The notes under the pieces were generated by a model. The model searched no databases and was not told where the DNA came from. It worked only from the letters and a program-made list of their open reading frames with translations. Below, one piece after another: positions 1 to 64,000 of a stretch of DNA of 64,000 bases (positions are counted from its first letter, which is position 1; the number at the start of each line of letters is the position of its first letter). The DNA is from Bradyrhizobium guangzhouense (lineage in GTDB: Bacteria; Pseudomonadota; Alphaproteobacteria; Rhizobiales; Xanthobacteraceae). The position numbers and the translations under genes were made by a program. The DNA lies in contig NZ_CP030053.1 in assembly GCF_004114955.1 (NCBI RefSeq), positions 3,658,001-3,722,000 of the forward strand, written 5' to 3'.

Positions 1-1028
1 TTCGACGTCGCGCCCGCAACCGGTTCGTATTTGAAGCAGCCGAGCCGATCGATCTCGGCTTCATCCAGCCAGTCGAGCAGATAGGCGAAGTCGGCATCGG
101 TCTCGCCCGGGAAGCCGACGATGAAGGTCGAGCGCAGCGCAAGATCGGGACATTCCTCGCGCCAGCGCTTGATGCGCGCTAGCGTCTTGTCCTGCGCGGC
201 CGGGCGCTTCATCGCCTTCAGCACCTCGGGGCTTGCATGCTGGAACGGGATGTCGAGATAGGGCAGCACCTTGCCCTCATTCATCAGCGCGATGACCTCG
301 TCGACATGCGGGTAGGGGTAGACATATTGCAGGCGGACCCAGGCGCCGAGCTCGCCGAGCTCGCGCGCGAGATCGAGGAATTTGGCGCGAACCTGGCGGT
401 CCTTCCACGGGCTCTCGGCATATTTGAGATCGACGCCGTAAGCCGAGGTGTCCTGCGAGATCACCAGCAACTCCTTGACGCCGGCGCCGACCAGCCGCTC
501 GGCTTCGCGCAGCACATCATTGGCCGGACGCGAGACCAGGTCGCCGCGCAGTTTTGGAATGATGCAGAAGGTGCAGCGGTTGTTGCAGCCCTCGGAAATC
601 TTCAGGTACGCGTAGTGACGCGGCGTCAGCTTGATGCCCTGCGGCGGCACCAGGTCGAGATGTGGATTATGCGCCGGCGGCAGCGCGCGGTGCACGGCAT
701 CGAGCACGCTCTCATATTGCTGCGGGCCTGATATGGAGAGCACGCCGGGATAGGCTTCCTCGATCTGCTCGGGCTCAGCACCCATGCAGCCCGTGACGAT
801 GACCTTGCCGTTCTCGGCCATGGCCTCGCCGATCGCCGAGAGCGATTCCTGCTTGGCGCTGTCGAGGAAGCCACAGGTGTTGACGATGACGATGTCGGCC
901 CCGTCATGCTTGCGCGCGAGCTCATAGCCCTCCGCGCGCAGGCGCGTGATGATGCGCTCGGAATCCACCAATGCCTTGGGACACCCGAGCGACACGAAGC
1001 TGACCTTGGGCGCAGCCGTCTGATTCAT
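1..1028 (-). CDS. rimO: Ribosomal protein S12 methylthiotransferase RimO (5' part, cut by left edge)
   Basis: This radical-SAM enzyme adds a methylthio group to the conserved Asp of ribosomal protein S12 in the cytoplasm. The window shows the first 342 codons of about 440, so the C-terminal TRAM domain is missing. The N-terminal MTTase domain has its three cluster cysteines at about residues 16 ([13 protein letters not shown]), 52 (VNTCGF) and 81 (VTGCMG). The radical SAM motif CNNRCTFC lies at 148-155. The start codon at 1028 gives the usual family N-terminus with little extension. The sequence [13 protein letters not shown] separates RimO from the related tRNA enzyme MiaB. It is divergent from nasT. 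Confidence 0.95.
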
Positions 1029-1139
1029 ATCCAAATCTGCCTGATTGACAGGCTTGAGCTAGTCCCAATTGCCCATAATTACAACCCTTTGCATGGCCCT
1101 CCGGCATGCTATGGATGAATCGCCTGCCGTGAGTGAGCC

Positions 1140-1730
1140 ATGAGCGCCGAACAGTCGCCCAAAATCGTGATCGTTGACGAGAGCCCGGTCAGGGCCGCGA
1201 TCCTCGAGGAGGGCTTGCGGGAGGCCGGATTCACCCAAGTGGTCCATATCCGCGAGATGCAGAGCCTGCTGGCCCGTATTTATGCGGTGGACCCCGACAT
1301 CATCCTGATCGATCTGGAAAACCCCAGCCGCGACGTGTTGGAGGCGATGTTTCAGGTCAGCCGTGCGGTGAAGCGTCCCATCGCGATGTTCGTCGACCAG
1401 AGCGATTCCGCCTCGATCCAGGCCTCCGTGGAAGCGGGGGTGTCCGCCTACATCGTCGACGGGCTGAAGAAGGAGCGCATCAAGCCGATCCTCGACCTCT
1501 GCGTGTCGCGCTTCAACGCCTTCGCAAAACTCCAGGAGGAGCTGGAGCGGACCAAGTCGCAGCTCGAGGATCGCAAGATCATCGAGAAAGCCAAGGGCAT
1601 CCTGATGAAGGTCAAGGGCCTCACCGAGGACGAGGCCTACGTGCTGCTGCGCTCCACCGCCATGCGCGAGAAGAAGAAAATCGGCGAGATCGCCCAGTCG
1701 ATCATCACCGCGTCGGAGATGCTGAAATGA
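1140..1730 (+). CDS. nasT: NasT-type ANTAR antiterminator / response regulator
   Basis: The 196-residue protein has an N-terminal receiver-like domain (KIVIVDES near residue 10, IILIDLENP near 60) and a C-terminal ANTAR RNA-binding domain (about 130-190, including KAKGILMKVKGLTEDEAY). In the NasS-NasT system, NasT binds two-hairpin RNA leaders and prevents transcription termination of nitrate assimilation genes. Without nitrate it is held by NasS. Its stop codon overlaps the nasS start (ATGA), so the pair is translationally coupled. The next gene after nasS is a nitrite channel, which fits the assignment. No sensor kinase is nearby, as expected for this family. Confidence 0.92.
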   Translation: MSAEQSPKIVIVDESPVRAAILEEGLREAGFTQVVHIREMQSLLARIYAVDPDIILIDLENPSRDVLEAMFQVSRAVKRPIAMFVDQSDSASIQASVEAGVSAYIVDGLKKERIKPILDLCVSRFNAFAKLQEELERTKSQLEDRKIIEKAKGILMKVKGLTEDEAYVLLRSTAMREKKKIGEIAQSIITASEMLK

Positions 1731-2890
1731 CCGCACCCCTTCGCATCGGATTCATCCCGCTGGTCGATGCCGCCGCGCTGATCGTTGCCGTCGACAAGGG
1801 CTTTACGGCCGCCGAGGGGCTCGAGGTCGAGCTGGTGCGCGAGGTCTCCTGGTCGAACGTCCGCGACAAGCTCAACATCGGCCTGTTCGATGCCGCGCAT
1901 CTGCTGGCGCCGGTGGCGATCGCGTCCTCGCTCGGGCTCGGCCACATCAAGGTGCCGATCGCGGCGCCCTTCAATCTCGGCATCAATGGCAATGCGATCA
2001 CGGTCTCGCCGGTGCTGTATGCCGCGCTGATGGAGCAGATCGACGGCGACCGCTTCGATCCGATGGCCACTGCAAAGGCGCTGGCGAAGGTGGTCGCCAT
2101 CAGGCGCAAGGCTGGCGCCGATCCGCTGACCTTCGGCATGACCTTTCCGTTCTCGACCCACAATTACCAGCTGCGGTTCTGGATGGCGGCGGCCGGTGTC
2201 GATCCCGACGAGGACGTGCGCCTCGTCGTGCTGCCACCGCCTTTCATGGTCGACAGCCTCCGAAGCGGCCATGTCGATGCCTTCTGCGTCGGTGCGCCCT
2301 GGAATTCGATCGCCGTCGATCTCGGCATCGGCCATATCCTGCACTTCGTTTCCGACATTCTCGAGCGCGCGGCGGAGAAGGTGCTGGCTGTGCGGCAGGT
2401 CTGGGCCGACAAGCATCCGGACGTGGTCGCGGCGCTGGTGCGGGCGGCCGTGAAGGCCGCAGAGTTCATCGAGGGGCCCGCCAACCTCGACGAGGCCACA
2501 CGGATCCTGGCGCAGCCGGAGCGGATCGGTGTCGATCCTGAAGTAATCCAGCGGTCGCTCACCGGACGGCTGAAGATCTCGCCCGATGGCACGGCGCGCG
2601 AGAGCGGCCGCTATCTCCTGGTCGGACGTGAGGGGGCAGGGCGCCCGGACCCGGTCCAGGCTGCCTGGCTCTACGCGCAGATGGTGCGCTGGGGACAGAC
2701 GCCGCTCAGCCCGGAGGCTGTGAAGACCGCCATGGCCGTGTTCCGGCCAGATCTCTACGACGCCGCCCTCGGCCGGAGCGGAGATGGTCAGCCCGGCGCG
2801 CCTTTCAGCGCCTTTGCCGGCCCCGCCTTTGACGTCGGCGATCTCGCTGGCTATCTCGCCTCGTTTGAGGTCGGACGGCGCGCCTTCTAA
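1727..2890 (+). CDS. nasS: NasS-type nitrate sensor (NrtA/CmpA-like)
   Basis: The 387-residue protein belongs to the NrtA/CmpA family of nitrate- or bicarbonate-binding proteins, but begins directly with the fold (RIGFIPLVDAAALIVAVDKG) and has no signal peptide. It should therefore be cytoplasmic. This is the hallmark of NasS, which binds nitrate or nitrite and releases NasT. The gene overlaps nasT by 4 bases. No permease or ATPase genes follow, which argues against a transport role and for sensing. Function is taken from the family and the gene order. Confidence 0.9.
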   Translation: MTAPLRIGFIPLVDAAALIVAVDKGFTAAEGLEVELVREVSWSNVRDKLNIGLFDAAHLLAPVAIASSLGLGHIKVPIAAPFNLGINGNAITVSPVLYAALMEQIDGDRFDPMATAKALAKVVAIRRKAGADPLTFGMTFPFSTHNYQLRFWMAAAGVDPDEDVRLVVLPPPFMVDSLRSGHVDAFCVGAPWNSIAVDLGIGHILHFVSDILERAAEKVLAVRQVWADKHPDVVAALVRAAVKAAEFIEGPANLDEATRILAQPERIGVDPEVIQRSLTGRLKISPDGTARESGRYLLVGREGAGRPDPVQAAWLYAQMVRWGQTPLSPEAVKTAMAVFRPDLYDAALGRSGDGQPGAPFSAFAGPAFDVGDLAGYLASFEVGRRAF

Positions 2891-3036
2891 AGGCTTGCAC
2901 AAAACTTAATCATGGCGATTCGAAGCTTAAACTTTGGGCTATTGCTGCCCGAAGCAGCATGAACCATGGTCCACTTCATGCGCTGCACACAAATCTAAAT
3001 TACTGATTTCACGGCATTTTGCAGCGTATGCTGCGT

Positions 3037-3051
3037 TGGCACACTCCTTGA
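3037..3051 (+). promoter_or_regulatory. Candidate sigma-54 (-24/-12) promoter
   Basis: TGGCAC, five bases, then TTGAA. The spacing between the -24 GG and the -12 position is exact, but the -12 element reads GA where the consensus has GC, so the match is imperfect. RpoN/NtrC control of nirA in Bradyrhizobium is known to me from the literature, which supports the reading. Confidence 0.4.
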
Positions 3052-3065
3052 ATAGGTAGGCCCAA

Positions 3066-3090
3066 GCCGCCCGGCGTGGGCGCCGGCGGC
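3066..3090 (+). other. GC-rich leader stem-loop
   Basis: A ten-pair stem with one bulged C and a four-base TGGG loop sits between the candidate promoter and the nitrite channel gene. It is not followed by a T run within a few bases, so it is not a plain intrinsic terminator. It may be part of a NasT-responsive leader. Confidence 0.4.
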
Positions 3091-3239
3091 TCCAAGTCCA
3101 TGGTGGATTTCCGCAGCAACGAGGCTGATCGGATCGCCCAGGGTTCCGGCCAAGGCGCGTGCCTGTAACCGGCTCCCCAGCGATCAACGTCCGTTTCACC
3201 CGTTGACGCCGCCGACGCGCGGCAAGCTGGAGCTTCGAT

Positions 3240-4070
3240 ATGGATTACGCAAAACCCTCCGACGTTGTGGCCTCCATGGTCGATGCCAGCCTGAAGAAGC
3301 TGGCGCTCGCCCCACGCGACATCATGATCCGAGGTGCGATCTCGGGCGCGTTGCTGGGTGCGGCCACCACGCTTGCCTTCACCGGCGCTCTCACCACCGG
3401 CCAGCCGCTTGTCGGCGCCCTGATCTTTCCGGTCAGCCTCGTGATGATCGTGCTGCTCGGCCTCGAGCTCGTCACCGGCAGTTTCGCCATCGTTCCGCTC
3501 GCGCGCCTCGAAGGCAAGGCGAGCTGGAATGCGGTGATTGCCAACTGGTCCTGGGTGTTCGTCGCCAATCTGCTCGGCAGCCTCGCCTTCGGCGTGCTGA
3601 TTGCGATCTCGCTCACCAACATGGGCAAGGTCGAGGTCGCCGGCGTTGCCGCCCGCATCGTTGCCGTGGCCGAAGCCAAGACCATCGGCAATGCCGCGAT
3701 CGGCACCGCCGGCATGGTTTCGGTCTTCGTCAAGGCGATCCTCTGCAACTGGCTGGTCTGCCTCGGCGTCGTCATGGCGATGACCTCGACCTCCACGGTC
3801 GGCAAGATCGCGGCGACCTGGCTGCCGATCTTCCTGTTCTTCGCGCTCGGCTTCGAGCACGCCGTCGTCAACATGTTCGTCATCCCGACCGGCATGCTGC
3901 TCGGCGCCAAGGTCAGCCTTTCCGACTGGTGGCTGTGGAATCAGATCCCGGTGACGCTTGGCAATCTCGTCGGCGGCTTCGTCTTCACCGGCCTTGCGCT
4001 CTACGCGACGTACAAGCCCGCCAAGCCCGTGGCCGACGTCGCCCAGGTCGCGGTCCAGGCAGCAGAGTAG
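3240..4070 (+). CDS. Formate/nitrite transporter family channel (NirC/FocA-like)
   Basis: The 276-residue integral membrane protein has about six hydrophobic segments and the FNT layout: MIRGAISGALLGAATTLAF, then a second segment with FPVSLVMIVLLGLELVTGSF, and ILCNWLVCLGVVMA in the middle. The family moves nitrite, formate or bicarbonate across the inner membrane. It lies between nasS and nirA, with nirA starting 13 bases after its stop, so nitrite is the likely substrate. The start at 3240 follows a GGAGCTTCGAT ribosome-binding region. NirC versus FocA cannot be settled from the sequence alone. Confidence 0.88.
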   Translation: MDYAKPSDVVASMVDASLKKLALAPRDIMIRGAISGALLGAATTLAFTGALTTGQPLVGALIFPVSLVMIVLLGLELVTGSFAIVPLARLEGKASWNAVIANWSWVFVANLLGSLAFGVLIAISLTNMGKVEVAGVAARIVAVAEAKTIGNAAIGTAGMVSVFVKAILCNWLVCLGVVMAMTSTSTVGKIAATWLPIFLFFALGFEHAVVNMFVIPTGMLLGAKVSLSDWWLWNQIPVTLGNLVGGFVFTGLALYATYKPAKPVADVAQVAVQAAE

Positions 4071-4083
4071 GTTCATTCAGTCC

Positions 4084-5886
4084 ATGAAACTCGATACCAC
4101 CCCCACCGCTGATTTTTCCGACGAGCAGAAGCGCTATCTCGAAGGTTTCATGTCCGGCATGCAGGTCGGACGTGTCGGGCGCGCCTTCGCAGCCGGCGGC
4201 GCGCCTGCCGGCGGCGGCGCTGCTCCGGCCGAACCATCAGGGCCGGACGCCGCGGCGATCAAGGCACAGGACAAGCTCACGGCGGCCGGCAAGAAGCTCG
4301 CCGACCAGGAGAAGTTCAAGCGCGAGCTGCATCCCTTCGACGCCTATGAGCGGCTGAAGGACCAGGCGCGCAACAACGCCAATCCGACGCCGGCGGACAA
4401 TTTCCGCTGGCGCTACTACGGCATCTTCTGGGTGGCGCCGGCGCAGACCTCCTACATGGCGCGCCTGCGCATTCCCAACGGCATTTTGAAGCACTGGCAG
4501 ATGTCGGGCCTCGCCGATATCGCCGAAAGCTGCGGCGGCGGCTACACCCACGTCACCACGCGCGCCAACTTCCAGATCCGCGAGATCGAGCCGAAGAACG
4601 CGGTCAAGCTGATCGAGGGCGTGCAGGACATCGGCCTGTGCTCGCGCGGCGCGGGCGCCGACAACATCCGCAACGTCACGGGCACGCCGACGGCCGGCAT
4701 CGATCCGCAGGAGCTGCTCGACACGCGCCCCTATGCGCGCGAGTGGCACTATCACATCCTCAACGACCGCTCGCTGTTCGGCCTGCCGCGCAAGTTCAAC
4801 GTCGCCTTCGACGGCGCCGGCAAGATCGCCGCGCTGGAGGAGACCAATGACATCGCCTTCACCGCGGTCGAGGTGAAGGACGGCCACGGCGTCGAGCCCG
4901 GCGTCTGGTTCAAGCTCGGCCTCGGCGGCATCACCGGCCACAAGGACTTTGCGAAATATTCCGGCATCGTCGTGCGCCCGGAGGACGCGACATCAGTGGC
5001 CGATGCCATTGTGCGCGTCTTCATCGAGCACGGCGACCGCACCAACCGCAACAAGGCGCGGCTGAAATACGTGCTCGACCACATGGGGCACGACGGCTTC
5101 CTCAAGCTGGTCGAAGAGCGGTTGAAGACGCCGTTCGCGCGCGTGCCTGCGGAAGCGCTTCTGCCGCGGCCCTTGTCCGATCGGATGGCCCATATCGGCG
5201 TGCACAAGCAGAAGCAGGCCGGGCTCAACTGGGTCGGCGTCGCGCTGCCGGTCGGCAAGCTCACCTGCGAGCAGATGCGCGGCATCGCCAAGATCGCGCA
5301 GGATCTCGGTGACGGCGAGATTCGCCTCACGGTCTGGCAGAACCTCCTGATCTCGGGCGTTCGCAATGAAAGCGTCGCGCTCGTCACCGCCGCAATCGCG
5401 AAGCTTGGCCTCGCCACCGAGGTCTCGAACGTGCGCGCCGGCCTGATCGCCTGCACCGGCAACGCCGGCTGCAAGTTCGCGGCCTCCGACACCAAGCGCC
5501 ATGCCGCCGCGATCGGCGACTGGTGCGACGAGCGCATCAATCTCGACACGCCGCTCAACATCCATCTGACCGGCTGCCATCACTCCTGCGCGCAGCACTA
5601 CATCTCCGACATCGGCCTGATCGCGGCCAAGGTGCCGGGGGCGAGCGAGGATGACCAGGTCGAGGGCTATCACCTCTTCACGGGCGGCGGCTTCGGCCCC
5701 GATGCCGATATCGGGCAGGAGGTGTTCCACGACGTGAAGGCCGAGGATGTGCCCGTGAGGGTCGAGGGCCTGCTCAAGGCCTATCTCGCCAATCGTGCTT
5801 CGCCTGAAGAGACCTTCCTGACCTTCTCCCGTCGCCATGACGGCGAATCCTTACGCAAACTCGCCGAAGCGGAAGTAACAGCATGA
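4084..5886 (+). CDS. nirA: NirA-type assimilatory nitrite reductase (siroheme, 4Fe-4S)
   Basis: This 600-residue enzyme should reduce nitrite to ammonium with six electrons in the cytoplasm. It has the two nitrite/sulfite reductase half-domain repeats and the siroheme/4Fe-4S cysteines CTGNAGC (C457, C463) and GCHHSC (C498, C502). An in-frame reading extends upstream into the channel gene, but the ATG at 4084 gives the expected N-terminus. Residues 9-30 (DFSDEQKRYLEGFMSGM) precede an Ala/Gly-rich linker and resemble the N-terminus of the next protein. The stop overlaps the next start (ATGA). Sulfite reductase is the alternative, but the nasTS/nirC context favours nitrite. Confidence 0.9.
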   Translation: MKLDTTPTADFSDEQKRYLEGFMSGMQVGRVGRAFAAGGAPAGGGAAPAEPSGPDAAAIKAQDKLTAAGKKLADQEKFKRELHPFDAYERLKDQARNNANPTPADNFRWRYYGIFWVAPAQTSYMARLRIPNGILKHWQMSGLADIAESCGGGYTHVTTRANFQIREIEPKNAVKLIEGVQDIGLCSRGAGADNIRNVTGTPTAGIDPQELLDTRPYAREWHYHILNDRSLFGLPRKFNVAFDGAGKIAALEETNDIAFTAVEVKDGHGVEPGVWFKLGLGGITGHKDFAKYSGIVVRPEDATSVADAIVRVFIEHGDRTNRNKARLKYVLDHMGHDGFLKLVEERLKTPFARVPAEALLPRPLSDRMAHIGVHKQKQAGLNWVGVALPVGKLTCEQMRGIAKIAQDLGDGEIRLTVWQNLLISGVRNESVALVTAAIAKLGLATEVSNVRAGLIACTGNAGCKFAASDTKRHAAAIGDWCDERINLDTPLNIHLTGCHHSCAQHYISDIGLIAAKVPGASEDDQVEGYHLFTGGGFGPDADIGQEVFHDVKAEDVPVRVEGLLKAYLANRASPEETFLTFSRRHDGESLRKLAEAEVTA

Positions 5887-7493
5887 CCCAGATGTCCGTG
5901 CCTCCCAAGATCGAGATCATTCCGGCCAATGCACCGTTCAGCGAAGGCCAGCGGCTCTGGCTGAACGGATTCCTCGTCGGCATGCTCGGTCTTGACGGCT
6001 CGACGGCGCTGTCGCCGGTCGAGAACGGCGCCATGCTCGGCCCGCAGGGTGACGGTGATGACGGCGAGGCGCCCTGGCACGATCCGGCGATGCCGATCGC
6101 CGACCGCATGAAGCTTGCCGAGGGACGTCCGCTCCGCCGCCGCATGATGGCGGCGATGGCGCAGCAGGATTGCGGCCAGTGCGGCTACAATTGCGCCGAC
6201 TATTCGGATTCGATCGCCAACAAGAGCGAAGCGCGCCTCAATCTCTGCGCCCCCGGCGGCAAGGAGACGGCGCGAATGCTCAAGCAGCTGTTCGAGGAGG
6301 TCGACAAGGCGCCGGCCGCAAAGCCAGTCGGTGGAGCGCCCGCCGCAACCGCACCGGCCGCGCCCGAGGTGACGGCCGAGCTCGGCCGCGCCCGCGAAAA
6401 TCCGGTCGAAGCGACCTTCCTGTCGCGGCGCCTGCTCAACAAGGGCGGCTCTGAGAAGGAGACCTATCACATCGAGTTCGATCTCTCCGAGAGCAAGCTC
6501 GATTACGTCGTCGGCGACAGCTTTGGCGTGTTTGCACGCAACGACCTTGGCCTCGTCGACCAGATCATCGCGCTGCTCGGCGCCTCCCACACCACCAAGG
6601 TCAACAACAAGACGCTGCGCGAGGCGCTGGTCGAGGACGTCTCGCTGTCACCGGCGCCGGACAAGCTGTTCGAGCTGCTCTCCTTCATCACCGGCGGCGC
6701 CCAGCGCGAGAAGGCGAGGGCGCTGGCGCAGGGCGAGGATCCCGACGGCGATGCCGCAACGCTCGATGTGATGGCGGCGTTGCAGAAGTTTTCCGGCACG
6801 CGGCCGCACCCAGAGGCCTTCGTCGAGGCGCTGGAGCCGCTGCAGCCGCGACTTTACTCGATCTCCTCGTCGCACAATGCGACGCCCGGAAAGCTGTCGC
6901 TGACGGTCGATTCCGTTCGTTACGTCATCGGCAAGCGTAAGCGTCTCGGCGTTGCCTCAACCTTCCTCGGCGAGCGCATCGCCGAGGGCGAGAAGCTCAA
7001 GGTCTATGTGCAGAAGGCGCACGGCTTCGGCCTGCCGCAGGATCCGAAGACACCCGTCATCATGATCGGCCCCGGCACCGGCGTTGCGCCGTTCCGTGCC
7101 TTTCTGCTCGACCGCAAGGCGACCGGCGCGCAAGGCAAGAACTGGCTGTTCTTCGGCCATCAGCGCAGCGATTGCGATTTCTTCTACCGCGACGAGCTCA
7201 ATGCGATGAAGACTTCAGGGCTGCTGACGCGCCTGTCGCTGGCCTGGTCGCGCGACGGCGAGAAGAAGTTCTACGTGCAGGACCGTATGCGCGAGCTCGG
7301 CCGCGAAGTCTGGACCTGGCTCGCGGAAGGCGCGCATCTCTACATCTGCGGCGATGCCAAGCGCATGGCCAAGGACGTCGAGCGCGCGCTGGTCGACATT
7401 GTCGCCCAGTTCGGTGCGCGCTCGACCGACGAGGCTGTCAGCTTCGTCGCCGATCTCAAGAAGAAGGGCCGTTTCCAGGCCGACGTGTACTAA
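5883..7493 (+). CDS. CysJ-like flavoprotein reductase lacking the flavodoxin domain, with a Cys cluster
   Basis: The 536-residue protein is the probable electron donor to NirA. After an N-terminal segment PFSEGQRLWLNGFLVGM comes a cysteine motif CGQCGYNC with a fourth Cys about 18 residues on (about 98-124), suggesting an Fe-S cluster. An FAD-binding FNR-type domain follows (RLYSISSS near 322), then an NADP-binding domain (GPGTGVAPFRAF near 396, GHQRSDCDFFYRDEL). The FMN flavodoxin domain of classical CysJ is absent. It overlaps nirA by 4 bases. Annotation pipelines usually call this family sulfite reductase subunit alpha; the link to nitrite reduction is inferred from the operon. Confidence 0.8.
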   Translation: MTQMSVPPKIEIIPANAPFSEGQRLWLNGFLVGMLGLDGSTALSPVENGAMLGPQGDGDDGEAPWHDPAMPIADRMKLAEGRPLRRRMMAAMAQQDCGQCGYNCADYSDSIANKSEARLNLCAPGGKETARMLKQLFEEVDKAPAAKPVGGAPAATAPAAPEVTAELGRARENPVEATFLSRRLLNKGGSEKETYHIEFDLSESKLDYVVGDSFGVFARNDLGLVDQIIALLGASHTTKVNNKTLREALVEDVSLSPAPDKLFELLSFITGGAQREKARALAQGEDPDGDAATLDVMAALQKFSGTRPHPEAFVEALEPLQPRLYSISSSHNATPGKLSLTVDSVRYVIGKRKRLGVASTFLGERIAEGEKLKVYVQKAHGFGLPQDPKTPVIMIGPGTGVAPFRAFLLDRKATGAQGKNWLFFGHQRSDCDFFYRDELNAMKTSGLLTRLSLAWSRDGEKKFYVQDRMRELGREVWTWLAEGAHLYICGDAKRMAKDVERALVDIVAQFGARSTDEAVSFVADLKKKGRFQADVY

Positions 7494-7926
7494 GGCGCGG
7501 CAAGATCAGCGTGAATCGCCGCCGCTGCGCATCGCACCGGCGGCGCCGTGCTACTGTGCATGGGGTTGTTTTCGAAAGTTTGGCCCGGGCGGAACCGGAA
7601 CCGGTTCCATTCGGCTTGGACTTTAACGAATAGCATTCCTGGAACCCACTGCCGCGGAGAATTTTCGCCTGCAAAGCGGGCCAGAGAAGCGCTTCCATCG
7701 CTATTTGCACGACGGTCTTACAGCCGTCGTGCTGGATCGTCATACTCGCCCGATGGTGCGTTGGAAATCGACCATCCGGGAATTGTCGGCGGAGGCCAGG
7801 CTTCATCTCTATGCGCGATCGCTCGCGCGCAGGACAAGAGCGAGCGCGCACCACATCGGCATCTACGGCGCGTGCGCACTCATTGCAGTGCTCCTCTTCG
7901 GCACGTTCTCGGCGCGCCCGTTCTGA
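7494..7926. other. Intergenic region with a possible small gene
   Basis: This 433-base gap separates the nitrite operon from pxpA, which converges on it. The only thing I can support is a possible short membrane protein at 7753-7926. No strong intrinsic terminator was seen. Confidence 0.5.
7753..7926 (+). CDS. Possible small single-helix membrane protein
   Basis: The 57-codon frame begins with an Arg-rich helix-like stretch (SLARRTRASAHH) and ends in one hydrophobic segment (IGIYGACALIAVLLFGTF). A positively charged N-terminus followed by a C-terminal helix is plausible for a small inner-membrane protein. An upstream in-frame start at 7705 would make it 73 residues. No clear ribosome-binding site decides between them. 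It ends next to the convergent pxpA stop. I do not recognise a family. Confidence 0.3.
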   Translation: MVRWKSTIRELSAEARLHLYARSLARRTRASAHHIGIYGACALIAVLLFGTFSARPF

Positions 7927-8697
7927 TCACGACCCGCGCTTGAACGGCGCGACCTCGATCCCCGCGTCTTTCAGCGCCTGGCGCAAGGTCCGCGCGATCT
8001 CGACCGCGCCGTGCGTGTCGCCATGGATGCACACCGTGTCCGTGCGCATCTTGATGACCTTGCCTGTGACCGACACCACGGCGCTATCCTGCACCATCCG
8101 CACCACGCGCTCGGCGATCGCCTTGGCGTCATGCAGCACTGCGCCCGGCTTCTTGCGCGAGACGAGGTTGCCGTCGTCCTCATAGGCGCGGTCGGCAAAC
8201 ACTTCATGCACCATCGGCAGGTTCGCGTCCTCGCCGGCCTTCACCAGCTTCGAATTGGCGAGCACGACGAAGATCAGGCTGGGGTCGACCGCCCTGATGC
8301 CCGCGGCAATCGCCTTCGCCGTCATGTCGTCCTCGCAGGCGACATTGGACAGCGCGCCATGCGCCTTCACATGCGTGACCTTGTGGCCGGCCGCGGTCGC
8401 GATCGCCTGCAATGCGCCGATCTGATAGGCGACGAGGTTTTCGATCTCGGAGGCCTTCAGGCCCGCGATCGGATGCCGGCCGAAGCCGTGCAGGTCGCGA
8501 TATCCAGGATGCGCGCCGACCGAGACGCCGCGCGCTTTCGCGAGCTCGACCGTCCGCCGCATGATGTCGGGGTCGCCGGCATGGAAGCCGCAGGCGACGT
8601 TGACCGAGCTTGCGAGCTCGATCATGGCAGCGTCGTTGCCCATCTCCCATGCGCCAAAACCTTCGCCGAGGTCGCAATTGAGATCGATCGTCTTCAT
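7927..8697 (-). CDS. pxpA: 5-oxoprolinase subunit A (LamB/YcsF family)
   Basis: The 256-residue protein is the catalytic TIM-barrel-like subunit of the ATP-dependent PxpABC 5-oxoprolinase, which turns 5-oxo-L-proline into glutamate. The diagnostic motif [15 protein letters not shown] opens the protein, followed by [11 protein letters not shown] and GAHPGYRD. The length is normal. It is the last gene of a minus-strand run pxpB-pxpC-pxpA, 30 bases after pxpC, so the three subunits should be co-expressed and clear spontaneous pyroglutamate in the cytoplasm. Confidence 0.95.
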
Positions 8698-8727
8698 GGT
8701 TGCTCTCCGCCTTGGTCTTGTTGTCGC

Positions 8728-9765
8728 TTACGGCTCCGCCGTGACCTGCCAGGTCCCGGCATCCACGGCGCTGACCGCATAGCCCGCCACATTGGCATCG
8801 CTCAGCGCCTCGATGTTGAGCTCGACCGTGTCGGACGAGCGCAGGCGATCGGGCAGGGTGCGGATCAGCTGCTGGAACTTGCGCGCCTCGTCCTGCGCCT
8901 CGGCCATGGTGACGGCCTTGAAGCGGAATGCCGTGCCCGCCGAGGTCTGCGCGAGACGGCCGACATCGGCCGTGATCACGGTTGCGATCTTGGGGTAGCC
9001 GCCTGAGGTACCGCGATCCATCATCAGCGCGATCGGCGAACCGTTGCCGGGCACCTGGATGCTGCCGTTGACAGTGCCATCAGAGACGATGTTGTGGCCG
9101 TGCAGGTGCTTGATGGCGGGACCTTCGAGCCGGTAGCCCATGCGGTCCGACGTCGCCGAGATCTTCCACTCGCTATCCAGGAACAGCGCCTTGTTGGCGT
9201 CGTCGAACTCGTCGTCCTGCGGACCCAGGACGATGCGGATCGGGCCGCCCACCGGCTTTGGCAATTCAATCCGCAACTCAGGCGCGCCGCTGGCGGCATC
9301 GACCGCGAATTCGTCGCCGGCCTGGAGCGGGCGCGGGTAGGGGCTGCCGAGCCCGGCGCGGGCGTTCACCGCGAGGCTGCCGAACACCTCTTCGCCCTTG
9401 ATGGCGCCTTCGATCGCGAGATACGTGAACGAGCCGCCACGCGCAAAGCCCAGCGTCAGCGTCTCGCCGTCCTTCAACGTCACCGACGTGTCCATCACGA
9501 CCGGTTTCCCGGCGACATCGGCATTGCGCGGCGCACCCGACAAGGCGACGCGCACGGCGCCGTCCCTGGCCGTAAACGTCGCACCGAACGGGCCGATCTC
9601 GACCGCGGCTGCGAACGGCTCGTTGCCAACGAGCGTATTCGCCGCGGCCAGCGCCAGCCGATCCATCGCGCCGCTGACCGTGAGGCCATAGCGCTGCGCG
9701 CCGAAGCGGCCGCCATCCTGGACGGAGCTCGCAGGCCCGATGCTGGCGACGATCAGCCGGCTCAT
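8728..9765 (-). CDS. pxpC: 5-oxoprolinase subunit C (biotin-dependent carboxyltransferase family)
   Basis: The 345-residue protein has the KipA/allophanate-hydrolase subunit-2 fold: VASIGPASSVQDGGRFGAQRYGL at the N-terminus and GNGSPIALMMDRGTSGGYPKI near 240. With PxpA and PxpB it forms the 5-oxoprolinase. Older annotation calls it urea amidolyase-related or biotin-dependent carboxyltransferase, but the adjacent pxpA and pxpB settle the role. Its start overlaps the pxpB stop by 4 bases. Confidence 0.92.
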   Translation of the reverse strand: MSRLIVASIGPASSVQDGGRFGAQRYGLTVSGAMDRLALAAANTLVGNEPFAAAVEIGPFGATFTARDGAVRVALSGAPRNADVAGKPVVMDTSVTLKDGETLTLGFARGGSFTYLAIEGAIKGEEVFGSLAVNARAGLGSPYPRPLQAGDEFAVDAASGAPELRIELPKPVGGPIRIVLGPQDDEFDDANKALFLDSEWKISATSDRMGYRLEGPAIKHLHGHNIVSDGTVNGSIQVPGNGSPIALMMDRGTSGGYPKIATVITADVGRLAQTSAGTAFRFKAVTMAEAQDEARKFQQLIRTLPDRLRSSDTVELNIEALSDANVAGYAVSAVDAGTWQVTAEP

Positions 9766-10493
9766 GCGTCGACCCGTTCGGCGATGATCTCGCCGGCCTC
9801 GGCGGCGCGATCCAGCTCCTTGAACGTCTTGGGGTCGATGGCAAAAAACGTCACGCGATCACCGGGCTCGGTGAGGAAGGTCGGGTTGCGGTGGAGTTGA
9901 TAGGTCCTGACGGGCGTGCGGCCGAGCAGATGCCAGCCGCTCGGCGCCGCCAGGCACTGGATGCCGGCCTGGATGCCGCCGATCGAGATCGTTCCTGCAG
10001 GCGTGAAGAGCCGCGGCGACTGCCGCCGCGACATGTGCAGCGATTTGTCGAGACCGCTGAGATAGGACCAGCCCGGCGTGAAGCCGATCATGGCGACGCG
10101 ATAATCGCCGCCGGCGTGCCGGGCGACGATGTCGTCGGGCGTGGTATTCAGTGCCTTAGCGACATCCTCGAGGTCGATGCCGTGCTCGCCGCCATAGGCG
10201 ACGGGAATGCGCCAGCGCCGCGCTTTTGTGGTGGGCGGCAACGACTGGCCGGTGAGCGCAAGCAGCTTTTCGCCGAGCGCATCGAATCCGATCTTGTCGG
10301 GGTCGTAATGTACCAGCAGCGAGCGATAGGTCGGGATCGTCTCCGAGATGCCGCTGATCGGCGAAGCTGCAAGCGCCTTGTCGAGCGCCAGCACACGCTC
10401 ATTGGCGGCGTCGTCGATGGTGCGGCTGAACTCGACCGTGACGGCGCTGTCGCCACTGGGCAGAAGGCGGGGCGGGTGGAGCGTCGCGGCCAT
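9762..10493 (-). CDS. pxpB: 5-oxoprolinase subunit B (KipI/allophanate hydrolase subunit 1 family)
   Basis: The 243-residue protein carries the family motifs LLPSGDSAVTVEF at the N-terminus, IPVAYGGEHGIDLEDVA near 95, GFTPGWSYLSGLD near 135 and the TPAGTISIGGIQAGI stretch near 165. It is the first gene of the pxpBCA run. In Bacillus the homologue KipI inhibits a sporulation kinase, but with pxpA and pxpC beside it the 5-oxoprolinase role is the better call. Confidence 0.92.
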   Translation of the reverse strand: MAATLHPPRLLPSGDSAVTVEFSRTIDDAANERVLALDKALAASPISGISETIPTYRSLLVHYDPDKIGFDALGEKLLALTGQSLPPTTKARRWRIPVAYGGEHGIDLEDVAKALNTTPDDIVARHAGGDYRVAMIGFTPGWSYLSGLDKSLHMSRRQSPRLFTPAGTISIGGIQAGIQCLAAPSGWHLLGRTPVRTYQLHRNPTFLTEPGDRVTFFAIDPKTFKELDRAAEAGEIIAERVDA

Positions 10494-10616
10494 GAGATGT
10501 CGAATTCGGGCCTTGAGGAATGCGCGGGCTCGACCTTGAGTTCCGCCTCAACCCTGCTTCGCGTAAATGCGCCCGCAAGTCCAATAAATTAATGCCGGGG
10601 GTGACGATAAAGCCTT

Positions 10617-10636
10617 GTTATCGCGTCGCATAACAG
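10617..10636. promoter_or_regulatory. Candidate operator palindrome in the pxpB / rraA-like divergent region
   Basis: TGTTAT and ATAACA form a 6-base inverted repeat separated by eight bases, inside the 247-base gap between two divergent operons. The shape is that of a dimeric repressor site. No regulator gene lies nearby, so the factor is unknown and the call is weak. Confidence 0.25.
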
Positions 10637-10740
10637 CCCGGCAGGGCCGCATTCTTGTCAGGGCTTTGGCCCTTGACGGGAAGCCCCCGGCTCGCAAGAT
10701 GCGCGCGTTCTTTCCCGCACCTCGGAGCTCGTTCTCGTCC

Positions 10741-11439
10741 ATGTCGCTGTCACCCGAAGCCCGCAAGACCCTCGCCGGCATCACCACCGCCACCATCACC
10801 ACGGTCCTGCTGAAGAAGGGCCTGCGCAATGTGTGGATGCGCGGGGCGCGTCCGCTGCGTCCGGGCCTGCCGCGCCTGGTGGGACCGGCCTTCACGCTGC
10901 GCTTCGTGCCGGCGCGCGAGGATCTGGCGACGCCGGAATCCTGGTCGTCGCCGATCTCGACCCGCACCGCGATCGAGGCCATGCCCGAAGGCTGCATTGC
11001 CGTGGTCGACGCCATGGGCATCACCGACGCGGGCATCTTCGGCGATATCCTCTGCGCCCGCATGATGAAGCGTGGCGTCACCGCGCTCGTCACCGACGGC
11101 GTCGTGCGTGACGTCGAGGGCGTGCTCGGCACCAACCTTCCGGTCTGGTGCGACGGCTATGCCGCGCCGCCGTCCGTGGCCGGCCTGACCTTCGTCGGCT
11201 GGGGCGAGCCGATCGGCTGCGGCGGCGTCGCCGTGTTCCCGAACGACATCGTCGTCGCCGACCAGGACGGCTGCGTGCTGATCCCGCAGGCGATGCTCGA
11301 TCACGTTCTCGCCGAGGGCGTCGAGCAGGAGCGGATGGAAGCCTGGATCGTCAACGAGGTGAACAATGGCGCGGTGCTGCCGGGCCTCTACCCCATGAAC
11401 GCCGAAACCAAGGCGCGCTACGCCGCCAGCAAGAAGTAA
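10741..11439 (+). CDS. RraA family protein (aldolase / regulator family)
   Basis: The 232-residue protein has the RraA-fold core: IAVVDAMGITDAGIFGDILCARMMKRG, then VTDGVVRDVEG, and a C-terminal NDIVVADQDGCVLIPQ. Homologues are either inhibitors of RNase E or, more often in soil bacteria, 4-hydroxy-4-methyl-2-oxoglutarate/oxaloacetate aldolases. The G-D-x-x-x-A and T-D-G-x-x-R-D motifs of the aldolase type are present. Upstream in-frame starts exist (10699, 10615), but 10741 fits the family. A cupin gene follows after 17 bases, so they probably form one unit of unknown substrate. Confidence 0.8.
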   Translation: MSLSPEARKTLAGITTATITTVLLKKGLRNVWMRGARPLRPGLPRLVGPAFTLRFVPAREDLATPESWSSPISTRTAIEAMPEGCIAVVDAMGITDAGIFGDILCARMMKRGVTALVTDGVVRDVEGVLGTNLPVWCDGYAAPPSVAGLTFVGWGEPIGCGGVAVFPNDIVVADQDGCVLIPQAMLDHVLAEGVEQERMEAWIVNEVNNGAVLPGLYPMNAETKARYAASKK

Positions 11440-11456
11440 CAGGAAACGAGGACACC

Positions 11457-11861
11457 ATGGACATCACGCTCGCAGGCACGCGGCCGACCCGCCGCGCGCC
11501 CAAGGAAAACTTCACCGGCACCGTGTTGCAGGATCCCATCAACATGGCGCCGGCGCCTGCGCGGCTGAACGTCTCGCGCGTCTCGTTCGAGCCCGGTGCT
11601 CGCACCAATTGGCACCATCATCCGCTCGGGCAGACGCTCTACGTGATTTCGGGCGTCGGCCGCGTCCAGACCAAAGGCGGCCCGGTCAAGGAAATCCGTC
11701 CTGGCGACACGGTCTGGATCCCGCCGGGTGAAGTGCATTGGCACGGCGCCTCGCCGGGTAACTCCATGTGCCACATCGCCATGCAGGAAGCGCTCGACGG
11801 CGTGTTCTCGACCTGGCTCGAGCCGGTCACCGACGCCGAATACGGCGCGGCGCTGGGCTAG
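11457..11861 (+). CDS. Small cupin protein ((R)-mandelonitrile lyase-like)
   Basis: The 134-residue single-domain cupin has the metal-binding set NWHHHPLGQTLYV and a second motif IPPGEVHWHGA. It resembles the carboxymuconolactone-decarboxylase-associated cupins and the (R)-mandelonitrile lyase fold. The ATG at 11457 follows GAAACGAGG and lies 17 bases after the RraA-like gene, so the two are likely co-transcribed. The substrate cannot be told. A longer in-frame reading from 11148 overlaps the RraA-like gene and is rejected. Confidence 0.85.
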   Translation: MDITLAGTRPTRRAPKENFTGTVLQDPINMAPAPARLNVSRVSFEPGARTNWHHHPLGQTLYVISGVGRVQTKGGPVKEIRPGDTVWIPPGEVHWHGASPGNSMCHIAMQEALDGVFSTWLEPVTDAEYGAALG

Positions 11862-11871
11862 AGCGCTCCGG

Positions 11872-12228
11872 CTAGATCCGCTCCGCGGTCCACGTCCCCG
11901 AGCACATGGCGCCACGCCATGTGCCGGAGCCTGATGTGCCGCTGAGCCGGCCAGAACCGACGGCGTGCTTGATGCCAGTGCTCAAGGTCACGTTGATGCT
12001 GCCGGCATCGGCGACGCGGCCCGATGCCGTCACTGCTGTGCTGCTTGAGGCGATCTGGCCGTTGCTGATGCCGATTGCGACCGTCGCGCCGTTGCCGCAG
12101 GTTTCGCTCGACGACGAGATGCGGACATTCCATGTCCCGTCGAAGGTCGAGCCCGCGGCATCCGCCTGTGTGAGCGGAAATGCGATCGCGATAATGGTGG
12201 CTAGGAGACCCTTGCAAAATCCGTTCAT
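11872..12228 (-). CDS. Small secreted protein of unknown function
   Basis: The 118-residue product has a clear signal peptide (GLLATIIAIAFPLTQADA) followed by a Ser/Thr/Gly-rich domain that starts FDGTWNV and ends GTWRGAMCSGTWTAERI. Two cysteines in the mature part (SETCGNG and MCSGTW) could form a disulfide. Repeated G-T-W elements suggest a small beta-barrel or sandwich. The start at 12228 lies just behind a GGGTGT region; upstream in-frame codons would add a non-signal extension. It is convergent with the cupin gene. I do not recognise a named family. Confidence 0.75.
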   Translation of the reverse strand: MNGFCKGLLATIIAIAFPLTQADAAGSTFDGTWNVRISSSSETCGNGATVAIGISNGQIASSSTAVTASGRVADAGSINVTLSTGIKHAVGSGRLSGTSGSGTWRGAMCSGTWTAERI

Positions 12229-12351
12229 GACACACCCCTGTGGTTGACCATGCGGGGATCGTGTCATCGGCGCAAGGTTCGCGATGTGAGGACTGTCACG
12301 CGCGCCAAAGCCTGTGTGAGGTGACGCACATCGCGACACCTTCGCAAAACA

Positions 12352-12376
12352 AAGGGGCCCGGATCACGGGCCCCTT
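12352..12376 (-). terminator. Intrinsic terminator of the DUF2147-like gene
   Basis: Arms AAGGGGCCCG and CGGGCCCCTT form a perfect 10-pair stem with a five-base loop. On the minus strand it is followed by TTGTTTT. It lies 26 bases past the stop of the gene at 12402-13307. Confidence 0.85.
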
Positions 12377-12401
12377 GTCATCTCGAAATCGTCGAGCCGG
12401 T

Positions 12402-13307
12402 CTAGTTCACGCGAGTCCAGGTCTGGCCGCCGCAGAACATGCCGCCAAAGGCGCAGCCTTGCACGCGCAGGCGGTCAGTGCCCCTTAACGTGATCGTCGA
12501 ATCGTAAGTCGAGCCCGAATTGGGATCGAGGATGCGGCCGGACCATTTCTGGTCCTTGCCGGGCTTCATGTTGATCAGAACCTGCTCGCCATTCTGGTTC
12601 GATTTGCTGTCGACCGAATAGCCGCAAAGGTTGTTGCCGCACTGCTCGATGCGGACCTTGCCTTCCTTCTCCTCGGTGAGCCAGACGCCGAGCGGTGAAT
12701 TGAGGTCGCGCGCAGTCGCGGCTGCGGGAGGCGGCGGTGCGACAGCGGCGGCCTGCACGGGAGCAGGGGCTGGCGCGGGTGCTGGTTGCTGCGCCGGTGC
12801 AGGTGGTGCGGCGGCGACGGTTGGAGCCGGCGGTGGAGGTGGTGCGGGTGGCACCGCAGCCACCGTCGGGGCCGCGCTCGGAGCCGGTTGAGGCGGCGGC
12901 ACCATGTCTTCTGCCGGGGCGGTGCTGGCAGTCGCCGCAGCAGGCGGAGCGGGCGATGATGGTGGCGCGGGCGGCGGCGCTGCGGCGGCCGGGGCGGGCG
13001 CCGCTGGAGCGGCAGGAGCCTGCTCAGCCGCCGGAGGTGCGACGACGGGAGCGGGGGCCGGCGCGGGAGCAGGCTGCGTTTGCGGATCGACCTTCGCCTG
13101 CTGCGGCGCTTGCTGGTCCTGCTTGGTGTCGTTCTTCTTGGCTTTCTTGGATTTACCCTGACCGGTGTTGTCATACACGCCGGGGATCTGAACCGTGCCG
13201 CGGTCCGGATCGATGCGGATGGTGCGGCCACCATACTCGAACGTGTACTGCGCCTGCGCTGCGGTGCTCGCCAAAAGGAATGCGGCCGTGGCCAACAGCT
13301 TCCTCAT
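12402..13307 (-). CDS. Secreted protein with Pro/Ala-rich linker and C-terminal DUF2147-like domain
   Basis: The 301-residue product starts with a signal peptide (MRKLLATAAFLLASTAAQAQ). A short conserved N-terminal piece (YTFEYGGRTIRIDPDRGTVQIPGVYD) is followed by a Lys-rich patch and about 130 residues of Pro/Ala/Val low complexity. The C-terminal globular part (about 205-301) begins SPLGVWLTEEKEGKVRIEQCG and ends CGGQTWTRVN, as in DUF2147 proteins. Of the two close ATGs, 13307 has the GGGAGATGG ribosome-binding site at proper spacing. The low-complexity region looks like a cell-wall-spanning linker. Function is unknown. Confidence 0.8.
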   Translation of the reverse strand: MRKLLATAAFLLASTAAQAQYTFEYGGRTIRIDPDRGTVQIPGVYDNTGQGKSKKAKKNDTKQDQQAPQQAKVDPQTQPAPAPAPAPVVAPPAAEQAPAAPAAPAPAAAAPPPAPPSSPAPPAAATASTAPAEDMVPPPQPAPSAAPTVAAVPPAPPPPPAPTVAAAPPAPAQQPAPAPAPAPVQAAAVAPPPPAAATARDLNSPLGVWLTEEKEGKVRIEQCGNNLCGYSVDSKSNQNGEQVLINMKPGKDQKWSGRILDPNSGSTYDSTITLRGTDRLRVQGCAFGGMFCGGQTWTRVN

Positions 13308-13368
13308 TTCCATCTCCCGAAAAGCTGGTCCCCGCACCGACGCTTACGCCTCGGTTCATCTGCGAAAA

Positions 13369-13384
13369 GTGATCTAGATCACTG
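13369..13384. promoter_or_regulatory. CRP-type palindrome upstream of the DUF2147-like gene
   Basis: AGTGATCTAGATCACT is a perfect 16-base palindrome with the GTGA-N6-TCAC spacing of cAMP-CRP sites. Its centre is about 69 bases upstream of the start at 13307. It is a candidate site only; the binding protein is not known. Confidence 0.4.
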
Positions 13385-13461
13385 TCACGGTATGAGTCGC
13401 CTACCGGTGGTTCCGGGTTCAATAACGCCGAACTCGGTCCCGAGTTGGATGGGCGGTCCAG

Positions 13462-13962
13462 CTACTTCTCCGGGCAGCGCGAATCCGCAGCCCGCTCGGC
13501 ACGGGCGAGGGCCGCCGCGTTGGCCTTCTCGGTGTGGATCTCGACTGCACCAACAAGGCAGGCTGTCTCGCCGTTGATCGCGAACACTGATAGTTCCTGG
13601 ACCTCGCGCTCGTCGTCACCGACCCGGCTCCAGGTCCGGATCACCGCGGCCCTGGGAACGCCGGCGCGCATGATCCACTGCACCCTGTCGCCAAAGGCCT
13701 TGCCGGCGCCGCGCCATTGCGCCGTCGGCCCCTCCACCTTCTCGATCGCGCGCTTCGGCGCAATCGTCAGCGAGACGATGTTGCCCTCGTCGGCGAAGCG
13801 GACGACGTAGCCGGCGGGTCCCGGGCAGGTCCACAGCCCGAACCCTTCCTTGGATTGATCCTTGCAGGCGGGACCCGTCGCCGGCGTGAAGGGCGTCTGC
13901 CCGAATGCACTGCCGGCTCCGGCCGTTGCGAGTACAGCCGCGACCGCGATCACGTGACGCAT
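13462..13962 (-). CDS. Periplasmic protein of unknown function
   Basis: The 166-residue product has a signal peptide (MRHVIAVAAVLATAGAGSAFGQ) and four cysteines in the mature part, two in the first 25 mature residues (PACKDQ, LWTCPGPAGY), one at ETACLVG and one near the end (DSRCPEK), so two disulfides are possible. The start lies 4 bases after the stop of the PheC-like gene, so the two are almost certainly one transcript. No family recognised; the pairing suggests an accessory role, but this is inference. Confidence 0.75.
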   Translation of the reverse strand: MRHVIAVAAVLATAGAGSAFGQTPFTPATGPACKDQSKEGFGLWTCPGPAGYVVRFADEGNIVSLTIAPKRAIEKVEGPTAQWRGAGKAFGDRVQWIMRAGVPRAAVIRTWSRVGDDEREVQELSVFAINGETACLVGAVEIHTEKANAAALARAERAADSRCPEK

Positions 13963-13966
13963 GATG

Positions 13967-14761
13967 CTAGTCGAACCAGGCGGCGTAGATCTTCTTGTAG
14001 CTGCCGTCCTCCATGGAGATGTGCAGCCACTGGTCGACGAAGGCCTTCAGCGCCATGTCGCGCTGGAGCCAGTAGGCCTTCTCCGAGAAATCGAACGGCT
14101 TGTCCGGATGCACCGCGCAGAGCACGCCCGAGTTCTGCTTCTGCTGGTAGCGGGTCTCGGAGGCGTCCGTCATCATCAGATCGGCGTTGCCCTTGGCGAT
14201 CTCGTGGAAGATCTCGGTGTTGTCGGGAAATACGGTGATGTCGGCGTCCTTGATGTTGGCGCGCGCGAAACGCTCGTTGGTGCCGCCGGGATTGACGATG
14301 ACACGTGTGCCTTTCTTGTCGATATCGGCAATGGACTGGTACTTGCCGACGTCGGCGCAGCGCGCGATCGGCGTCTTGCCCTCGCGCATGATCGGCATCG
14401 AGAAATAGCCCTTCTTCTGCCGATCGAGCGTCACGGAGACGCCGCCCATCGCGATATCGAACTGATCGGCCTCGAAATCCTTCATGAGCTTCGGCCAGGC
14501 CGTCGGTACGAACTCGACCTTGACGCCAAGCGCCTTGCCGAGCGCCTCGGCCATGTCGACGTCGAACCCGGAGAACTGCTGCGTCGTCTTGTCCAGATAG
14601 GTGAAGGGCTTGTAGTCGCCGGTCATACCGACGCGCAAGGTGCCGCGCTTGATGATCTCGTCGAGGCGCGAGGTCGATGCCTGCTGCGCATGCGCCGAAA
14701 GGTTTGTCAGCGATATTGCGGCCAAAACTGCAAGGATTCGAACTGATATTCGAACGATCAT
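13967..14761 (-). CDS. PheC-like periplasmic cyclohexadienyl (prephenate/arogenate) dehydratase
   Basis: The 264-residue protein has a signal peptide (ILAVLAAISLTNLSAHAQQ) and the fold of family-3 solute-binding proteins. However, several segments match the cyclohexadienyl dehydratase PheC better than amino-acid-binding proteins: RGTLRVGMTGDYKPFTYLD, DIAMGGVSVTLDRQ, NPGGTNERFARANI, LMMTDASETRYQ, LCAVHPDKPFDF and KAYWLQRD. The Glu in GGTNE (about residue 160) corresponds, from memory, to the general acid of PheC. No permease or ATPase genes are adjacent. If correct it makes phenylpyruvate or phenylalanine in the periplasm. The alternative is an orphan polar amino-acid-binding protein. A longer in-frame reading to 15115 runs against another gene and is rejected. 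Confidence 0.72.
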   Translation of the reverse strand: MIVRISVRILAVLAAISLTNLSAHAQQASTSRLDEIIKRGTLRVGMTGDYKPFTYLDKTTQQFSGFDVDMAEALGKALGVKVEFVPTAWPKLMKDFEADQFDIAMGGVSVTLDRQKKGYFSMPIMREGKTPIARCADVGKYQSIADIDKKGTRVIVNPGGTNERFARANIKDADITVFPDNTEIFHEIAKGNADLMMTDASETRYQQKQNSGVLCAVHPDKPFDFSEKAYWLQRDMALKAFVDQWLHISMEDGSYKKIYAAWFD

Positions 14762-14863
14762 CTCTTTTCCACCCACGCCCGAGCTGTCATTGTGCAGCTC
14801 TTCTGAGGTGGATTTAGACCAGATGCCGGTTTCTGGCGAGATGGAATTGAAGGGAATTGTGAA

Positions 14864-15373
14864 GTGACGATCTCGATGTACGAGGCCTCGGTCGGCCTCT
14901 TCGTACCCTATTTGCGCAATCTGTCCGTGCTGCTCGACAAGGGCGTCGCCTATGCCGAGACCCGCAAGTTCAATCCGGCGGTTCTGCTCGGCATGCGCAT
15001 GGCGCCGAACATGTACGATCTGGCGCAGCAGATTGGCGAAGCCTGCCGACACGCCACCGTTGCGCCGGCCTTGCTGGCGCAATGCGAGCCGGTCGCGCTG
15101 CCGCCGCTGGAGCACGACATGGCCGGGCTCCAGGCGCGGATCGCCACCTCAATCGAGTTCATTGAAAGCCTGCCGCGTGCCGAGATCGATGCGGCGGCGG
15201 AGCTGAAAGTCTTCTTCAAGCTGAAGAACGGGACCGAGCTGCCCTTTACCGGGCGGACGCTGCTGCTCACCAACAGCGTCCCGCAATTCTTCTTTCACGT
15301 TACGACCGCGTACGATTTGTTGCGGCACGCGGGTGTCGAGCTCGTGAAGAAGGACTTCTTGGGAAGGAAGTAG
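14864..15373 (+). CDS. DUF1993 family protein
   Basis: The 169-residue cytoplasmic protein matches the DUF1993 pattern: MYEASVGLFVPYLRNLSVLLDKG at the N-terminus, a central RMAPNMYDLAQQI segment, LPFTGRTLLLTNSVPQFFFHVTTAYDLLRHAGVE and an all-helical composition like the DinB fold. It begins with GTG at 14864 (an ATG four codons on is the alternative). It is divergent from the PheC-like gene. The molecular function of DUF1993 is unknown. Confidence 0.85.
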   Translation: MTISMYEASVGLFVPYLRNLSVLLDKGVAYAETRKFNPAVLLGMRMAPNMYDLAQQIGEACRHATVAPALLAQCEPVALPPLEHDMAGLQARIATSIEFIESLPRAEIDAAAELKVFFKLKNGTELPFTGRTLLLTNSVPQFFFHVTTAYDLLRHAGVELVKKDFLGRK

Positions 15374-15384
15374 CGCTTGGTGTT

Positions 15385-15516
15385 CACCTCTTCCCAGCGG
15401 GGAGAGGTCGGATTGCGCAGCAATCCGGGTGAGGGGGCGCAACGTACATTGAGACCTGAACCCCTCACCCGGATCGCATCTTCGATGCGCTCCGACCTCT
15501 CCCTTCGGGAGAGGTG
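15385..15516. repeat. Paired palindromic intergenic repeat
   Basis: Two inverted copies of the same module face each other. The left copy (15385-15437) runs from CACCTCTTCCCAGCGGGGAG to the GGGTGAGGGG end. The right copy (15461-15516) begins CCCCTCACCCGGATCGC and ends with CTCTCCC-TTCG-GGGAGAGG. Each copy contains its own inner hairpins (GGATTGC/GCAATCC on the left, GCGGGAG-type stem on the right). I recognise this type as a dispersed repeat of Bradyrhizobium/Rhodopseudomonas intergenic regions. It lies between convergent genes and could also act as a terminator. Confidence 0.75.
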
Positions 15517-15543
15517 CACGGAGAGAGTGGCCCCCAAGCTAAC

Positions 15544-16020
15544 TTATGCCTCGCCCTTGCGCTCGTAATCGGCAAGCGAGCTGCGACCGGCGATCTCGCT
15601 GCGAAGCAGTTCGAAGCGCCGGCGCGCCTCGTTCTCGTGTTCATCGACAAAATTCACGGCGGCCTCGCTGGTCATGGGGCCGCTGACCACGGGGGCGGAC
15701 TGCTCGCCGATGGTCTCGTGCACGTAATACTGCCCGTCGTCGCCGCGATGGACCGTCCATTTCAGGCGGATCGCCACCATCGGGCCGGGACCGACCTTGC
15801 TGTAGCCATCGGCATCGGACGGGTGCTCCGGCGCCAGCGGCTGTTCCTCGACCACGGGATGCTCGTGCGCGTCCAGGCCAGAATGTTCGGCTTCGACCGG
15901 ATGCTCATCGGCGACGGCCGTTTCGGTCCCGGCGTCCCGGACGACGAAGGTGGGCTCGGGGTGCTCGAAAATGCTGGCGATGGTCGCCAGCGCTTGGTCG
16001 GTCGGGTCGATCTCTGACAA
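15544..16020 (-). CDS. Acidic protein of unknown function, TTG start
   Basis: The 158-residue product begins LSEIDPTDQALATIASIFEHPE if TTG at 16020 is used. GGAGG lies eight bases upstream, which decides this start over longer in-frame readings. The first half is very acidic and His-rich (EHPVEAEHSGLDAHEHPV) and unlikely to be ordered. The second half (about 80-158) has WTVHRGDDGQYYVHETIG and SEAAVNFVDEHENEARRRFELL, with alternating strands and a terminal helix. No signal peptide or cysteine was seen. I do not recognise a named family. Confidence 0.65.
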   Translation of the reverse strand: MSEIDPTDQALATIASIFEHPEPTFVVRDAGTETAVADEHPVEAEHSGLDAHEHPVVEEQPLAPEHPSDADGYSKVGPGPMVAIRLKWTVHRGDDGQYYVHETIGEQSAPVVSGPMTSEAAVNFVDEHENEARRRFELLRSEIAGRSSLADYERKGEA

Positions 16021-16148
16021 GGTCCATCCTCCAGCTCGACGCGGCCGGCAAATCTGTCCCACTGCCGCCGCGGCCGGATACATTACGCGGGTTTGATTAA
16101 GGCTGAGTTGGGGCCCGATCTGCACCAAAATGGGACGCATTCTGGCCC

Positions 16149-16180
16149 TCCGAAGGCGGGTCGAAACACCCGCCTTCGGA
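16149..16180 (-). terminator. Terminator-like stem-loop after the sugar ABC operon
   Basis: TCCGAAGGCGGGT and ACCCGCCTTCGGA form a perfect 13-pair stem with a six-base loop, directly after the stop of the dehydrogenase gene. There is no T run on the minus strand, so termination may be imperfect or processing-related. Confidence 0.6.
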
Positions 16181-16186
16181 ATTACG

Positions 16187-17176
16187 TTAGCCGAGCACAT
16201 CCTGATTGATGATGTTCTGCCTGATCGGATCGCCGTCCAGCACACTCAGGATGTTGCGCGCGGTCTGCTCGCTCATGCGCTGGACCGCCTCGACGGTCAC
16301 GCCTGCGACATGCGGAGCCATGATGACGTTGGGCAGCGCGAACAGCGCATTGCTGACCGGCGGCGGCTCGACCTCGAACACGTCGATGCCGGCGCCGGCG
16401 ATCTTGCCAGAGACAAGTGCGTCATACAGCGCGGCTTCCTTCACGATGCCGCCGCGCGCGGTGTTGATCAGATAGGATCTCGGCTTCATCCGTCCGATCC
16501 TGTCAGCGTCGAACAGGGCGATAGTCTCGGGCGTCTTCGGGCAGTGGACGGTGACGAAGTCGGCGCTGGGCAGCGCTGCGTCGAGATCGGTAACAGGCTC
16601 GCAACCGGCAGCCTTGATTTCGGCGGCAGGCTTGTAGGGATCATAGACCTGCACGTTCATTTCCATCGCCAGGCAGCGCTTGGCGGTGCGGCTGCCGATG
16701 CGGCCGAAGCCGATGATCAGCACGGTCTTGCCATAGAGATCGAACGGCAGCATGCCGAGCCGCTCGGCCCATCTGCCGTCCTTGACGCAGGCGTGCATCT
16801 CATTGGCCCGCTTGGCCAGCGTCAGCATCATGAACAGTGCCTGCTCGGCTACCGAGGGCGAGTTGGCGCTGCCCGCGACCATCAGCGGGACCTTGCGGCG
16901 GGAGAGGGCGGGCACGTCGACGGCGTCGTAGCCGACGCCGATGCGGGTCACCACTTTCATGTCGCGGGCGGCCTCGAGCTCGGTCTCGCCAAAGGCCGTG
17001 GCGCCGAGCGCGACGCCGTGGACCGGCGCATGGCTCTTCAGCAGGGCCTCGAAATCCCCGGCGGAGATCAGGTTCGAGAACTCGACGAGCTCGATATCGT
17101 CTCGCTGGGTGAGGAGGGCGCGAGCCCCTTGTGACAAAGTTTGTGTAACGAAAATCTTCTTCTTGTTGGTCGCCAT
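16187..17176 (-). CDS. D-isomer-specific 2-hydroxyacid dehydrogenase
   Basis: The 329-residue NAD-dependent enzyme has the Rossmann motif VLIIGFGRIGSRTAKR near 150 and the catalytic triad context: Arg in NTARGGIVKEAALYDAL, Glu in DVFEVEPP and His in MAPHVAGVTVEA. It resembles phosphoglycerate or glycerate/hydroxypyruvate dehydrogenases but lacks an ACT domain. It follows ugpC by 35 bases, as the last gene of a sugar ABC transporter operon, so its substrate is probably derived from the imported compound. The exact substrate cannot be read from sequence. Confidence 0.88.
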   Translation of the reverse strand: MATNKKKIFVTQTLSQGARALLTQRDDIELVEFSNLISAGDFEALLKSHAPVHGVALGATAFGETELEAARDMKVVTRIGVGYDAVDVPALSRRKVPLMVAGSANSPSVAEQALFMMLTLAKRANEMHACVKDGRWAERLGMLPFDLYGKTVLIIGFGRIGSRTAKRCLAMEMNVQVYDPYKPAAEIKAAGCEPVTDLDAALPSADFVTVHCPKTPETIALFDADRIGRMKPRSYLINTARGGIVKEAALYDALVSGKIAGAGIDVFEVEPPPVSNALFALPNVIMAPHVAGVTVEAVQRMSEQTARNILSVLDGDPIRQNIINQDVLG

Positions 17177-17211
17177 CGCTCCCCGCCTGCTTCGAGTTTC
17201 TTAAGACGGCG

Positions 17212-18312
<1,101 letters not shown>

Positions 18313-18332
18313 TGCACTTCAACCCCTCGATT

Positions 18333-19238
18333 TCAACCCTTGGTCGCGCCGGCGGTGAGGCCGGCAATGTAGTAGTCCATCAGGAAAGCGTAGATGATTA
18401 GCGGCGGCGCCGCACCGAGCAGCGCGCCGGTCATGATCTGCCCCCAGTTGAACACATCGCCCTTGATCAGCGTCGTAGTGATGCCGACCGGCAGCACCAA
18501 CTGGTCCACCGACGTGGTGAACACCAGCGGATAGAGGAATTGGGCCCAGGACACCGTGAAGGCGAAGATCGTCGCGGCGATCAACCCCGGCAATGCCACT
18601 GGAATGAAGATCCGCAGCAACGTCTGGAGCCACGAGGCGCCGTCGATGATCGCGGCCTCGTCGAGCTCCTTCGGGATCGAGGCGAAGTACCCGATCATGA
18701 TCCATGTGCAGAATGGTACGGTCAGCGTGGGATAAATGAACGCCAGCACATACCAGCGGTTCAGAAGCGTAATGCCGGTAAGGTCCTGGACCATCGCCAG
18801 CATCTTGAACAGCGGAATGAACAGCAGGCTGTCCGGGATCAGATAGGTCAGGAAGACGCCGGTTGCCAGCGTCGCCGAGCCCCAGAACTTCATCCGCGCC
18901 AGCGCGAACGCCGCGGGGATGCTGATCAGCATGGTCACGATCACGACCACGATCGAGATGATCGACGAGTTCCAGAAGAACCGCAAAAACTGGTTCGAGG
19001 TCAGCAGCTCGACATAGTTCGAGAGCGTTGGGTGAAACACCCACCACGGATTGGTCGCCGCCGAAATCTCCGCGCTGCTCTTAAGCGAGGTGATCACCAT
19101 GTAGACCGGCGGTGTCAGGAAGAAGATCGCAAACAGCACCAGGAAGAAATAGGACCAGCGCAGCGCCCAGGCGCGGTCCCGGCTCATGCTGCCGAGTTTG
19201 CGGGTTGGTCCGGCCTTGTCGATCGCCAGCGTGCTCAT
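18333..19238 (-). CDS. Sugar ABC transporter permease (MalG type)
   Basis: The 301-residue inner-membrane protein has about six hydrophobic segments (for example YFFLVLFAIFFLTPPVYMVI near 30) and the EAA loop KELDEAAIIDGASWLQTLLRIFIPVALPG near 205. Its start overlaps the stop of the preceding permease gene (ATGA). It forms the membrane pore with the other permease. A longer in-frame reading into the neighbouring gene is rejected. Confidence 0.92.
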   Translation of the reverse strand: MSTLAIDKAGPTRKLGSMSRDRAWALRWSYFFLVLFAIFFLTPPVYMVITSLKSSAEISAATNPWWVFHPTLSNYVELLTSNQFLRFFWNSSIISIVVVIVTMLISIPAAFALARMKFWGSATLATGVFLTYLIPDSLLFIPLFKMLAMVQDLTGITLLNRWYVLAFIYPTLTVPFCTWIMIGYFASIPKELDEAAIIDGASWLQTLLRIFIPVALPGLIAATIFAFTVSWAQFLYPLVFTTSVDQLVLPVGITTTLIKGDVFNWGQIMTGALLGAAPPLIIYAFLMDYYIAGLTAGATKG

Positions 19239-20176
19239 CAGGCTTCGTTCCCACGTTTGGTGACGTCGCGCAGGATGAAGATCGCCGCGACGGCGAGGAT
19301 CGGCACCATGAACAGCGAGACGCAGGCGCCGAGCGGAATATCGCTGCTCTGGATGCCGACCTGGAATGCCCAGGTGGCAAACAGATGCGTCGTGTCCAGC
19401 GGCCCGCCCGAGGTCAGGATGCGCACGATGTCGAAATTGGCGAAGGTTACGATCAGCGAGAACAGCGTGGTGATGGCGATGATGTTGCGCATCATCGGCA
19501 GCGTGACGTACCAGATCTTCTGCCACCAATTGGCGCCGTCGATCGCCGCTGCCTCATAGAGCTGGTCGGGAACCGATTTCAGCGCCGCCAGATACATGAT
19601 CAGGAAGAACGGGGCGCCGTACCAGACGTTGACCAGGATGACGGAGAAGCGCGCCCAGAACGTCTCACCGAGCCAGGGGATCGGGCCGACGCCGAAGAAG
19701 GAAAGGGTATAGTTGAAGGCGCTGTAGGAGGGGTCGAACAGCCAGAGCCAGGCCAGCGTGCTCATCGCCGGCGGAATCACCCAGGGCACCAGCAGCATGC
19801 CGCGCCACTTACGCTGTTTCTTGCCGGGAATGTTGTGGACGAAATGAGCGACGATGAAACCGATCAGCGCCTTGAAGATCACGGCGGTGACCGCAAAAAT
19901 GCAGGACTGCTTCACCACCATCCAGAACGTCTCGCGCTTGAACAGGAAGGTGAAGTTGCCGAGGCCGACGAATTTCGTCATCGCCTTGTTCAGCGTCGCC
20001 AGATAGAGCGAGAAGAAGGCGGGATACAGCACGAGCAGCGCGATCAGGAGGATCAGCGGCAGCGTCAGGAAGAACGCCACGGTCGATTTCCGTCCGAGCG
20101 TATTGCGCAGGCTCGCACGCTTTCGCGGGCGGACGGAACTGACGTGGCGACCTTGCTCGACGACGACATCGGCCAT
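19238..20176 (-). CDS. Sugar ABC transporter permease (MalF type)
   Basis: The 312-residue membrane protein has about six membrane segments, beginning TVAFFLTLPLILLIALLVLYPAFF, and the EAA loop DQLYEAAAIDGANWWQKIWYVTLPMM near 210. The start at 20176 (MADVVVEQ) is chosen; an in-frame ATG at 20200 would add eight residues. It lies 141 bases after the binding-protein gene, a gap that may hold a processing or attenuation site to give more binding protein than permease. Confidence 0.9.
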   Translation of the reverse strand: MADVVVEQGRHVSSVRPRKRASLRNTLGRKSTVAFFLTLPLILLIALLVLYPAFFSLYLATLNKAMTKFVGLGNFTFLFKRETFWMVVKQSCIFAVTAVIFKALIGFIVAHFVHNIPGKKQRKWRGMLLVPWVIPPAMSTLAWLWLFDPSYSAFNYTLSFFGVGPIPWLGETFWARFSVILVNVWYGAPFFLIMYLAALKSVPDQLYEAAAIDGANWWQKIWYVTLPMMRNIIAITTLFSLIVTFANFDIVRILTSGGPLDTTHLFATWAFQVGIQSSDIPLGACVSLFMVPILAVAAIFILRDVTKRGNEA

Positions 20177-20317
20177 GGGCAAACTTTCCAGGACAAGCAT
20201 TCAAACGGAAGGTCAACGGCAACGCCGGCGACCGCTCGGCTTCGCAGGGGGACGGACTGAGAGGGCGCCTTGGCGGCTCACGCAAGCGAGCATGAACCGC
20301 CATGGCACACACCCGGC

Positions 20318-21658
20318 TCAGGTCCGCATGAAGCCCTCACACTCGTCCTCGGCCCAGGCGAGAGCGGTTTCCATCTTCTCGCCCTGCGCGAAGCGCAACG
20401 CCATTTTGGTCAGCGTCGCCTGGAAATAGATCTGCTGGGCGATCTTCGGCGGCGCCGGCGACGCGGCGATCGACAGGGTCTGACGATGGTAGGGATCCGG
20501 ATAGTGGAACAGCGTGCCCTTCGGCGGCCCTTCCTCGGCCCAGGTCTTGAACTTCGTCATGTTCGCGTAGGCAGGGAGATCGTATCCGCCGCTCGCCACG
20601 ACGAATTTTTCGATCGCCGCCGGCGAGGACAGATGGACGAGCAGACTCTTGGCCGCCTCCTTGTTCTTGCCGAAGCTCCACACGCCCCAGAAATAGGGCA
20701 GGAACGGCGCGAAGCGGCCTTTCGGCCCGGACGGGAAGCCATGAGTCCAGCATTGCTCGGCGACCTGCGGCGCATCGCGCTTGGCGACGGCCCAGGCACT
20801 CGGTGGGTTCATGATCATCGCGCCGCGGCCCGAGATCAGCCATTTGTTGTTGGAGGCGTCATCCCAGGATGGCGCATCTGCCGGCAGCACCGCGATCAGC
20901 TTCTTGTAGAATTCGAGTGCCTGCCGCACCGCGTCGGTCTTGACGGTGACGTCGCCCTTGGCGTTGACGAGTTCGGCGCCGAACGACTGGAAGATTGCAC
21001 CCGCCGTATCGACACTGTCGGTGGTCTCGCCGAGACCGATGCCAAACGGGAAGCCGGCCTTCTGACAGGCTTCCGCCGCTTTCAGGAATGTCTCCAACGT
21101 CCAGTTGTCATCTTTCGGCGGGCTGCCGGCCGGATACATCTCCTGGACGTCGATGCCGGCGTGCTTCTTCATGAGATCGATACGGGAGCAGGGACCCTTG
21201 ATTTGGCTTCCCGGGGTTGCCGGTACTGCAAGCCATTTGCCGCCCGACTGCGCCAGATATTTGACGGTGCCGTTGACCTCGCCATTCTGCTTGATGAGCG
21301 GCTCCATGACGTCGTTGAGCGGCTCGAGGTTTTCGGAATAAGCGTGCGGCCACCAGCTCGGCATCTGAAGAATGTCGTGACCCGACTTGGCCTGGGCTTC
21401 GGCCGCCGCGGTCAGCTCAATCTTCTTGTTGTTGCTGGTGATGTAGTCGATCGAAACCTCGACCTTTTCCTTTTCGCCCCATTCCTTGACGAGCGCGGTG
21501 GAGGCATCGTTGGCACCGGGCACCCAGTGGTCCCAGAAGCCGATCGAGAGTTTGCCGGCGGCGTAAGCGCCTCGGACGTAGGGCGCTGCGATCAGCGCCG
21601 TGGAGGACATTGCAGTGGCAGCCACAAATTGACGTCGCGTCAGTGTCTTGCGTGACAT
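20318..21658 (-). CDS. Sugar ABC transporter substrate-binding protein with Tat signal
   Basis: The 446-residue periplasmic protein starts MSRKTLTRRQFVAATAMSS, a twin-arginine signal (RRQFVAA). The mature protein is a family-1 extracellular solute-binding protein with the typical DHWVPGANDASTALVKEW opening and a central GRGAMIMNPPSAWAVAK segment. It is the first gene of the operon binding protein-permease-permease-ATPase-dehydrogenase. The substrate is probably a sugar, polyol or sugar acid, but I cannot say which. Tat export suggests folding before export. Confidence 0.9.
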   Translation of the reverse strand: MSRKTLTRRQFVAATAMSSTALIAAPYVRGAYAAGKLSIGFWDHWVPGANDASTALVKEWGEKEKVEVSIDYITSNNKKIELTAAAEAQAKSGHDILQMPSWWPHAYSENLEPLNDVMEPLIKQNGEVNGTVKYLAQSGGKWLAVPATPGSQIKGPCSRIDLMKKHAGIDVQEMYPAGSPPKDDNWTLETFLKAAEACQKAGFPFGIGLGETTDSVDTAGAIFQSFGAELVNAKGDVTVKTDAVRQALEFYKKLIAVLPADAPSWDDASNNKWLISGRGAMIMNPPSAWAVAKRDAPQVAEQCWTHGFPSGPKGRFAPFLPYFWGVWSFGKNKEAAKSLLVHLSSPAAIEKFVVASGGYDLPAYANMTKFKTWAEEGPPKGTLFHYPDPYHRQTLSIAASPAPPKIAQQIYFQATLTKMALRFAQGEKMETALAWAEDECEGFMRT

Positions 21659-22132
21659 CTCGTTTCCTCGCCTTGGTTCGTTTTATTGTTCTGTCGTTTC
21701 CTCTGACTTTCCCAAGTTTGTTTTTGATCTTGTTGTTGGACGTTTCTTGTTGGCCTCGTCATCCCCAGTGGCAAATTCACGCGAGGGGACGCGGCGAATT
21801 GGTAGCGCGATCAGATCATGATTGATTGCGTCTGTCGAGAAAGCCGAATGCCACGATCTCTAGAACTAACGTTGTGTATGGGACACCGACAGCGCACGTC
21901 GGACGCGCCGTGAGCTGAGGCAGTTCTTATTGCGACGCACACGTCGAGCGAAGACGCCATTTGCCGTGCGCAATTACGCCGCAGTTCCGAATGAGCTTGC
22001 AGTGCCGTTTAGCGCCAGAAGTCCATCAATCGGGGACAGTGATGGTCCGTACCTAGACCTCGGCTCGGCGAAAACGGTAGAGTTGCAACCGGCAGGACAC
22101 CTGCCGTTTCGTAAGAAAGCAAGCGGATCGAG
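21659..22132. other. Divergent intergenic region without a recognisable gene
   Basis: This 474-base gap lies between the binding protein gene (minus) and a secreted-protein gene (plus) and must hold both promoters. The first 120 bases are unusually T-rich for this genome (TTTTTGATCTTGTTGTTGG). No reading frame here has convincing coding character and no defined operator was found. Confidence 0.6.
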
Positions 22133-22987
22133 ATGGAGACCCAAATGATCAACCCGGCGCCGCCTGCGCGGCTTGGCCTGCGACGATGGCTCGCGCTCGG
22201 GTCCCTGCTGACACTGCTTGTCGGCGCGGCCGCAGTTGCGAATGCACAAGGTTTGGTCAAGGGCGTCCAGGACGGCGCCGCAGCCGGTAACAAGGCCGCG
22301 GGTCCTGTCGGAGGCGTCCTCGGCGGCGCCATCGGCGGCGTGGTCGGCGTCTTTACCGGTGTGCTCGGCGTCGGGAATAATAACAACGGTCAGGCGCCGG
22401 CGGCCAAGGACGCCGGCAAAGATGCCAGCAAGGACGCCACCAGGGACGCATCCAAGGATGCGAAGGACGGCAAGCAGTCGGGCGCGGCCAAGGACAAGGA
22501 TGCCAAGACGGCAAAAGGCGCCAAGGGGGCCAAGGCGACCAAGGAAGCCAAGAATGCTCCCCAGGACACTAAGAATGACACCAAGGACAATAAGGACGTC
22601 ACCGTCCTGACCCAGCCCGGCGCGCCGCAACTGACCGCCGACCAGATCGTCGCCAACAGCGATTCCTATATCGAGCGGATCAAGACCGAACTGAATCTCA
22701 CGCCCGCGCAGGAGAAGAACTGGTTCGGCTTCTCCAGCGCGATGCATTATCTCGGGCATAATGGCGCGGAGCGACTCAACCTGCGGATGGAGCGGGCCAA
22801 GCGCGATCCGCCCGACGACATCATCGAGCAGATGCGCAATGAGGCGCAGTTCCTGATCGACCGCGCCGCCGACCAGCGCAATGTCGCCGATGCCGCCGAG
22901 CCGCTGTACTCGAGCCTCGATGACAAGCAGAAGCAGGTGTTCATCCAGGAGATGGTTCGTCTCAGCCATGAGCGCGGGCTGGATTGA
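22133..22987 (+). CDS. Secreted LTxxQ-motif protein with Lys/Ala/Asp-rich region
   Basis: The 284-residue product has a signal peptide after a short charged start (RRWLALGSLLTLLVGAAAVANAQ) and a Gly-rich hydrophobic stretch (VGGVLGGAIGGVVGVFTGVLG). Next come about 90 residues of K-D-A repeats that resemble LEA-type disordered proteins. A C-terminal helical domain (about 170-284) contains LTPAQEKNWFGFSSAMH, the LTxxQ motif of the CpxP/Spy family of periplasmic chaperones, and a second copy-like motif LDDKQKQVFIQEM. An envelope stress role is likely but inferred. ATG at 22145 is an alternative start. Confidence 0.78.
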   Translation: METQMINPAPPARLGLRRWLALGSLLTLLVGAAAVANAQGLVKGVQDGAAAGNKAAGPVGGVLGGAIGGVVGVFTGVLGVGNNNNGQAPAAKDAGKDASKDATRDASKDAKDGKQSGAAKDKDAKTAKGAKGAKATKEAKNAPQDTKNDTKDNKDVTVLTQPGAPQLTADQIVANSDSYIERIKTELNLTPAQEKNWFGFSSAMHYLGHNGAERLNLRMERAKRDPPDDIIEQMRNEAQFLIDRAADQRNVADAAEPLYSSLDDKQKQVFIQEMVRLSHERGLD

Positions 22988-23115
22988 CCTGGTTGGATTG
23001 ATCGAGCTTGAATCGGATTGCATGCATTCGTGGAAATTGAAGGCCACGAATTCGTGAATCCTTTTCGCAAATCGGTTATGCTTACCTTCGCAGCGACGTT
23101 GCTTGCGGGGTTGAT

Positions 23116-23493
23116 ATGGCGGACGGACTCTCCGTTTTCCTGGTCGAAGACGAGGCGTTGATCCGGATGATGATGGCTGACATGGTGGAAGAGCTTGGCC
23201 ACCATGTCGTCGCGGAAGCGGACAATGTGCGCGATGCGAGCGCCTTTGCGATGACCGCGCAGTACGATTTCGCGATCCTCGACATCAATCTGATGGGCGT
23301 TTATGTCGATCCCGTCGCGGATCTGATCGAGCGGCGCGGCAAGCCGTTTCTGTTTGCCACCGGCTATGGGCCGGAATTGCTGCCGTCCTTGCTCCGTCGT
23401 CGGCCGATTCTGCGTAAGCCGATTGCGCTCGATCAGCTCAAGACCATCATCGACTCGCTGTTTCCGGATATGCCCGCCAAAGTGCCGCACTGA
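23116..23493 (+). CDS. Orphan single-domain response regulator
   Basis: The 125-residue protein is a receiver domain and nothing more: acidic pair E11-D12, phospho-acceptor D56 (AILDINLMG), then FATGYG and the conserved KP at RKPIAL near 100. The family is often called CheY-like or Sma0114-type, with the FAT-GUY motif near FATGYG typical of alphaproteobacterial general stress or motility regulators. No kinase gene is adjacent. It is followed by an intrinsic terminator. Confidence 0.88.
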   Translation: MADGLSVFLVEDEALIRMMMADMVEELGHHVVAEADNVRDASAFAMTAQYDFAILDINLMGVYVDPVADLIERRGKPFLFATGYGPELLPSLLRRRPILRKPIALDQLKTIIDSLFPDMPAKVPH

Positions 23494-23522
23494 CGCTGTC
23501 GACGGTGGAGGCATCGTCCATG

Positions 23523-23553
23523 AAAATGGCCGCCCGGAAGGGGCGGCCATTTT
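23523..23553. terminator. Bidirectional intrinsic terminator
   Basis: AAAATGGCCGCCC and GGGCGGCCATTTT form a 13-pair stem with a GGAAG loop. It ends in TTTT on the plus strand and in TTTT on the minus strand. It lies between the receiver gene (plus) and a small membrane-protein gene (minus) that converge here. Confidence 0.9.
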
Positions 23554-23576
23554 GCGACGGAAGATCCGTCAGGAGA

Positions 23577-23738
23577 TCACATCAGACCGGCGCTGAGGTC
23601 GACGCCCTGCGCCATCAGGCTGAACGAGGCGAGCAGTCCGAGGCAGCAAAAGATAATAATGGCCTTGAAAGAAGTATCGATTGACCGGGACTGGACGGCA
23701 GCCGGCATTTCGGTGAGCGAAATCATGCTCATGTTCAT
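23577..23738 (-). CDS. Small single-helix membrane protein (53 aa)
   Basis: This short gene runs from ATG at 23738, just behind a strong GAGGGGGA ribosome-binding site, to a stop at 23577, directly before the shared terminator. The product has a polar N-terminus (MISLTEMPAAVQSRSIDTS), one hydrophobic helix (FKAIIIFCCLGLLASFSLMA) and a short tail. The strong ribosome-binding site, clean start and terminator make it a credible gene despite its size. The function is unknown. Confidence 0.6.
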   Translation of the reverse strand: MNMSMISLTEMPAAVQSRSIDTSFKAIIIFCCLGLLASFSLMAQGVDLSAGLM

Positions 23739-23878
23739 TCCCCCTCTGTTTAATCCTGAATTGCATCAGGTGAGGGAACTTCTAGAGCAAAAAGTTTGAT
23801 ACAGGATTGCCAGGGATCCTTAACGGAATCGCAATCGATCGCTGACTCCTCGCCGCCGGGCCGTCGTCTCTGCAAGCC

Positions 23879-24082
23879 CTAGTTGCGGCCGCCCCTCAGC
23901 ACCGTCGCGATGGTGTGCGCCGTCATGGCGGCGCGGTCCGAGGCGCGCTGCGCTGCCAAGCGATCCCTTGCTCCTTCCTCGATCAACAGCTCGATCAGTG
24001 CCATGCGCTTTGCTTCATCGTCAGCCTCGGTCAGCAGCCGGTGATAGCGGTGATAGTCGAAGCCCACATCCTGTTTACGCAT
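23879..24082 (-). CDS. Small helical protein of unknown function
   Basis: The 67-residue product (MRKQDVGFDYHRYHRLLTEADDEAKRM at the start, cut here) is highly charged and predicted helical, with EAKRMALIELLIEEGARDRLAAQ in the middle. No signal peptide or cysteine. It is probably a conserved hypothetical of Bradyrhizobium; I do not recognise a family. It lies downstream of and in the same direction as glk, about 130 bases on, and could share its transcript. Confidence 0.55.
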   Translation of the reverse strand: MRKQDVGFDYHRYHRLLTEADDEAKRMALIELLIEEGARDRLAAQRASDRAAMTAHTIATVLRGGRN

Positions 24083-24213
24083 GTCACGCCCCCGTACCTA
24101 CGCACACGGTTGCGATTGTTTCCCATCGGACAGAAACGGGCAAGCACGATCCTGCATGGAACCGCGCGCGCGTTGCAATCAGCTGTGGAATTGACGGACG
24201 TGTTGGCCGCGCC

Positions 24214-25212
24214 TCAATCGAGATTGTGGTCGGCGAACATCTTCAGGCCAACGAAGCTTGCATCGGGCTTCATGACGAGGCGGGTCGGGATGTTGCGCAA
24301 GTAGTCCTGAAAGCGCCCCTTGGCTTCGAAACGCGCGCGGAATGCCGAAGCCGAAAGGAATTCCGGAAAGCGCGGGACGATTCCGCCGGCAATATAGACG
24401 CCGCCCCTGGCGCCGAAGGTCACCGCGAGGTTGCCGGCAACGGAGCCGAGGATGGCGCAAAACATCTCCAGCGTCGCGCGGCTGAGGTCGCAAGACCCGT
24501 CCAGCGCCGCCTTGGTGATCGCTGCGGCATCGCGTTGCGGCACCTGGGCCTCATCGATCTCGGCCATTGCCTCGTAGAGCGATTGCAGGCCGGAACCGGA
24601 TAGCGCGCCGCGCTCGATCGAGACGTGGCCGAAGCGCCGGCGCATCGAGGCGATTACCCGTTCCTCGCGCTCGTTCTCCGCCGGAAGCGTCGCATGGCCG
24701 GCTTCCGTGACGACGGCGAGCCGGGAGCCGTGGCGCTCGACCAGGCAGGAGACGCCAAAACCGGTCCCGGGCCCGACCACCAGCAATGGCTCTCCTGGCA
24801 TGCCGTCCTGCCCGCCGAGCGGAATCAGGTCGGCCGGCTGCAGGGCGGGCAGGGACCAGGCCACGACCTCGAAATCATTGAGCACGTGGACGCTGTCGAA
24901 GCCGAGCGCCGGCTGGAGCTCGTTGCCGTCGATGACCCAGGGGCTGTTGGTCATGACGCAGCGGTTGTTGGTGACGGGGCCGGCGACGGCGAGGACGGCC
25001 CGAACAGGCTTCTCGCCGTCGGCCCGCCGCAGCACGTCGGTGATGGCCTCGCGGACCGTGGGATGGTCGGCCACCTTCACGTAGTCGATCGGTCCGATCC
25101 GCTCGCCATTGCTCAGCGCGAACCGTGCATTGGTGCCGCCGATATCGGCGAGAAGAATATTTCCTGTCTTGCCGATACCCATGATCATCTGGCTGCCGTG
25201 GCCTTTGGCCAC
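24214..25212 (-). CDS. glk: Glucokinase
   Basis: The 332-residue enzyme phosphorylates glucose with ATP. It shows the bacterial Glk (not ROK) motifs: NILLADIGGTNARFALSNG near the N-terminus, VVGPGTGFGVSCLVE, VTEAGHATLPAENERE, FGHVSIERGALSGSGL and near the end GGVYIAGGIVPRF. An ATG eight codons downstream (MIMGIGK) is an alternative start. It is divergent from pncA with about 210 bases between. The length fits the family. Confidence 0.94.
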   Translation of the reverse strand: MAKGHGSQMIMGIGKTGNILLADIGGTNARFALSNGERIGPIDYVKVADHPTVREAITDVLRRADGEKPVRAVLAVAGPVTNNRCVMTNSPWVIDGNELQPALGFDSVHVLNDFEVVAWSLPALQPADLIPLGGQDGMPGEPLLVVGPGTGFGVSCLVERHGSRLAVVTEAGHATLPAENEREERVIASMRRRFGHVSIERGALSGSGLQSLYEAMAEIDEAQVPQRDAAAITKAALDGSCDLSRATLEMFCAILGSVAGNLAVTFGARGGVYIAGGIVPRFPEFLSASAFRARFEAKGRFQDYLRNIPTRLVMKPDASFVGLKMFADHNLD

Positions 25213-25425
25213 AGGAACCTTTCTCCTCTGCTTCGTCGCACCAATCCGTATGGCGCGGATATCAGAGATTCCGCGGTCAGGTACAGCTAGTCAACACGGT
25301 CGCCCCCAAAGCGTTGCATTGAGGACGGAGGTTGCGAAGCCGCGCGGGAAGATCGACATTGGCAAGAACGGCCGGTGCCGAGCGCGCCGGGCGGATGACA
25401 CTAGACCCGCGACTGGGACCTCTCG

Positions 25426-26052
25426 ATGAAGATATCCGACCGCGACGTGCTGCTGGTGATCGACGTGCAGAACGATTTTTGCACCGGTGGGGCGCTCGCC
25501 GTTCCCGGCGGCGAGAAAGTCGTCCCCGCCATCAACCGCATCGCCCAAAAATTCGCCAATGTGGTGCTGACGCAGGACTGGCATCCGGGCAACCACGTCT
25601 CGTTCGCGCCGAACCATCCGGGCAAGCAGCCGTTCCAGACCATCGAGCTCGACTATGGCACCCAGGTGCTGTGGCCGACCCACTGCGTCCAGGGCACGGC
25701 CGGAGCCGAATTCCATCGGGATCTGGACCTCGCGCGGGCAAGCCTGGTGGTGCGCAAGGGCTTTCGCCGCGGGATCGATTCCTATTCGGCGCTGTTTGAG
25801 AATGACAAGACGACGCCGACCGGCCTGCTTGGCTATTTGCGCGAGCGCGAGCTGAAGACCGTTTTCGTGGCGGGCTTGGCGCTGGATTTTTGCGTCCGCT
25901 TTTCCGCGGAGGATGCCCGCAAGGCGGGCTTCGAGGTTGCTGTGATCGAGGATGCCTGCCGTGGCATTGACCTCGACGGCTCGGTCGCGGCGACCCATCG
26001 CAGCTTCAGGGAACGCGGCATTTCCATCATCAGCCTGGAGGCGTTCCTGTGA
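25426..26052 (+). CDS. pncA: Nicotinamidase (pyrazinamidase)
   Basis: The 208-residue cytoplasmic enzyme hydrolyses nicotinamide to nicotinic acid in NAD salvage. Catalytic Asp is in LLVIDVQNDFCTGGALAVPGG, the metal ligands are in TQDWHPGNHVSF, the Lys is in VVRKGFRRG and the nucleophile Cys (about 156) is in GLALDFCVRFSAEDA. All motifs are intact. The next gene starts 13 bases later, and nadE follows that one, so NAD metabolism genes bracket the hydrolase. Confidence 0.95.
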   Translation: MKISDRDVLLVIDVQNDFCTGGALAVPGGEKVVPAINRIAQKFANVVLTQDWHPGNHVSFAPNHPGKQPFQTIELDYGTQVLWPTHCVQGTAGAEFHRDLDLARASLVVRKGFRRGIDSYSALFENDKTTPTGLLGYLRERELKTVFVAGLALDFCVRFSAEDARKAGFEVAVIEDACRGIDLDGSVAATHRSFRERGISIISLEAFL

Positions 26053-26065
26053 GGACCACACGGTA

Positions 26066-27184
26066 ATGGCGGCGGAGAAGAGCGGCGAGCTGCCCGGCGA
26101 GGCGGGGCGTGGCCCTGATGACACCATGCTGTGGCCGTTTGCGGCAGCAAGGCTCGCGATGGATGCCTGCTTCTGGTGGCTGGAACGCAGCCCGGCGGAG
26201 CAGGGTGAGAGCGAGCTCCCCTGGACCACATCAGGCACCGTGGCGCTGGAGCTTGCCACCATGCGGCTTCGTGATTGTGCGCGGACGCGATCCGGCCAGC
26301 CGGCGCTGGTCTGCGCCCCCTATGCGCTGCATCGGGCCCTGATTGCCGATTTCGCGCCCGGTCACAGCGTGGTGCAGTCGCTGCAACAGGGCGGTATCGA
26401 TCGAATCTATCTCACCGACTGGCGCTCGGCCACGCCCGAGATGCGCCACCTCTCGATCGACAGCTATCTGTCCGATCTCAACGTCGCCGTCGACGAGATC
26501 GGCGCCCCGGTCGATCTGGTCGGCCTTTGCCAGGGTGGTTGGCTGTCGCTGCTCTATGCCGCGCGCTTTCCGGCCAAGGTGCGCCGGCTGGTGCTGGTGG
26601 GTGCGCCGGTCGACCTCTCGGTCGAATCCAGGCTGGCGCAGCTCGCCCGCAACGCGCCGGTGATGGTCTATGATCAGCTCGTCGCGCGCGGCGGCGGCAA
26701 TGTCAGCGGAGAGGAGATGTTGCATGTCTGGTCCAAGGTGCCAGGCCCCGACGACATCGCGGCGGCATTGCAGCGAGACCTCTCGGACGAGGAGGGCGCG
26801 GCCCTGCTGGCGCGCTTCGACCGTTGGAACGGCGAAACCCTCAATTTGCCCGGTGCCTACTATCTTCAGATCGTCAACTGGATCTTTCGCGAGAACCGGA
26901 TCGCATCGGGCCAGTTCACCGCGCTTGGCCGTGCCATCGACCTGAGGGAGGTCAAGGCGCCGGTCTTCCTGTTGGCCGGGCTCGATGACGACGTCGTGCC
27001 GGCCGCGCAGGCATTTGCCACGGCGAAGCTCGTCGGCACGCCGCCGGCTTTCGTTGCAGCACGCTCCGAGCCGAGCGACCATCTCGGCCTGTTCATGGGT
27101 GCGCGGACCCATGCCCATGCCTGGCCCCGGATCGCCGAATGGCTGCGCAACGATCTCTCCAGCGTGCTGGCGCGCAGCGCCTGA
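26066..27184 (+). CDS. Alpha/beta hydrolase resembling class III PHA synthase (PhaC-like)
   Basis: The 372-residue protein has the PhaC-type lipase box with a cysteine nucleophile, DLVGLCQGGWLSLLYAARFP (C155), an Asp in FLLAGLDDDVVP (about 306) and a His in PSDHLGLFMG (about 338). The preceding DRIYLTDWRSATPE region also follows the class III synthase pattern. The synthase partner PhaE is not adjacent. A polyhydroxyalkanoate synthase, a thioester hydrolase or a depolymerase-like role are all possible. The start at 26066 avoids overlap with pncA. It lies between pncA and nadE. Confidence 0.7.
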   Translation: MAAEKSGELPGEAGRGPDDTMLWPFAAARLAMDACFWWLERSPAEQGESELPWTTSGTVALELATMRLRDCARTRSGQPALVCAPYALHRALIADFAPGHSVVQSLQQGGIDRIYLTDWRSATPEMRHLSIDSYLSDLNVAVDEIGAPVDLVGLCQGGWLSLLYAARFPAKVRRLVLVGAPVDLSVESRLAQLARNAPVMVYDQLVARGGGNVSGEEMLHVWSKVPGPDDIAAALQRDLSDEEGAALLARFDRWNGETLNLPGAYYLQIVNWIFRENRIASGQFTALGRAIDLREVKAPVFLLAGLDDDVVPAAQAFATAKLVGTPPAFVAARSEPSDHLGLFMGARTHAHAWPRIAEWLRNDLSSVLARSA

Positions 27185-27314
27185 CAGCAGGCGCGGCTTG
27201 CAAGTCCGTTATGCATGATGGCGGATGGCCTGCACGGGGCCCGGTCGATGGGCTACATAGTATCCGGAGCCGGCTGCGGCTGGCTTGCGACAAGGTTTAA
27301 GGGTCCTCCGCGCG

Positions 27315-29348
27315 ATGAGCTTCTATTCGATCTACGCCCACGGCTTTGCGCGCGTTGCGGCCTGCGTCACCACCTCCCATGTGGCCGATCCGGCGGCCAA
27401 TACCAAGGCGGTCGTCGCGGCGGCGAAGGCTTGCGACGCGCAGTCGGTCGCAGTCGCCGTGTTTCCCGAGCTGTGCCTGTCCGGCTACGCGATCGAGGAC
27501 CTCGTCAAGCAGGATCCACTGCTCGACGCGATTGAGCGCGGCCTCGTTTCGATCGTCGAGGCTTCCTCGGCGCTGATGACGGTGTTGATCGTCGGCGCTC
27601 CGTTGCGCTTCGGCCATCGCATCTACAATTGCGCCGTCGTCGTTCACCGCGGCAGCGTTCTGGGCGTCGTGCCCAAGAGCTATTTGCCGACCTATCGCGA
27701 ATTCTACGAGGGGCGCCATTTCGCCTCGGGCGCGGGCATCGCCGGTGAGGCCATTGCCATCGGCAAACTCCAGGCGCCATTCGGCACCGACCTGCTGTTT
27801 GCGGCTGACGACGTCCCGGGCCTGACCATCGGCGTAGAGATTTGCGAGGACATGTGGATCCCGGTGACGCCGGCCTCCGAGCTGGCGCTATCAGGCGCCA
27901 GCGTGCTGATCAACCTCTCGGGCAGCCCGATCACGATCGGCCGGGCGCGCTCGCGTGCGCTGCTCTGCCAATCGACCTCGGCACGCTGCCTGGCAGCCTA
28001 CGTTTATTCCGCGGCAGGCGCTGGGGAATCCACCACGGACCTGGCCTGGGACGGCCAGACCTCGATCTACGAGAACGGCGTGCTGCTGGCCGAAGGCGAG
28101 CGCTTCAGGCAGGACGGCCAAATCACGATGGCCGACGTCGACCTCGACCTGCTCAGGCAGGAGCGTGCCTCGATGGGCACGTTCGACGACAACCGCCGGC
28201 AGCGCGAGGCGCTATTCCGGAAAGTGACATTCGCCCTCAAGCCGCCCTCTGTGGACATCGGCTTCCTGCGCAAGGTCGAGCGTTTCCCGTTCGTGCCGAG
28301 CGACGAGCATTTGCTCGAGCAGGACTGCTACGAGGCCTACAACATCCAGGTCGCGGGGCTTGTGCAGCGCATGCGCGCCACCGGCACCAAGCGTGTCGTG
28401 ATCGGCGTATCGGGCGGCCTGGATTCCACCCACGCGCTGATCGTCGCCGCCAAGGCCGTCGACCTGCTCGGTCTGCCGCGCGAGAATATCCTCGCCTACA
28501 CCATGCCGGGCTTTGCCACCGGCAGCGAAAGCAAGACCAACGCACTGGCGCTGATGAAGGCGTTGCGGACCACCGGGCAGGAGCTCGACATCCGCACCAC
28601 CGCCACGCAGATGCTGAAGGACATCGGCCATCCCTTCGGCAAGGGCGAGAAAGTCTACGACGTGACCTTCGAGAACGTGCAGGCGGGCCTGCGCACCGAC
28701 TATCTATTCCGCCTTGCCAACCACCACGGCGGCATCGTCATCGGTACCGGCGACCTCTCGGAGCTCGCGCTCGGCTGGTGTACCTATGGCGTCGGCGACC
28801 AGATGGCGCACTACAATGTCAACGCCGGCGTGCCAAAGACGCTGATCCAGCATCTGATCCGCTGGGTGATTGCTTCGAAGCAGTTCAGCGGCGATGTGAA
28901 CGGGACACTGGCCTCAATCCTCTCGGCCGAAATCTCGCCGGAGCTGGTTCCAGTGAAGCCTGGCGAGAAGCCGCAAAGCACCGAGGCTTCGGTCGGGCCC
29001 TACGAATTGCAGGATTTCAATCTGTTCTACACGCTGCGCTTCGGCCTGCGGCCGTCCAAGATCGCCTTCATGGCGTTCCAGGCGTGGAAGGATGTCGCTG
29101 CGGGCGAATGGCCGCCGGCTTTCCCGGCCGATAAACGCCGCGCCTATGATCTCCGGGAGATCCGCCGCTGGCTCGAGGTCTTCCTGCGCCGGTTCTTCGC
29201 TTTCAGCCAGTTCAAGCGCTCGGCCATGCCGAACGGGCCAAAGGTTTCAGCAGGCGGCTCGCTGTCGCCGCGCGGCGACTGGCGGGCGCCGTCGGACTCG
29301 AGCGCTGCGGCCTGGCTTGAGGATCTGGAACGAAACGTGCCGAACTGA
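27315..29348 (+). CDS. nadE: Glutamine-dependent NAD+ synthetase
   Basis: The 677-residue two-domain enzyme amidates nicotinic acid adenine dinucleotide to NAD+. The N-terminal nitrilase-type glutaminase has its triad in [15 protein letters not shown] (Glu), [16 protein letters not shown] (Lys) and [12 protein letters not shown] (Cys). The C-terminal synthetase has the PP-loop [14 protein letters not shown] near 365 and [17 protein letters not shown]. The start at 27315 gives the usual N-terminus ([18 protein letters not shown]). With pncA upstream it completes nicotinamide salvage, though not necessarily as one operon. Confidence 0.95.
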
Positions 29349-29386
29349 GGGCGCAGCCCGATCGGCATTGTTGGGGAGACGATCTG

Positions 29387-29770
29387 ATGTCGGCCGGGGA
29401 CGGGTCGGGAGCAGGCGAGGAGGCCGGGGTCATCAATGGCCTCTACATCTTCGACATCGAGATGCGTGACGGCAAGCGCGGCCAGGCGAGAGGCGTGGTC
29501 GTGCTGTGCGACGGGCGCATCATGGGGGGCGACAGTTATTTCTACTATACCGGCAGCTACACCTTCCGGAACGGCAAGTGGCGCGGCGACATGATCGTCA
29601 ACCAGCACACCGAAGCAGTCGGAAGGACTCTCGCGTTCGGAGGCAGGGAGGTCACCTGCGGCTTTTCGGGGGACTATTCGGCTGGCGGCGCAGAGGTTGA
29701 TGGCATGGCACTGGTCGGCAAGACCAGCGTGACCTTCACGGCGCGGCTGACATTACAGGACGCGATGTAG
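29387..29770 (+). CDS. GrlR-family small regulatory-like protein
   Basis: The 127-residue protein matches the GrlR fold: GLYIFDIEMRDGKRGQARGVVVLCDGRIMGGDSYFYYTGSY, WRGDMIVNQHTEA and a closing KTSVTFTARL. In pathogenic E. coli GrlR binds and inhibits the type III secretion activator GrlA, but family members occur widely in non-pathogens. No GrlA partner or secretion genes are nearby, so the cellular role is unknown. GGGGAGA lies before the ATG at 29387. Confidence 0.75.
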   Translation: MSAGDGSGAGEEAGVINGLYIFDIEMRDGKRGQARGVVVLCDGRIMGGDSYFYYTGSYTFRNGKWRGDMIVNQHTEAVGRTLAFGGREVTCGFSGDYSAGGAEVDGMALVGKTSVTFTARLTLQDAM

Positions 29771-29875
29771 GCGCGATCTATCTTCCCACGGGTTAATCGC
29801 GGCGTTCCGGGTCAGGAACATTCGCACCGACAGAGCGTTCGCGTCTGTCATTGCGATTTGTTCAGGAGAGGGACC

Positions 29876-31150
29876 ATGCGTAAACATCTGATGTTATCGA
29901 CCGCAGCGATTGGACTTATGCTCGCATCCGGCGTTGCCTATGCTCAGGCGCCCGAGCGCAAGGACGAGCCGAAACGGACCGAGGAACCGGCGAAGGGCGC
30001 CGCGCCGCAGCGCGGCGGTGCTGCCCAGGAGCACGCCCAGGAGCGTGTCCAAGAGCGCGCACAGGGCGCCCAGGAAAAGCTGCAGGGCGCGGGCCGCGAG
30101 GAGACGGGCGGCGCTGCCAAGCACGAGACTAGCGAAGACAAGCGTCAGCCGACCACCGCCGCCGAGCACAACGCGCCGAACGCTAAGGAGCAGGCACAAG
30201 AATCCCGCGAGCCGTCGAAGGATCGCAACCGGGAGGCCGAGAGCGCGAAATCGGGACACGACGCCGACAAGAGCCGCGCCGAGACGAAGTCGGACAAGTC
30301 TGCGCCGCAGAAATCAACGGCCGAGTCCGAGAAATCAAAGAGCGGTCCTGCTGGCCAACAGAACGAGCGCACGGGAGCTGCAGCCAACCAGGGCGAGCGT
30401 AACCAGACCCAACCTCCACGCAACGCAGCGGAGCAGCAACCCGCACAACAAGGCAATCGGCCGGCCACGGCAACCGACACGAGCCGGACGCAGCCAACCA
30501 ACAACGCACAGAGCGCACCTGCCACCGGGACGCAAACCAATCAAGCCAATCAAACCACCCAGACCAACACGCAGGTCAGCCAGCAGACCCGTGTGAACTC
30601 CGAGAAGCAGGTGCAGATCTCGGAACGACTGAGCCACGAGCACCTGGCGGAGCCGGAGCGCAACCTGAACATCTCGATCCGTGTCGGCGAGGCGATTCCC
30701 CCGCGTGTGCATCTCTATCGGCTGCCGCCCGAGATCGTCTCGATCGAGCCGGAGTACCGGGACTACGAATATTTCGCGACGGATGATGACGTCGTCATCG
30801 TGGAGCCGCGGACGCATCGCATCGTCAGCCAGGTGCCTCGCGATCCGTCGCGGGCCCGCGCGGAGATGAGCAGTGGCGCATCAACGAGCATGGCCGCGAC
30901 CGGCGGCAGCAACGCAAGCAGCAACGTCAATTGCCGGATCATGCGGCGTGACGCCTCGGGTAACGTTGCCGAAGTCGAGCCGTCAACGGTGGGCTCGAAT
31001 GCGCGCGTGGATACACTGAGCGTGACGGTTCAGATGCCCGGCGGCGGCTCATCCGCCTCGATTCCGCTCGGTGCCCCCGTTGGCGACATCATGGTCGCGA
31101 CGCAAGGACAGGGCGATTGCACGGTGACCATCGAGCCGCAAACCCGCTGA
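29876..31150 (+). CDS. Secreted DUF1236-domain protein with long low-complexity region
   Basis: The 424-residue product has a signal peptide (MLSTAAIGLMLASGVAYAQ) and about 210 residues of charged and Gln/Asn/Thr-rich low complexity that should be disordered. A DUF1236-type segment follows (about 240-310: PPRVHLYRLPPEIVSIEPEYRDYEYFATDDDVVIVEPRTHRIV). The C-terminal part (about 345-424) is a further small domain with CRIMRRDASGNVAEVEPSTVG. DUF1236 is common in Bradyrhizobium and its function is unknown. The ATG at 29876 follows AGGAGAGGG. Confidence 0.85.
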   Translation: MRKHLMLSTAAIGLMLASGVAYAQAPERKDEPKRTEEPAKGAAPQRGGAAQEHAQERVQERAQGAQEKLQGAGREETGGAAKHETSEDKRQPTTAAEHNAPNAKEQAQESREPSKDRNREAESAKSGHDADKSRAETKSDKSAPQKSTAESEKSKSGPAGQQNERTGAAANQGERNQTQPPRNAAEQQPAQQGNRPATATDTSRTQPTNNAQSAPATGTQTNQANQTTQTNTQVSQQTRVNSEKQVQISERLSHEHLAEPERNLNISIRVGEAIPPRVHLYRLPPEIVSIEPEYRDYEYFATDDDVVIVEPRTHRIVSQVPRDPSRARAEMSSGASTSMAATGGSNASSNVNCRIMRRDASGNVAEVEPSTVGSNARVDTLSVTVQMPGGGSSASIPLGAPVGDIMVATQGQGDCTVTIEPQTR

Positions 31151-31196
31151 GGGCGCGACCGGCAAAGGCGCTGTCAACAGGACGCCTCCAGAAACG

Positions 31197-31236
31197 ATTT
31201 CGCGCCGCGTGGCTGATCAAGCCGGCGGCGCGAAAT
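31197..31236 (+). terminator. Terminator-like stem-loop after DUF1236 gene
   Basis: ATTTCGCGCCGC and GCGGCGCGAAAT are perfect 12-base inverted arms around a 16-base loop that can itself pair (GGCT-GATCA-AGCC). It lies 46 bases after the stop. No T run beyond ATT, so termination may be partial. Confidence 0.6.
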
Positions 31237-31257
31237 TGCGTTCGAAGTAGAAAGTTC

Positions 31258-31290
31258 CGAGGTCCGGAGTGCCTAGGAGTCCGGACCTCG
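31258..31290. other. Perfect 11-base inverted repeat
   Basis: CGAGGTCCGGA and TCCGGACCTCG are separated by 11 bases. It follows the terminator-like structure by 21 bases. It may be a second terminator stem or a protein-binding site. Confidence 0.5.
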
Positions 31291-31632
31291 TCACCTTGCC
31301 CCAGCCTTCAATCCCCCGCCCCATGTGGTCCCCCAACCCCATAGTGCGCGATCAGAGGGTGATGCCCGTGGAAGTGGCCGCCGATCGATGTCGTGCGATG
31401 TACGCGAGATCGAATTAGGATTCCATTCCGGATCACTACGGACTGAAAAACACTTGATCCCGCACGCCGATCCGTGCGCGAGCGCACGCTGTATTTGCCT
31501 GCACGAAATCGATGCAAGCGCGCGACACGATGTCCACATTTCCAGCAACTTGCGGAACCTCGATTTCACCGGCCTGTCATTGAACTGGTCTAGCGCTGCT
31601 CCCTGTCATTGCTGACAATCGAGGAGCAAGCC

Positions 31633-32448
31633 ATGTCGAAGCCGGTGTTGGGCGCCGCACTGTCCATCAAGTCGATCCCCGCTCACCGCGACTGGCTTCT
31701 CGAACGGCAGCGCGATCTCGAAATTCAGGACTTCTTCCGCGCCGACCTGCTTGATGGCGACTGGCGCACGCCCGCCGCTGAAATCAAGCAGATGCTCTCG
31801 GGCCATACCGGGCGCCTCGGCATCCACGGCCCGTTCTGGGGCTTCAAGATCGACAGCCACGATCCCCTGATCAGCCAGGTGGTGACCAAGCGGCTGCTGC
31901 AAGGTCTTGATGCCGCAGAATTCCTCGGTGCGACGCAGATGGTCGTGCATTCGCCGTTCACGACCTGGGACCACAACAATCTCGATCTCTATCCGGACAA
32001 CCGCGCCAACATCGTCGAGCGCGTCAAGGCGACATTGGCCGAGGTGATCGCGCGCGCCGAGACCATCGGCTGCGAGATCGTCATCGAGAACATCGAGGAC
32101 AAGGACCCGCGCGACCGGGTCCGTCTCGCCAAGGCGCTCGAAAGCAGCAAGGTCCGCGTCTCGCTCGACACCGGCCATGCCAACTACGCGCACATCTCCA
32201 CCGCAGCGCCGCCGGTCGACTATTACGTCGAGACCGCCGGCGACATGCTGACGCATGTGCACCTTCAGGACACCGACGGTTTTGCCGACCGGCATTGGGC
32301 GCCGGGCGAGGGCAACATCCCCTGGGTCGCCGTCTTCCGCTCGCTCGGCCGGCTGACTTCCAATCCACGGCTGATCCTCGAGCTGCGCAACCACGACGAC
32401 GTCCGCAAGGGCGCCGCGCATCTCGCCGCGCTCGGTCTCGCCGAATAA
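31633..32448 (+). CDS. Sugar phosphate isomerase/epimerase family protein (TIM barrel)
   Basis: The 271-residue protein belongs to the xylose-isomerase-like TIM barrel family: GIHGPFWGFKIDSHDP, MVVHSPFTTWDHNN, EIVIENIEDKDP (Glu ligand), VRVSLDTGHANYAH (Asp/His ligands) and THVHLQDTDGFADRHWAPGEG (His and metal-site residues). It probably isomerises or epimerises a sugar or sugar acid. It is followed after 29 bases by an oligopeptide-type ABC transporter, so the compound imported there may be its source of substrate. The precise reaction is unknown. Confidence 0.85.
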   Translation: MSKPVLGAALSIKSIPAHRDWLLERQRDLEIQDFFRADLLDGDWRTPAAEIKQMLSGHTGRLGIHGPFWGFKIDSHDPLISQVVTKRLLQGLDAAEFLGATQMVVHSPFTTWDHNNLDLYPDNRANIVERVKATLAEVIARAETIGCEIVIENIEDKDPRDRVRLAKALESSKVRVSLDTGHANYAHISTAAPPVDYYVETAGDMLTHVHLQDTDGFADRHWAPGEGNIPWVAVFRSLGRLTSNPRLILELRNHDDVRKGAAHLAALGLAE

Positions 32449-32477
32449 TCAGATCACACAGGGCAGGGGTCACCGCC

Positions 32478-34115
32478 ATGAGCAAACTTACCCGTCGCAC
32501 CGTTCTGAAGGCTGGCGGCGCTGCCACCGGCACGCTGCCGCTGCCGCGTTTCGCGATCGCGCAAGGCGACAACCGCCCGTCGGTGACGATCGCCGTGCAG
32601 AAAGTGACGAACGCCAACGTGCTCGACGTGCTGCGCGAGCAATCCAATGTCGGCGAGCGCGTGTTCTTCTCCTCGATCTGGGAAGGCCTGATCTCCAAGA
32701 ACTGGCGCGGCAATCTCGAAGCCGTGCCGGGCCTTGCCACCGAATGGCGCCGCATCGACGACCAGACCGTCGAGGTAAAGCTGCGCCAGGGTGTCAAATT
32801 CCAAAATGGTGACGAGCTGACCGCTGAAGACGTCGTCTTCACCTTCAGCCGCGAACGCATGTTCGGCGAGACCGAGGCAAAGAGCCGCACAACCATTCAG
32901 GCATTCGAAAAGATCCCGATGCCGAAGCCCGGCAAGGAGTTGCCGCCCGACGTGCCCGCGGTCGCGCGCCGCATCTGGCCGGACCTCGTCCGCGTCGACG
33001 CCGTCGACAAGTACACGGTTCGCTTCTACAACGCGACGCCCGACGTCACCATCGAGGGACGCCTGTCGCGCTACGGCTCTGATATCATGAACCGCCGCGC
33101 CTGGGACGAATCTGCGAGCTATCTCGACTGGGCGCGCAAGCCTGTCACCACGGGACCGTACAAGGTCGTCGAGCTCAAGCCCGACGTGTCGCTGACGCTG
33201 GAAGCGCATGACGAATATTGGGGCGGCCGCCCGCCGCTCAAGCGCATCCGCTTCCTCGAAGTGCCTGAGGTCGCAAGCCGTATCAACGGTCTGTTGTCGG
33301 GCGAATACCAGTTCGCCTGCGACATCCCGCCGGACCAGATCGCCGGCATCGAGAAGAATGCTGCCTTCGAGGTGCAGGGCGGCACCATCCTCAATCACCG
33401 CCTCACCGTGTTCGACAAGAACCACGCCGTGCTCGCCAATCCGCTGGTGCGCCGCGCCTTCACCCATGCAATCGACCGCCAGGCCATCGTCGACAGCCTG
33501 TGGGCCGGCCGCACCCGCGTGCCGAAGGGCCTGCAATGGGAATTCTACGGCGATATGTTCATCGCCGATTGGGACGTGCCGGCCTACGATCCGAAGCTCG
33601 CGCAGGATCTGTTGAAGCAGGCCAACTACAAGGGCGACCCGATCCCGTACCGCCTGCTCAACAACTACTACACCAATCAGGTCGCGACCGCGCAGGTGCT
33701 GGTCGAGATGTGGAAGTCGGTCGGCCTCAACGTCGAGATCGAGACCAAGGAAAACTGGTCGCAGATCATGGAACGCGCACCGACCCGCGCGCTGCGCGAC
33801 TGGTCGAACTCGGCCGCCTTCAACGATCCGGTGTCGTCGCTGGTCGCCCAGCACGGTCCGAACGGCCAGCAACAGCAGATCGGCGAATGGACCAACGCCG
33901 AGCTGAACAAGCTCTCCGAGTTCCTGGAGACGTCGACCGACCGCGCCGCGCGCAAGAAGGCGTTCCACCGCATGCTGGAGATCGCCGAGCGCGAGGACCC
34001 CGCCTACACGGTGCTCCACCAGAACGCGACCTTCACGGCCAAGCCGAAGTCGATCAAGTGGAAAGCCTCTCCCGCCTTCGCGATGGATTTCCGCGCCGGC
34101 AATTTCGAGGCGTAA
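32478..34115 (+). CDS. ABC transporter substrate-binding protein (family 5, Dpp/Opp type), Tat-like signal
   Basis: The 545-residue periplasmic protein starts MSKLTRRTVLKAGGAATGT, a twin-arginine-like signal ending FAIAQG. The family-5 domain has LEAVPGLATEWRRIDDQTVEVKLRQGVKFQNGDELTAEDVVFTF near 75-120 (quoted in part) and DPVSSLVAQHGPNGQQ near 455. It binds peptides, oligosaccharides, opines or similar. It is the first component of a five-gene ABC system (binding protein, two ATPases, two permeases), preceded by an epimerase-like gene. The substrate cannot be read. Confidence 0.9.
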   Translation: MSKLTRRTVLKAGGAATGTLPLPRFAIAQGDNRPSVTIAVQKVTNANVLDVLREQSNVGERVFFSSIWEGLISKNWRGNLEAVPGLATEWRRIDDQTVEVKLRQGVKFQNGDELTAEDVVFTFSRERMFGETEAKSRTTIQAFEKIPMPKPGKELPPDVPAVARRIWPDLVRVDAVDKYTVRFYNATPDVTIEGRLSRYGSDIMNRRAWDESASYLDWARKPVTTGPYKVVELKPDVSLTLEAHDEYWGGRPPLKRIRFLEVPEVASRINGLLSGEYQFACDIPPDQIAGIEKNAAFEVQGGTILNHRLTVFDKNHAVLANPLVRRAFTHAIDRQAIVDSLWAGRTRVPKGLQWEFYGDMFIADWDVPAYDPKLAQDLLKQANYKGDPIPYRLLNNYYTNQVATAQVLVEMWKSVGLNVEIETKENWSQIMERAPTRALRDWSNSAAFNDPVSSLVAQHGPNGQQQQIGEWTNAELNKLSEFLETSTDRAARKKAFHRMLEIAEREDPAYTVLHQNATFTAKPKSIKWKASPAFAMDFRAGNFEA

Positions 34116-34119
34116 AGCC

Positions 34120-35103
34120 ATGACACCGCTGGTCAGCATCGCAGGCCTCAGCGTCGCGTTTGGCGGCGTGCCGGTTCTGCGCGGCGTCGATCTCGCTGTC
34201 GGCAAGGGCGAGGCCCTCGGCCTCGTCGGCGAGTCCGGCTCGGGCAAGTCGGTGACGTGGCTAGCCGCGCTCGGGCTGCTGCCGCGCCATGCTGATGTCT
34301 CCGGCTCCGTCCGCCTCGATGGGCGCGAACTGCTTGGCGCGCCCGCCTCCGCGCTCGACCAGGTCAGGGGCGGGCGGATCGCCATGATCTTCCAGGATCC
34401 GGCGAGTGCGCTCAATCCGGTGTTGACCATCCGCAAGCAGCTTTGCGAAGCACTGGCCCTGCATCGCGATCTCTCGGGCGAGGCGGTGAAGGCAGAGGCG
34501 CTGCGCTTGCTCAATTTGGTCGGCATTCCCGACGCGGCCCGGCGTCTGTCCGCCTATCCGCATGAATTCTCCGGCGGCCAGGTCCAGCGCATCATGATCG
34601 CGATGGCGCTCGCCGGAAATCCTGATCTCTTGATCGCGGACGAGCCGACCACCGCGCTCGATGCCACCATCCAGGCGCAGATCCTGGAGCTGCTCTCCAC
34701 CATCCGCCGCGAGATGGGCATGGCGATGGTGCTGATCAGCCATGATCTCGGCGTCGTCGCCGAGAACTGCGACCACGTCGCGGTGATGTATGCCGGCCGT
34801 ATCGTCGAGCAGGCGCCGGCTCATCAGCTGTTCGCCGATCCAGTGCACCCCTATGCGCAGGGCCTGATCGGCGCGCTGCCGCCGCTCGACGGACCGCGCC
34901 GGCGCCTGACCGCCATTCCCGGCACGGTGCCCGATCCCGCGCACATGCCTGGCGGATGCGCGTTCGCGCCGCGCTGTGCTCTTGCAGCCGAACCTTGCGG
35001 CGCTGTGGTTCCAAGCCTTGCGCCCATCGCCGACGACCGCACCGTCGCCTGCATCCGCGCCGAGGCCTCACGCCGCGCGTTGCTCGGGATCGCCGCCGAA
35101 TGA
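34120..35103 (+). CDS. Oligopeptide-type ABC transporter ATPase (DppD/OppD-like)
   Basis: The 327-residue ATPase has Walker [10 protein letters not shown], signature [15 protein letters not shown], Walker [13 protein letters not shown] and the C-terminal OppD/F-type Cys motif [17 protein letters not shown]. It lies 4 bases after the binding protein gene and its stop overlaps the next start by 4 bases. It forms a heterodimer with the OppF-like ATPase. Confidence 0.93.
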
Positions 35104-36092
35104 GCGCGCCGCTCGTCGAAGTGTCCGCGATCTCGCGCAGCTATGCGATGCGCTCCGGAATGTTCGGCCGAGCTACGGCCGTTCATGCTGTCGACGGCGT
35201 GTCGCTGACGATTCCCAAGGGCGAAACGCTGGGCCTCGTCGGTGAATCCGGTTCGGGCAAGTCGACGACGGGACGCATCGTGCTCGGCCTCGAGCCGCCC
35301 GATCGCGGCGAGGTGCGGTTCGACGGCAAGCTGATCGCTGCGCCCGGAACGCCAGCATGGCGGACGCAGAGGGCGCGCATGCAGATGATCTTCCAGGATC
35401 CGCTGGGCGCGCTGGACCGGCGTTTGCCGGTCGCGACCCAGATCCGCGAACCCCTCGACACCCATGGCGTCGGCACGCCGGCCGAGCGCAATGAGCGCGT
35501 GCGCGAATTGCTGCGCGCCGTCGAGCTGACGGTTGCCCATGGCGCACGCTATCCGGGCGGCCTTTCCGGCGGCCAGCGCCAGCGCGTCGTGCTGGCGCGG
35601 GCGCTGGCGACGAAGCCCGACTTCCTCGTCTGCGACGAGCCGGTCAGCGCGCTCGACGTTTCGATCCAGGCCCAGGTCGTGAATCTGCTCTGCGACCTCC
35701 AGGCCCGGCTTGGGCTGACACTGCTGTTCATCAGCCACGATCTGCGCGTTGTCAGGCAGATCAGCAACACCGTCGCGGTCATGTATCTCGGTCGCATCGT
35801 CGAGATCGGCCGCGCCGACGATCTGTTTGCGCGGCCCGAGCATCCGTACACGCAGGCGTTGGTTTCGGCCTCGCCTGCGCCCGGCCGCCGCAGCGCGGGT
35901 CGCATCGTCTTGGCAGGCGATCCGCCGAACCCGGCCGCGCGCCCGCAAGGCTGCGCCTTCCATCCGCGCTGCCCGCGTGCCATCGCGCGCTGTGCGAGCG
36001 AGGCGCCGGTTCTCGCCGCTGTCGGCGGCGATCGCCAAGTGGCCTGCCATCTCGTGACGGGGCAGCAAGCCCAGACTCGGGACGCGGCGTGA
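35100..36092 (+). CDS. Oligopeptide-type ABC transporter ATPase (DppF/OppF-like)
   Basis: The 330-residue ATPase has Walker [10 protein letters not shown], signature LSGGQRQRVVLARAL, Walker B FLVCDEPVSALD and the C-terminal motif PQGCAFHPRCPRAIARC. The start at 35100 overlaps the preceding stop (ATGA). A longer in-frame reading from 34956 is inside the previous gene and rejected. Partner of the OppD-like ATPase. Confidence 0.93.
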   Translation: MSAPLVEVSAISRSYAMRSGMFGRATAVHAVDGVSLTIPKGETLGLVGESGSGKSTTGRIVLGLEPPDRGEVRFDGKLIAAPGTPAWRTQRARMQMIFQDPLGALDRRLPVATQIREPLDTHGVGTPAERNERVRELLRAVELTVAHGARYPGGLSGGQRQRVVLARALATKPDFLVCDEPVSALDVSIQAQVVNLLCDLQARLGLTLLFISHDLRVVRQISNTVAVMYLGRIVEIGRADDLFARPEHPYTQALVSASPAPGRRSAGRIVLAGDPPNPAARPQGCAFHPRCPRAIARCASEAPVLAAVGGDRQVACHLVTGQQAQTRDAA

Positions 36093-37021
36093 TGGGGCGC
36101 TATTTCGCCATCCGCATTGGACGTGCGGCGCTCACGATCGTGCTCGTCGTCACGTTCGCCTTCGTCGTACTGCGTCTCTCGGGCGATCCCGCGCTGATGA
36201 TCCTGGGACCGGAAGCGCCGCCGGAAGTCCTCGCGGCCTTCCGCAAGGCCTGGGGCCTCGATGATCCCATCTGGTTTCAGTACCTCGATTACTTCGGTGC
36301 GATCGCCAAGGGCGAGCTGGGCCGCTCCATGCGTGACGGGCGTCCGGCGATCGAGCTGGTGCTGGAGCGGATCCCGGCGACGCTGGCACTGACGCTGCCG
36401 GCCTTCGTGTTCAAGGTCGCGCTTGGCGTTCCCGCCGGCATCTACGCCGCGCTGCATCGGGGCTCTGCGATCGATCGTGCGGTGATGATGACTGCGGTGG
36501 CCGGGTTTACCGTGCCGAGCTTCGTGCTCGCGTTGCTGCTGGTGCTGATCTTCGCCGTGCAGCTGGGCTGGCTGCCATCGGGCGGGCAGGACAGCTGGCG
36601 CCACGCCATCCTGCCGATTGCGACACTCAGCCTCGGCGGCGCCGCCGTGCTGGCGCGCTTTACCCGCAGCGCGATGCTGGAGGTGCTCGGCCAACCCTAT
36701 ATCCGCACCGCCTCGGCCAAGGGCGTGCCGTGGCGCAAGGTGGTGATGTCGCATGCGCTGCCGAACGCGGCGATCCCGACTGTCACCATCCTCGGCTTTA
36801 TGGTCGGCTCGCTGATCGCGGGCGCGGTCGTGGTCGAGAGCGTGTTTGCCTGGCCGGGAGTAGGGCGGCTGCTCGTCGTTGCCGTCGCCAACCGCGATCT
36901 CGCGGTCGTGCAATGCATCCTCTTGCTGGTGGCGCTGACCATGGTCACGTCGAACCTGATCGTCGACTTTCTCTACGGCTTCCTGGATCCGCGTCTGCGT
37001 GCCAAGGGAGCCCACGCATGA
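36092..37021 (+). CDS. Oligopeptide-type ABC transporter permease (DppB-like)
   Basis: The 309-residue protein has the DppB layout: one N-terminal helix, a periplasmic domain (DPIWFQYLDYFGAIAKGELGRSMRDGRP) and five further helices with the loop YIRTASAKGVPWRKVVMSHALPNA. ATG at 36092 overlaps the preceding TGA by one base; a GTG one codon earlier is possible. Confidence 0.92.
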   Translation: MGRYFAIRIGRAALTIVLVVTFAFVVLRLSGDPALMILGPEAPPEVLAAFRKAWGLDDPIWFQYLDYFGAIAKGELGRSMRDGRPAIELVLERIPATLALTLPAFVFKVALGVPAGIYAALHRGSAIDRAVMMTAVAGFTVPSFVLALLLVLIFAVQLGWLPSGGQDSWRHAILPIATLSLGGAAVLARFTRSAMLEVLGQPYIRTASAKGVPWRKVVMSHALPNAAIPTVTILGFMVGSLIAGAVVVESVFAWPGVGRLLVVAVANRDLAVVQCILLLVALTMVTSNLIVDFLYGFLDPRLRAKGAHA

Positions 37022-37878
37022 CCGACGCGACGCTGAAGGACGCACCCATTCGCCGCCGCATCAGCCTGCCGGCGATCCCGGTGTCGGTCGCGCTGGCGAT
37101 CGCCTGGATCGTCGCGATGCTCGTCATCGCGGCCTTCGCGGAGAAGATAGCGCCCTATGGCTACACTCAGTTCGACCTGCGCAATCGCCTGGCTGCGCCC
37201 GGCAACGTCGCACACTGGCTCGGCACCGACGAGCTCGGCCGCGACGTGCTGTCGCGGCTGCTCGTCTCGGTCCGCATCTCGCTGCTGATCGCGTTCGGCG
37301 CCACCGCGATCTCGGCCGTCGTCGGCACCACGCTGGGCTTCCTCGCTGCGCATTTCCGCGGGGCCGTCGAGCAGCTCGTGCTGATGTTGTCCGACTTCCA
37401 GGCCAGCATGCCGTTCCTGATCATGGCGCTGGCCGTGCTCGCCTTCTTCGGTAACTCGTTGCCATTTCTGATCGGCCTGATGGGCCTGTTCGGCTGGGAG
37501 CGCTACGCCCGCATCGCCCGCGGCCTTGCCATCTCCGCCAATGCGCAGGGCTATGCGGCCGCCGTCCGCCAGTTGGGCGCAACGCCGGCGCGGATCTACA
37601 TCAGGCACATCCTGCCCAACATCGCCTCGACCCTGATCGTCTCGACCACGCTGGTTTTCCCCGAGGTGATCCTGATGGAGTCTGGCCTGTCCTTCCTCGG
37701 CCTCGGCGTCCAGCCGCCGATGACCAGCCTCGGCAACATGGTCGGCTATGGCCGCGAATATCTGACCCGGGCGCCCTGGATCATGCTGGCGCCGGCGGCG
37801 ACCATTGTAGTGACCACGCTGGCCGTCTCTGTGATCGGCGACTGGCTGCGCGACAAGCTCGATCCGACGTTGCAATAG
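37018..37878 (+). CDS. Oligopeptide-type ABC transporter permease (DppC-like)
   Basis: The 286-residue membrane protein begins with a cytoplasmic tail and TM1 (SVALAIAWIVAMLVIAAFAEKIAPYG). It has the periplasmic HWLGTDELGRDVLSRLLVSVRISL stretch typical of DppC and the EAA loop near AVRQLGATPARIYIRHILPN. ATG at 37018 overlaps the dppB-like stop by 4 bases. It is the last gene of the transporter run. Confidence 0.92.
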   Translation: MTDATLKDAPIRRRISLPAIPVSVALAIAWIVAMLVIAAFAEKIAPYGYTQFDLRNRLAAPGNVAHWLGTDELGRDVLSRLLVSVRISLLIAFGATAISAVVGTTLGFLAAHFRGAVEQLVLMLSDFQASMPFLIMALAVLAFFGNSLPFLIGLMGLFGWERYARIARGLAISANAQGYAAAVRQLGATPARIYIRHILPNIASTLIVSTTLVFPEVILMESGLSFLGLGVQPPMTSLGNMVGYGREYLTRAPWIMLAPAATIVVTTLAVSVIGDWLRDKLDPTLQ

Positions 37879-37885
37879 CCCCAGT

Positions 37886-38012
37886 CTCGTGTCCCGGACG
37901 CGCTGCAGCGTGAAACGCTGCTGCGCAGAGCCGGGACCCACGCCTCCGCGAGTTTTCTGGGCCCCGGTTCTGCAGCGCACCGTTCCACGCTGCGCCGCGC
38001 CCGGGGCACAAG
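37886..38012. repeat. Palindromic intergenic repeat
   Basis: Two inverted, imperfect arms face each other: CTCGTGTCCCGGACGCGCTG at the left and CGCGCCCGGGGCACAAG at the right, with inner arms GCAGAGCCGGGACCC and GGGCCCCGGTTCTGC. This GTGTCCCGGACGC...GGGACC pattern is one I know as a repeated element in Bradyrhizobium intergenic regions. It fills about half of the gap between the ABC operon and ilvD and may serve as a transcription terminator. Confidence 0.7.
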
Positions 38013-38153
38013 ACCCCGCGCCGGGAGCAGGGGAGCCCTGTCCGGCCCAAGTTCCCGTTGCGCCCGCTCATCCCGTGCGCTATCCGGCCGGAAAGGCCTG
38101 AGGCGGCTCCATATTTCCCGCCCGGCCGGTCAAACCCGAGGACGGAAACCGCC

Positions 38154-40004
38154 ATGCCAGCCTATCGCTCCCGCACCACCACCCACGGCCGCAACATGGC
38201 GGGCGCCCGCGGCCTCTGGCGCGCGACGGGCATGAAGGACGGCGATTTCGGCAAGCCGATCATCGCGGTCGTCAACTCGTTCACCCAGTTCGTGCCCGGC
38301 CACGTGCACCTGAAGGACCTCGGCCAGCTGGTCGCCCGCGAGATCGAGCAGGCCGGCGGCGTCGCCAAGGAATTCAACACCATCGCAGTCGACGACGGCA
38401 TCGCCATGGGCCATGACGGCATGCTCTACAGCCTGCCGTCGCGCGAGCTGATCGCCGACAGCGTCGAGTACATGGCGAACGCGCATTGTGCCGACGGCCT
38501 CGTCTGCATCTCCAATTGCGACAAGATCACCCCCGGCATGCTGATGGCCGCGCTGCGGCTCAATATTCCCGCCGTGTTCGTCTCGGGCGGCCCGATGGAG
38601 GCCGGCAAGGTCAAGCTCCAGGGCAAGACCAAGGCCGTCGATCTCATCGACGCCATGGTGGCCGCGGCCGATTCCAAGGTCAGCGACGACGACGTCAAGG
38701 TCATCGAGCGCTCGGCGTGCCCGACCTGCGGCTCCTGCTCGGGCATGTTCACCGCCAACTCCATGAACTGCCTGACCGAGGCGCTCGGCCTCGCGCTGCC
38801 CGGCAACGGCACGGTGGTTGCCACCCATGCCGACCGCAAGCGCCTGTTCGTCGAGGCCGGCCACACCATCGTCGATCTCGTCCGCCGCTATTACGAGCAG
38901 GACGATGCCTCCGTGCTGCCGCGCAACATCGCGAATTTCAAGGCGTTCGAGAACGCGATGACGCTCGACATCGCCATGGGCGGCTCGACCAATACCGTGC
39001 TGCATCTGCTCGCCGCCGCCCATGAAGGCGAGGTGGCCTTCACCATGCAGGATATCGACCGCTTGTCGCGCCGCGTGCCCGTGCTCTGCAAGGTCGCACC
39101 CTCGGTTGCCGACGTGCATGTCGAGGACGTGCATCGCGCCGGCGGTATCATGGGTATTTTGGGCGAACTCGATCGCGCCGGCCTGATCGACACCTCGGTT
39201 ACGACCGTGCACGCGCCGACCATGAACGAGGCGCTGGAGCGCTGGGACATCAAGCGCTCCAAGAGCGAGGCTGTCCGCACCTTCTACCGCGCGTCGCCCG
39301 GCGGCATCCCGACGCAAGTCGCCTTCAGCCAGGAGCGCCGCTACGACGAGCTCGATGCCGACCGCGAGAAGGGCGTGGTGCGCGATCTCGCGCACGCCTT
39401 CAGCAAGGACGGCGGTCTTGCCGTGCTCTACGGCAACCTCGCGCAGGACGGCTGCATCGTGAAGACGGCGGGCGTCGATTCGTCGATCCTGAAATTCTCC
39501 GGCCCGGCGCGCGTGTTCGAAAGCCAGGATGCGGCCGTCGAAGGCATTCTGGGCGGCAAGGTCGTCGCCGGCGAAATCGTGGTCATCATCTATGAAGGCC
39601 CGCGCGGCGGTCCCGGCATGCAGGAGATGCTGTATCCGACCAGCTATTTGAAATCGATGGGCCTCGGCAAAGCCTGCGCGCTCGTCACCGACGGCCGCTT
39701 CTCCGGCGGCTCCTCGGGCCTGTCGATCGGCCATCTCTCGCCTGAGGCGGCCGAGGGCGGCAACATCGCGCTGGTGCGCACCGGCGATCGCATCGCGATC
39801 GACATCCCGAACCGCAGCATCAACCTCGAGATCTCCGACGAGGAGCTCGCGAGCCGTCGTGCGGCGGAAGAGGCGAAGGGTGATGCCGCCTGGCAGCCTG
39901 CGGCGCGCAAGCGCAACGTCTCGACCGCGCTGCAGGCCTATGCTGCGCTCACCACCAGCGCTGCCCGGGGCGCCGTGCGAGAAGTGAAGCGTCGCACGAA
40001 GTAA
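38154..40004 (+). CDS. ilvD: Dihydroxy-acid dehydratase
   Basis: The 616-residue enzyme carries out the third step of valine/isoleucine synthesis. It has the Fe-S cysteines in [11 protein letters not shown] (about 123) and [17 protein letters not shown] (about 190-200), the metal-carboxylate motif [13 protein letters not shown] and the C-terminal catalytic serine region [16 protein letters not shown]. The length equals E. coli IlvD. A longer in-frame reading overlaps the repeat and is rejected. Paralogous sugar-acid dehydratases exist in the family, but the close match to the IlvD core supports the classical role. Confidence 0.93.
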
Positions 40005-40009
40005 GCCCG

Positions 40010-40213
40010 TCAGCCATCGGCGCAGTCGCAGCTCTCGCGATCGCGCATGGTCAACAAGTTCTGAACGGCCGGCGAAAGTCGGCCGTTCGCATTAAGGATG
40101 CCCCGACGAACTTCGGCAGAGATGCGATTTGCGGCGTATAATGCGGCGACCTTCGCAAATCCATTTCGTGCAATTGGGGCGCCACATAATGTCTCGTACT
40201 CTTGCTGTTGCAT
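40010..40213 (-). CDS. Possible small protein overlapping the next gene start
   Basis: The 67-codon frame would encode a basic protein with a helical middle (FAKVAALYAANRISAEVRRGILNANGR) and a Cys pair near the end (SCDCADG). Its first 25 bases overlap the start of the gene on the other strand at 40189. It also contains a 9-base inverted repeat (40063-40088) that could be the ilvD terminator. Codon use is acceptable but the evidence is thin. Confidence 0.3.
   Translation of the reverse strand: MQQQEYETLCGAPIARNGFAKVAALYAANRISAEVRRGILNANGRLSPAVQNLLTMRDRESCDCADG
40063..40088 (+). terminator. Stem-loop after ilvD
   Basis: GAACGGCCG and CGGCCGTTC form a perfect 9-pair stem with an eight-base loop, 58 bases past the ilvD stop. 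There is no T run, so it is a weak terminator candidate. It also lies inside a doubtful small minus-strand frame. Confidence 0.4.
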
Positions 40214-40566
40214 TCTCTACTGTCGTCGCTGCGATTTCGATGACATCAGCGGCGTCTGCCGGCTGCTACAATTGCTATGCGCCGCCGCAGCCGTGCACGA
40301 CCTGCTATCAGCAGCAATACGTCGCGCCGCAATACCGCACTGTCGACGAGACCGTCATGGTGTCGCCAGGTGCGACCGTCGCGCATCGCACGCCGGCGCA
40401 GTATCGCACCGTGATGGTTCCGCAGACGGTGATGGTGGCGCCGCCCGGCGTTCAGTACGAGCGCATCCCGCCGCAATACGCCACGCGCCAGCGCGTCGAG
40501 ATGGTCTCGCCGGGCTATTCCTACTACGCGCCGGTGCAGCCGGCTTGCGGCCATTGCGGCTACTGA
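40189..40566 (+). CDS. Small secreted Cys/Tyr/Pro-rich protein
   Basis: The 125-residue product has a signal peptide (TLAVAFSTVVAAISMTSAASA) and a mature part that opens GCYNCYAPPQPCTTCYQQQY and closes PACGHCGY. Paired cysteines (CxxC-like at CYNC, CTTC and CGHC) flank a repetitive middle with QYRTV, QTVMVAPPG and VEMVSPG units. The composition suggests an extended, surface-exposed or structural protein; metal binding by the Cys pairs is conceivable. A terminator follows. No named family recognised. Confidence 0.75.
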   Translation: MSRTLAVAFSTVVAAISMTSAASAGCYNCYAPPQPCTTCYQQQYVAPQYRTVDETVMVSPGATVAHRTPAQYRTVMVPQTVMVAPPGVQYERIPPQYATRQRVEMVSPGYSYYAPVQPACGHCGY

Positions 40567-40592
40567 GCCGACATCGTAACGGACGGATTTTG

Positions 40593-40627
40593 GCGCGGCG
40601 CTCTCATGGGGCGCCGCGCTTTCTTTT
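40593..40627 (+). terminator. Intrinsic terminator
   Basis: GCGCGGCGC and GCGCCGCGC form a 9-pair stem, nine-base loop, followed by TTTCTTTT. It starts 27 bases after the stop of the Cys/Tyr-rich protein gene and lies before the convergent gene at 40635. Confidence 0.9.
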
Positions 40628-40634
40628 GTCCGGC

Positions 40635-41051
40635 TTACGGAATCGCCACCTTGTTCGAGACGACTATTCGGCGCCGCAGCCGGTCGATGAGAGTGATGTA
40701 AACCGCCCTTGGCCGATTCGCTTCCGGAATCGAGAACCAGAACTCTGAGAGAAGGGACGGGTCTGTGAAACCGCAGAATCCATAGAGCCTCTGGCCTCTG
40801 GCGTTGAAGATCTCGACCCAGGTGCGAGATGCAGAGGTATTGAGCCCGCACGGTGGCAGCTTTGGCGAAGCTGCAAAGAGTGCAGGCGAGTAATCGCTCC
40901 AATTGACCACCCTCAGCCCGACGATAAGCGTCGGTCCAAAAATCACTTGCCCGGCAAATTGGAGAACGGGACGTGGAAACGGCTGCGCCAGCGCAGGTGT
41001 TGCAAATCCAACCAGAAGAACGAGGGTCCAAAGAATTCGCTTCAGCCTCAT
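40635..41051 (-). CDS. Secreted protein of unknown function, preceded by a FixK/FNR box
   Basis: The 138-residue product has a signal peptide (RILWTLVLLVGFATPALA) and a compact mature part with QVIFGPTLIVGLRVVNWSDY and two cysteines (PPCGLN, YGFCGF) that could form a disulfide. The start at 41051 places a perfect TTGA-N6-TCAA box 62 bases upstream, which the longer reading to 41120 would absorb. Function unknown; low-oxygen induction is predicted from the box only. Confidence 0.7.
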   Translation of the reverse strand: MRLKRILWTLVLLVGFATPALAQPFPRPVLQFAGQVIFGPTLIVGLRVVNWSDYSPALFAASPKLPPCGLNTSASRTWVEIFNARGQRLYGFCGFTDPSLLSEFWFSIPEANRPRAVYITLIDRLRRRIVVSNKVAIP

Positions 41052-41106
41052 ATTGATCCTCCGTCGAAGGCGTAAGCCGACGCTAGCGACGACCGACGGA
41101 AGTCCA

Positions 41107-41120
41107 TTGATCCTGGTCAA
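41107..41120. promoter_or_regulatory. FNR/FixK-type box
   Basis: TTGATCCTGGTCAA matches TTGA-N6-TCAA exactly. Centred about 62 bases upstream of the ATG at 41051, which fits activation of that minus-strand gene. The tRNA on the right starts 146 bases away and is an unlikely target. Confidence 0.65.
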
Positions 41121-41265
41121 CGGAGGGGCGGGTCCGTTTGGCGGCGAAGCAACCGTCGGATCGGTCGCGATGACAACCGTTCTCGGAAGGCCCGACGATC
41201 AAGCCGCCAAGGCCAAACTTCGCGTTGCCTTCCCGAACGGCCTGCGATAAGCGACAGCCAGGTTT

Positions 41266-41355
41266 GGAAGGGTGGCCGAGTGGTTTAAGGCACCGGTCTT
41301 GAAAACCGGCGTGCCCGCAAGGGTACCGTGGGTTCGAATCCCACCCCTTCCGCCA
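41266..41355 (+). tRNA. tRNA-Ser (anticodon UGA)
   Basis: The 90-base gene shows an acceptor stem GGAAGGG/CCCTTCC with encoded GCCA, a D-arm with GGTTTAAGGC, an anticodon stem CCGGT/ACCGG with loop CTTGAAA (anticodon TGA at 41300-41302), a long class II variable arm and a T-arm GTGGGTTCGAATCCCAC. The long variable arm is diagnostic for serine here. Confidence 0.97.
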
Positions 41356-41403
41356 GCTCCAGGGTCAACCGCTCTTCCCGCCAAAAACAGGGAACACTCT
41401 GAA

Positions 41404-41429
41404 GTCATTGGCAATTTTGTACCAATGAC
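41404..41429. other. Stem-loop between tRNA-Ser and MFS gene end
   Basis: GTCATTGG and CCAATGAC form an 8-pair perfect inverted repeat with a ten-base AT-rich loop. It could end transcription of the tRNA or of the convergent MFS gene; no T run follows on either strand. Confidence 0.4.
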
Positions 41430-41448
41430 ATCCGTCTGCATCCGCGCT

Positions 41449-42654
41449 TCAGTCGGTCTTCAACTTGAACGTCAAGAGAGCCGCTGCGCCGAGGGCAACC
41501 GCGACGCCGATCGCGCACGCCGTCCATCCCATCAAATCGAAGATCTGTCCAAGCACGGCGGTGCCTGCCAGACCTCCCAGGAAATAGCAGGCCAGATAAA
41601 TGCCGCTGGCGACGCCGCGGTTTTCGGTTGCGGCCTGTCCGACGAAGCCGGTCGCGGCCGCCTGGGCGAAGAACGTCCCGACGCCGACCAGGACCATTCC
41701 GGTCAACACCTCGGCGAGACGTGGGCTCAGCGTCAAGAGCACGCCGAGCGCGGCGAGGCCGAGCGCGCCCCAGATTGCCGGTCGTGTCCCGATGCGCGCG
41801 GCGATCTTGCCGGCGAGAAGCGTGGTGACGATCGAGGGCAGGAAGACGAAATAGACGAGGCCAAGGTCCATCATGCCGAGCGAGAGTGGCGGCCGCACCA
41901 GCACGAAATTCACGAACGTGAAGGTGCCGATGAAGGCGAACAGGATGCAAAAGCCGATGCCGAAGGCTGCGCGCAGCCGCGGATTGCGCCAGTGCGCGAA
42001 CAGGGCGGCAAGCGGGGAGGCGGCCGTGGTCATCGCGTGCATGGGCCGGACGCGATTGATGGTGAAATAGACCAGAACCGCGCCGGTCAGATTGAGCGCG
42101 GCAAAGAAGTAGAAATTCCAGGATAATCCGAGACGATCGGCGACGGCGGCCGAGATCAGCCGCCCGATCAGATTGCTCGCGACGTTGCCGGTGATGTAGG
42201 CGGCAAAGGCGCCGCCGGCATCCATCGCGCTGCATTGTTCGCCGAGATGAGCGAGCGTCAGCGCAAACGCCGACGCCATGCACAGCCCTTGCGCCACGCG
42301 GAGAGCCGTGAAGACAGCGAGATTGGGGGCCACCGCAAGCAGGCTGGTCGGGATCGCGAGCAGCGTGAGGCTGAGGAGAATGCCAAGCCTCCGGTCGATA
42401 TGCGGGCTGAAGAAGCCGACGACGAGGCTCGATATCGCCATGCCAAAGGTGGAAGCGTTGACTGCAAAGCCCATGGCGGCCGGCGTCACGCCGTAATGGC
42501 GCGTCAGAGACGGCAGGATGGCCTGGGTCGCAAACAGATCGACGACCGTCAGGAACGCGGTCAGGCCGATGACGAGCGAGCGGAAGGCGACGCCGGACGA
42601 GGGTCCATGCATCGCCATGTTGGCCGCTCTGATCTGCGCGGACAGTTCGGTCAT
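41449..42654 (-). CDS. MFS transporter
   Basis: The 401-residue membrane protein has about 12 hydrophobic segments and the MFS signatures near the first cytoplasmic loop (PHIDRRLGILLSLTLLAIPT, RxGRR-like) and ALRVAQGLCMASAFALTLAHL. It resembles the YnfM/Bcr-like group of small-molecule exporters. An in-frame frame shift of no significance on the same strand (41405-42835) is a shadow. It lies 100 bases after the cupin gene on the same strand, so they may be co-transcribed. The substrate is unknown. Confidence 0.9.
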   Translation of the reverse strand: MTELSAQIRAANMAMHGPSSGVAFRSLVIGLTAFLTVVDLFATQAILPSLTRHYGVTPAAMGFAVNASTFGMAISSLVVGFFSPHIDRRLGILLSLTLLAIPTSLLAVAPNLAVFTALRVAQGLCMASAFALTLAHLGEQCSAMDAGGAFAAYITGNVASNLIGRLISAAVADRLGLSWNFYFFAALNLTGAVLVYFTINRVRPMHAMTTAASPLAALFAHWRNPRLRAAFGIGFCILFAFIGTFTFVNFVLVRPPLSLGMMDLGLVYFVFLPSIVTTLLAGKIAARIGTRPAIWGALGLAALGVLLTLSPRLAEVLTGMVLVGVGTFFAQAAATGFVGQAATENRGVASGIYLACYFLGGLAGTAVLGQIFDLMGWTACAIGVAVALGAAALLTFKLKTD

Positions 42655-42756
42655 GACACGGCATCTCCTGACAAGGGAAATGCGACGCCCGGCACGCGGG
42701 GGGATGGGGCTTCCGGGCGTCGCATCCGTTAGCGAGAGCAGGGGCTGATGCGCTCG

Positions 42757-43239
42757 CTACATGTTGTGATCGTGCTGATCCTTGCGGACGTCGCCGACGT
42801 AGAGAATGACGCTCTCCTTGCCGAGGTTCTTCCACCAGTGCGAGGTACCGGCGACCTCGGCCCTGATATCGCCGGCCTTGTGCGCGATCGGATCGACGCA
42901 GTTGGAGGCATATTCGACGATCTCGCCTTGCTGCACGAAGATCAGTGCCGGACGGTCGTCATGGCTGTGCCAGGGCACGATGCCGCCGGGCTCGATTGTC
43001 AGCTTGCGGAAGCGCAGCTCGCGATCCCTGATGTTGGCCGGCTGCTTCTCGAGGTCGATCGAGCCGAGCGTGACGTCGGTGACGCCGACCGGCTTGTAGT
43101 CGACCATTTGCCGGGCATTCGGCTTGACCTTGTCGGCCGGGCATTCGCCGGCAGATGCGGGGTGGATCGCGAACATCACCGCGCCGGCCAAGGCGACGGC
43201 GGGCAAGAATGTATGCGAGAGTTTCGAACGCCTGATCAT
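42757..43239 (-). CDS. Secreted cupin-domain protein
   Basis: The 160-residue product has a signal peptide (HTFLPAVALAGAVMFAIHPASA) and a cupin domain with IEPGGIVPWHSHDDRPALIFVQQGEI (metal-binding HxH) and AGTSHWWKNLGKE. Two cysteines (GECPADK, ASNCVDP) could bridge. A secreted single cupin may be a periplasmic dioxygenase-like enzyme or binding protein; the substrate is unknown. The MFS gene follows on the same strand. Confidence 0.85.
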   Translation of the reverse strand: MIRRSKLSHTFLPAVALAGAVMFAIHPASAGECPADKVKPNARQMVDYKPVGVTDVTLGSIDLEKQPANIRDRELRFRKLTIEPGGIVPWHSHDDRPALIFVQQGEIVEYASNCVDPIAHKAGDIRAEVAGTSHWWKNLGKESVILYVGDVRKDQHDHNM

Positions 43240-43498
43240 GGATCGTCTCCGTTGTTGGCCGCAACCGCGATGGTCATCGGCGATGGCGTCAGGCTCGCCG
43301 ATGACACGCGCTGAATGAAATACCGTCTCGCTCTCGACGCGATAGCCTCGCGCTATAGCGGCGCGATAGGCGGCGGCTATCGAACCAATTGGGGAATGGC
43401 ATTTCTATCGCCGGAAGATCTGGCGTCGGATGGCCGTGACCCCTTGCAGGGTGGCCCGAACGTCAAAATAATGCTGATACATGGTACCGGAGCGGAAG
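43240..43498. other. Divergent intergenic region
   Basis: The 259-base gap holds the promoters of the cupin gene (minus) and the peroxiredoxin-like gene (plus). A reading frame through it continues into the next gene out of frame and is not credible. No operator was recognised. Confidence 0.5.
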
Positions 43499-44215
43499 AT
43501 GACGTCGTTGACCCCAGCCGATGCCGAACGGCTCAAGCTTGCCTTTCAGCGCTGTCGCGACATGGAGGGCACGCTGAACGAGCAGCTCCGTGCCTATGCG
43601 GATGCGGGCCGCGAGATATTCCCTGCTTACGGCAACGCGGTCGATCGCCTGGTCGAGCGGCTGGGCCAGAATGGCGGCGGCGAGAACGCGCCGCGTCCGG
43701 GTGAGGTGATGCCGCCCTTCATGCTGCCCGACGATCGCGGGCAGCTCGTTGGATTGCCATCGTTGCTGACGCGCGGGCCTGTGGCCGTGATGTTCTTTCG
43801 CGGGCACTGGTGTCCCTACTGCCGGCTCAACGTCCGCGCGGTGATCCAGGCGCAGGACCGGATCAATGCGATGGGCGCGCAGATCGTCGCGATCATGCCG
43901 GAGACGCAGGAATATACCGAGAAGTTCATTGCCGATTCGGGCGCGCCGTTTCCGGTGCTCACCGACCTCGACAACGGCTATGCGCTGTCGCTCAACCTGG
44001 CGATCTGGCTGGGCACCGAGATCCAGCTTTTATTGTCTTACCAGGACATGGCAAAATTCCACGGCAATGACGGCTGGATGCTGCCGATCCCGGCTGTCTT
44101 CGTTGTCGGTCGGGACGGCCTCGTCAAAGCCCGCTTCGTCGATCCCGATTTTCGCAAGCGCATGGAGATCGACGATTTGCTCGCGGCGCTGGAGAGCGCG
44201 TGCCGGGAGAACTAG
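43499..44215 (+). CDS. Peroxiredoxin-like (AhpC/TSA family) protein
   Basis: The 238-residue protein has a helical N-terminal region (about 1-70) and a thioredoxin-fold domain with VMFFRGHWCPYCRLNVRAV (CPYC, about residue 105), ILTD-like SGAPFPVLTDLDNGYA and IPAVFVVGRDGLVKARFVDPDF. The CxxC motif and the length are those of the alkyl-hydroperoxide-reductase-like peroxiredoxin group found in alphaproteobacteria. It probably reduces organic peroxides in the cytoplasm. The ATG at 43499 has GGAGCGGAAG upstream and is preferred over 43481. Confidence 0.85.
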   Translation: MTSLTPADAERLKLAFQRCRDMEGTLNEQLRAYADAGREIFPAYGNAVDRLVERLGQNGGGENAPRPGEVMPPFMLPDDRGQLVGLPSLLTRGPVAVMFFRGHWCPYCRLNVRAVIQAQDRINAMGAQIVAIMPETQEYTEKFIADSGAPFPVLTDLDNGYALSLNLAIWLGTEIQLLLSYQDMAKFHGNDGWMLPIPAVFVVGRDGLVKARFVDPDFRKRMEIDDLLAALESACREN

Positions 44216-44255
44216 TTCCGCCGTTGCCAAATCGTCCCCGACAGGAGGGGGAAGA

Positions 44256-45143
44256 TCACCCCGCGATGGCCCGCCAATCCGCGCCGCGCAGCATCCGCAT
44301 CACCGCGTTGGCGACGGCCGTCCGCTGACGGCCGGCGACACCGTAGAGGTTGACGGTGCGGCGCGCGTCGAGGCCGCTGAGAGCGACGCGCCTGAGGTTT
44401 TCGGGCACCGGTGAGGTATGCGGCAGCATCGCGATGCCGATGTCGGCCTCGACCAGTTCGATAAGGTCGCGCTCACAGGAGATCTCATGGCCGTGATCGA
44501 CATCGACGCCGTGCTCGCGCAAGCTCGACGAGATCCGGCTGGCATGCTCGCAATAGTTTCGGCTCAGCATTTGCTCTGCGCGAAGATCGTCGCATTCGAT
44601 CGTGCTCCGGCCCGCAAGCCGGTGGCCTTTCGCGATCACGAGATCGAAATTCTCGGTGAATAGCGGCCAGACGTCGAGCCGCTCCCAGGCCTCGTCGATC
44701 TCGGCGGCAATGCCGAGCTCGGCTTCACCCTTCCTGAGATAGTCTGCGACCTCGCGGCTCGAGCCGCGCAGGAAACGAAACTCGAGCCGGTTGAACTGCC
44801 GCCTGATCTGGTTGAGATGTGGAATGAGCAATGAGAGGTCGATGGCGTGGGTCAGCGCAACGCGCAGCGCGCCGACTTCGCCGCTCTTATAGGACGAGGC
44901 GAGCGAGCGTGCACCGGCCGCGGCCTCGTAGCACTGCTTCAACAGCGGGTGCATCCGCTGGCCGAGCTCGGTCAGCTGCGCGGCCGGCCGCTCGCGGCGA
45001 AACAGGTCGCCGCCAAGCTCAGCCTCGAGCTGCTTGATGGCCCGCGTCAGCGAGGGCTGCGTCACATTGCATTCCTCGGCGGCGCGCGTGAAGTTCAGGA
45101 GTTGTGCGACCGCGAGGAAATAGCGGACCTGGTGCATTTCCAT
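44256..45143 (-). CDS. LysR-type transcriptional regulator
   Basis: The 295-residue regulator has the LysR helix-turn-helix (QVRYFLAVAQLLNFTRAAEECNVTQPSLTRAIKQLEAELGG, cut to part) and a co-inducer-binding domain from about 90. It is divergent from the 3-hydroxybutyrate dehydrogenase gene, with 190 bases between, the usual arrangement of a LysR regulator and its target. The inducer may be a ketone body or fatty-acid derivative, but that is inference from the neighbours. Confidence 0.9.
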   Translation of the reverse strand: MEMHQVRYFLAVAQLLNFTRAAEECNVTQPSLTRAIKQLEAELGGDLFRRERPAAQLTELGQRMHPLLKQCYEAAAGARSLASSYKSGEVGALRVALTHAIDLSLLIPHLNQIRRQFNRLEFRFLRGSSREVADYLRKGEAELGIAAEIDEAWERLDVWPLFTENFDLVIAKGHRLAGRSTIECDDLRAEQMLSRNYCEHASRISSSLREHGVDVDHGHEISCERDLIELVEADIGIAMLPHTSPVPENLRRVALSGLDARRTVNLYGVAGRQRTAVANAVMRMLRGADWRAIAG

Positions 45144-45333
45144 GGATGGCTCCCGGCAGGATCGGGATGGAACCTAACCGATCGGGACGGGGAAAGACAT
45201 CCCGTGCCCGATAGCGGGCGCGTATCGTTTCGGAAGCCATCCGGCATTTCCGCTTCTTGAGGCCATCGCTCACAATTCGCATCAGTCAGGGATCCGGTCA
45301 CGAGGCCGACCCGTCGTCACAGGAGGATTGGCC

Positions 45334-46158
45334 ATGAATATCCCCGTCAAGCCACAGACATCCCGGACCACACGGGCGCTCGCCGGCAAAGTCGCTCTCG
45401 TCACGGGCTCGACCAGCGGCATCGGGCTCGGCATCATCAAGGCGCTCGCCGCTGAAGGTGCCGACGTCGTCCTGAACGGGCTCGGCATCGCCGCCGAGAT
45501 CGGCAAGATCCGGGAGCAGATCGCGGTCGAGTTCGGCGTCAAGGCAAGCTTCTCGCCGGCCGACATGACGCGGCCGAAATCGATTGCCGAGATGATCGCA
45601 GCGACCATCGCGCAGTCCGGCCGGCTCGACATCCTCGTCAACAATGCCGGCATCCAGCACGTCGCGCCGCTTGATCAGTTTCCGGTCGACAAATGGGACC
45701 AGATCCTTGCGATCAATCTGACTTCGGCCTTTCACACCACGCGGCTTGCGCTTCCCGCGATGCGCCGGAACGGGTTCGGCCGCATCATCAATATCGCCTC
45801 GACGCACGGCCTGGTGGCTTCGCCTTTCAAGGCGGCCTATGTCACCGCCAAGCACGGCATCGTCGGCCTGACCAAGGTGACGGCGCTGGAAACCGCGGAG
45901 GAGGCGATCACCTGCAACGCGATCTGCCCCGGCTATGTCTACACGCCGCTGGTCGAAGCGCAGATCGACGATCAGGCCAAGGCGCACGGCATTTCCCGCG
46001 ATCAGGTGATCCGCGACGTCTTGCTGGCCCAGCAGCCCAACAAGCGCTTTGCCACGGTCGAGGAGCTCGGCGCGCTCGCGGTGTTTCTGTCGACGGAGGC
46101 TGCGGCCTCCATCACCGGCATCGCGCTTCCGGTGGACGGCGGCTGGACCGCGCATTGA
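45334..46158 (+). CDS. bdhA: 3-hydroxybutyrate dehydrogenase (SDR family)
   Basis: The 274-residue NAD-dependent enzyme has KVALVTGSTSGIGLGI at the N-terminus (about 22), DILVNNAGIQHV, the active-site set in IINIASTHGLVASPFKAAYVTAKHG (S, Y, K) and TGIALPVDGGW at the end. The N-terminal region and VNNAGIQHVAPL motif match bacterial BdhA, which links 3-hydroxybutyrate and acetoacetate in PHB breakdown. ATG at 45334 follows AGGAGGA. The patatin gene follows closely and a divergent LysR gene precedes. Another SDR substrate is possible. Confidence 0.85.
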   Translation: MNIPVKPQTSRTTRALAGKVALVTGSTSGIGLGIIKALAAEGADVVLNGLGIAAEIGKIREQIAVEFGVKASFSPADMTRPKSIAEMIAATIAQSGRLDILVNNAGIQHVAPLDQFPVDKWDQILAINLTSAFHTTRLALPAMRRNGFGRIINIASTHGLVASPFKAAYVTAKHGIVGLTKVTALETAEEAITCNAICPGYVYTPLVEAQIDDQAKAHGISRDQVIRDVLLAQQPNKRFATVEELGALAVFLSTEAAASITGIALPVDGGWTAH

Positions 46159-46228
46159 CATGAGCCGGCGTAACAAACCGCGACGGTTCACGAACATTCA
46201 ACCGGTGCAAGCTCACGGGGAGCGCGAC

Positions 46229-47371
46229 ATGAACGGCAACACTGAGAGTATCGGGTCGGGGAACCTGCCTGGCCAGGTCGTGCTGGTGCTGCAGGGTGGC
46301 GGCGCGCTCGGCTCCTACCAGGCCGGCGTCTACCAGGCTCTGCACGAGGCCGGCATCGAGCCGGACTGGATCATCGGCACCTCGATAGGTGCGATCAATG
46401 CCAGCCTGATCGCCGGCAACGAGCCGCAGCATCGGCTCGAGCGCCTGAAAGTGTTTTGGAAGCGGATGGAGCAGAGCCCGCCCTGGAGCTTCCGCTCCGC
46501 ATTCCCCGGCTTCAACGAAAAACTCACCTATTGGTCGACCGTCACAAGCGGCATTCCCGGCTTCTTCCGGCCCAATCCGCTGGCGCATGCCGGCGATTCC
46601 TATCCGCTCGGCGCCGATCACGCCGGCTTCTATTCCACCGCGCCGCTCGAGAAGACGTTGAACGAGCTCGTCGACTTCCGCCTGGTCAATCGCTGCACGC
46701 CGCGGCTGACGGTGGGCGCGGCCCATGTGCGCTCGAGCCGGATGCGCTATTTCGACAGCCGCGACGGCGAGTTGACGGTGAAGCATGTGATGGCGTCAGG
46801 TGCGCTGCCGCCGGCGTTCCCAGCGGTGCGGATCGACGGCGAGCTCTACTGGGACGGCGGCATTCTCTCGAACACACCGACGGAGGCGGTGTTCGACGAC
46901 AATCCGCGCAAGGACTCGCTGATTTTCGCCGTGCATCTCTGGAATCCGGTAGGTGGTGAGCCAACCACGATGGCCGAGGTCCTGAACCGCCATAAGGACG
47001 TGCAGTATTCCAGCCGTATCGCAAGCCAGATCACGCGCCAGCAGCAGGCGCATCGTTTGCGTCACGTCATCAACCAGCTGGCTGCGAGGCTCCCCGAGCA
47101 CGAACGCAGCAATCCGGCCGTCCGTGAGCTGACGAGCTACGGCTGTCCGACCCGGATGCACGTGGTGCGGCTGCTCGCTCCACAACTCGATCACGAGACG
47201 CACACCAAGGACATCGACTTCAGCCCGTCGGGCATCTTCAGGCGCTGGGACGCCGGCTATGCGCACACCCAATCGGCGTTGGCCAGCAAGCCATGGCAAG
47301 GCGAGTTCGACCCGCTCGCCGGCGTGATCCTGCATGATCAGCAGGAGATGATGCCGATGGCAGCCGAATGA
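46229..47371 (+). CDS. Patatin-like phospholipase (DUF3734-type)
   Basis: The 380-residue hydrolase has the patatin dyad: oxyanion loop VLVLQGGGALGSYQAGV (about 15-30), nucleophile in IGTSIGAINASL (GxSxG) and Asp in WDGGILSNTPTEAVF. The C-terminal half is the DUF3734-like extension typical of patatins next to 3-hydroxybutyrate dehydrogenase genes. The start at 46229 has GGGGAGC upstream; an in-frame ATG at 46160 directly after bdhA is an alternative. A role in lipid or PHB-granule turnover fits the neighbour but is inference. Confidence 0.88.
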   Translation: MNGNTESIGSGNLPGQVVLVLQGGGALGSYQAGVYQALHEAGIEPDWIIGTSIGAINASLIAGNEPQHRLERLKVFWKRMEQSPPWSFRSAFPGFNEKLTYWSTVTSGIPGFFRPNPLAHAGDSYPLGADHAGFYSTAPLEKTLNELVDFRLVNRCTPRLTVGAAHVRSSRMRYFDSRDGELTVKHVMASGALPPAFPAVRIDGELYWDGGILSNTPTEAVFDDNPRKDSLIFAVHLWNPVGGEPTTMAEVLNRHKDVQYSSRIASQITRQQQAHRLRHVINQLAARLPEHERSNPAVRELTSYGCPTRMHVVRLLAPQLDHETHTKDIDFSPSGIFRRWDAGYAHTQSALASKPWQGEFDPLAGVILHDQQEMMPMAAE

Positions 47372-47451
47372 GCGGTGCGATCAGATCGTCATCGCCTGTC
47401 GAGCTGGTCGCGTGAGATGGAACGATGTTCCTGGCGACATCCCGTTGCTTC

Positions 47452-48510
47452 TCACGGGCGCGCCTCGAGAATGAGATTGAACGGCGTCTCCGCGGCACGG
47501 CGGAAACGCGTGAAGCCGCCCTGGCGGGCCACCTCGCGCAGTCGCGCTTCGCCAGCCTGAGCTCCCAGTGCGAGGCCGACTTCCTGGTCCAACGACGCCG
47601 GCGTGCAGACCATTGTCGATGCCGCATAATAGACGCGGCCGACCGGGTTCAGATTGTCCTCGAGACGGTCCTTGGCGAACGGCTCGATCAAGAGGCAGGT
47701 GCCGTCATCGGCAAGCGCGGAGCGCGTGTGCCGCAGCGCGCCGACGGGATCGCCCATGTCGTGCAGGCAATCGAAGAAGCAGACGAGGTCGTAGGCTTGG
47801 GCTGGGAACGTCTTGGCCGAACAGGTGGCGAAGTGAACGCGATCGGAAAGCCCGGCCTCGGTTGCGGCCTTGCGGGCCGCCTCGATCGAGCCGTCGTGGT
47901 AGTCGAAGCCGTAGAACGTCGAATTGGGAAAAGCCTCGGCCATCAATCGCGTCGAAACGCCGTGCCCACAGCCGACGTCGGCGACCTTGGCGCCGCGTTC
48001 AAGCTTGTCGACGACCCCTTCGAGGGCCGGGAGCCAGCCATGGACCAGATAGTGCTTGTAGCTGGTACGGAAGAAGCGCGCCGTTCCGCAGAACAGGCAC
48101 TCGCTGCGCTTGTTCCAGCCGACGCCCTTGCCGGTCTTGAAGGCGTCCGCGATCTTGGGTTCGTCGAGAAAGGTCGCTGAGACGAGGCTGCCGACGGCGG
48201 CGAGGAAGATCGGGCTGTCCTCGTCTGCCAGCGCCAGGATCTGCTCCGGCAGCATCGAAAATTGGCCTGATGCGCTGTCGTATTCGACATAGCCCGATGC
48301 GGCCTGTGCCGCGAGCCATTCGCGGACGTAGCGCTCGGCAGTGCCGGTCGCCGCGGCCAGGGCGGCGGCATCCATCGGGCCGTCCTGGGCGAGAGCCTTG
48401 TAGAGACCGAGCTTGTCGCCCAGCAGCATGAGCGAAGCGCTCATCGCCGCGCCGATATCCCCGATCATCTTGCACATGAAAGAATTGAGGCGATCTTCGT
48501 TGATTTCCAT
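47452..48510 (-). CDS. SAM-dependent methyltransferase with N-terminal winged helix
   Basis: The 352-residue protein has an N-terminal winged-helix dimerisation domain (GLYKALAQDGPMDAAALAAATGTAERYVREWL) and a class I SAM domain (VADVGCGHGVSTRLMAEAFP near 183, FYGFDYHDGSIEAARKA). The layout is that of the Rv2258c-like small-molecule methyltransferases. It begins 69 bases after the doxX stop, on the same strand as the bufferin operon, so it could be part of that transcript. The substrate is unknown. Confidence 0.82.
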   Translation of the reverse strand: MEINEDRLNSFMCKMIGDIGAAMSASLMLLGDKLGLYKALAQDGPMDAAALAAATGTAERYVREWLAAQAASGYVEYDSASGQFSMLPEQILALADEDSPIFLAAVGSLVSATFLDEPKIADAFKTGKGVGWNKRSECLFCGTARFFRTSYKHYLVHGWLPALEGVVDKLERGAKVADVGCGHGVSTRLMAEAFPNSTFYGFDYHDGSIEAARKAATEAGLSDRVHFATCSAKTFPAQAYDLVCFFDCLHDMGDPVGALRHTRSALADDGTCLLIEPFAKDRLEDNLNPVGRVYYAASTMVCTPASLDQEVGLALGAQAGEARLREVARQGGFTRFRRAAETPFNLILEARP

Positions 48511-48579
48511 GACGCTCCTCCATTGCGTTCGCGTTGAACTTGAGGGATTCGCGCACGGACGGTCGCAACTATCCGGGCG

Positions 48580-49092
48580 TTAGTGGTCGGGACGCATCAC
48601 AAACCTGCAAAGCAAATGATCGAGCGAGACCCGGCCCGGTCCATAGGCCATGATGGCCAGCGCCATTGCCGCCCAGGTGATGTGGACCGGCCAGCCGTCG
48701 GGCACGGTGAGCTCGACGATGACGGTCATGAACAGGAGCCCGAGCGCGGCAAAGCGTGTGCCGAGGCCGAGCACCAGCAGGACCGGAAACATGACCTCGC
48801 CGCAGCCGGACAGGAAGGCCATCGTCGCGGGGATCGGGTAGTGATAGGGGCCGCCTGGCAGATGCAGCATGAACTCGTCGGTGAAGAGTGTCACCGCAAC
48901 GTCGCTTAACTTGAAGAACCCGGTCCATTTGAGGATGCCCGAACGCCAAAACGGGACCGCCAATGCCAGGCGAAGAACGAGCTGCACCATGGATGGAGTT
49001 GCGATCGTCCGGACCAGAGCATTGGCCCTGTCGACCAGCTCGCCGAAAGAGGGCAGGGCATTTGCCGGTGCGATGCGTTGTTCCGAAATCAT
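48580..49092 (-). CDS. DoxX family membrane protein (BufD-like)
   Basis: The 170-residue inner-membrane protein has about four hydrophobic segments, WRSGILKWTGFFKLSD near 50 and FLSGCGEVMFPVLLVLGLGTRFAALGLLFMT near 95, both typical of DoxX. Its start overlaps the bufC stop (ATGA). In bufferin operons a DoxX gene (bufD) is the usual fourth member; its role is thought to relate to redox or metal handling, not settled. In this locus the call BufD rests on the context. Confidence 0.88.
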   Translation of the reverse strand: MISEQRIAPANALPSFGELVDRANALVRTIATPSMVQLVLRLALAVPFWRSGILKWTGFFKLSDVAVTLFTDEFMLHLPGGPYHYPIPATMAFLSGCGEVMFPVLLVLGLGTRFAALGLLFMTVIVELTVPDGWPVHITWAAMALAIMAYGPGRVSLDHLLCRFVMRPDH

Positions 49093-49874
49093 CTTGCGTC
49101 TCCAGACGACAGCGAGGCGAAGGCGCCCGCCTCGAACAGGCCGGCGATATTGGTGGCGAGATCGAAATCAGGTGCGTCTTCCAGCGCCGCAGCGGCGGCT
49201 TCTGCCAGCATGGATCCCGACATCAGGCAGGTCAGGAAGACCGCGCCGCCCGGCGGTAACAGCTGCACCACGATTTCGACGTCCGGCCGCGTGATCAGGG
49301 CATCTTCCGGTACGGAGGCGTCGATGGTGCCGGCAGACTCCGAGCCGCCGCGGTTGGCGGCAAAGATGCTCACCGCCGCGTAAGGCGACCGTACCACCCG
49401 GGTCGCCGGATGCACGGTGAAAACGAGGCCGGCCAGACGATCCGGCGCGACCCTGGCGAGAGAGGATGGCAAGAGCGGCGCGCTGTCGGCGGCGTGATAG
49501 GCGTCAAGCCAGGCCCGCTCGATCCGCGCGACATCGGCGAGCCAGGGCAGCGATTGAGCGTGCTCGTAGCTTTCGATGAAGGCGGGAAAATCGCGCCCGT
49601 AGTCGAACAGCAGCGGCGACGCCGGCGGGGTCTTGCGAACATGGATACGCGCCATGGCGCGAAAGAAATCTGCACCGGTCAGGCGCTGCACCGCCGGGTA
49701 GATCGACGCGAGCGCGTCGATCAGGCTAACCGTGACGTTGTTGCGATGGACGTTGTAGCACTTGACGGCTGACTTGCCGCAAGGCCCCGTCACGATGCTC
49801 GGAATCTCGCCGACCGGATCGAGCAAGGCAGGCGCGAACGCGGCCGCGTAGGAGGCATCCGGTTCAGGCTGCAT
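49089..49874 (-). CDS. DUF2063 partner protein of the MNIO enzyme (BufC-like)
   Basis: The 261-residue protein has an N-terminal DUF2063-type region ([11 protein letters not shown]... [31 protein letters not shown], cut) and a C-terminal region with [10 protein letters not shown]. In RiPP pathways with DUF692 oxygenases this partner binds the precursor and is needed by the oxygenase. Its start at 49874 lies within the last bases of bufB (49892 is possible), and its stop overlaps doxX. Cytoplasmic, no signal peptide. Confidence 0.85.
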
Positions 49875-50766
49875 GACGAATCCTCCCGGCATGACGATCC
49901 AGGATCGCCTGTGCAGCCGCGGCCTCGGCCTTCAGGAGCGGCCAATGGGGAATGTTGCTGTCCCATTCGATCAGGGTCGGAACGGGGCCGCGGCGTGCTA
50001 TCACGATCTCGAACAGCTTCCAGACCGCGTCCGCGACCGGGCCGTCATGACTGTCGATCAGCAGCTTGCCTTCATCGTCGTCTTGCTCGGTATGGCCGGC
50101 AAGGTGAATTTCGCCGACGCGCGCCAGGGGGAAGTCGTCGAGATATTGCAAGGCCGAGAAACAATGGTTTGCCGCGGAGACGAACACGTTGTTGACGTCG
50201 AGCAACAGGCCGCAGCCGGTGCGCTCGGCGACAGTGCGGATGAAATCCGTCTCGCACATCGCGGAGTTGCGAAACGCCACATAGGTCGAGGGGTTTTCCA
50301 GCAGGATCGGCCGCCGAATCGCCTCCTGAACCTCGTCGATGTGGTCGCAGACGCGGGCCAGCGTCGCCTTGTTGTAGGGCAATGGCAGGAGATCGTTGAA
50401 AAAGCTGGTCCCGTGCGTCGACCAGGCCAGATGCTCGGAGACGAGCGCCGGCTGATAGCGCGCGACAAGGCCGCTAAAGCGTGCCAGATGCGCACGGTCC
50501 AGCGGCGCGGGTCCACCGATCGACATGCAGACGCCGTGCAGCGAGAGCGGATGGTCACGGCGCAACCGTTCCAGCATCCGATGGGGCGGTCCGCCCGCGC
50601 CCATGTAGTTCTCGGCATGGACCTCGAAGAAACCGCGCTGCGGGCCTTCGTCGAGAATTGCGCCGAGGTGCTCGGGCTTGAAGCTGGTCCCGGCGACGCC
50701 GCCGACGGGAGGCGAGAAGCGGAGGGGAATGGCCGTAGAGGCCCGTGGCATGATCGTTGCGGCCAT
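49864..50766 (-). CDS. DUF692 multinuclear iron-dependent oxygenase (BufB-like)
   Basis: The 300-residue TIM-barrel enzyme has the DUF692 metal ligand set: [57 protein letters not shown] and LIEWDSN. Relatives oxidise cysteine residues of precursor peptides (MbnB, TglH and BufB). It has a GGAGGAG site before the ATG at 50766, 41 bases after the bufA stop. A longer in-frame reading to 50949 crosses the bufA gene and is rejected. In a bufferin operon it would convert core cysteines to thiooxazoles. Confidence 0.92.
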
Positions 50767-50807
50767 GTCGCTCCTCCGCGATTGTTTGCCTCGATGTTGC
50801 CCTTGCC

Positions 50808-51113
50808 TCAGACCGGCTTGAGCGAGCCCTTCTTGCCACCGGGCAGCTCGATGCCGGTGCAGGTGCCGCCCTGGACGAACTTCCAGGCGTTGCCCTGGAA
50901 GTCGACGGTCGAGGTCCCCTGGCAGGTCGTGCCCGGTCCTGCGGCGCAATCATTCTGGCCCTTCAGCGCAACGCCGAAGCACTTTTCCTTCTTGGCTGCG
51001 ATGGCCGCATCGGCCTCGGCCTTGGTCAGCGGAGCGGCGTGTGCGAGGGTTGCGAGCGCGGTCGAGACGGCGCCGGCGAGTACGAGCGAGCTGATGGTGG
51101 TCTTGGCAGACAT
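50808..51113 (-). CDS. DUF2282 bufferin precursor (BufA1-like) with Sec signal
   Basis: The 101-residue precursor has a signal peptide ([20 protein letters not shown], cleavage near residue 26) and four mature cysteines at 45, 56, 64 and 85 in [17 protein letters not shown] and GGTC. This is the DUF2282 pattern of bufferins, exported copper-binding RiPPs in which, as I recall, the central cysteines are turned into thiooxazoles. The ATG at 51113 is preceded by GAGGAGA; an in-frame extension to 51437 would destroy the signal peptide. First gene of bufA-B-C-D. Confidence 0.88.
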
Positions 51114-51409
51114 GCAATATCTCCTCTGGGGTAGGGCGATGGGCCCAGTGTCTCGTTCGTTCTCGCCGCAGCCGCCGTTACCGGAGAAACCGCTCACGAG
51201 TTGGTGAGACCGTTGGGTGACGCGCACGACGCCGTGCGCTTGGGGGCGGATTAGCGGCGGGCGAGGCGGCAAATTCCAATGCCTAATCTCTATGGAGACG
51301 TTGCCCGGCGGGCATTGGCCAGGATCGCGGGCATTTGCGAGACGTAACGAACGGCTCCGGCCTGCGAAGGAGCCTACCAGTCGGCCTCGCCAACCTGTCG
51401 GGTCAAGCC
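51114..51409. other. Divergent region between bufA and adenylate cyclase genes
   Basis: The 296-base gap must hold the promoters of both. I could not assign -35/-10 elements or a metal-responsive operator. No CRP/FNR palindrome and no small gene are visible. Confidence 0.5.
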
Positions 51410-53503
51410 ATGAACGCCAGTTCCGGTCGTGAGACATCGAGCCAGACGCTGCGGCGGCTGACGGTCAGCATCCGTCTGGCAGTGTCGGCGCTGGTCCTGA
51501 CCGCCATCCTATTGACCGCGGCCTTGTCCAGCCTCCTGTGGTGGCGCACGGCGGAGGCGACCAGCCGACAACTCGCCTTGACCATCAATGAGCAGATCGT
51601 GGCCGCCGTCCGCAAGGAAGTCGCCACGATCGTCGACGAGGCGCGCGCGGCGCACACTGCGATCCGCACGCTATTCCTGCAGAACGTCCTCGATACCCGC
51701 GAGGCCGACAAGCGCGAATTCGTGTTCCTGTCCCAGCTGCAATCGCAGGCCACGATCTCCTGGGTCGCGTTCGGTTGGCCCGATGGCGCGTTCTTTGCGG
51801 CCCACAAGCTCGGCGACGGCCGTCTCGAGATGATGGAGATCTCGCTCACCGATCATGCCGGCCAGCGCCGCGTCGACGAATACGATGTCGTGCCCGGCGA
51901 TATCGAGTTCGCCAGCCGCCGCTTCGAGCCGACCGATTTCCGTGTTGCCGACCGCACTTGGTTCAAGACCGGCCTCAAGGCCGAGGAGCCCGAATGGTTC
52001 AAGGTCACCGACCATCCGATCGGGCAGCGCCCGTCGATCGCTTTCGCGGGCCCGATCGACGTCTATCAGGAGCGCCAGGGCGTCCTGGCGATCATGATCG
52101 AATACACCCGCCTTGCGCGCTTCCTCGCACAGCTCGAGGTCGGGCGCACCGGAACGGCCTTCATCTTCGATGGAAGCGGCGAGCTGGTTGCCGCCCCCGA
52201 CAAGAACGCCGACGAATTGCATCCCGCGCACGGTGACCAGAAGCTGCTGTCACTGGCACAGACGGCGCTGGCCCAAGCCGGCACGGGGCAGGAGAGCTGG
52301 CGTAGCCGGCTGGTCTCCGACGGAGCCGCCTATGAGTTCGCGCTCACGCCACTGCCGTTTCCCGGCTGGCGGCTCGCAACCATCATTCCTGAGGCCGAGT
52401 TTCTCGGCCCTGTCGAGACGACGTTACGGCGCCTGATCCTCGGCCTCGCCGTCGGCGCAGTGCTTGCGGCGCTCGCCTCCGCCTTGCTCGCGCGTACGGT
52501 GATCGCGGCACCGCTTTCTCGCGTGGTCGGCGAGATCCGGCACGTCGAGACCTTTGCGCTCGAGCTGGTGCGCCGCCATCCCTCGCGATTGAAGGAGATC
52601 GCAAGCTTGTCGGGCGCCATTGCAGAGATGGCAGCGGGCCTTTCGGCATTCCGAAAATTCATCCCGGCCGATCTCGTCCGCGCGCTGTTGCGCCAGGGCG
52701 TCGAGGCAAAGCCAGGCGGGGCGATCCAGGAGTTGAGCGTGATGTTCGTGGATGTGGCGGGCTTTACCGGCCTCTCGGAGCGCATGGGCGACCGCGTCGT
52801 GCCCTTGCTGTCGCATTATCTCGACCTTGCCTCGGAAGTTGTCGTCGCCAATGGCGGGACGATCGACAAGTTCATCGGCGATGCCGTGATGGCGTTCTGG
52901 GGCGCGCCGCAGCCGCAGGCCGATCACGCGGAACGCTGCTGCCGGGCCGCGCTGGACATCCGGCGCGCGATCGCGGACTCCGGCCTTGTCGACGATCTCG
53001 GCCACGCCTTGCAGATTCGCATCGGAATCAATTCCGGCCGCATGCTGGTCGGAAATATCGGCTCCGAGCTGCGGCTGAACTACACGGTGATCGGCGACGC
53101 TGTGAACGTGGCAAGCCGTTTGGAGAGCGCCAACAAGAGCTACGGCACGCAAATTCTGATCGGCGAGACGACCGAGCGCCTTGCTCGTGGGGCCATTGTC
53201 ACACGCGAGATCGACAGTATTGCAGTCTACGGGCGCGAGGAGGGCATCGCCGTCCATGAACTGATCGGTTTGGCAGGCGAGGCCGACGCGGAGCGCCACG
53301 CCGCGACGTGGATCGCGCGCTACGAGCATGGTCTCGCCAGATATCGGAGCCGCGATCTCGAGGGCGCGATCGTTGATTTCGAGAAAGTGTTGTTGGACCA
53401 ACCGCATGATATGCCGACGCAGGCAATTTTGGCCCGTTGCAGAGAGCTGCGGGATGACAAGCAGAAATCTTGGCGACCGGTCACCGCCTTGAACTCAAAA
53501 TGA
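51410..53503 (+). CDS. Membrane class III adenylate/guanylate cyclase
   Basis: The 697-residue protein has a first helix ([23 protein letters not shown]), a periplasmic sensor of about 300 residues (Cache-like: [41 protein letters not shown]), a second helix ([20 protein letters not shown]), a linker and a class III cyclase domain ([18 protein letters not shown] with the first metal Asp; [19 protein letters not shown] with the second; [15 protein letters not shown]). The tail (about 630-697) resembles a helical repeat. It probably converts an envelope signal into cAMP. The ATG at 51410 is used. Confidence 0.88.
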
Positions 53504-53721
53504 TGTCTGCAAGCCATCATTCTTGAGTCTTGCATCCTGCGGCGGACCGCAACCGCTCATGGCGTAACCGGACGCATTTCGCGTGGAATCAAAGCGATGA
53601 CGGGCAATCGGGGGTGTCCTTCAAGCGGAATCCCGCGATCCGCCTTGATCTGGGTCAAGTCTGCTGCGTGACGGTGGTCTCTCCTCGCGAAGGCATCGCT
53701 CATGCAGACAAGGGCCTCGCC
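53504..53721. other. Promoter region of the AI-2E-type permease gene
   Basis: A 218-base gap holding the FNR box at 53645-53658. The reading frame through it is in frame with the permease, but it lacks an ATG near the box and is taken as noncoding. Confidence 0.5.
53645..53658. promoter_or_regulatory. FNR/FixK-type box
   Basis: TTGATCTGGGTCAA matches TTGA-N6-TCAA. Its centre is 41 bases upstream of a point near 53693, leaving room for the start codon at 53722. It should activate the permease gene under low oxygen. Confidence 0.65.
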
Positions 53722-54807
53722 TTGAAAACGATTCGCCAATTTCTCTTCGCGGACGAGGTGATCCAGCTTGTGATCCGGCTCGGATTGCTCGGGCTGCTGC
53801 TCGTGTGGACCTTTCTGATCATCAAGCCGTTCGTGCCGATCCTGACCTGGAGCGCGGTTCTGGCGGTGGCGTTCTATCCGGTTTTCAGCTGGCTGGCCAA
53901 ATTCCTCGGCGGTAGTCCACGCATCGCGGCGGCGATTCTCACGCTGATCATGCTCGGCATCGTCATCGGCCCCGCGGCGTGGCTGGGCTTGAGTGCTGTC
54001 GAAGGGATCAGGGACATCGCGAACCAGATCAGCGCCGGCGAGCTCGCGCTTCGGGCCGCACCCGAGCAGATCAAGAGCTGGCCCTTGATCGGACAGCAGC
54101 TCTACGATCTCTGGACTCTGGCCTATACGAATATCCGTGCGGTGCTGCAGGAGGTGACACCCTATCTGAAGCCGGTTGCGGGGTTCATGCTGTCGTTCGT
54201 CGGCAGCGCCGGCGTCGGCACGCTTCAGTTCCTGCTGTCGGTGCTGGTCGCCGGATTCCTCTTCCCGTACGGGCCACAGCTTGCCGGCGCGATCCGAGGC
54301 TTCCTGTTCAGGATCGTGCCGGAACAGAGCGAGCACTTTATGGAGCTCTCCGGTGCGACCATCCGCGCCGTGTCGCAAGGCGTGATCGGGGTTGCGATCA
54401 TTCAGGCGCTGCTGGCCGGCATCGGCTTCAAGCTCGCCGCCATTCCGAGCGCAGGCTTGCTCGCCATTATCGTGCTGTTGCTGTCGATCGTGCAGATCGG
54501 TGCGGCCATTGTTCTCATTCCTGTCGTGATCTGGATCTGGATGGTCAAGGATGTGACGACGGCGCTCCCTCTGACCGTGTTCCTCGTCATCGTGGGACTT
54601 CTGGACAACATCCTGAAACCGTTGGTCATGGGGCGCGGGCTGACCACGCCGACGCTCGTGATCCTGATCGGGGTCATCGGCGGAACGCTGGCGCATGGGA
54701 TTATCGGGCTCTTCATCGGGCCGATCATCCTGGCGGTCGCCTGGGAGCTCGCGGCCGCTTGGATCCGGATCGGGCGGGCTGCGCCGGGCGATATTGCTGA
54801 TCGTTGA
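53722..54807 (+). CDS. AI-2E/PerM family transporter
   Basis: The 361-residue inner-membrane protein has about eight hydrophobic segments, beginning LVIRLGLLGLLLVWTFLIIKPFVPILTWSAVLAVAFYP, a FLFPYGPQLAGAIRGFL loop and PLTVFLVIVGLLDNILKPLVMGRGLTTPTLVILIGVIGG. The family includes AI-2 exporters and Na+/H+ antiporters. TTG at 53722 is chosen because the box upstream needs room and because it gives the normal length; upstream in-frame codons would give 425. An FNR box also follows the stop. Confidence 0.8.
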   Translation: MKTIRQFLFADEVIQLVIRLGLLGLLLVWTFLIIKPFVPILTWSAVLAVAFYPVFSWLAKFLGGSPRIAAAILTLIMLGIVIGPAAWLGLSAVEGIRDIANQISAGELALRAAPEQIKSWPLIGQQLYDLWTLAYTNIRAVLQEVTPYLKPVAGFMLSFVGSAGVGTLQFLLSVLVAGFLFPYGPQLAGAIRGFLFRIVPEQSEHFMELSGATIRAVSQGVIGVAIIQALLAGIGFKLAAIPSAGLLAIIVLLLSIVQIGAAIVLIPVVIWIWMVKDVTTALPLTVFLVIVGLLDNILKPLVMGRGLTTPTLVILIGVIGGTLAHGIIGLFIGPIILAVAWELAAAWIRIGRAAPGDIADR

Positions 54808-54817
54808 CCCAAATCAA
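54804..54817. promoter_or_regulatory. FNR/FixK-type box
   Basis: TTGACCCAAATCAA matches TTGA-N6-TCAA and overlaps the permease stop codon. Its centre is about 118 bases upstream of the K+ channel start at 54929, which allows class II activation from near 54852. Confidence 0.6.
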
Positions 54818-54928
54818 CGTCACCGATTGCGGCCCGTTTTGGATGGCTGTTCGGCGCGCCATGAGGGGCGATGCCGGGCAGTGTCGCGAGCCCCGGACAG
54901 CTGTTGCGATGAGGTCTGGTCAATCCCC

Positions 54929-55384
54929 ATGGTGTTGCAACTGACGGTCGGCGCCCTGATCAGCGCGATCAATATCGGCATCCACGCGCTGGTGACCGTC
55001 GTCGCTGTCGCAATTGCCCGACGCGCGGGTCTTCGAAGGGTTGAACGACCGAGCTTGCACCTGATGGGCGTGATGGTAGCGACAGCAGCGGTCCTGAATC
55101 TCGCGCACGCGTTGGAAGTCCTGGTATGGGCATGGACCTATGCCATCGTCCAGGCCGTGGCCGCTCCCGACAGCGAGCTCGTCTATTTCGCTTTCGTCAA
55201 CTATACGACGCTCGGCTATGGCGACATCACGCCGGTGCGCGAATGGCGGCTGATCGGACCGCTGACCGCGATGAACGGCGTGCTGCTGTTCGGTTGGTCA
55301 GCCGCAATCCTGTTCGAGGTCTTGCGCAAGACGCTCGACCACGTCGGATTGATCAAGGAGCATGTCTTCCGAGGAAAGGAATAA
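54929..55384 (+). CDS. Two-helix potassium channel (ion_trans_2 type)
   Basis: The 151-residue protein has hydrophobic segments VGALISAINIGIHALVTVVAVAI, LMGVMVATAAVLNLAHALEVLVWAW and PLTAMNGVLLFGWSAAILFEVL, and the selectivity filter TLGYGD in VNYTTLGYGDITPVREW, which is diagnostic of K+ channels. It is short and has no RCK domain. It follows an FNR-type box, so it may belong to a low-oxygen regulon. Upstream in-frame codons are noncoding. Confidence 0.85.
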   Translation: MVLQLTVGALISAINIGIHALVTVVAVAIARRAGLRRVERPSLHLMGVMVATAAVLNLAHALEVLVWAWTYAIVQAVAAPDSELVYFAFVNYTTLGYGDITPVREWRLIGPLTAMNGVLLFGWSAAILFEVLRKTLDHVGLIKEHVFRGKE

Positions 55385-55549
55385 GCGCCGTGAACGCGAC
55401 TGGCAGCGTCCCCAAAAAAATGACTACACTAACGCAATTTCGCTGGATATGGACCGAAGCGACCATTGGGCGGAGCTGACTTGATGTGCGCATCGTGCCC
55501 GCCCGGCTCGTACGGGAACCTTTCGCGGCGCAACGGGATCTGAGGCCAG

Positions 55550-56239
55550 ATGCCCAATTTCGTGACATCCCGGTGGGTTGCCGATTTCTTGTTCGGCTTT
55601 GGCGCGCTGTTCGCGATCATCAATCCCTATGGACTGGCTTTTATCTTCCTTGACCGGACCAGTGGCCTGTCTGAGGACGAGCGCGCCGATCTCGCGCTGC
55701 GCGTTGCCGGATATGCCTTTGCCGTTCTATTGGTCTCGCAGTTTCTCGGCAGCCAGATTCTGAACTTCTTTGGCGTGACCATACCGGCGCTCCGGATTGC
55801 CGGGGGACTCGTGGTCGCCGCAACCGGCTGGTCGATGTTGCATGCCTTGCCAGGTACGGCCGGGCCCCATGCGGAGGCGACTGCCGATCTTGCGACCATG
55901 AAGCGGATGGCGTTCTTCCCGCTGACGATCCCGCTCACAACCGGACCTGGGACGATTGCGACCGCCATCGCCATCGGAATAAGCCGGACCGACAGTCTGG
56001 ACGCAATGTTCGGATCATCGATTGTTTCACTGGCAATTGCGATCGCCGTAACCGGGGCGATATACCACGCCTACCGCAAGTCGAGCGCGATGGCGCGCGT
56101 GTTCGGAGAGGAAGGCACCAGCGTGGTTACAAAGCTGTCGGCGTTCCTGCTGCTCTGCATCGGCGTGCAGATCATCATCACCGGGACGACGGACGTCGCG
56201 CGAACCATCCTGGATGGTGCCTCGCACACCGTCCAGTAA
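55550..56239 (+). CDS. MarC family membrane protein
   Basis: The 229-residue protein has about six hydrophobic segments and the MarC features: GALFAIINPYGLAFIFLDRTSGL near the N-terminus, RIAGGLVVAATGWSMLHA, and FFPLTIPLTTGPGTIATAIAIG in the middle. MarC proteins are inner-membrane proteins of unknown function, no longer thought to be drug exporters. It ends 15 bases from the convergent FixK-like gene. Confidence 0.9.
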   Translation: MPNFVTSRWVADFLFGFGALFAIINPYGLAFIFLDRTSGLSEDERADLALRVAGYAFAVLLVSQFLGSQILNFFGVTIPALRIAGGLVVAATGWSMLHALPGTAGPHAEATADLATMKRMAFFPLTIPLTTGPGTIATAIAIGISRTDSLDAMFGSSIVSLAIAIAVTGAIYHAYRKSSAMARVFGEEGTSVVTKLSAFLLLCIGVQIIITGTTDVARTILDGASHTVQ

Positions 56240-56254
56240 CAGGCCCCCGTCAGA

Positions 56255-56938
56255 TCAAGCCGGCAGATCGAGGCTTGCAAGCCCGTGCCGGTCCACCAAC
56301 ACGATCTGGCGCTGCGTGTTGCCGATAAAGCCGATGATGCCGAGCTCATGTAGCCGTGACAAGGCCCGTGAGACGGTCTCCAGGGTCAGGCCAAGATAGT
56401 CGGCGATGTCGCGCCTCGACATCGGCAGCGCCATGACATCAGCCGCGGCCAGCCGCTTGTCCATCTCGAGCAGGAACGCCGCAACGCGCTCCAGCGAGGT
56501 CTTGCGCCCGAGCAGCAGCATGTGATCTTCCGCATGCTGGAGATTGTTCGTGGTCATGCTGAGCAGGTTCCTGGCGACCATGGCGTCGTTTTCGGCCACC
56601 AGCTCGAGGCTCTGCCGCTTGACGAGACGTACCGTGGTATCGACGATCGCCTCGGCCGTGAACCTGTGCTCGCTGCCATTCTCTAGGCCGAAGATATCGC
56701 CGGTGAGATGAAAGGCGCCGATCTGCCTGCGACCGTCCGACAGCAACTTGTAGCTCCGCACCGCCCCGGACTTGACTTGATAGACATATTCGGCGGGTTC
56801 TTTCTCGCCGTAGACTTCAGCGCCTTTCCTGTAGGAAAATTCGCTCAGACTGACTCGCGCAGTTGAAGAGCTCGTCATGCCGAGGTCGCGCAGCGAATTG
56901 GGGCGGGGTGCGGAATCCGTGGTGATGCGAACGAACAT
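56255..56938 (-). CDS. FixK-like Crp/Fnr transcription factor without cysteines
   Basis: The 227-residue regulator has a cyclic-nucleotide-binding-like sensor domain (about 25-140) and a Crp-type HTH with MSRRDIADYLGLTLETVSRALSRLHELG near 180. The Glu-xx-Ser-Arg of ETVSRA is the set that reads TTGA half-sites in FNR and FixK. There is not one cysteine in the protein, so no Fe-S cluster and no FixK2-type thiol switch. GAGGAG lies seven bases before the ATG at 56938. It is divergent from a FixJ-like gene and the block around it contains TTGA-N6-TCAA boxes. Confidence 0.9.
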   Translation of the reverse strand: MFVRITTDSAPRPNSLRDLGMTSSSTARVSLSEFSYRKGAEVYGEKEPAEYVYQVKSGAVRSYKLLSDGRRQIGAFHLTGDIFGLENGSEHRFTAEAIVDTTVRLVKRQSLELVAENDAMVARNLLSMTTNNLQHAEDHMLLLGRKTSLERVAAFLLEMDKRLAAADVMALPMSRRDIADYLGLTLETVSRALSRLHELGIIGFIGNTQRQIVLVDRHGLASLDLPA

Positions 56939-57237
56939 AGGCCAACTCCTCAGCTCGACGCCGAATTGGTCTGTCGGACAGAAATCTCGCCGCAGGAAAT
57001 GCGCCGCGCAATCCCACTCCCGCTGAAGTTGATTTACGACTAACGCGGTATTCCCATCCATTGTCCCAAGGTTCAATGTATCCGGGGACAGAATGAAATT
57101 TCGTTGCGCGGATTGAGAAGCCCCTGCCGCCTTCGGAAGGGATCTCGTGGGGAATCGTACATTTTGATTTTGGTTCAATTCGCCGAATATTGCTCGGTCA
57201 TTCATTCGTTATTGTTTAAATTTGCGAGAGGTGAGGA
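56939..57237. other. Divergent region between FixK-like and FixJ-like genes
   Basis: The 299-base gap is AT-rich near the right end. A FNR-like pair at 57163-57177 has seven bases between half-sites and is rejected as a standard box. A phosphorylated FixJ-like protein might bind here to drive the FixK-like gene, but I cannot point to a FixJ site. Confidence 0.5.
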
Positions 57238-57861
57238 GTGCCCGGCCTGGTCCACGTGGTCGATGACGACCCATCGTTCCGGACGGCGATCGAACGTCGG
57301 CTTAAGCTCGCCGGCTATGATGTCGCGACCTATGCGTCGGCGCAGGATCTGCTGGACGCCGCACCAGGCGACGATCAACCAGGATGCATTCTGCTGGACG
57401 TGCGGATACCGGGACTGAGCGGCCCCGAATTGCAGAGCCGGCTGGTCGCATCGGGCTCGACTCTGCCGATCATCTTCCTGACAGGACATGCCGATACGGC
57501 GACCACGGTGCGGACGATCAAGGCCGGAGCGGAAGATTTTCTGACCAAGCCGGTCTCGTCAGAGTTGCTGCTTGACGCGATCGAGCGTGCGCTGGTGCGG
57601 CAGGAGGCGGTGCGAAGCCAGCGCGGCAGGCTGGAGGTGTTTCGCGCGCACCTCGCCAGGCTGACTCCGCGGGAGTGGCAGGTGTTTGATCTCATCGTCC
57701 GTGGCAAGATCAACAAGCAGATCGCATACGACCTTGGGACGACCGAGCGAACCGTGAAAGCCCACCGCCACCAGGTGATGGAAAAAATGGAAGTCCATTC
57801 GCTTGCAGAGCTTGTATCGATCGCGGAGCGGCTTGGAATGCTGGATACGAAGGGCGGTTAG
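57238..57861 (+). CDS. FixJ-like two-component response regulator
   Basis: The 207-residue regulator has a receiver (D9-D11, D54 in LLDVRIPGLSG, T82 in FLTGHAD, K104 in FLTKP) and a LuxR-type HTH (LTPREWQVFDLIVRGKINKQIAYDLGTTERTVKAHRHQVMEKM, cut). The layout is that of FixJ/NodW-type proteins. It starts with GTG at 57238 with GAGGTGAGG upstream. No histidine kinase is encoded nearby. It is divergent from the FixK-like gene, which makes a FixJ-FixK pair likely; control of that gene is inference. Confidence 0.9.
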   Translation: MPGLVHVVDDDPSFRTAIERRLKLAGYDVATYASAQDLLDAAPGDDQPGCILLDVRIPGLSGPELQSRLVASGSTLPIIFLTGHADTATTVRTIKAGAEDFLTKPVSSELLLDAIERALVRQEAVRSQRGRLEVFRAHLARLTPREWQVFDLIVRGKINKQIAYDLGTTERTVKAHRHQVMEKMEVHSLAELVSIAERLGMLDTKGG

Positions 57862-57980
57862 CTCTTTCATCGCCGGGATCGTGGTTTGCCGCACTGGACT
57901 GCCCCAAGGGACAATATGAAAATTCGCGGGGCGGTGCTGCCATACGGGTACAGACAGCGCCGGACCGAAAGGTCGCTCCC

Positions 57981-58349
57981 TTGCCGTCCCGCGACACAGT
58001 TTTCGTCGTCGATGACGACCCTTCGATGCGGACCAGCCTGAGCAGGCTGCTTCGTGCGCACGGGTTCGTTGCAACGTTGTTCGACTCCGCGAACGCGTTG
58101 CTCGATCAGGGCAAGTTCGAGGAGGCGATCTGCATCGTGCTCGACATCAATCTCGACGGGAAGTCGGGCATCGAGTTGCGGCTCCGACTGGCAGGGCAGG
58201 GGGTCGTTGCGCCGATCATCTACATCACCGGCAACGATAGCGCGGCAAATCGTGCCGCCGCGATTGCATCAGGCTGCGTTGCGTACCTGACAAAGCCGTT
58301 CTCGGCGCAATCGCTGATCGCCTCGGTCGTGCGTGCATCGGCTGCCTGA
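57981..58349 (+). CDS. Orphan single-domain response regulator, TTG start
   Basis: The 122-residue receiver has VFVVDDDPSMRTSLSRLL (D11-D13), phospho-acceptor D55 in IVLDINLDGKSG, YITGND and LTKPFSA. It has no output domain. It begins with TTG at 57981, with GAAAGG nine bases upstream. It follows the FixJ-like gene on the same strand and may share its transcript. It could act as a phosphate sink or signal to a partner. Confidence 0.8.
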   Translation: MPSRDTVFVVDDDPSMRTSLSRLLRAHGFVATLFDSANALLDQGKFEEAICIVLDINLDGKSGIELRLRLAGQGVVAPIIYITGNDSAANRAAAIASGCVAYLTKPFSAQSLIASVVRASAA

Positions 58350-58362
58350 CCTGCCGGCGCCC

Positions 58363-58947
58363 TCATTCGTCGACATATTGCTCCAGCGTTTTGGCCGGCG
58401 CGCCCTTGTGAACCGACGCGAAATTCGCGAGCGGCACCGACGTTGTCAGCGCCAACAGGCTTGAATCGACGACCTTGAGCATCAAGACCTGTCCCGTGTC
58501 CATCTCTTTGATGATCCTCGGCGGCGCGACGTCGCCCGCGATGCATGCGTTGGTCAGGCACCAGCTATAGGGCACGCGGACGGGTTTGCCCTTGTCGACG
58601 CTCAGGGTGGCCGGCTGCTGAAGGTACATGCCGACGGGGACAAAGAGTTGCAGCCGGGCCGCCGAGCTGTCTTCGCGTTCGATCAGGTCGATGCGCACGG
58701 CCATCTGGCCGGTCGGGAATTTTCCGGTGATCGACGTCCGACACAGGGTGGGTGCGCCACCGGCCTTGAAGCAGAGCTTCTGCCAATCGCCATAGACAAT
58801 GTCGCTGGCCTCGCGTTGACCGCGGTGGGCGACTTCGGCGGCCTTGTCGGTGTCTGTGGTCTTTGGCGCCGCGTCGGCCGACGGCATCGCGGCGGCTGCG
58901 ACGAGCAAAGCCAGAGGGGCCATCAGGCGGTCACGAACGTGGGGCAT
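58363..58947 (-). CDS. IalB-family invasion-associated-like protein
   Basis: The 194-residue product has a signal peptide (APLALLVAAAAMPSADA) and the IalB fold with YGDWQKLCFKAGGAPTLCRTS, LFVPVGMYLQQPATLSVDKGKP, and VPYSWCLTNACIAG, giving four Cys in the usual pairs. In Bartonella the homologue aids erythrocyte invasion; in Bradyrhizobium the family is expanded with unknown roles. The ATG at 58947 excludes an upstream non-signal extension. Confidence 0.88.
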   Translation of the reverse strand: MPHVRDRLMAPLALLVAAAAMPSADAAPKTTDTDKAAEVAHRGQREASDIVYGDWQKLCFKAGGAPTLCRTSITGKFPTGQMAVRIDLIEREDSSAARLQLFVPVGMYLQQPATLSVDKGKPVRVPYSWCLTNACIAGDVAPPRIIKEMDTGQVLMLKVVDSSLLALTTSVPLANFASVHKGAPAKTLEQYVDE

Positions 58948-58955
58948 GGCTGCCT

Positions 58956-59840
58956 CTATTTTTGCGCGTCGAGGAATTTGGCCACCAGCGGCGACCAAAG
59001 CGGGATCGCGCTCGGCGAGCCGATGAAAAAGTGGCCCTCGGTTCCGAATGGCGGCATCAGATGGTACTCGGCCTTGCCGCCGGCCGCCGTGAACGCGTCG
59101 CGCATCCGCTTCGACAGTTCCGGGCCGAAGAACGTGTCGTTCTCGATATAGATCCAGAGCATCGGCACCCGCGAGGTGCGGCCGAAATCGGCGGTCGCTT
59201 CAACCAGCTTGTCAGGCGCGCAATTGTTGTTGGGCTTGCCGCCGACGCGGCCGCCACGGCCTGCGGCGAAGGTGATGATCGCCTTGACCGGCGGTGGGTT
59301 CACACTTGACAAGGCGATCGCCGCCCAGCCGCCGGCGGACTGGCCGACCACGACGACGTCTTTCGGAACGATGCGTTTCTCGGCGGCCATGTAGTCGATG
59401 ATCCAGAGATCGACCTGTGCGACGGCGAGCCCTGCGTCATGGAAGTTGGGATTGATGCATTTGCCGATCTTGGAGAAGAACGGGCCGTAGAGCGCCCGGT
59501 CGGGAATGTCGATGGCGGCGGCGCCATAGCCGGTCCCGACCGGCGCCACCACCATATTGCCGCGCTTGGCGAACCATTTGGCGGCATCGCGGAATTCGAC
59601 CAGCGGAAAGAAGCTGCGTTCGGTCGGATTGAGCGAGACGCCATGGTTCATGATCACCAGCGGGAAGGGACCGTCACCGACCGGTCGGACCACATAGGCG
59701 AACATCGGCAGCGGCAGCGGCAGTGCCCAGATCTCCTCCTGAATTCGGACGTCGTCGTCGGCGTATGCGGGCACCGCAAAGACGAGAAGACCAAGGATGG
59801 CAGTCATCAACCCGCGGCGTATTTCAGGCAGGGGACCCAT
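58956..59840 (-). CDS. Secreted alpha/beta hydrolase (dienelactone hydrolase-like)
   Basis: The 294-residue product has a signal peptide (RRGLMTAILGLLVFAVPAYA) and an alpha/beta hydrolase domain with FPLVIMNHGVSLNPTERSFF, the nucleophile elbow VVVGQSAGGWAAIALS (GxSxG, about 165), an Asp in PMLWIYIENDTFFG and a late His in GTEGHFFIG. All triad members are present. It overlaps nothing and follows the AspT-type gene on the same strand; an IalB-type gene comes 8 bases after it. ATG at 59840 has GGGAGGG upstream; 59855 is possible. Confidence 0.82.
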   Translation of the reverse strand: MGPLPEIRRGLMTAILGLLVFAVPAYADDDVRIQEEIWALPLPLPMFAYVVRPVGDGPFPLVIMNHGVSLNPTERSFFPLVEFRDAAKWFAKRGNMVVAPVGTGYGAAAIDIPDRALYGPFFSKIGKCINPNFHDAGLAVAQVDLWIIDYMAAEKRIVPKDVVVVGQSAGGWAAIALSSVNPPPVKAIITFAAGRGGRVGGKPNNNCAPDKLVEATADFGRTSRVPMLWIYIENDTFFGPELSKRMRDAFTAAGGKAEYHLMPPFGTEGHFFIGSPSAIPLWSPLVAKFLDAQK

Positions 59841-59851
59841 GATGCCCTCCC

Positions 59852-61540
59852 TCATCCGGAATACGTGGCGGCGACGACGATCGGACCGAGCACCGTCAAC
59901 ACGACGTTGCCGACCGCATAAGGCACCGCAACGCCAAGCACCGGCGTCTTGCTCTCGGCAACATCGCAGACGCCGGTTACGGCAGCATCCACGGTCATGG
60001 CACCCGCCAGTGCGCCGCACGTCACGACCGGGTTCATCCGAAGCACATAACAGGCGACCAGCGTACCGACCGTCAGCGGGACCAGCGTGACAACCATCCC
60101 CATGGCAACGAGCAACACGCCATGGGCCTGGATCGCCGACCAGGCGGCGAGGCCGTTGCCGAGGCCGATCGCCGCAATGAAGCCGCCCAGGCCGATATCG
60201 CTCAAGGTCTGCTGTGCGGCGGGCGGCATGGCGCCCATGGTGGGCCTGCGCGAACGCAGCCAGCCGCAGACCAGGCCCGCAATCAGCGCGCCGCCTCCGC
60301 CGCCCAGCGTCAGCGCAACGTTGCCAACCTTGAAGCTGGCGAGACCGGCCAGAAGGCCGGCGGCTATGCCGGCGGCGACAAACGCAATATCGGTGCGATC
60401 GCTCGTGGTCAGGGCAGAACCAACCTGCGCCGTCGCCCGCGCGATATTGGCGGTGCTGCCGACCAGCGTCATGACGTCGCCGATATAGACGCGCGTATCG
60501 GGCCCGAGCGGCACTTCGCGACCCATCCGGGTCAGTGCGCGCAGGAAGACGCCGCGCGCGCTGTCGCCGACGATCTCGGCCACTTCGCGGATCGAGCGGC
60601 CGTGCAGCTTGCGGTTCTCAACGAGCACTTCGACGACGTTGCCGGGCAGGCTGCGCAACAATTCGTCGGCGTCGATTTCGGCGCCGATGACCGGCTTGGC
60701 CGCGACGATCACCGCGGTCGGACCGGTCAGGACGATGGCGTCACCATTTTCGAGCACGACATCGCGATGCGGCCCGACGTCGGCGCCATGGCGGACGATC
60801 CGCTCGACGACGGTGCGCCCGCCGATCTCGGCTTCGATGGATTCGACAGTGCGGCCGGTGGCGGTTGAGACGCGATAGGCCCGTGCCTGGAACTTGCGGT
60901 AGGCGAGATTGTCGGTCTTCGCAGGGACGCCGCCGGCAAGCTCGGCCTCGAGTTTCTTGGCCTCCGCCTTGAGATCGACCCGCATCAGCCGCGGCGCGAC
61001 GAAAGGGACGAACAGCAGCGTCAAGATGTAGCCGAGCACATAGGTAACGGCATAGCCGGCGGCGATATTGGCTTCCTGTTGCTTCAAGGTGTCGGCCGCG
61101 AGGCCGAGTTGCGCCAGCGCGCCTGATGCGGTGCCGATCACCGAGGATTGGGTCAGCGCACCGGCGGTGAGGCCCGCGGCGGTGCCGGTATCGAGCTTGA
61201 ACAGGCGAGCAAAGATCAGCACGAGCACGAGGCCCGTTGCACCGATCACCAGCGACAGCACGACCTGCGCCAGCGTCCGGATGCTCAAGGAGGCGAAGAA
61301 CTCCGGGCCGGAGCGATAGCCGATCGTGAAGACGAACAGGCTGAACAGGATGGCACGCAGGATCGGCGGGAAGGTGAAGCTACCGAGCTGTCCGATCAAG
61401 ACAGCGACGATCAGGATGCAGGCGGTGGTGCCGATCGAGAAGCCGCGCACCTTGATGCGGCCGAGAACGGTACCGATCGCAATCGCCAGCAGCAGGAAGA
61501 TTTCCGGTGCGGTGGCGATGATCCACCTGACGGTTTCCAT
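59852..61540 (-). CDS. AspT/YidE-type membrane antiporter with two TrkA-C domains
   Basis: The 562-residue protein has the AspT (AAE) family layout: N-terminal membrane half with GTVLGRIKVRGFSIGTTACILIVAVLIGQLG, two TrkA-C domains between about 215 and 380 (VSTATGRTVESIEAEIGGRT and GSTANIARATAQ), and a C-terminal membrane half ending with VTCGALAGAMTVDAAVTGVCDVAESKTPVLGVAVPYAVGNV (cut). The family swaps aspartate for alanine or exchanges other carboxylates or anions. It is divergent from DUF1275 with an FNR box between them. The substrate is unknown. Confidence 0.88.
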   Translation of the reverse strand: METVRWIIATAPEIFLLLAIAIGTVLGRIKVRGFSIGTTACILIVAVLIGQLGSFTFPPILRAILFSLFVFTIGYRSGPEFFASLSIRTLAQVVLSLVIGATGLVLVLIFARLFKLDTGTAAGLTAGALTQSSVIGTASGALAQLGLAADTLKQQEANIAAGYAVTYVLGYILTLLFVPFVAPRLMRVDLKAEAKKLEAELAGGVPAKTDNLAYRKFQARAYRVSTATGRTVESIEAEIGGRTVVERIVRHGADVGPHRDVVLENGDAIVLTGPTAVIVAAKPVIGAEIDADELLRSLPGNVVEVLVENRKLHGRSIREVAEIVGDSARGVFLRALTRMGREVPLGPDTRVYIGDVMTLVGSTANIARATAQVGSALTTSDRTDIAFVAAGIAAGLLAGLASFKVGNVALTLGGGGGALIAGLVCGWLRSRRPTMGAMPPAAQQTLSDIGLGGFIAAIGLGNGLAAWSAIQAHGVLLVAMGMVVTLVPLTVGTLVACYVLRMNPVVTCGALAGAMTVDAAVTGVCDVAESKTPVLGVAVPYAVGNVVLTVLGPIVVAATYSG

Positions 61541-61596
61541 GGTCGACGTTCCCCGGCGCGTTTCCCGCGATTTGATTTGCTGGGGGAGGAGATTGC

Positions 61597-61610
61597 TTGA
61601 TCCAGATCAA
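61597..61610. promoter_or_regulatory. FNR/FixK-type box
   Basis: TTGATCCAGATCAA matches TTGA-N6-TCAA perfectly and is nearly palindromic. It lies between two divergent genes; the distance to the start at 61674 (70 bases from its centre) and at 61540 (64 bases) allows activation of either or both. Confidence 0.7.
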
Positions 61611-61673
61611 GCCCCGGCGTGGAGCCGGCGAGGCCTATGAGCCCATGAAGGATTTAAGCCCCGTATTGTCGAC

Positions 61674-62354
61674 ATGAGCACCCTGGACGTTGCCGCCGGC
61701 GCGATCCGCCGCGATGAAACGGTCGAGATTGTCCTGCTGCTGGCCTTTGTCGGCGGCTTCATCGATGCCTACACATGGATCATTCACGGCGTCATGGCGA
61801 ATGCCCAAACCGCGAATGTGATCTTTCTCTGGGTCTACGCCATGACCGGCGATTGGACCAAGGCACTGCATTTCGTGCCGCCGATCCTGGCCTTCGCCGT
61901 CGGCATCGTCCTCGCCGCCTGGCTGCGCCGCGTGGTCGGGGAGCGCGCCAGTGCGCTCAGTGTCCTGGTCGAGATCATCTTCTTGATCGTGGTCGGCATC
62001 TTGCACAATCGGGTGCCGGATATGGCAGGAACGCTCGGCATTTCCATGGTCGCGGCGATGCAGTCGGCAATATTCATCAAGGTCGAGGGCGCGGCCTGCA
62101 GCACGGTGATGATCACCGGTAACATGCGTCAGACCATCGAGAACATCTTCGCGGTCGTCTACGGAGGCGCGCCGCTGGGGACGCTGCGCAGATCGGCCAT
62201 CTTCTTCGCCCTGTGCGCGGTGTTCGGCTGTGGCGCGGCCATTGGTGCTTTCGCCACCGAGACCATTCCCAACCTCGCGCTCGGCGGTCCCGTCGTTGCG
62301 CTGCTGATTGTCCTGCTGCGCTGCGAGGCGACACCGCGCGAGGTGATCACATGA
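61674..62354 (+). CDS. DUF1275 (YoaK-like) membrane protein
   Basis: The 226-residue protein has about six hydrophobic segments and the DUF1275 pattern: LLLAFVGGFIDAYTWIIHGVMANAQTANVIFLWVYAMTG, then MQSAIFIKVEGAACSTVMITGNMRQ. The family is of unknown function and is often near oxidative or anaerobic metabolism genes. Its stop overlaps the start of the SulP gene (ATGA), and the FNR-type box at 61597 is upstream. Confidence 0.88.
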   Translation: MSTLDVAAGAIRRDETVEIVLLLAFVGGFIDAYTWIIHGVMANAQTANVIFLWVYAMTGDWTKALHFVPPILAFAVGIVLAAWLRRVVGERASALSVLVEIIFLIVVGILHNRVPDMAGTLGISMVAAMQSAIFIKVEGAACSTVMITGNMRQTIENIFAVVYGGAPLGTLRRSAIFFALCAVFGCGAAIGAFATETIPNLALGGPVVALLIVLLRCEATPREVIT

Positions 62355-64000
62355 TTACGCCATCCGAACCGAAATGGACGCGGTTCTTTCCACCGGCCGA
62401 CTGGCTTGCCGCCTATCGTCGCGAATGGCTTCCAGCCGATGCCGTCGCCGGCGTCACACTCGCCGCTTACGCCATTCCGGTCTCGCTGGCCTACGCGGCA
62501 CTTGCCGGCCTGCAGCCGCAGATCGGTGTCTACGGCTACATGCTCGGCGGCATTGGTTATGCCCTGCTTGGGGATTCGCGGCAGTTGGCGATCGGCCCGA
62601 CGTCGGCGATCTCGCTGATGATCGCAGCGACCGTCGGCGCGCTCGCCGGCGGCGACGCCGTGAAGTATGCCCAGATTGCAAGTCTCGCGGCGTTCGGCGT
62701 TGCGGTGCTCTGCTTCACGGCCTGGCTGTTCAAGCTCAGCGTGCTGGTTCGGCTGGTCAGCGACAGCATTCTGGTCGGATTCAAGGCCGGTGCGGGGCTC
62801 ACCATCATCATGAGCCAGTTGCCGAGCCTTTTCGGTGTCGCCGGCGGCGGGCACAATTTCTTTGACCGTGCCTTCAAGCTGGCCGGGCAGCTCGGTCATC
62901 TCGATCCCCTGGTGCTGGCGATCGGTGCTGTCGCGCTCCTGCTGCTTCTGCTCGGCGAACGGCTCTTGCCTGGCAAGCCGGTCGGTATCACCATCGTGGC
63001 TCTCGCGATCGTGGTGGCGACGCTATCAGGCTTTCCCGGCCGCGGTGTGCCCGTGACCGGGAAGATCCCGGAGGGCCTACCGGCGCTGGGCATGCCGACC
63101 TTCGGCCTGCTTGAATTCGACGATTTGTTTCCGCTCGCCGCCGGCTGCGTGCTGCTGGCGTACATCGAAGGCGTTTCGGCGGCCCGGAGCTTTGCCGCCA
63201 AGCACGGCTATCCGCTCGACGTCCGCCAGGAGTTTTTGGGGCTGGGCGCCGCGAACCTCGCCGCCGCCTTCGGTCATGGCTATCCCGTCGCCGGCGGCCT
63301 GTCGCAATCGGCGGTCAATGACAGCGCGGGTGCGCGAACACCTCTTGCGCTCGTGATCTGTTCGGTCACGCTCGGGCTCTGTCTTCTGTTCTTCACGGGG
63401 CTGCTGACCAACCTGCCGAAGGCGGTACTCGCGGCCATCGTCTTTGCCGCGGTCTACAAGCTGGTCGATATCCGAGCGCTGGTGCGGATGTGGCAGGTGA
63501 GCCGGATCGACTTCTACGCTGCGTCGATCGCACTGATCTCGGTGCTGTTGCTCGGCATCCTCCAGGGCGTCTTGCTGGCCTCGATCGCGTCGATCATCCT
63601 GCTGCTGGCGCGCGCCTCGCGGCCCAACGTTGCCTTTCTCGGCCGCTTGCCGGGCAGCGGCCGCTATTCGGACAGCGCGCGACATCGGGACGTCGAGCCG
63701 CTCGTCGGCATCATCGCGTTTCGTCCCGAAGCTTCGCTGCTCTACATCAATGCCGAGACGATTCTGGATACGGTGCTGACCGCGCTGCGTAGTTCGCCGG
63801 GCGTCCATCTGGTCGCCTGCGACCTTTCCGCGTCGCCCACGATCGATCTGGCGGGCGCGCGCATGCTGCACGATCTCCATGACGAGCTTGCGTCGCGCCG
63901 GGTGACCCTCTGCATCGTCGGCGCGCACGCGCAGCTTCGCGACCTGCTGCGCGCCGAAGGGCTCGGGGAGAAGACCGACAGCGGTCAGTGGCTGCGCTCG
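62351..64000 (+). CDS. SulP family anion transporter (3' end cut by right edge)
   Basis: The window contains 550 codons and no stop. The protein has a SulP membrane domain of about 10-12 helices (PADAVAGVTLAAYAIPVSLAYAALAGLQPQIGVYG at the start, and PVAGGLSQSAVNDSAGARTPLALVI near 320). After it comes a C-terminal STAS domain from about residue 450 (VACDLSASPTIDLAGARMLHDLHDEL, with TLCIVGAH). It transports sulfate, bicarbonate or another inorganic or dicarboxylate anion. Its start overlaps the DUF1275 stop by 4 bases, so they form one unit. The substrate is not determined. Confidence 0.9.
   Translation, partial: MITPSEPKWTRFFPPADWLAAYRREWLPADAVAGVTLAAYAIPVSLAYAALAGLQPQIGVYGYMLGGIGYALLGDSRQLAIGPTSAISLMIAATVGALAGGDAVKYAQIASLAAFGVAVLCFTAWLFKLSVLVRLVSDSILVGFKAGAGLTIIMSQLPSLFGVAGGGHNFFDRAFKLAGQLGHLDPLVLAIGAVALLLLLLGERLLPGKPVGITIVALAIVVATLSGFPGRGVPVTGKIPEGLPALGMPTFGLLEFDDLFPLAAGCVLLAYIEGVSAARSFAAKHGYPLDVRQEFLGLGAANLAAAFGHGYPVAGGLSQSAVNDSAGARTPLALVICSVTLGLCLLFFTGLLTNLPKAVLAAIVFAAVYKLVDIRALVRMWQVSRIDFYAASIALISVLLLGILQGVLLASIASIILLLARASRPNVAFLGRLPGSGRYSDSARHRDVEPLVGIIAFRPEASLLYINAETILDTVLTALRSSPGVHLVACDLSASPTIDLAGARMLHDLHDELASRRVTLCIVGAHAQLRDLLRAEGLGEKTDSGQWLRS

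Follow-up and report, generated by a model that had tools for sequence, protein, structure and literature searches.

What does a compact four-gene bufferin operon do in Bradyrhizobium guangzhouense, what switches it on when no sigma-factor or NrsF gene adjoins the bufA operon in its own genome, and what is the part of the nucleotide cyclase gene that faces it? We analyzed the operon in the window, i.e., the whole 64,000-nucleotide stretch of DNA (contig NZ_CP030053.1, positions 3,658,001 to 3,722,000), and compared it with related loci retrieved by their match to BufB (the best 80 of 583) and with further genomes. Our answer, to which we give a probability of roughly 70%, is that this would be a Buf1 copper-buffer operon controlled in trans by EcfF via an ECF16-type promoter, with a divergent cyclase gene under a promoter of the same kind. 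The genes, their families, the conserved ligands and cysteines, the paired promoter sites, and the cyclase linkage (Table 1) can all be read from the DNA.

Table 1. Genes, predicted promoters, and candidate operators of the bufferin locus (positions counted from the first letter of the window)
Feature	Position	Strand	Description
doxX (bufD)	48580..49092	(-)	DoxX-family membrane protein, 170 aa; Pfam DoxX 61.2 (cut-off 23.6)
bufC	49089..49874	(-)	DUF2063 partner protein, 261 aa; Pfam DUF2063 76.8 (cut-off 27.2)
bufB	49864..50766	(-)	Bufferin maturase of the MNIO family (formerly DUF692), 300 aa; Pfam MbnB_TglH_ChrH 346.9 (cut-off 25)
bufA	50808..51113	(-)	Buf1 (DUF2282) bufferin precursor, 101 aa; Pfam DUF2282 77.8 bits (curated cut-off 22.4)
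ECF16-type promoter of bufA	51156..51181	(-)	GTAAC-N17-CGAA; start codon 68 bases downstream
Dyad CTCAC-N6-GTGAG	51193..51208		Candidate operator, next to the bufA -35 box on its upstream side
Wide dyad CCAATGC...GCATTGG	51276..51318		Candidate operator, between the two promoters
ECF16-type promoter of cyclase gene	51344..51368	(+)	GTAAC-N16-CGAA, 66 bases before the ATG
Cyclase gene	51410..53503	(+)	Class III nucleotide cyclase, 697 aa, membrane protein; periplasmic sensor of the dCache family; divergent from bufA, conserved partner

The original prediction placed four intact genes in one direction and in this order, with 41 bases between bufA and bufB and coding overlaps at the next two junctions. 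Open reading frames and Pfam scores above their cut-offs bear this out, and the overlaps come to 11 bases (bufB/bufC) and 4 bases (bufC/doxX). For bufC, we prefer a start at 49874 over the 49892 of the mechanical ORF list because a strong ribosome-binding sequence, GGGAGGA, lies just upstream. The arrangement is complete with DoxX, as had been predicted, and agrees with the precursor-MNIO-DUF2063-DoxX core, founded on Caulobacter, that is set out in the accessible text of PMC12452194; there the order is given as bufABC, and further conserved genes beside bufferin cores occur in very low proportions. The 8.14-Mb genome has a single DUF2282 gene and a single MbnB_TglH_ChrH (MNIO) gene.

Judged by its sequence features, the operon is a chromosomal Buf1-type bufferin operon of Bradyrhizobium, of a known and widespread kind, because gene order, families, cysteine spacing, iron ligands, and equivalog cut-offs all fit membership of the Buf1 cluster. 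The earlier bufferin reading holds in family, roles, order, and completeness; it was incomplete in omitting the ECF16-type promoter, the probable unlinked EcfF-OsrA regulator, and the conserved divergent cyclase.

BufA begins with a putative Sec-type signal, recognized by eye from its N-terminal charge and hydrophobic core, and cleavage after AHA at residue 26 would leave the 75 residues originally predicted. Its four cysteines were likewise located correctly, at 45, 56, 64, and 85, and their spacing (11/8/21) is invariant in 80/80 precursors (the window plus 79 loci, from the best 80 of 583). The precursor does not reach the NCBIfam cut-off for Cu_RiPP_BufA2, i.e., Buf2 (23.1 vs. 60 bits), and neither BufA, BufC, nor DoxX passes any NCBIfam cut-off. 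Buf1 is described in the available sections of PMC12452194 as carrying thiooxazoles on its two central cysteines and a disulfide between the outer two, and as giving better growth in copper excess; by family likeness, thiooxazoles at Cys56 and Cys64 and a copper role would be expected for BufA here.

Against the NCBIfam equivalog MNIO_BufB (“MNIO family bufferin maturase”), BufB scores 378 bits, above the cut-off of 310. Its residues H77, H112, E157, D190, N193, H221, D238, H240, and E267 align, in the same order, with the nine iron ligands of TglH (H71, H107, E151, D184, N187, H216, D229, H231, and E258; PMC10880893, as excerpted). Conservation of the DUF692 ligands had been named beforehand as a point on which the prediction could fail, and we find all nine positions invariant in 81/81 sequences (best 80 of 583 loci by BufB match). 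MNIO enzymes that act on cysteine, like the BufB family, also occur in the HvfABC oxazolin/captophorin systems, whose precursors bear EGKCG, and in methanobactin MbnABC, and thiooxazole chemistry is reported for HvfB-type enzymes. Unlike these, BufB here lies below the HvfB (226.7 vs. 360 bits) and MbnB (43.4 vs. 325 bits) cut-offs, and its precursor is a DUF2282 protein without the EGKCG motif of HvfA/oxazolin precursors. Its DUF2063 domain and its 261 aa would place BufC among the type 1 partner proteins (PMEs; about 250-260 aa); profile searches gave no match for the RRE half expected of these, and single-sequence and 17-row profile searches gave no PDB relative. Three PDB matches to BufC, at E values of 0.14-0.3, were antibody fragments and were discarded.

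The quartet is no chance grouping: among the best 80 of 583 loci, bufA is present in 79/80 and bufB, bufC, and doxX in 80/80 each. The sole locus without bufA (L063) is cut, its sequence beginning at bufB, and doxX in one other (L101) is a 33-residue match only. We considered a methyltransferase gene at 47452-48510 as a fifth, tailoring gene and rejected it, as it rarely adjoins the operon: among the same best 80 of 583 loci it is complete in L035 only and left as a 36-residue piece in L036. In 60 Bradyrhizobium genomes, a methyltransferase match of at least 77% occurs in 21 and DUF2282 in 23; the gene is intact beside DUF2282 in the window's own genome and in G047, and G036 has interrupted remnants there plus an intact copy elsewhere.

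The site upstream of bufA is, by its sequence, a match to published ECF16 sites, including the Sinorhizobium meliloti RpoE7 promoter and the B. japonicum EcfF site. These are given as tGTAACc-N16-CGAA for ECF16 and GTAAC(g,a)-N14-15-(c,t)CG(t,a) for EcfF (PMC3420878, in part) and as (T/C)GTAAC-N17-CGAA for ECF16 (PMC8315932, in part). We scanned 60-95 bases before bufA starts and found the site in 71/80 loci in a strict form (N16/17 plus CGAA) and in 77/80 in a loose one (CG[AT]) among the best 80 of 583. Control scans gave 2 hits at 1,769 starts of ORFs of at least 150 codons in the same loci, and dinucleotide shuffles gave a mean of 0.02/80 (maximum 1 in 50 rounds). When CG[AT]A was required, 73/79 loci (best 80 of 583) had the site, vs. 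0.0028 expected per search window from its overall density. The site of G036 is weaker (CGAT). A detail that counts against EcfF is the second box, published as (c,t)CG(t,a) for EcfF (PMC3420878, in part) and aCGAA at bufA here.

Two studied systems show the same promoter class with different neighbors. The Buf1 operon of Caulobacter vibrioides, CC3254-CC3257, has the same four families (DUF2282, DUF692, DUF2063, and DoxX) in the same order, a likeness at the level of gene families. Its ECF16-class promoter has a mapped start and is driven by sigma-F, which also has an unlinked target operon, CC2907-CC2905 (PMC3511200). There, sigF (CC3253) and nrsF (CC3252) adjoin the operon, whereas here the divergent cyclase gene stands instead, with no sigma or NrsF gene; the promoter class here is assigned by sequence. 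Copper induces the Caulobacter SigF regulon, to which both DUF692 operons belong, and the sigF mutant is sensitive to the metal (PMC8224329, as excerpted); SigF target genes also rise with chromate and cadmium (PMC3511200). In S. meliloti, according to the accessible text of PMC6180224, a DUF692-DUF2063 operon (SMb20530-SMb20527) is led by the gene of a small membrane-annotated protein, its mapped RpoE7 promoter, AATGTAACATCGCTCCCGGTGGCTGCGAATG, has the boxes of the bufA site here, and H2O2, Cd, or chromate gave no induction. Its divergent pair is rpoE7-ecfR7 (RpoE7-EcfR7, ECF16), in the place of the cyclase gene here.

The cyclase and bufA genes face apart across 296 bases. The catalytic domain of the cyclase scores 85.2 bits against Guanylate_cyc, and D448, K487, D491, T559, N566, and R570 are present in 49/49 aligned sequences, among them the class III catalytic set of two metal aspartates (D448 and D491) and the transition-state asparagine and arginine (N566 and R570). 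The lysine and threonine (K487 and T559) we take to indicate adenylate rather than guanylate specificity. Conserved histidine and methionine residues in the predicted sensor domain hint at metal sensing.

The divergent gene is a regular companion of the operon within the genus. It is divergent to bufA in 29/33 Bradyrhizobium loci among the best 80 of 583, missing beside bufA in L042, L045, and L067 and broken in L043, as it also is in G046; outside Bradyrhizobium, the same loci contain only one 53% relative, 1.5 kb from bufA (L084). ECF16-type sites occur on the bufA side of 29/30 and on the cyclase side of 28/30 intergenic regions (window included, L084 excluded; best 80 of 583), the cyclase-side second box being mostly CGTA, and both sites with CG[AT]A recur in 15/18 other cyclase-linked genomes. 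Each of the two dyads between the genes tracks the linkage: CTCAC-N6-GTGAG is found in 29/30 cyclase-linked loci vs. 2/49 others, and CCAATGC...GCATTGG in 27/30 vs. 2/49, the two exceptions being Bradyrhizobium in both cases (best 80 of 583). We do not claim a CRP site for the intergenic dyad because the order of its half-sites is the reverse of that in the CRP consensus.

Cyclase matches of 60-100% occur in 19 of 60 Bradyrhizobium genomes, all beside DUF2282, and matches of 52-55% in 19 genomes, none beside DUF2282. Of the 30 DUF2282 places in these 60 genomes, 19 have the cyclase without linked NrsF, 8 have linked NrsF without the cyclase, 3 have neither, and 0 have both (linked meaning within 10 kb; two of the 8 are at 8.6 kb), an exclusion with a Fisher value of 2.8e-5 that ignores common descent in a sample containing related genomes. 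A further set of 297 genomes from the order has cyclases of at least 82% identity in 4, all Bradyrhizobium with DUF2282; the remaining 5 Bradyrhizobium have neither a cyclase at that level nor DUF2282, and three genomes of other genera combine a 54-57% match with DUF2282, the listed DUF2282 places lying on other contigs. The cyclase-bufferin block persists in differing surroundings, its flanks forming 12 groups on the cyclase side and 6 on the doxX side, counts in which diverged flanks may pass as different. In G053 and G025 (60-61%), the cyclase gene lies upstream of bufA and codirectional with it, and neither promoter site was found there. The accessible part of the openly licensed literature yielded no cyclase tied to bufferins, MNIO, DUF2282, or ECF16 and no account of a Bradyrhizobium bufferin; in PMC12452194, “cyclase” appears only in a reference title.

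Which sigma factor would read these promoters? The stretches retrieved for 33 Bradyrhizobium-titled loci contain no SigF or NrsF relatives, and an NrsF match is present in 29/47 non-Bradyrhizobium loci (both from the best 80 of 583). NrsF-family genes are nonetheless found in 60/60 Bradyrhizobium genomes, and the window's own genome has two unlinked ECF16 sigma/anti-sigma pairs. One of these resembles EcfF-OsrA: its anti-sigma factor has 212 aa with Cys129 and Cys179, its sigma frame has 170 aa from Met24, and the sizes, cysteine positions, and promoter class are those of the B. japonicum pair (PMC3420878, as excerpted). An ECF16 site precedes this pair and, in the form GTAAC-N15/17-CG(A/T), those of 14/14 relatives; when a T in front and an A behind were also required, the motif occurred ahead of none of the 14 EcfF relatives.

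Both promoter sites are kept in 9/9 of the cyclase-linked genomes in which NrsF has only one match. In three of these nine (G007, G011, and G047), the single pair shares 88-90% identity in the anti-sigma factor and 90-91% in the sigma factor with EcfF-OsrA of the window's own genome, the pair type in the other six being judged by match length only. We infer that EcfF-OsrA is likely the controller of the bufA operon, because these nine genomes keep both sites with a single NrsF match and the three checked are of the EcfF-OsrA kind; the comparison covers ECF16 sigma factors with an NrsF gene. The other ECF16 sigma/NrsF pair, which adjoins a CusBA-like efflux cluster, could be the controller instead of EcfF. 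As sole controller we do not favor it, type-2 pairs being missing from the nine single-NrsF cyclase-linked genomes. A further point against EcfF comes from the available text of PMC3420878: in B. japonicum EcfF responds to H2O2 and singlet oxygen, and its regulon lists methionine sulfoxide reductases and others, with no bufferin genes.

The chemistry, the copper binding, EcfF as the controller, and any role of the cyclase are what we infer in the following scheme. BufA would be synthesized with its Sec signal, a BufB-BufC complex would oxidize Cys56 and Cys64 to thiooxazoles, and Cys45 and Cys85 would pair as a disulfide, giving an exported peptide that would bind excess copper in the periplasm; DoxX may add a redox-protective function in the membrane. 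The core sigma factor EcfF would act in trans on the ECF16-type promoter to start bufA transcription, and the membrane anti-sigma factor OsrA would hold EcfF until stress frees it. The divergent cyclase gene has the same kind of promoter and would answer to it; stress would therefore raise the metal buffer and the cyclase together, and the membrane-bound cyclase may report on the periplasm via cAMP.

The cyclase could instead be a long-standing neighbor of an ordinary bufferin operon, co-inherited and with no role in bufferin biology, an explanation we consider unlikely. Adjacent genes can travel together without shared function, genomes are non-independent samples (relatives are included in the set of 60), some bufferin loci lack the cyclase or have it broken, and rhizobial loci outside Bradyrhizobium lack it save for the 53% case (best 80 of 583). 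Against this explanation speak the promoter sites, which match on the two sides in most of the 30 loci, the lack of any cyclase of at least 60% identity without an adjacent bufferin precursor in the 60 genomes, the exclusion of linked NrsF (a test that disregards descent), and a block that is kept while its flanks change and that retains its linkage in a second, codirectional layout. A reading that goes further than ours, in which the Bradyrhizobium bufferin is a sensor-coupled unit whose dCache membrane cyclase, expressed from the facing ECF16-type promoter, would sense the state of copper, redox, or bufferin in the periplasm and signal through cAMP in place of the local sigma-F/NrsF switch that other bufferin operons have beside them, we regard as speculative and unlikely.

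As for the stress that is buffered, it is rather improbable that the modified peptide would serve chiefly against oxidants or other metals, such as H2O2, singlet oxygen, gold, chromate, or cadmium, with copper secondary. The response of B. japonicum EcfF to H2O2 and singlet oxygen (PMC3420878, in part) and the rise of Caulobacter SigF targets with chromate and cadmium (PMC3511200) speak for it, as do the description of homologous operons as gold-induced and the tie of DoxX to oxidative or sulfur stress in another setting (both in the accessible text of PMC12452194). Against these stand the copper induction of the Caulobacter SigF regulon and the copper sensitivity of the sigF mutant (PMC8224329, in part), as well as the growth benefit of Buf1 in copper excess (PMC12452194, in part). 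Far less probable still is that BufA is exported unmodified and acts only as a disulfide-bonded metal-binding peptide: modification is invisible in sequence, and some genomes elsewhere have precursors without MNIO genes (PMC12452194, as excerpted), but here an intact BufB with all its ligands is encoded directly downstream, with an intact, overlapping BufC.

The operon itself is one more member of a large known family; Buf1 operons, their core genes, and sigma-F control, including that of an unlinked target operon in Caulobacter, were already known. The novelty lies in the regulatory arrangement: the operon keeps its ECF16-type promoter without an adjacent sigma gene, and the cyclase gene opposite, whose promoter matches, accompanies it across the genus to the exclusion of linked NrsF. 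A sensor-coupled unit, if true, would extend the biology of metallophore RiPPs by a second-messenger arm. The regulatory arrangement, if confirmed, would link RiPP copper buffering with cyclic-nucleotide signaling and, in a genus of root-nodule bacteria, with the EcfF-OsrA switch for oxidative stress; it would also offer a starting point for learning which signal such a cyclase perceives through its periplasmic sensor.

The association between the bufferin operon (the DUF2282 precursor gene bufA, bufB, bufC and doxX) and the membrane cyclase gene varies among the compared loci. At L043 and L202 (G046) the bufferin operon is intact and the adjoining cyclase gene persists only as two separate pieces, so the cyclase is not indispensable. 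At L200 (G053) and L201 (G025), where the operon is diverged, the cyclase gene lies upstream and codirectional, and neither locus yielded an ECF16-type site. In Mesorhizobium sp. L-8-3 (L084) a cyclase relative at 53% lies 1.5 kb from bufA, and ECF16-type sites occur close by; this is the sole such case among the 47 non-Bradyrhizobium loci within the best 80 of 583. Both intergenic dyads are specific to the Bradyrhizobium arrangement.

Features in and beyond the operon region
Feature	Position	Strand	Remarks
Conserved dyad	51193-51208		Between divergent bufA/cyclase promoters
Conserved dyad	51276-51318		Between divergent bufA/cyclase promoters
Class I methyltransferase gene	47452-48510	-	Rv2258c-like winged-helix domain; 70 bases after doxX
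Second ECF16 sigma/NrsF pair region	L180 2899-11928 (G000:C1, about 223-232 kb)		Own genome

The methyltransferase, whose closest solved relative is TnmJ (8g5s), is a lineage-specific neighbour of the operon; in G036 (L174) its gene is decayed at the same spot. Elsewhere in the genome, a CusBA-like RND efflux pair directly precedes the second ECF16 sigma/NrsF pair, which is followed by genes for outer-membrane efflux and a further membrane-fusion protein; upstream of relatives of this pair, the CusA-tail match is long in 5/15 and shorter in 3/15. Some Bradyrhizobium genomes (G016, G009, G014, G034, and G043) encode two to four DUF2282 precursors, differing in their linkage to cyclase or NrsF.

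The cyclase is encoded at 51410-53503 on the plus strand. Six His/Met residues in its sensor half (82, 132, 141, 142, 149, and 202) are kept in 28-30 of 30 bufferin-linked cyclases. Among 17 unlinked relatives, His82 and Met142 are changed in most, and every one of the 17 has a gap at the His149 position. These conserved residues possibly form a metal site.
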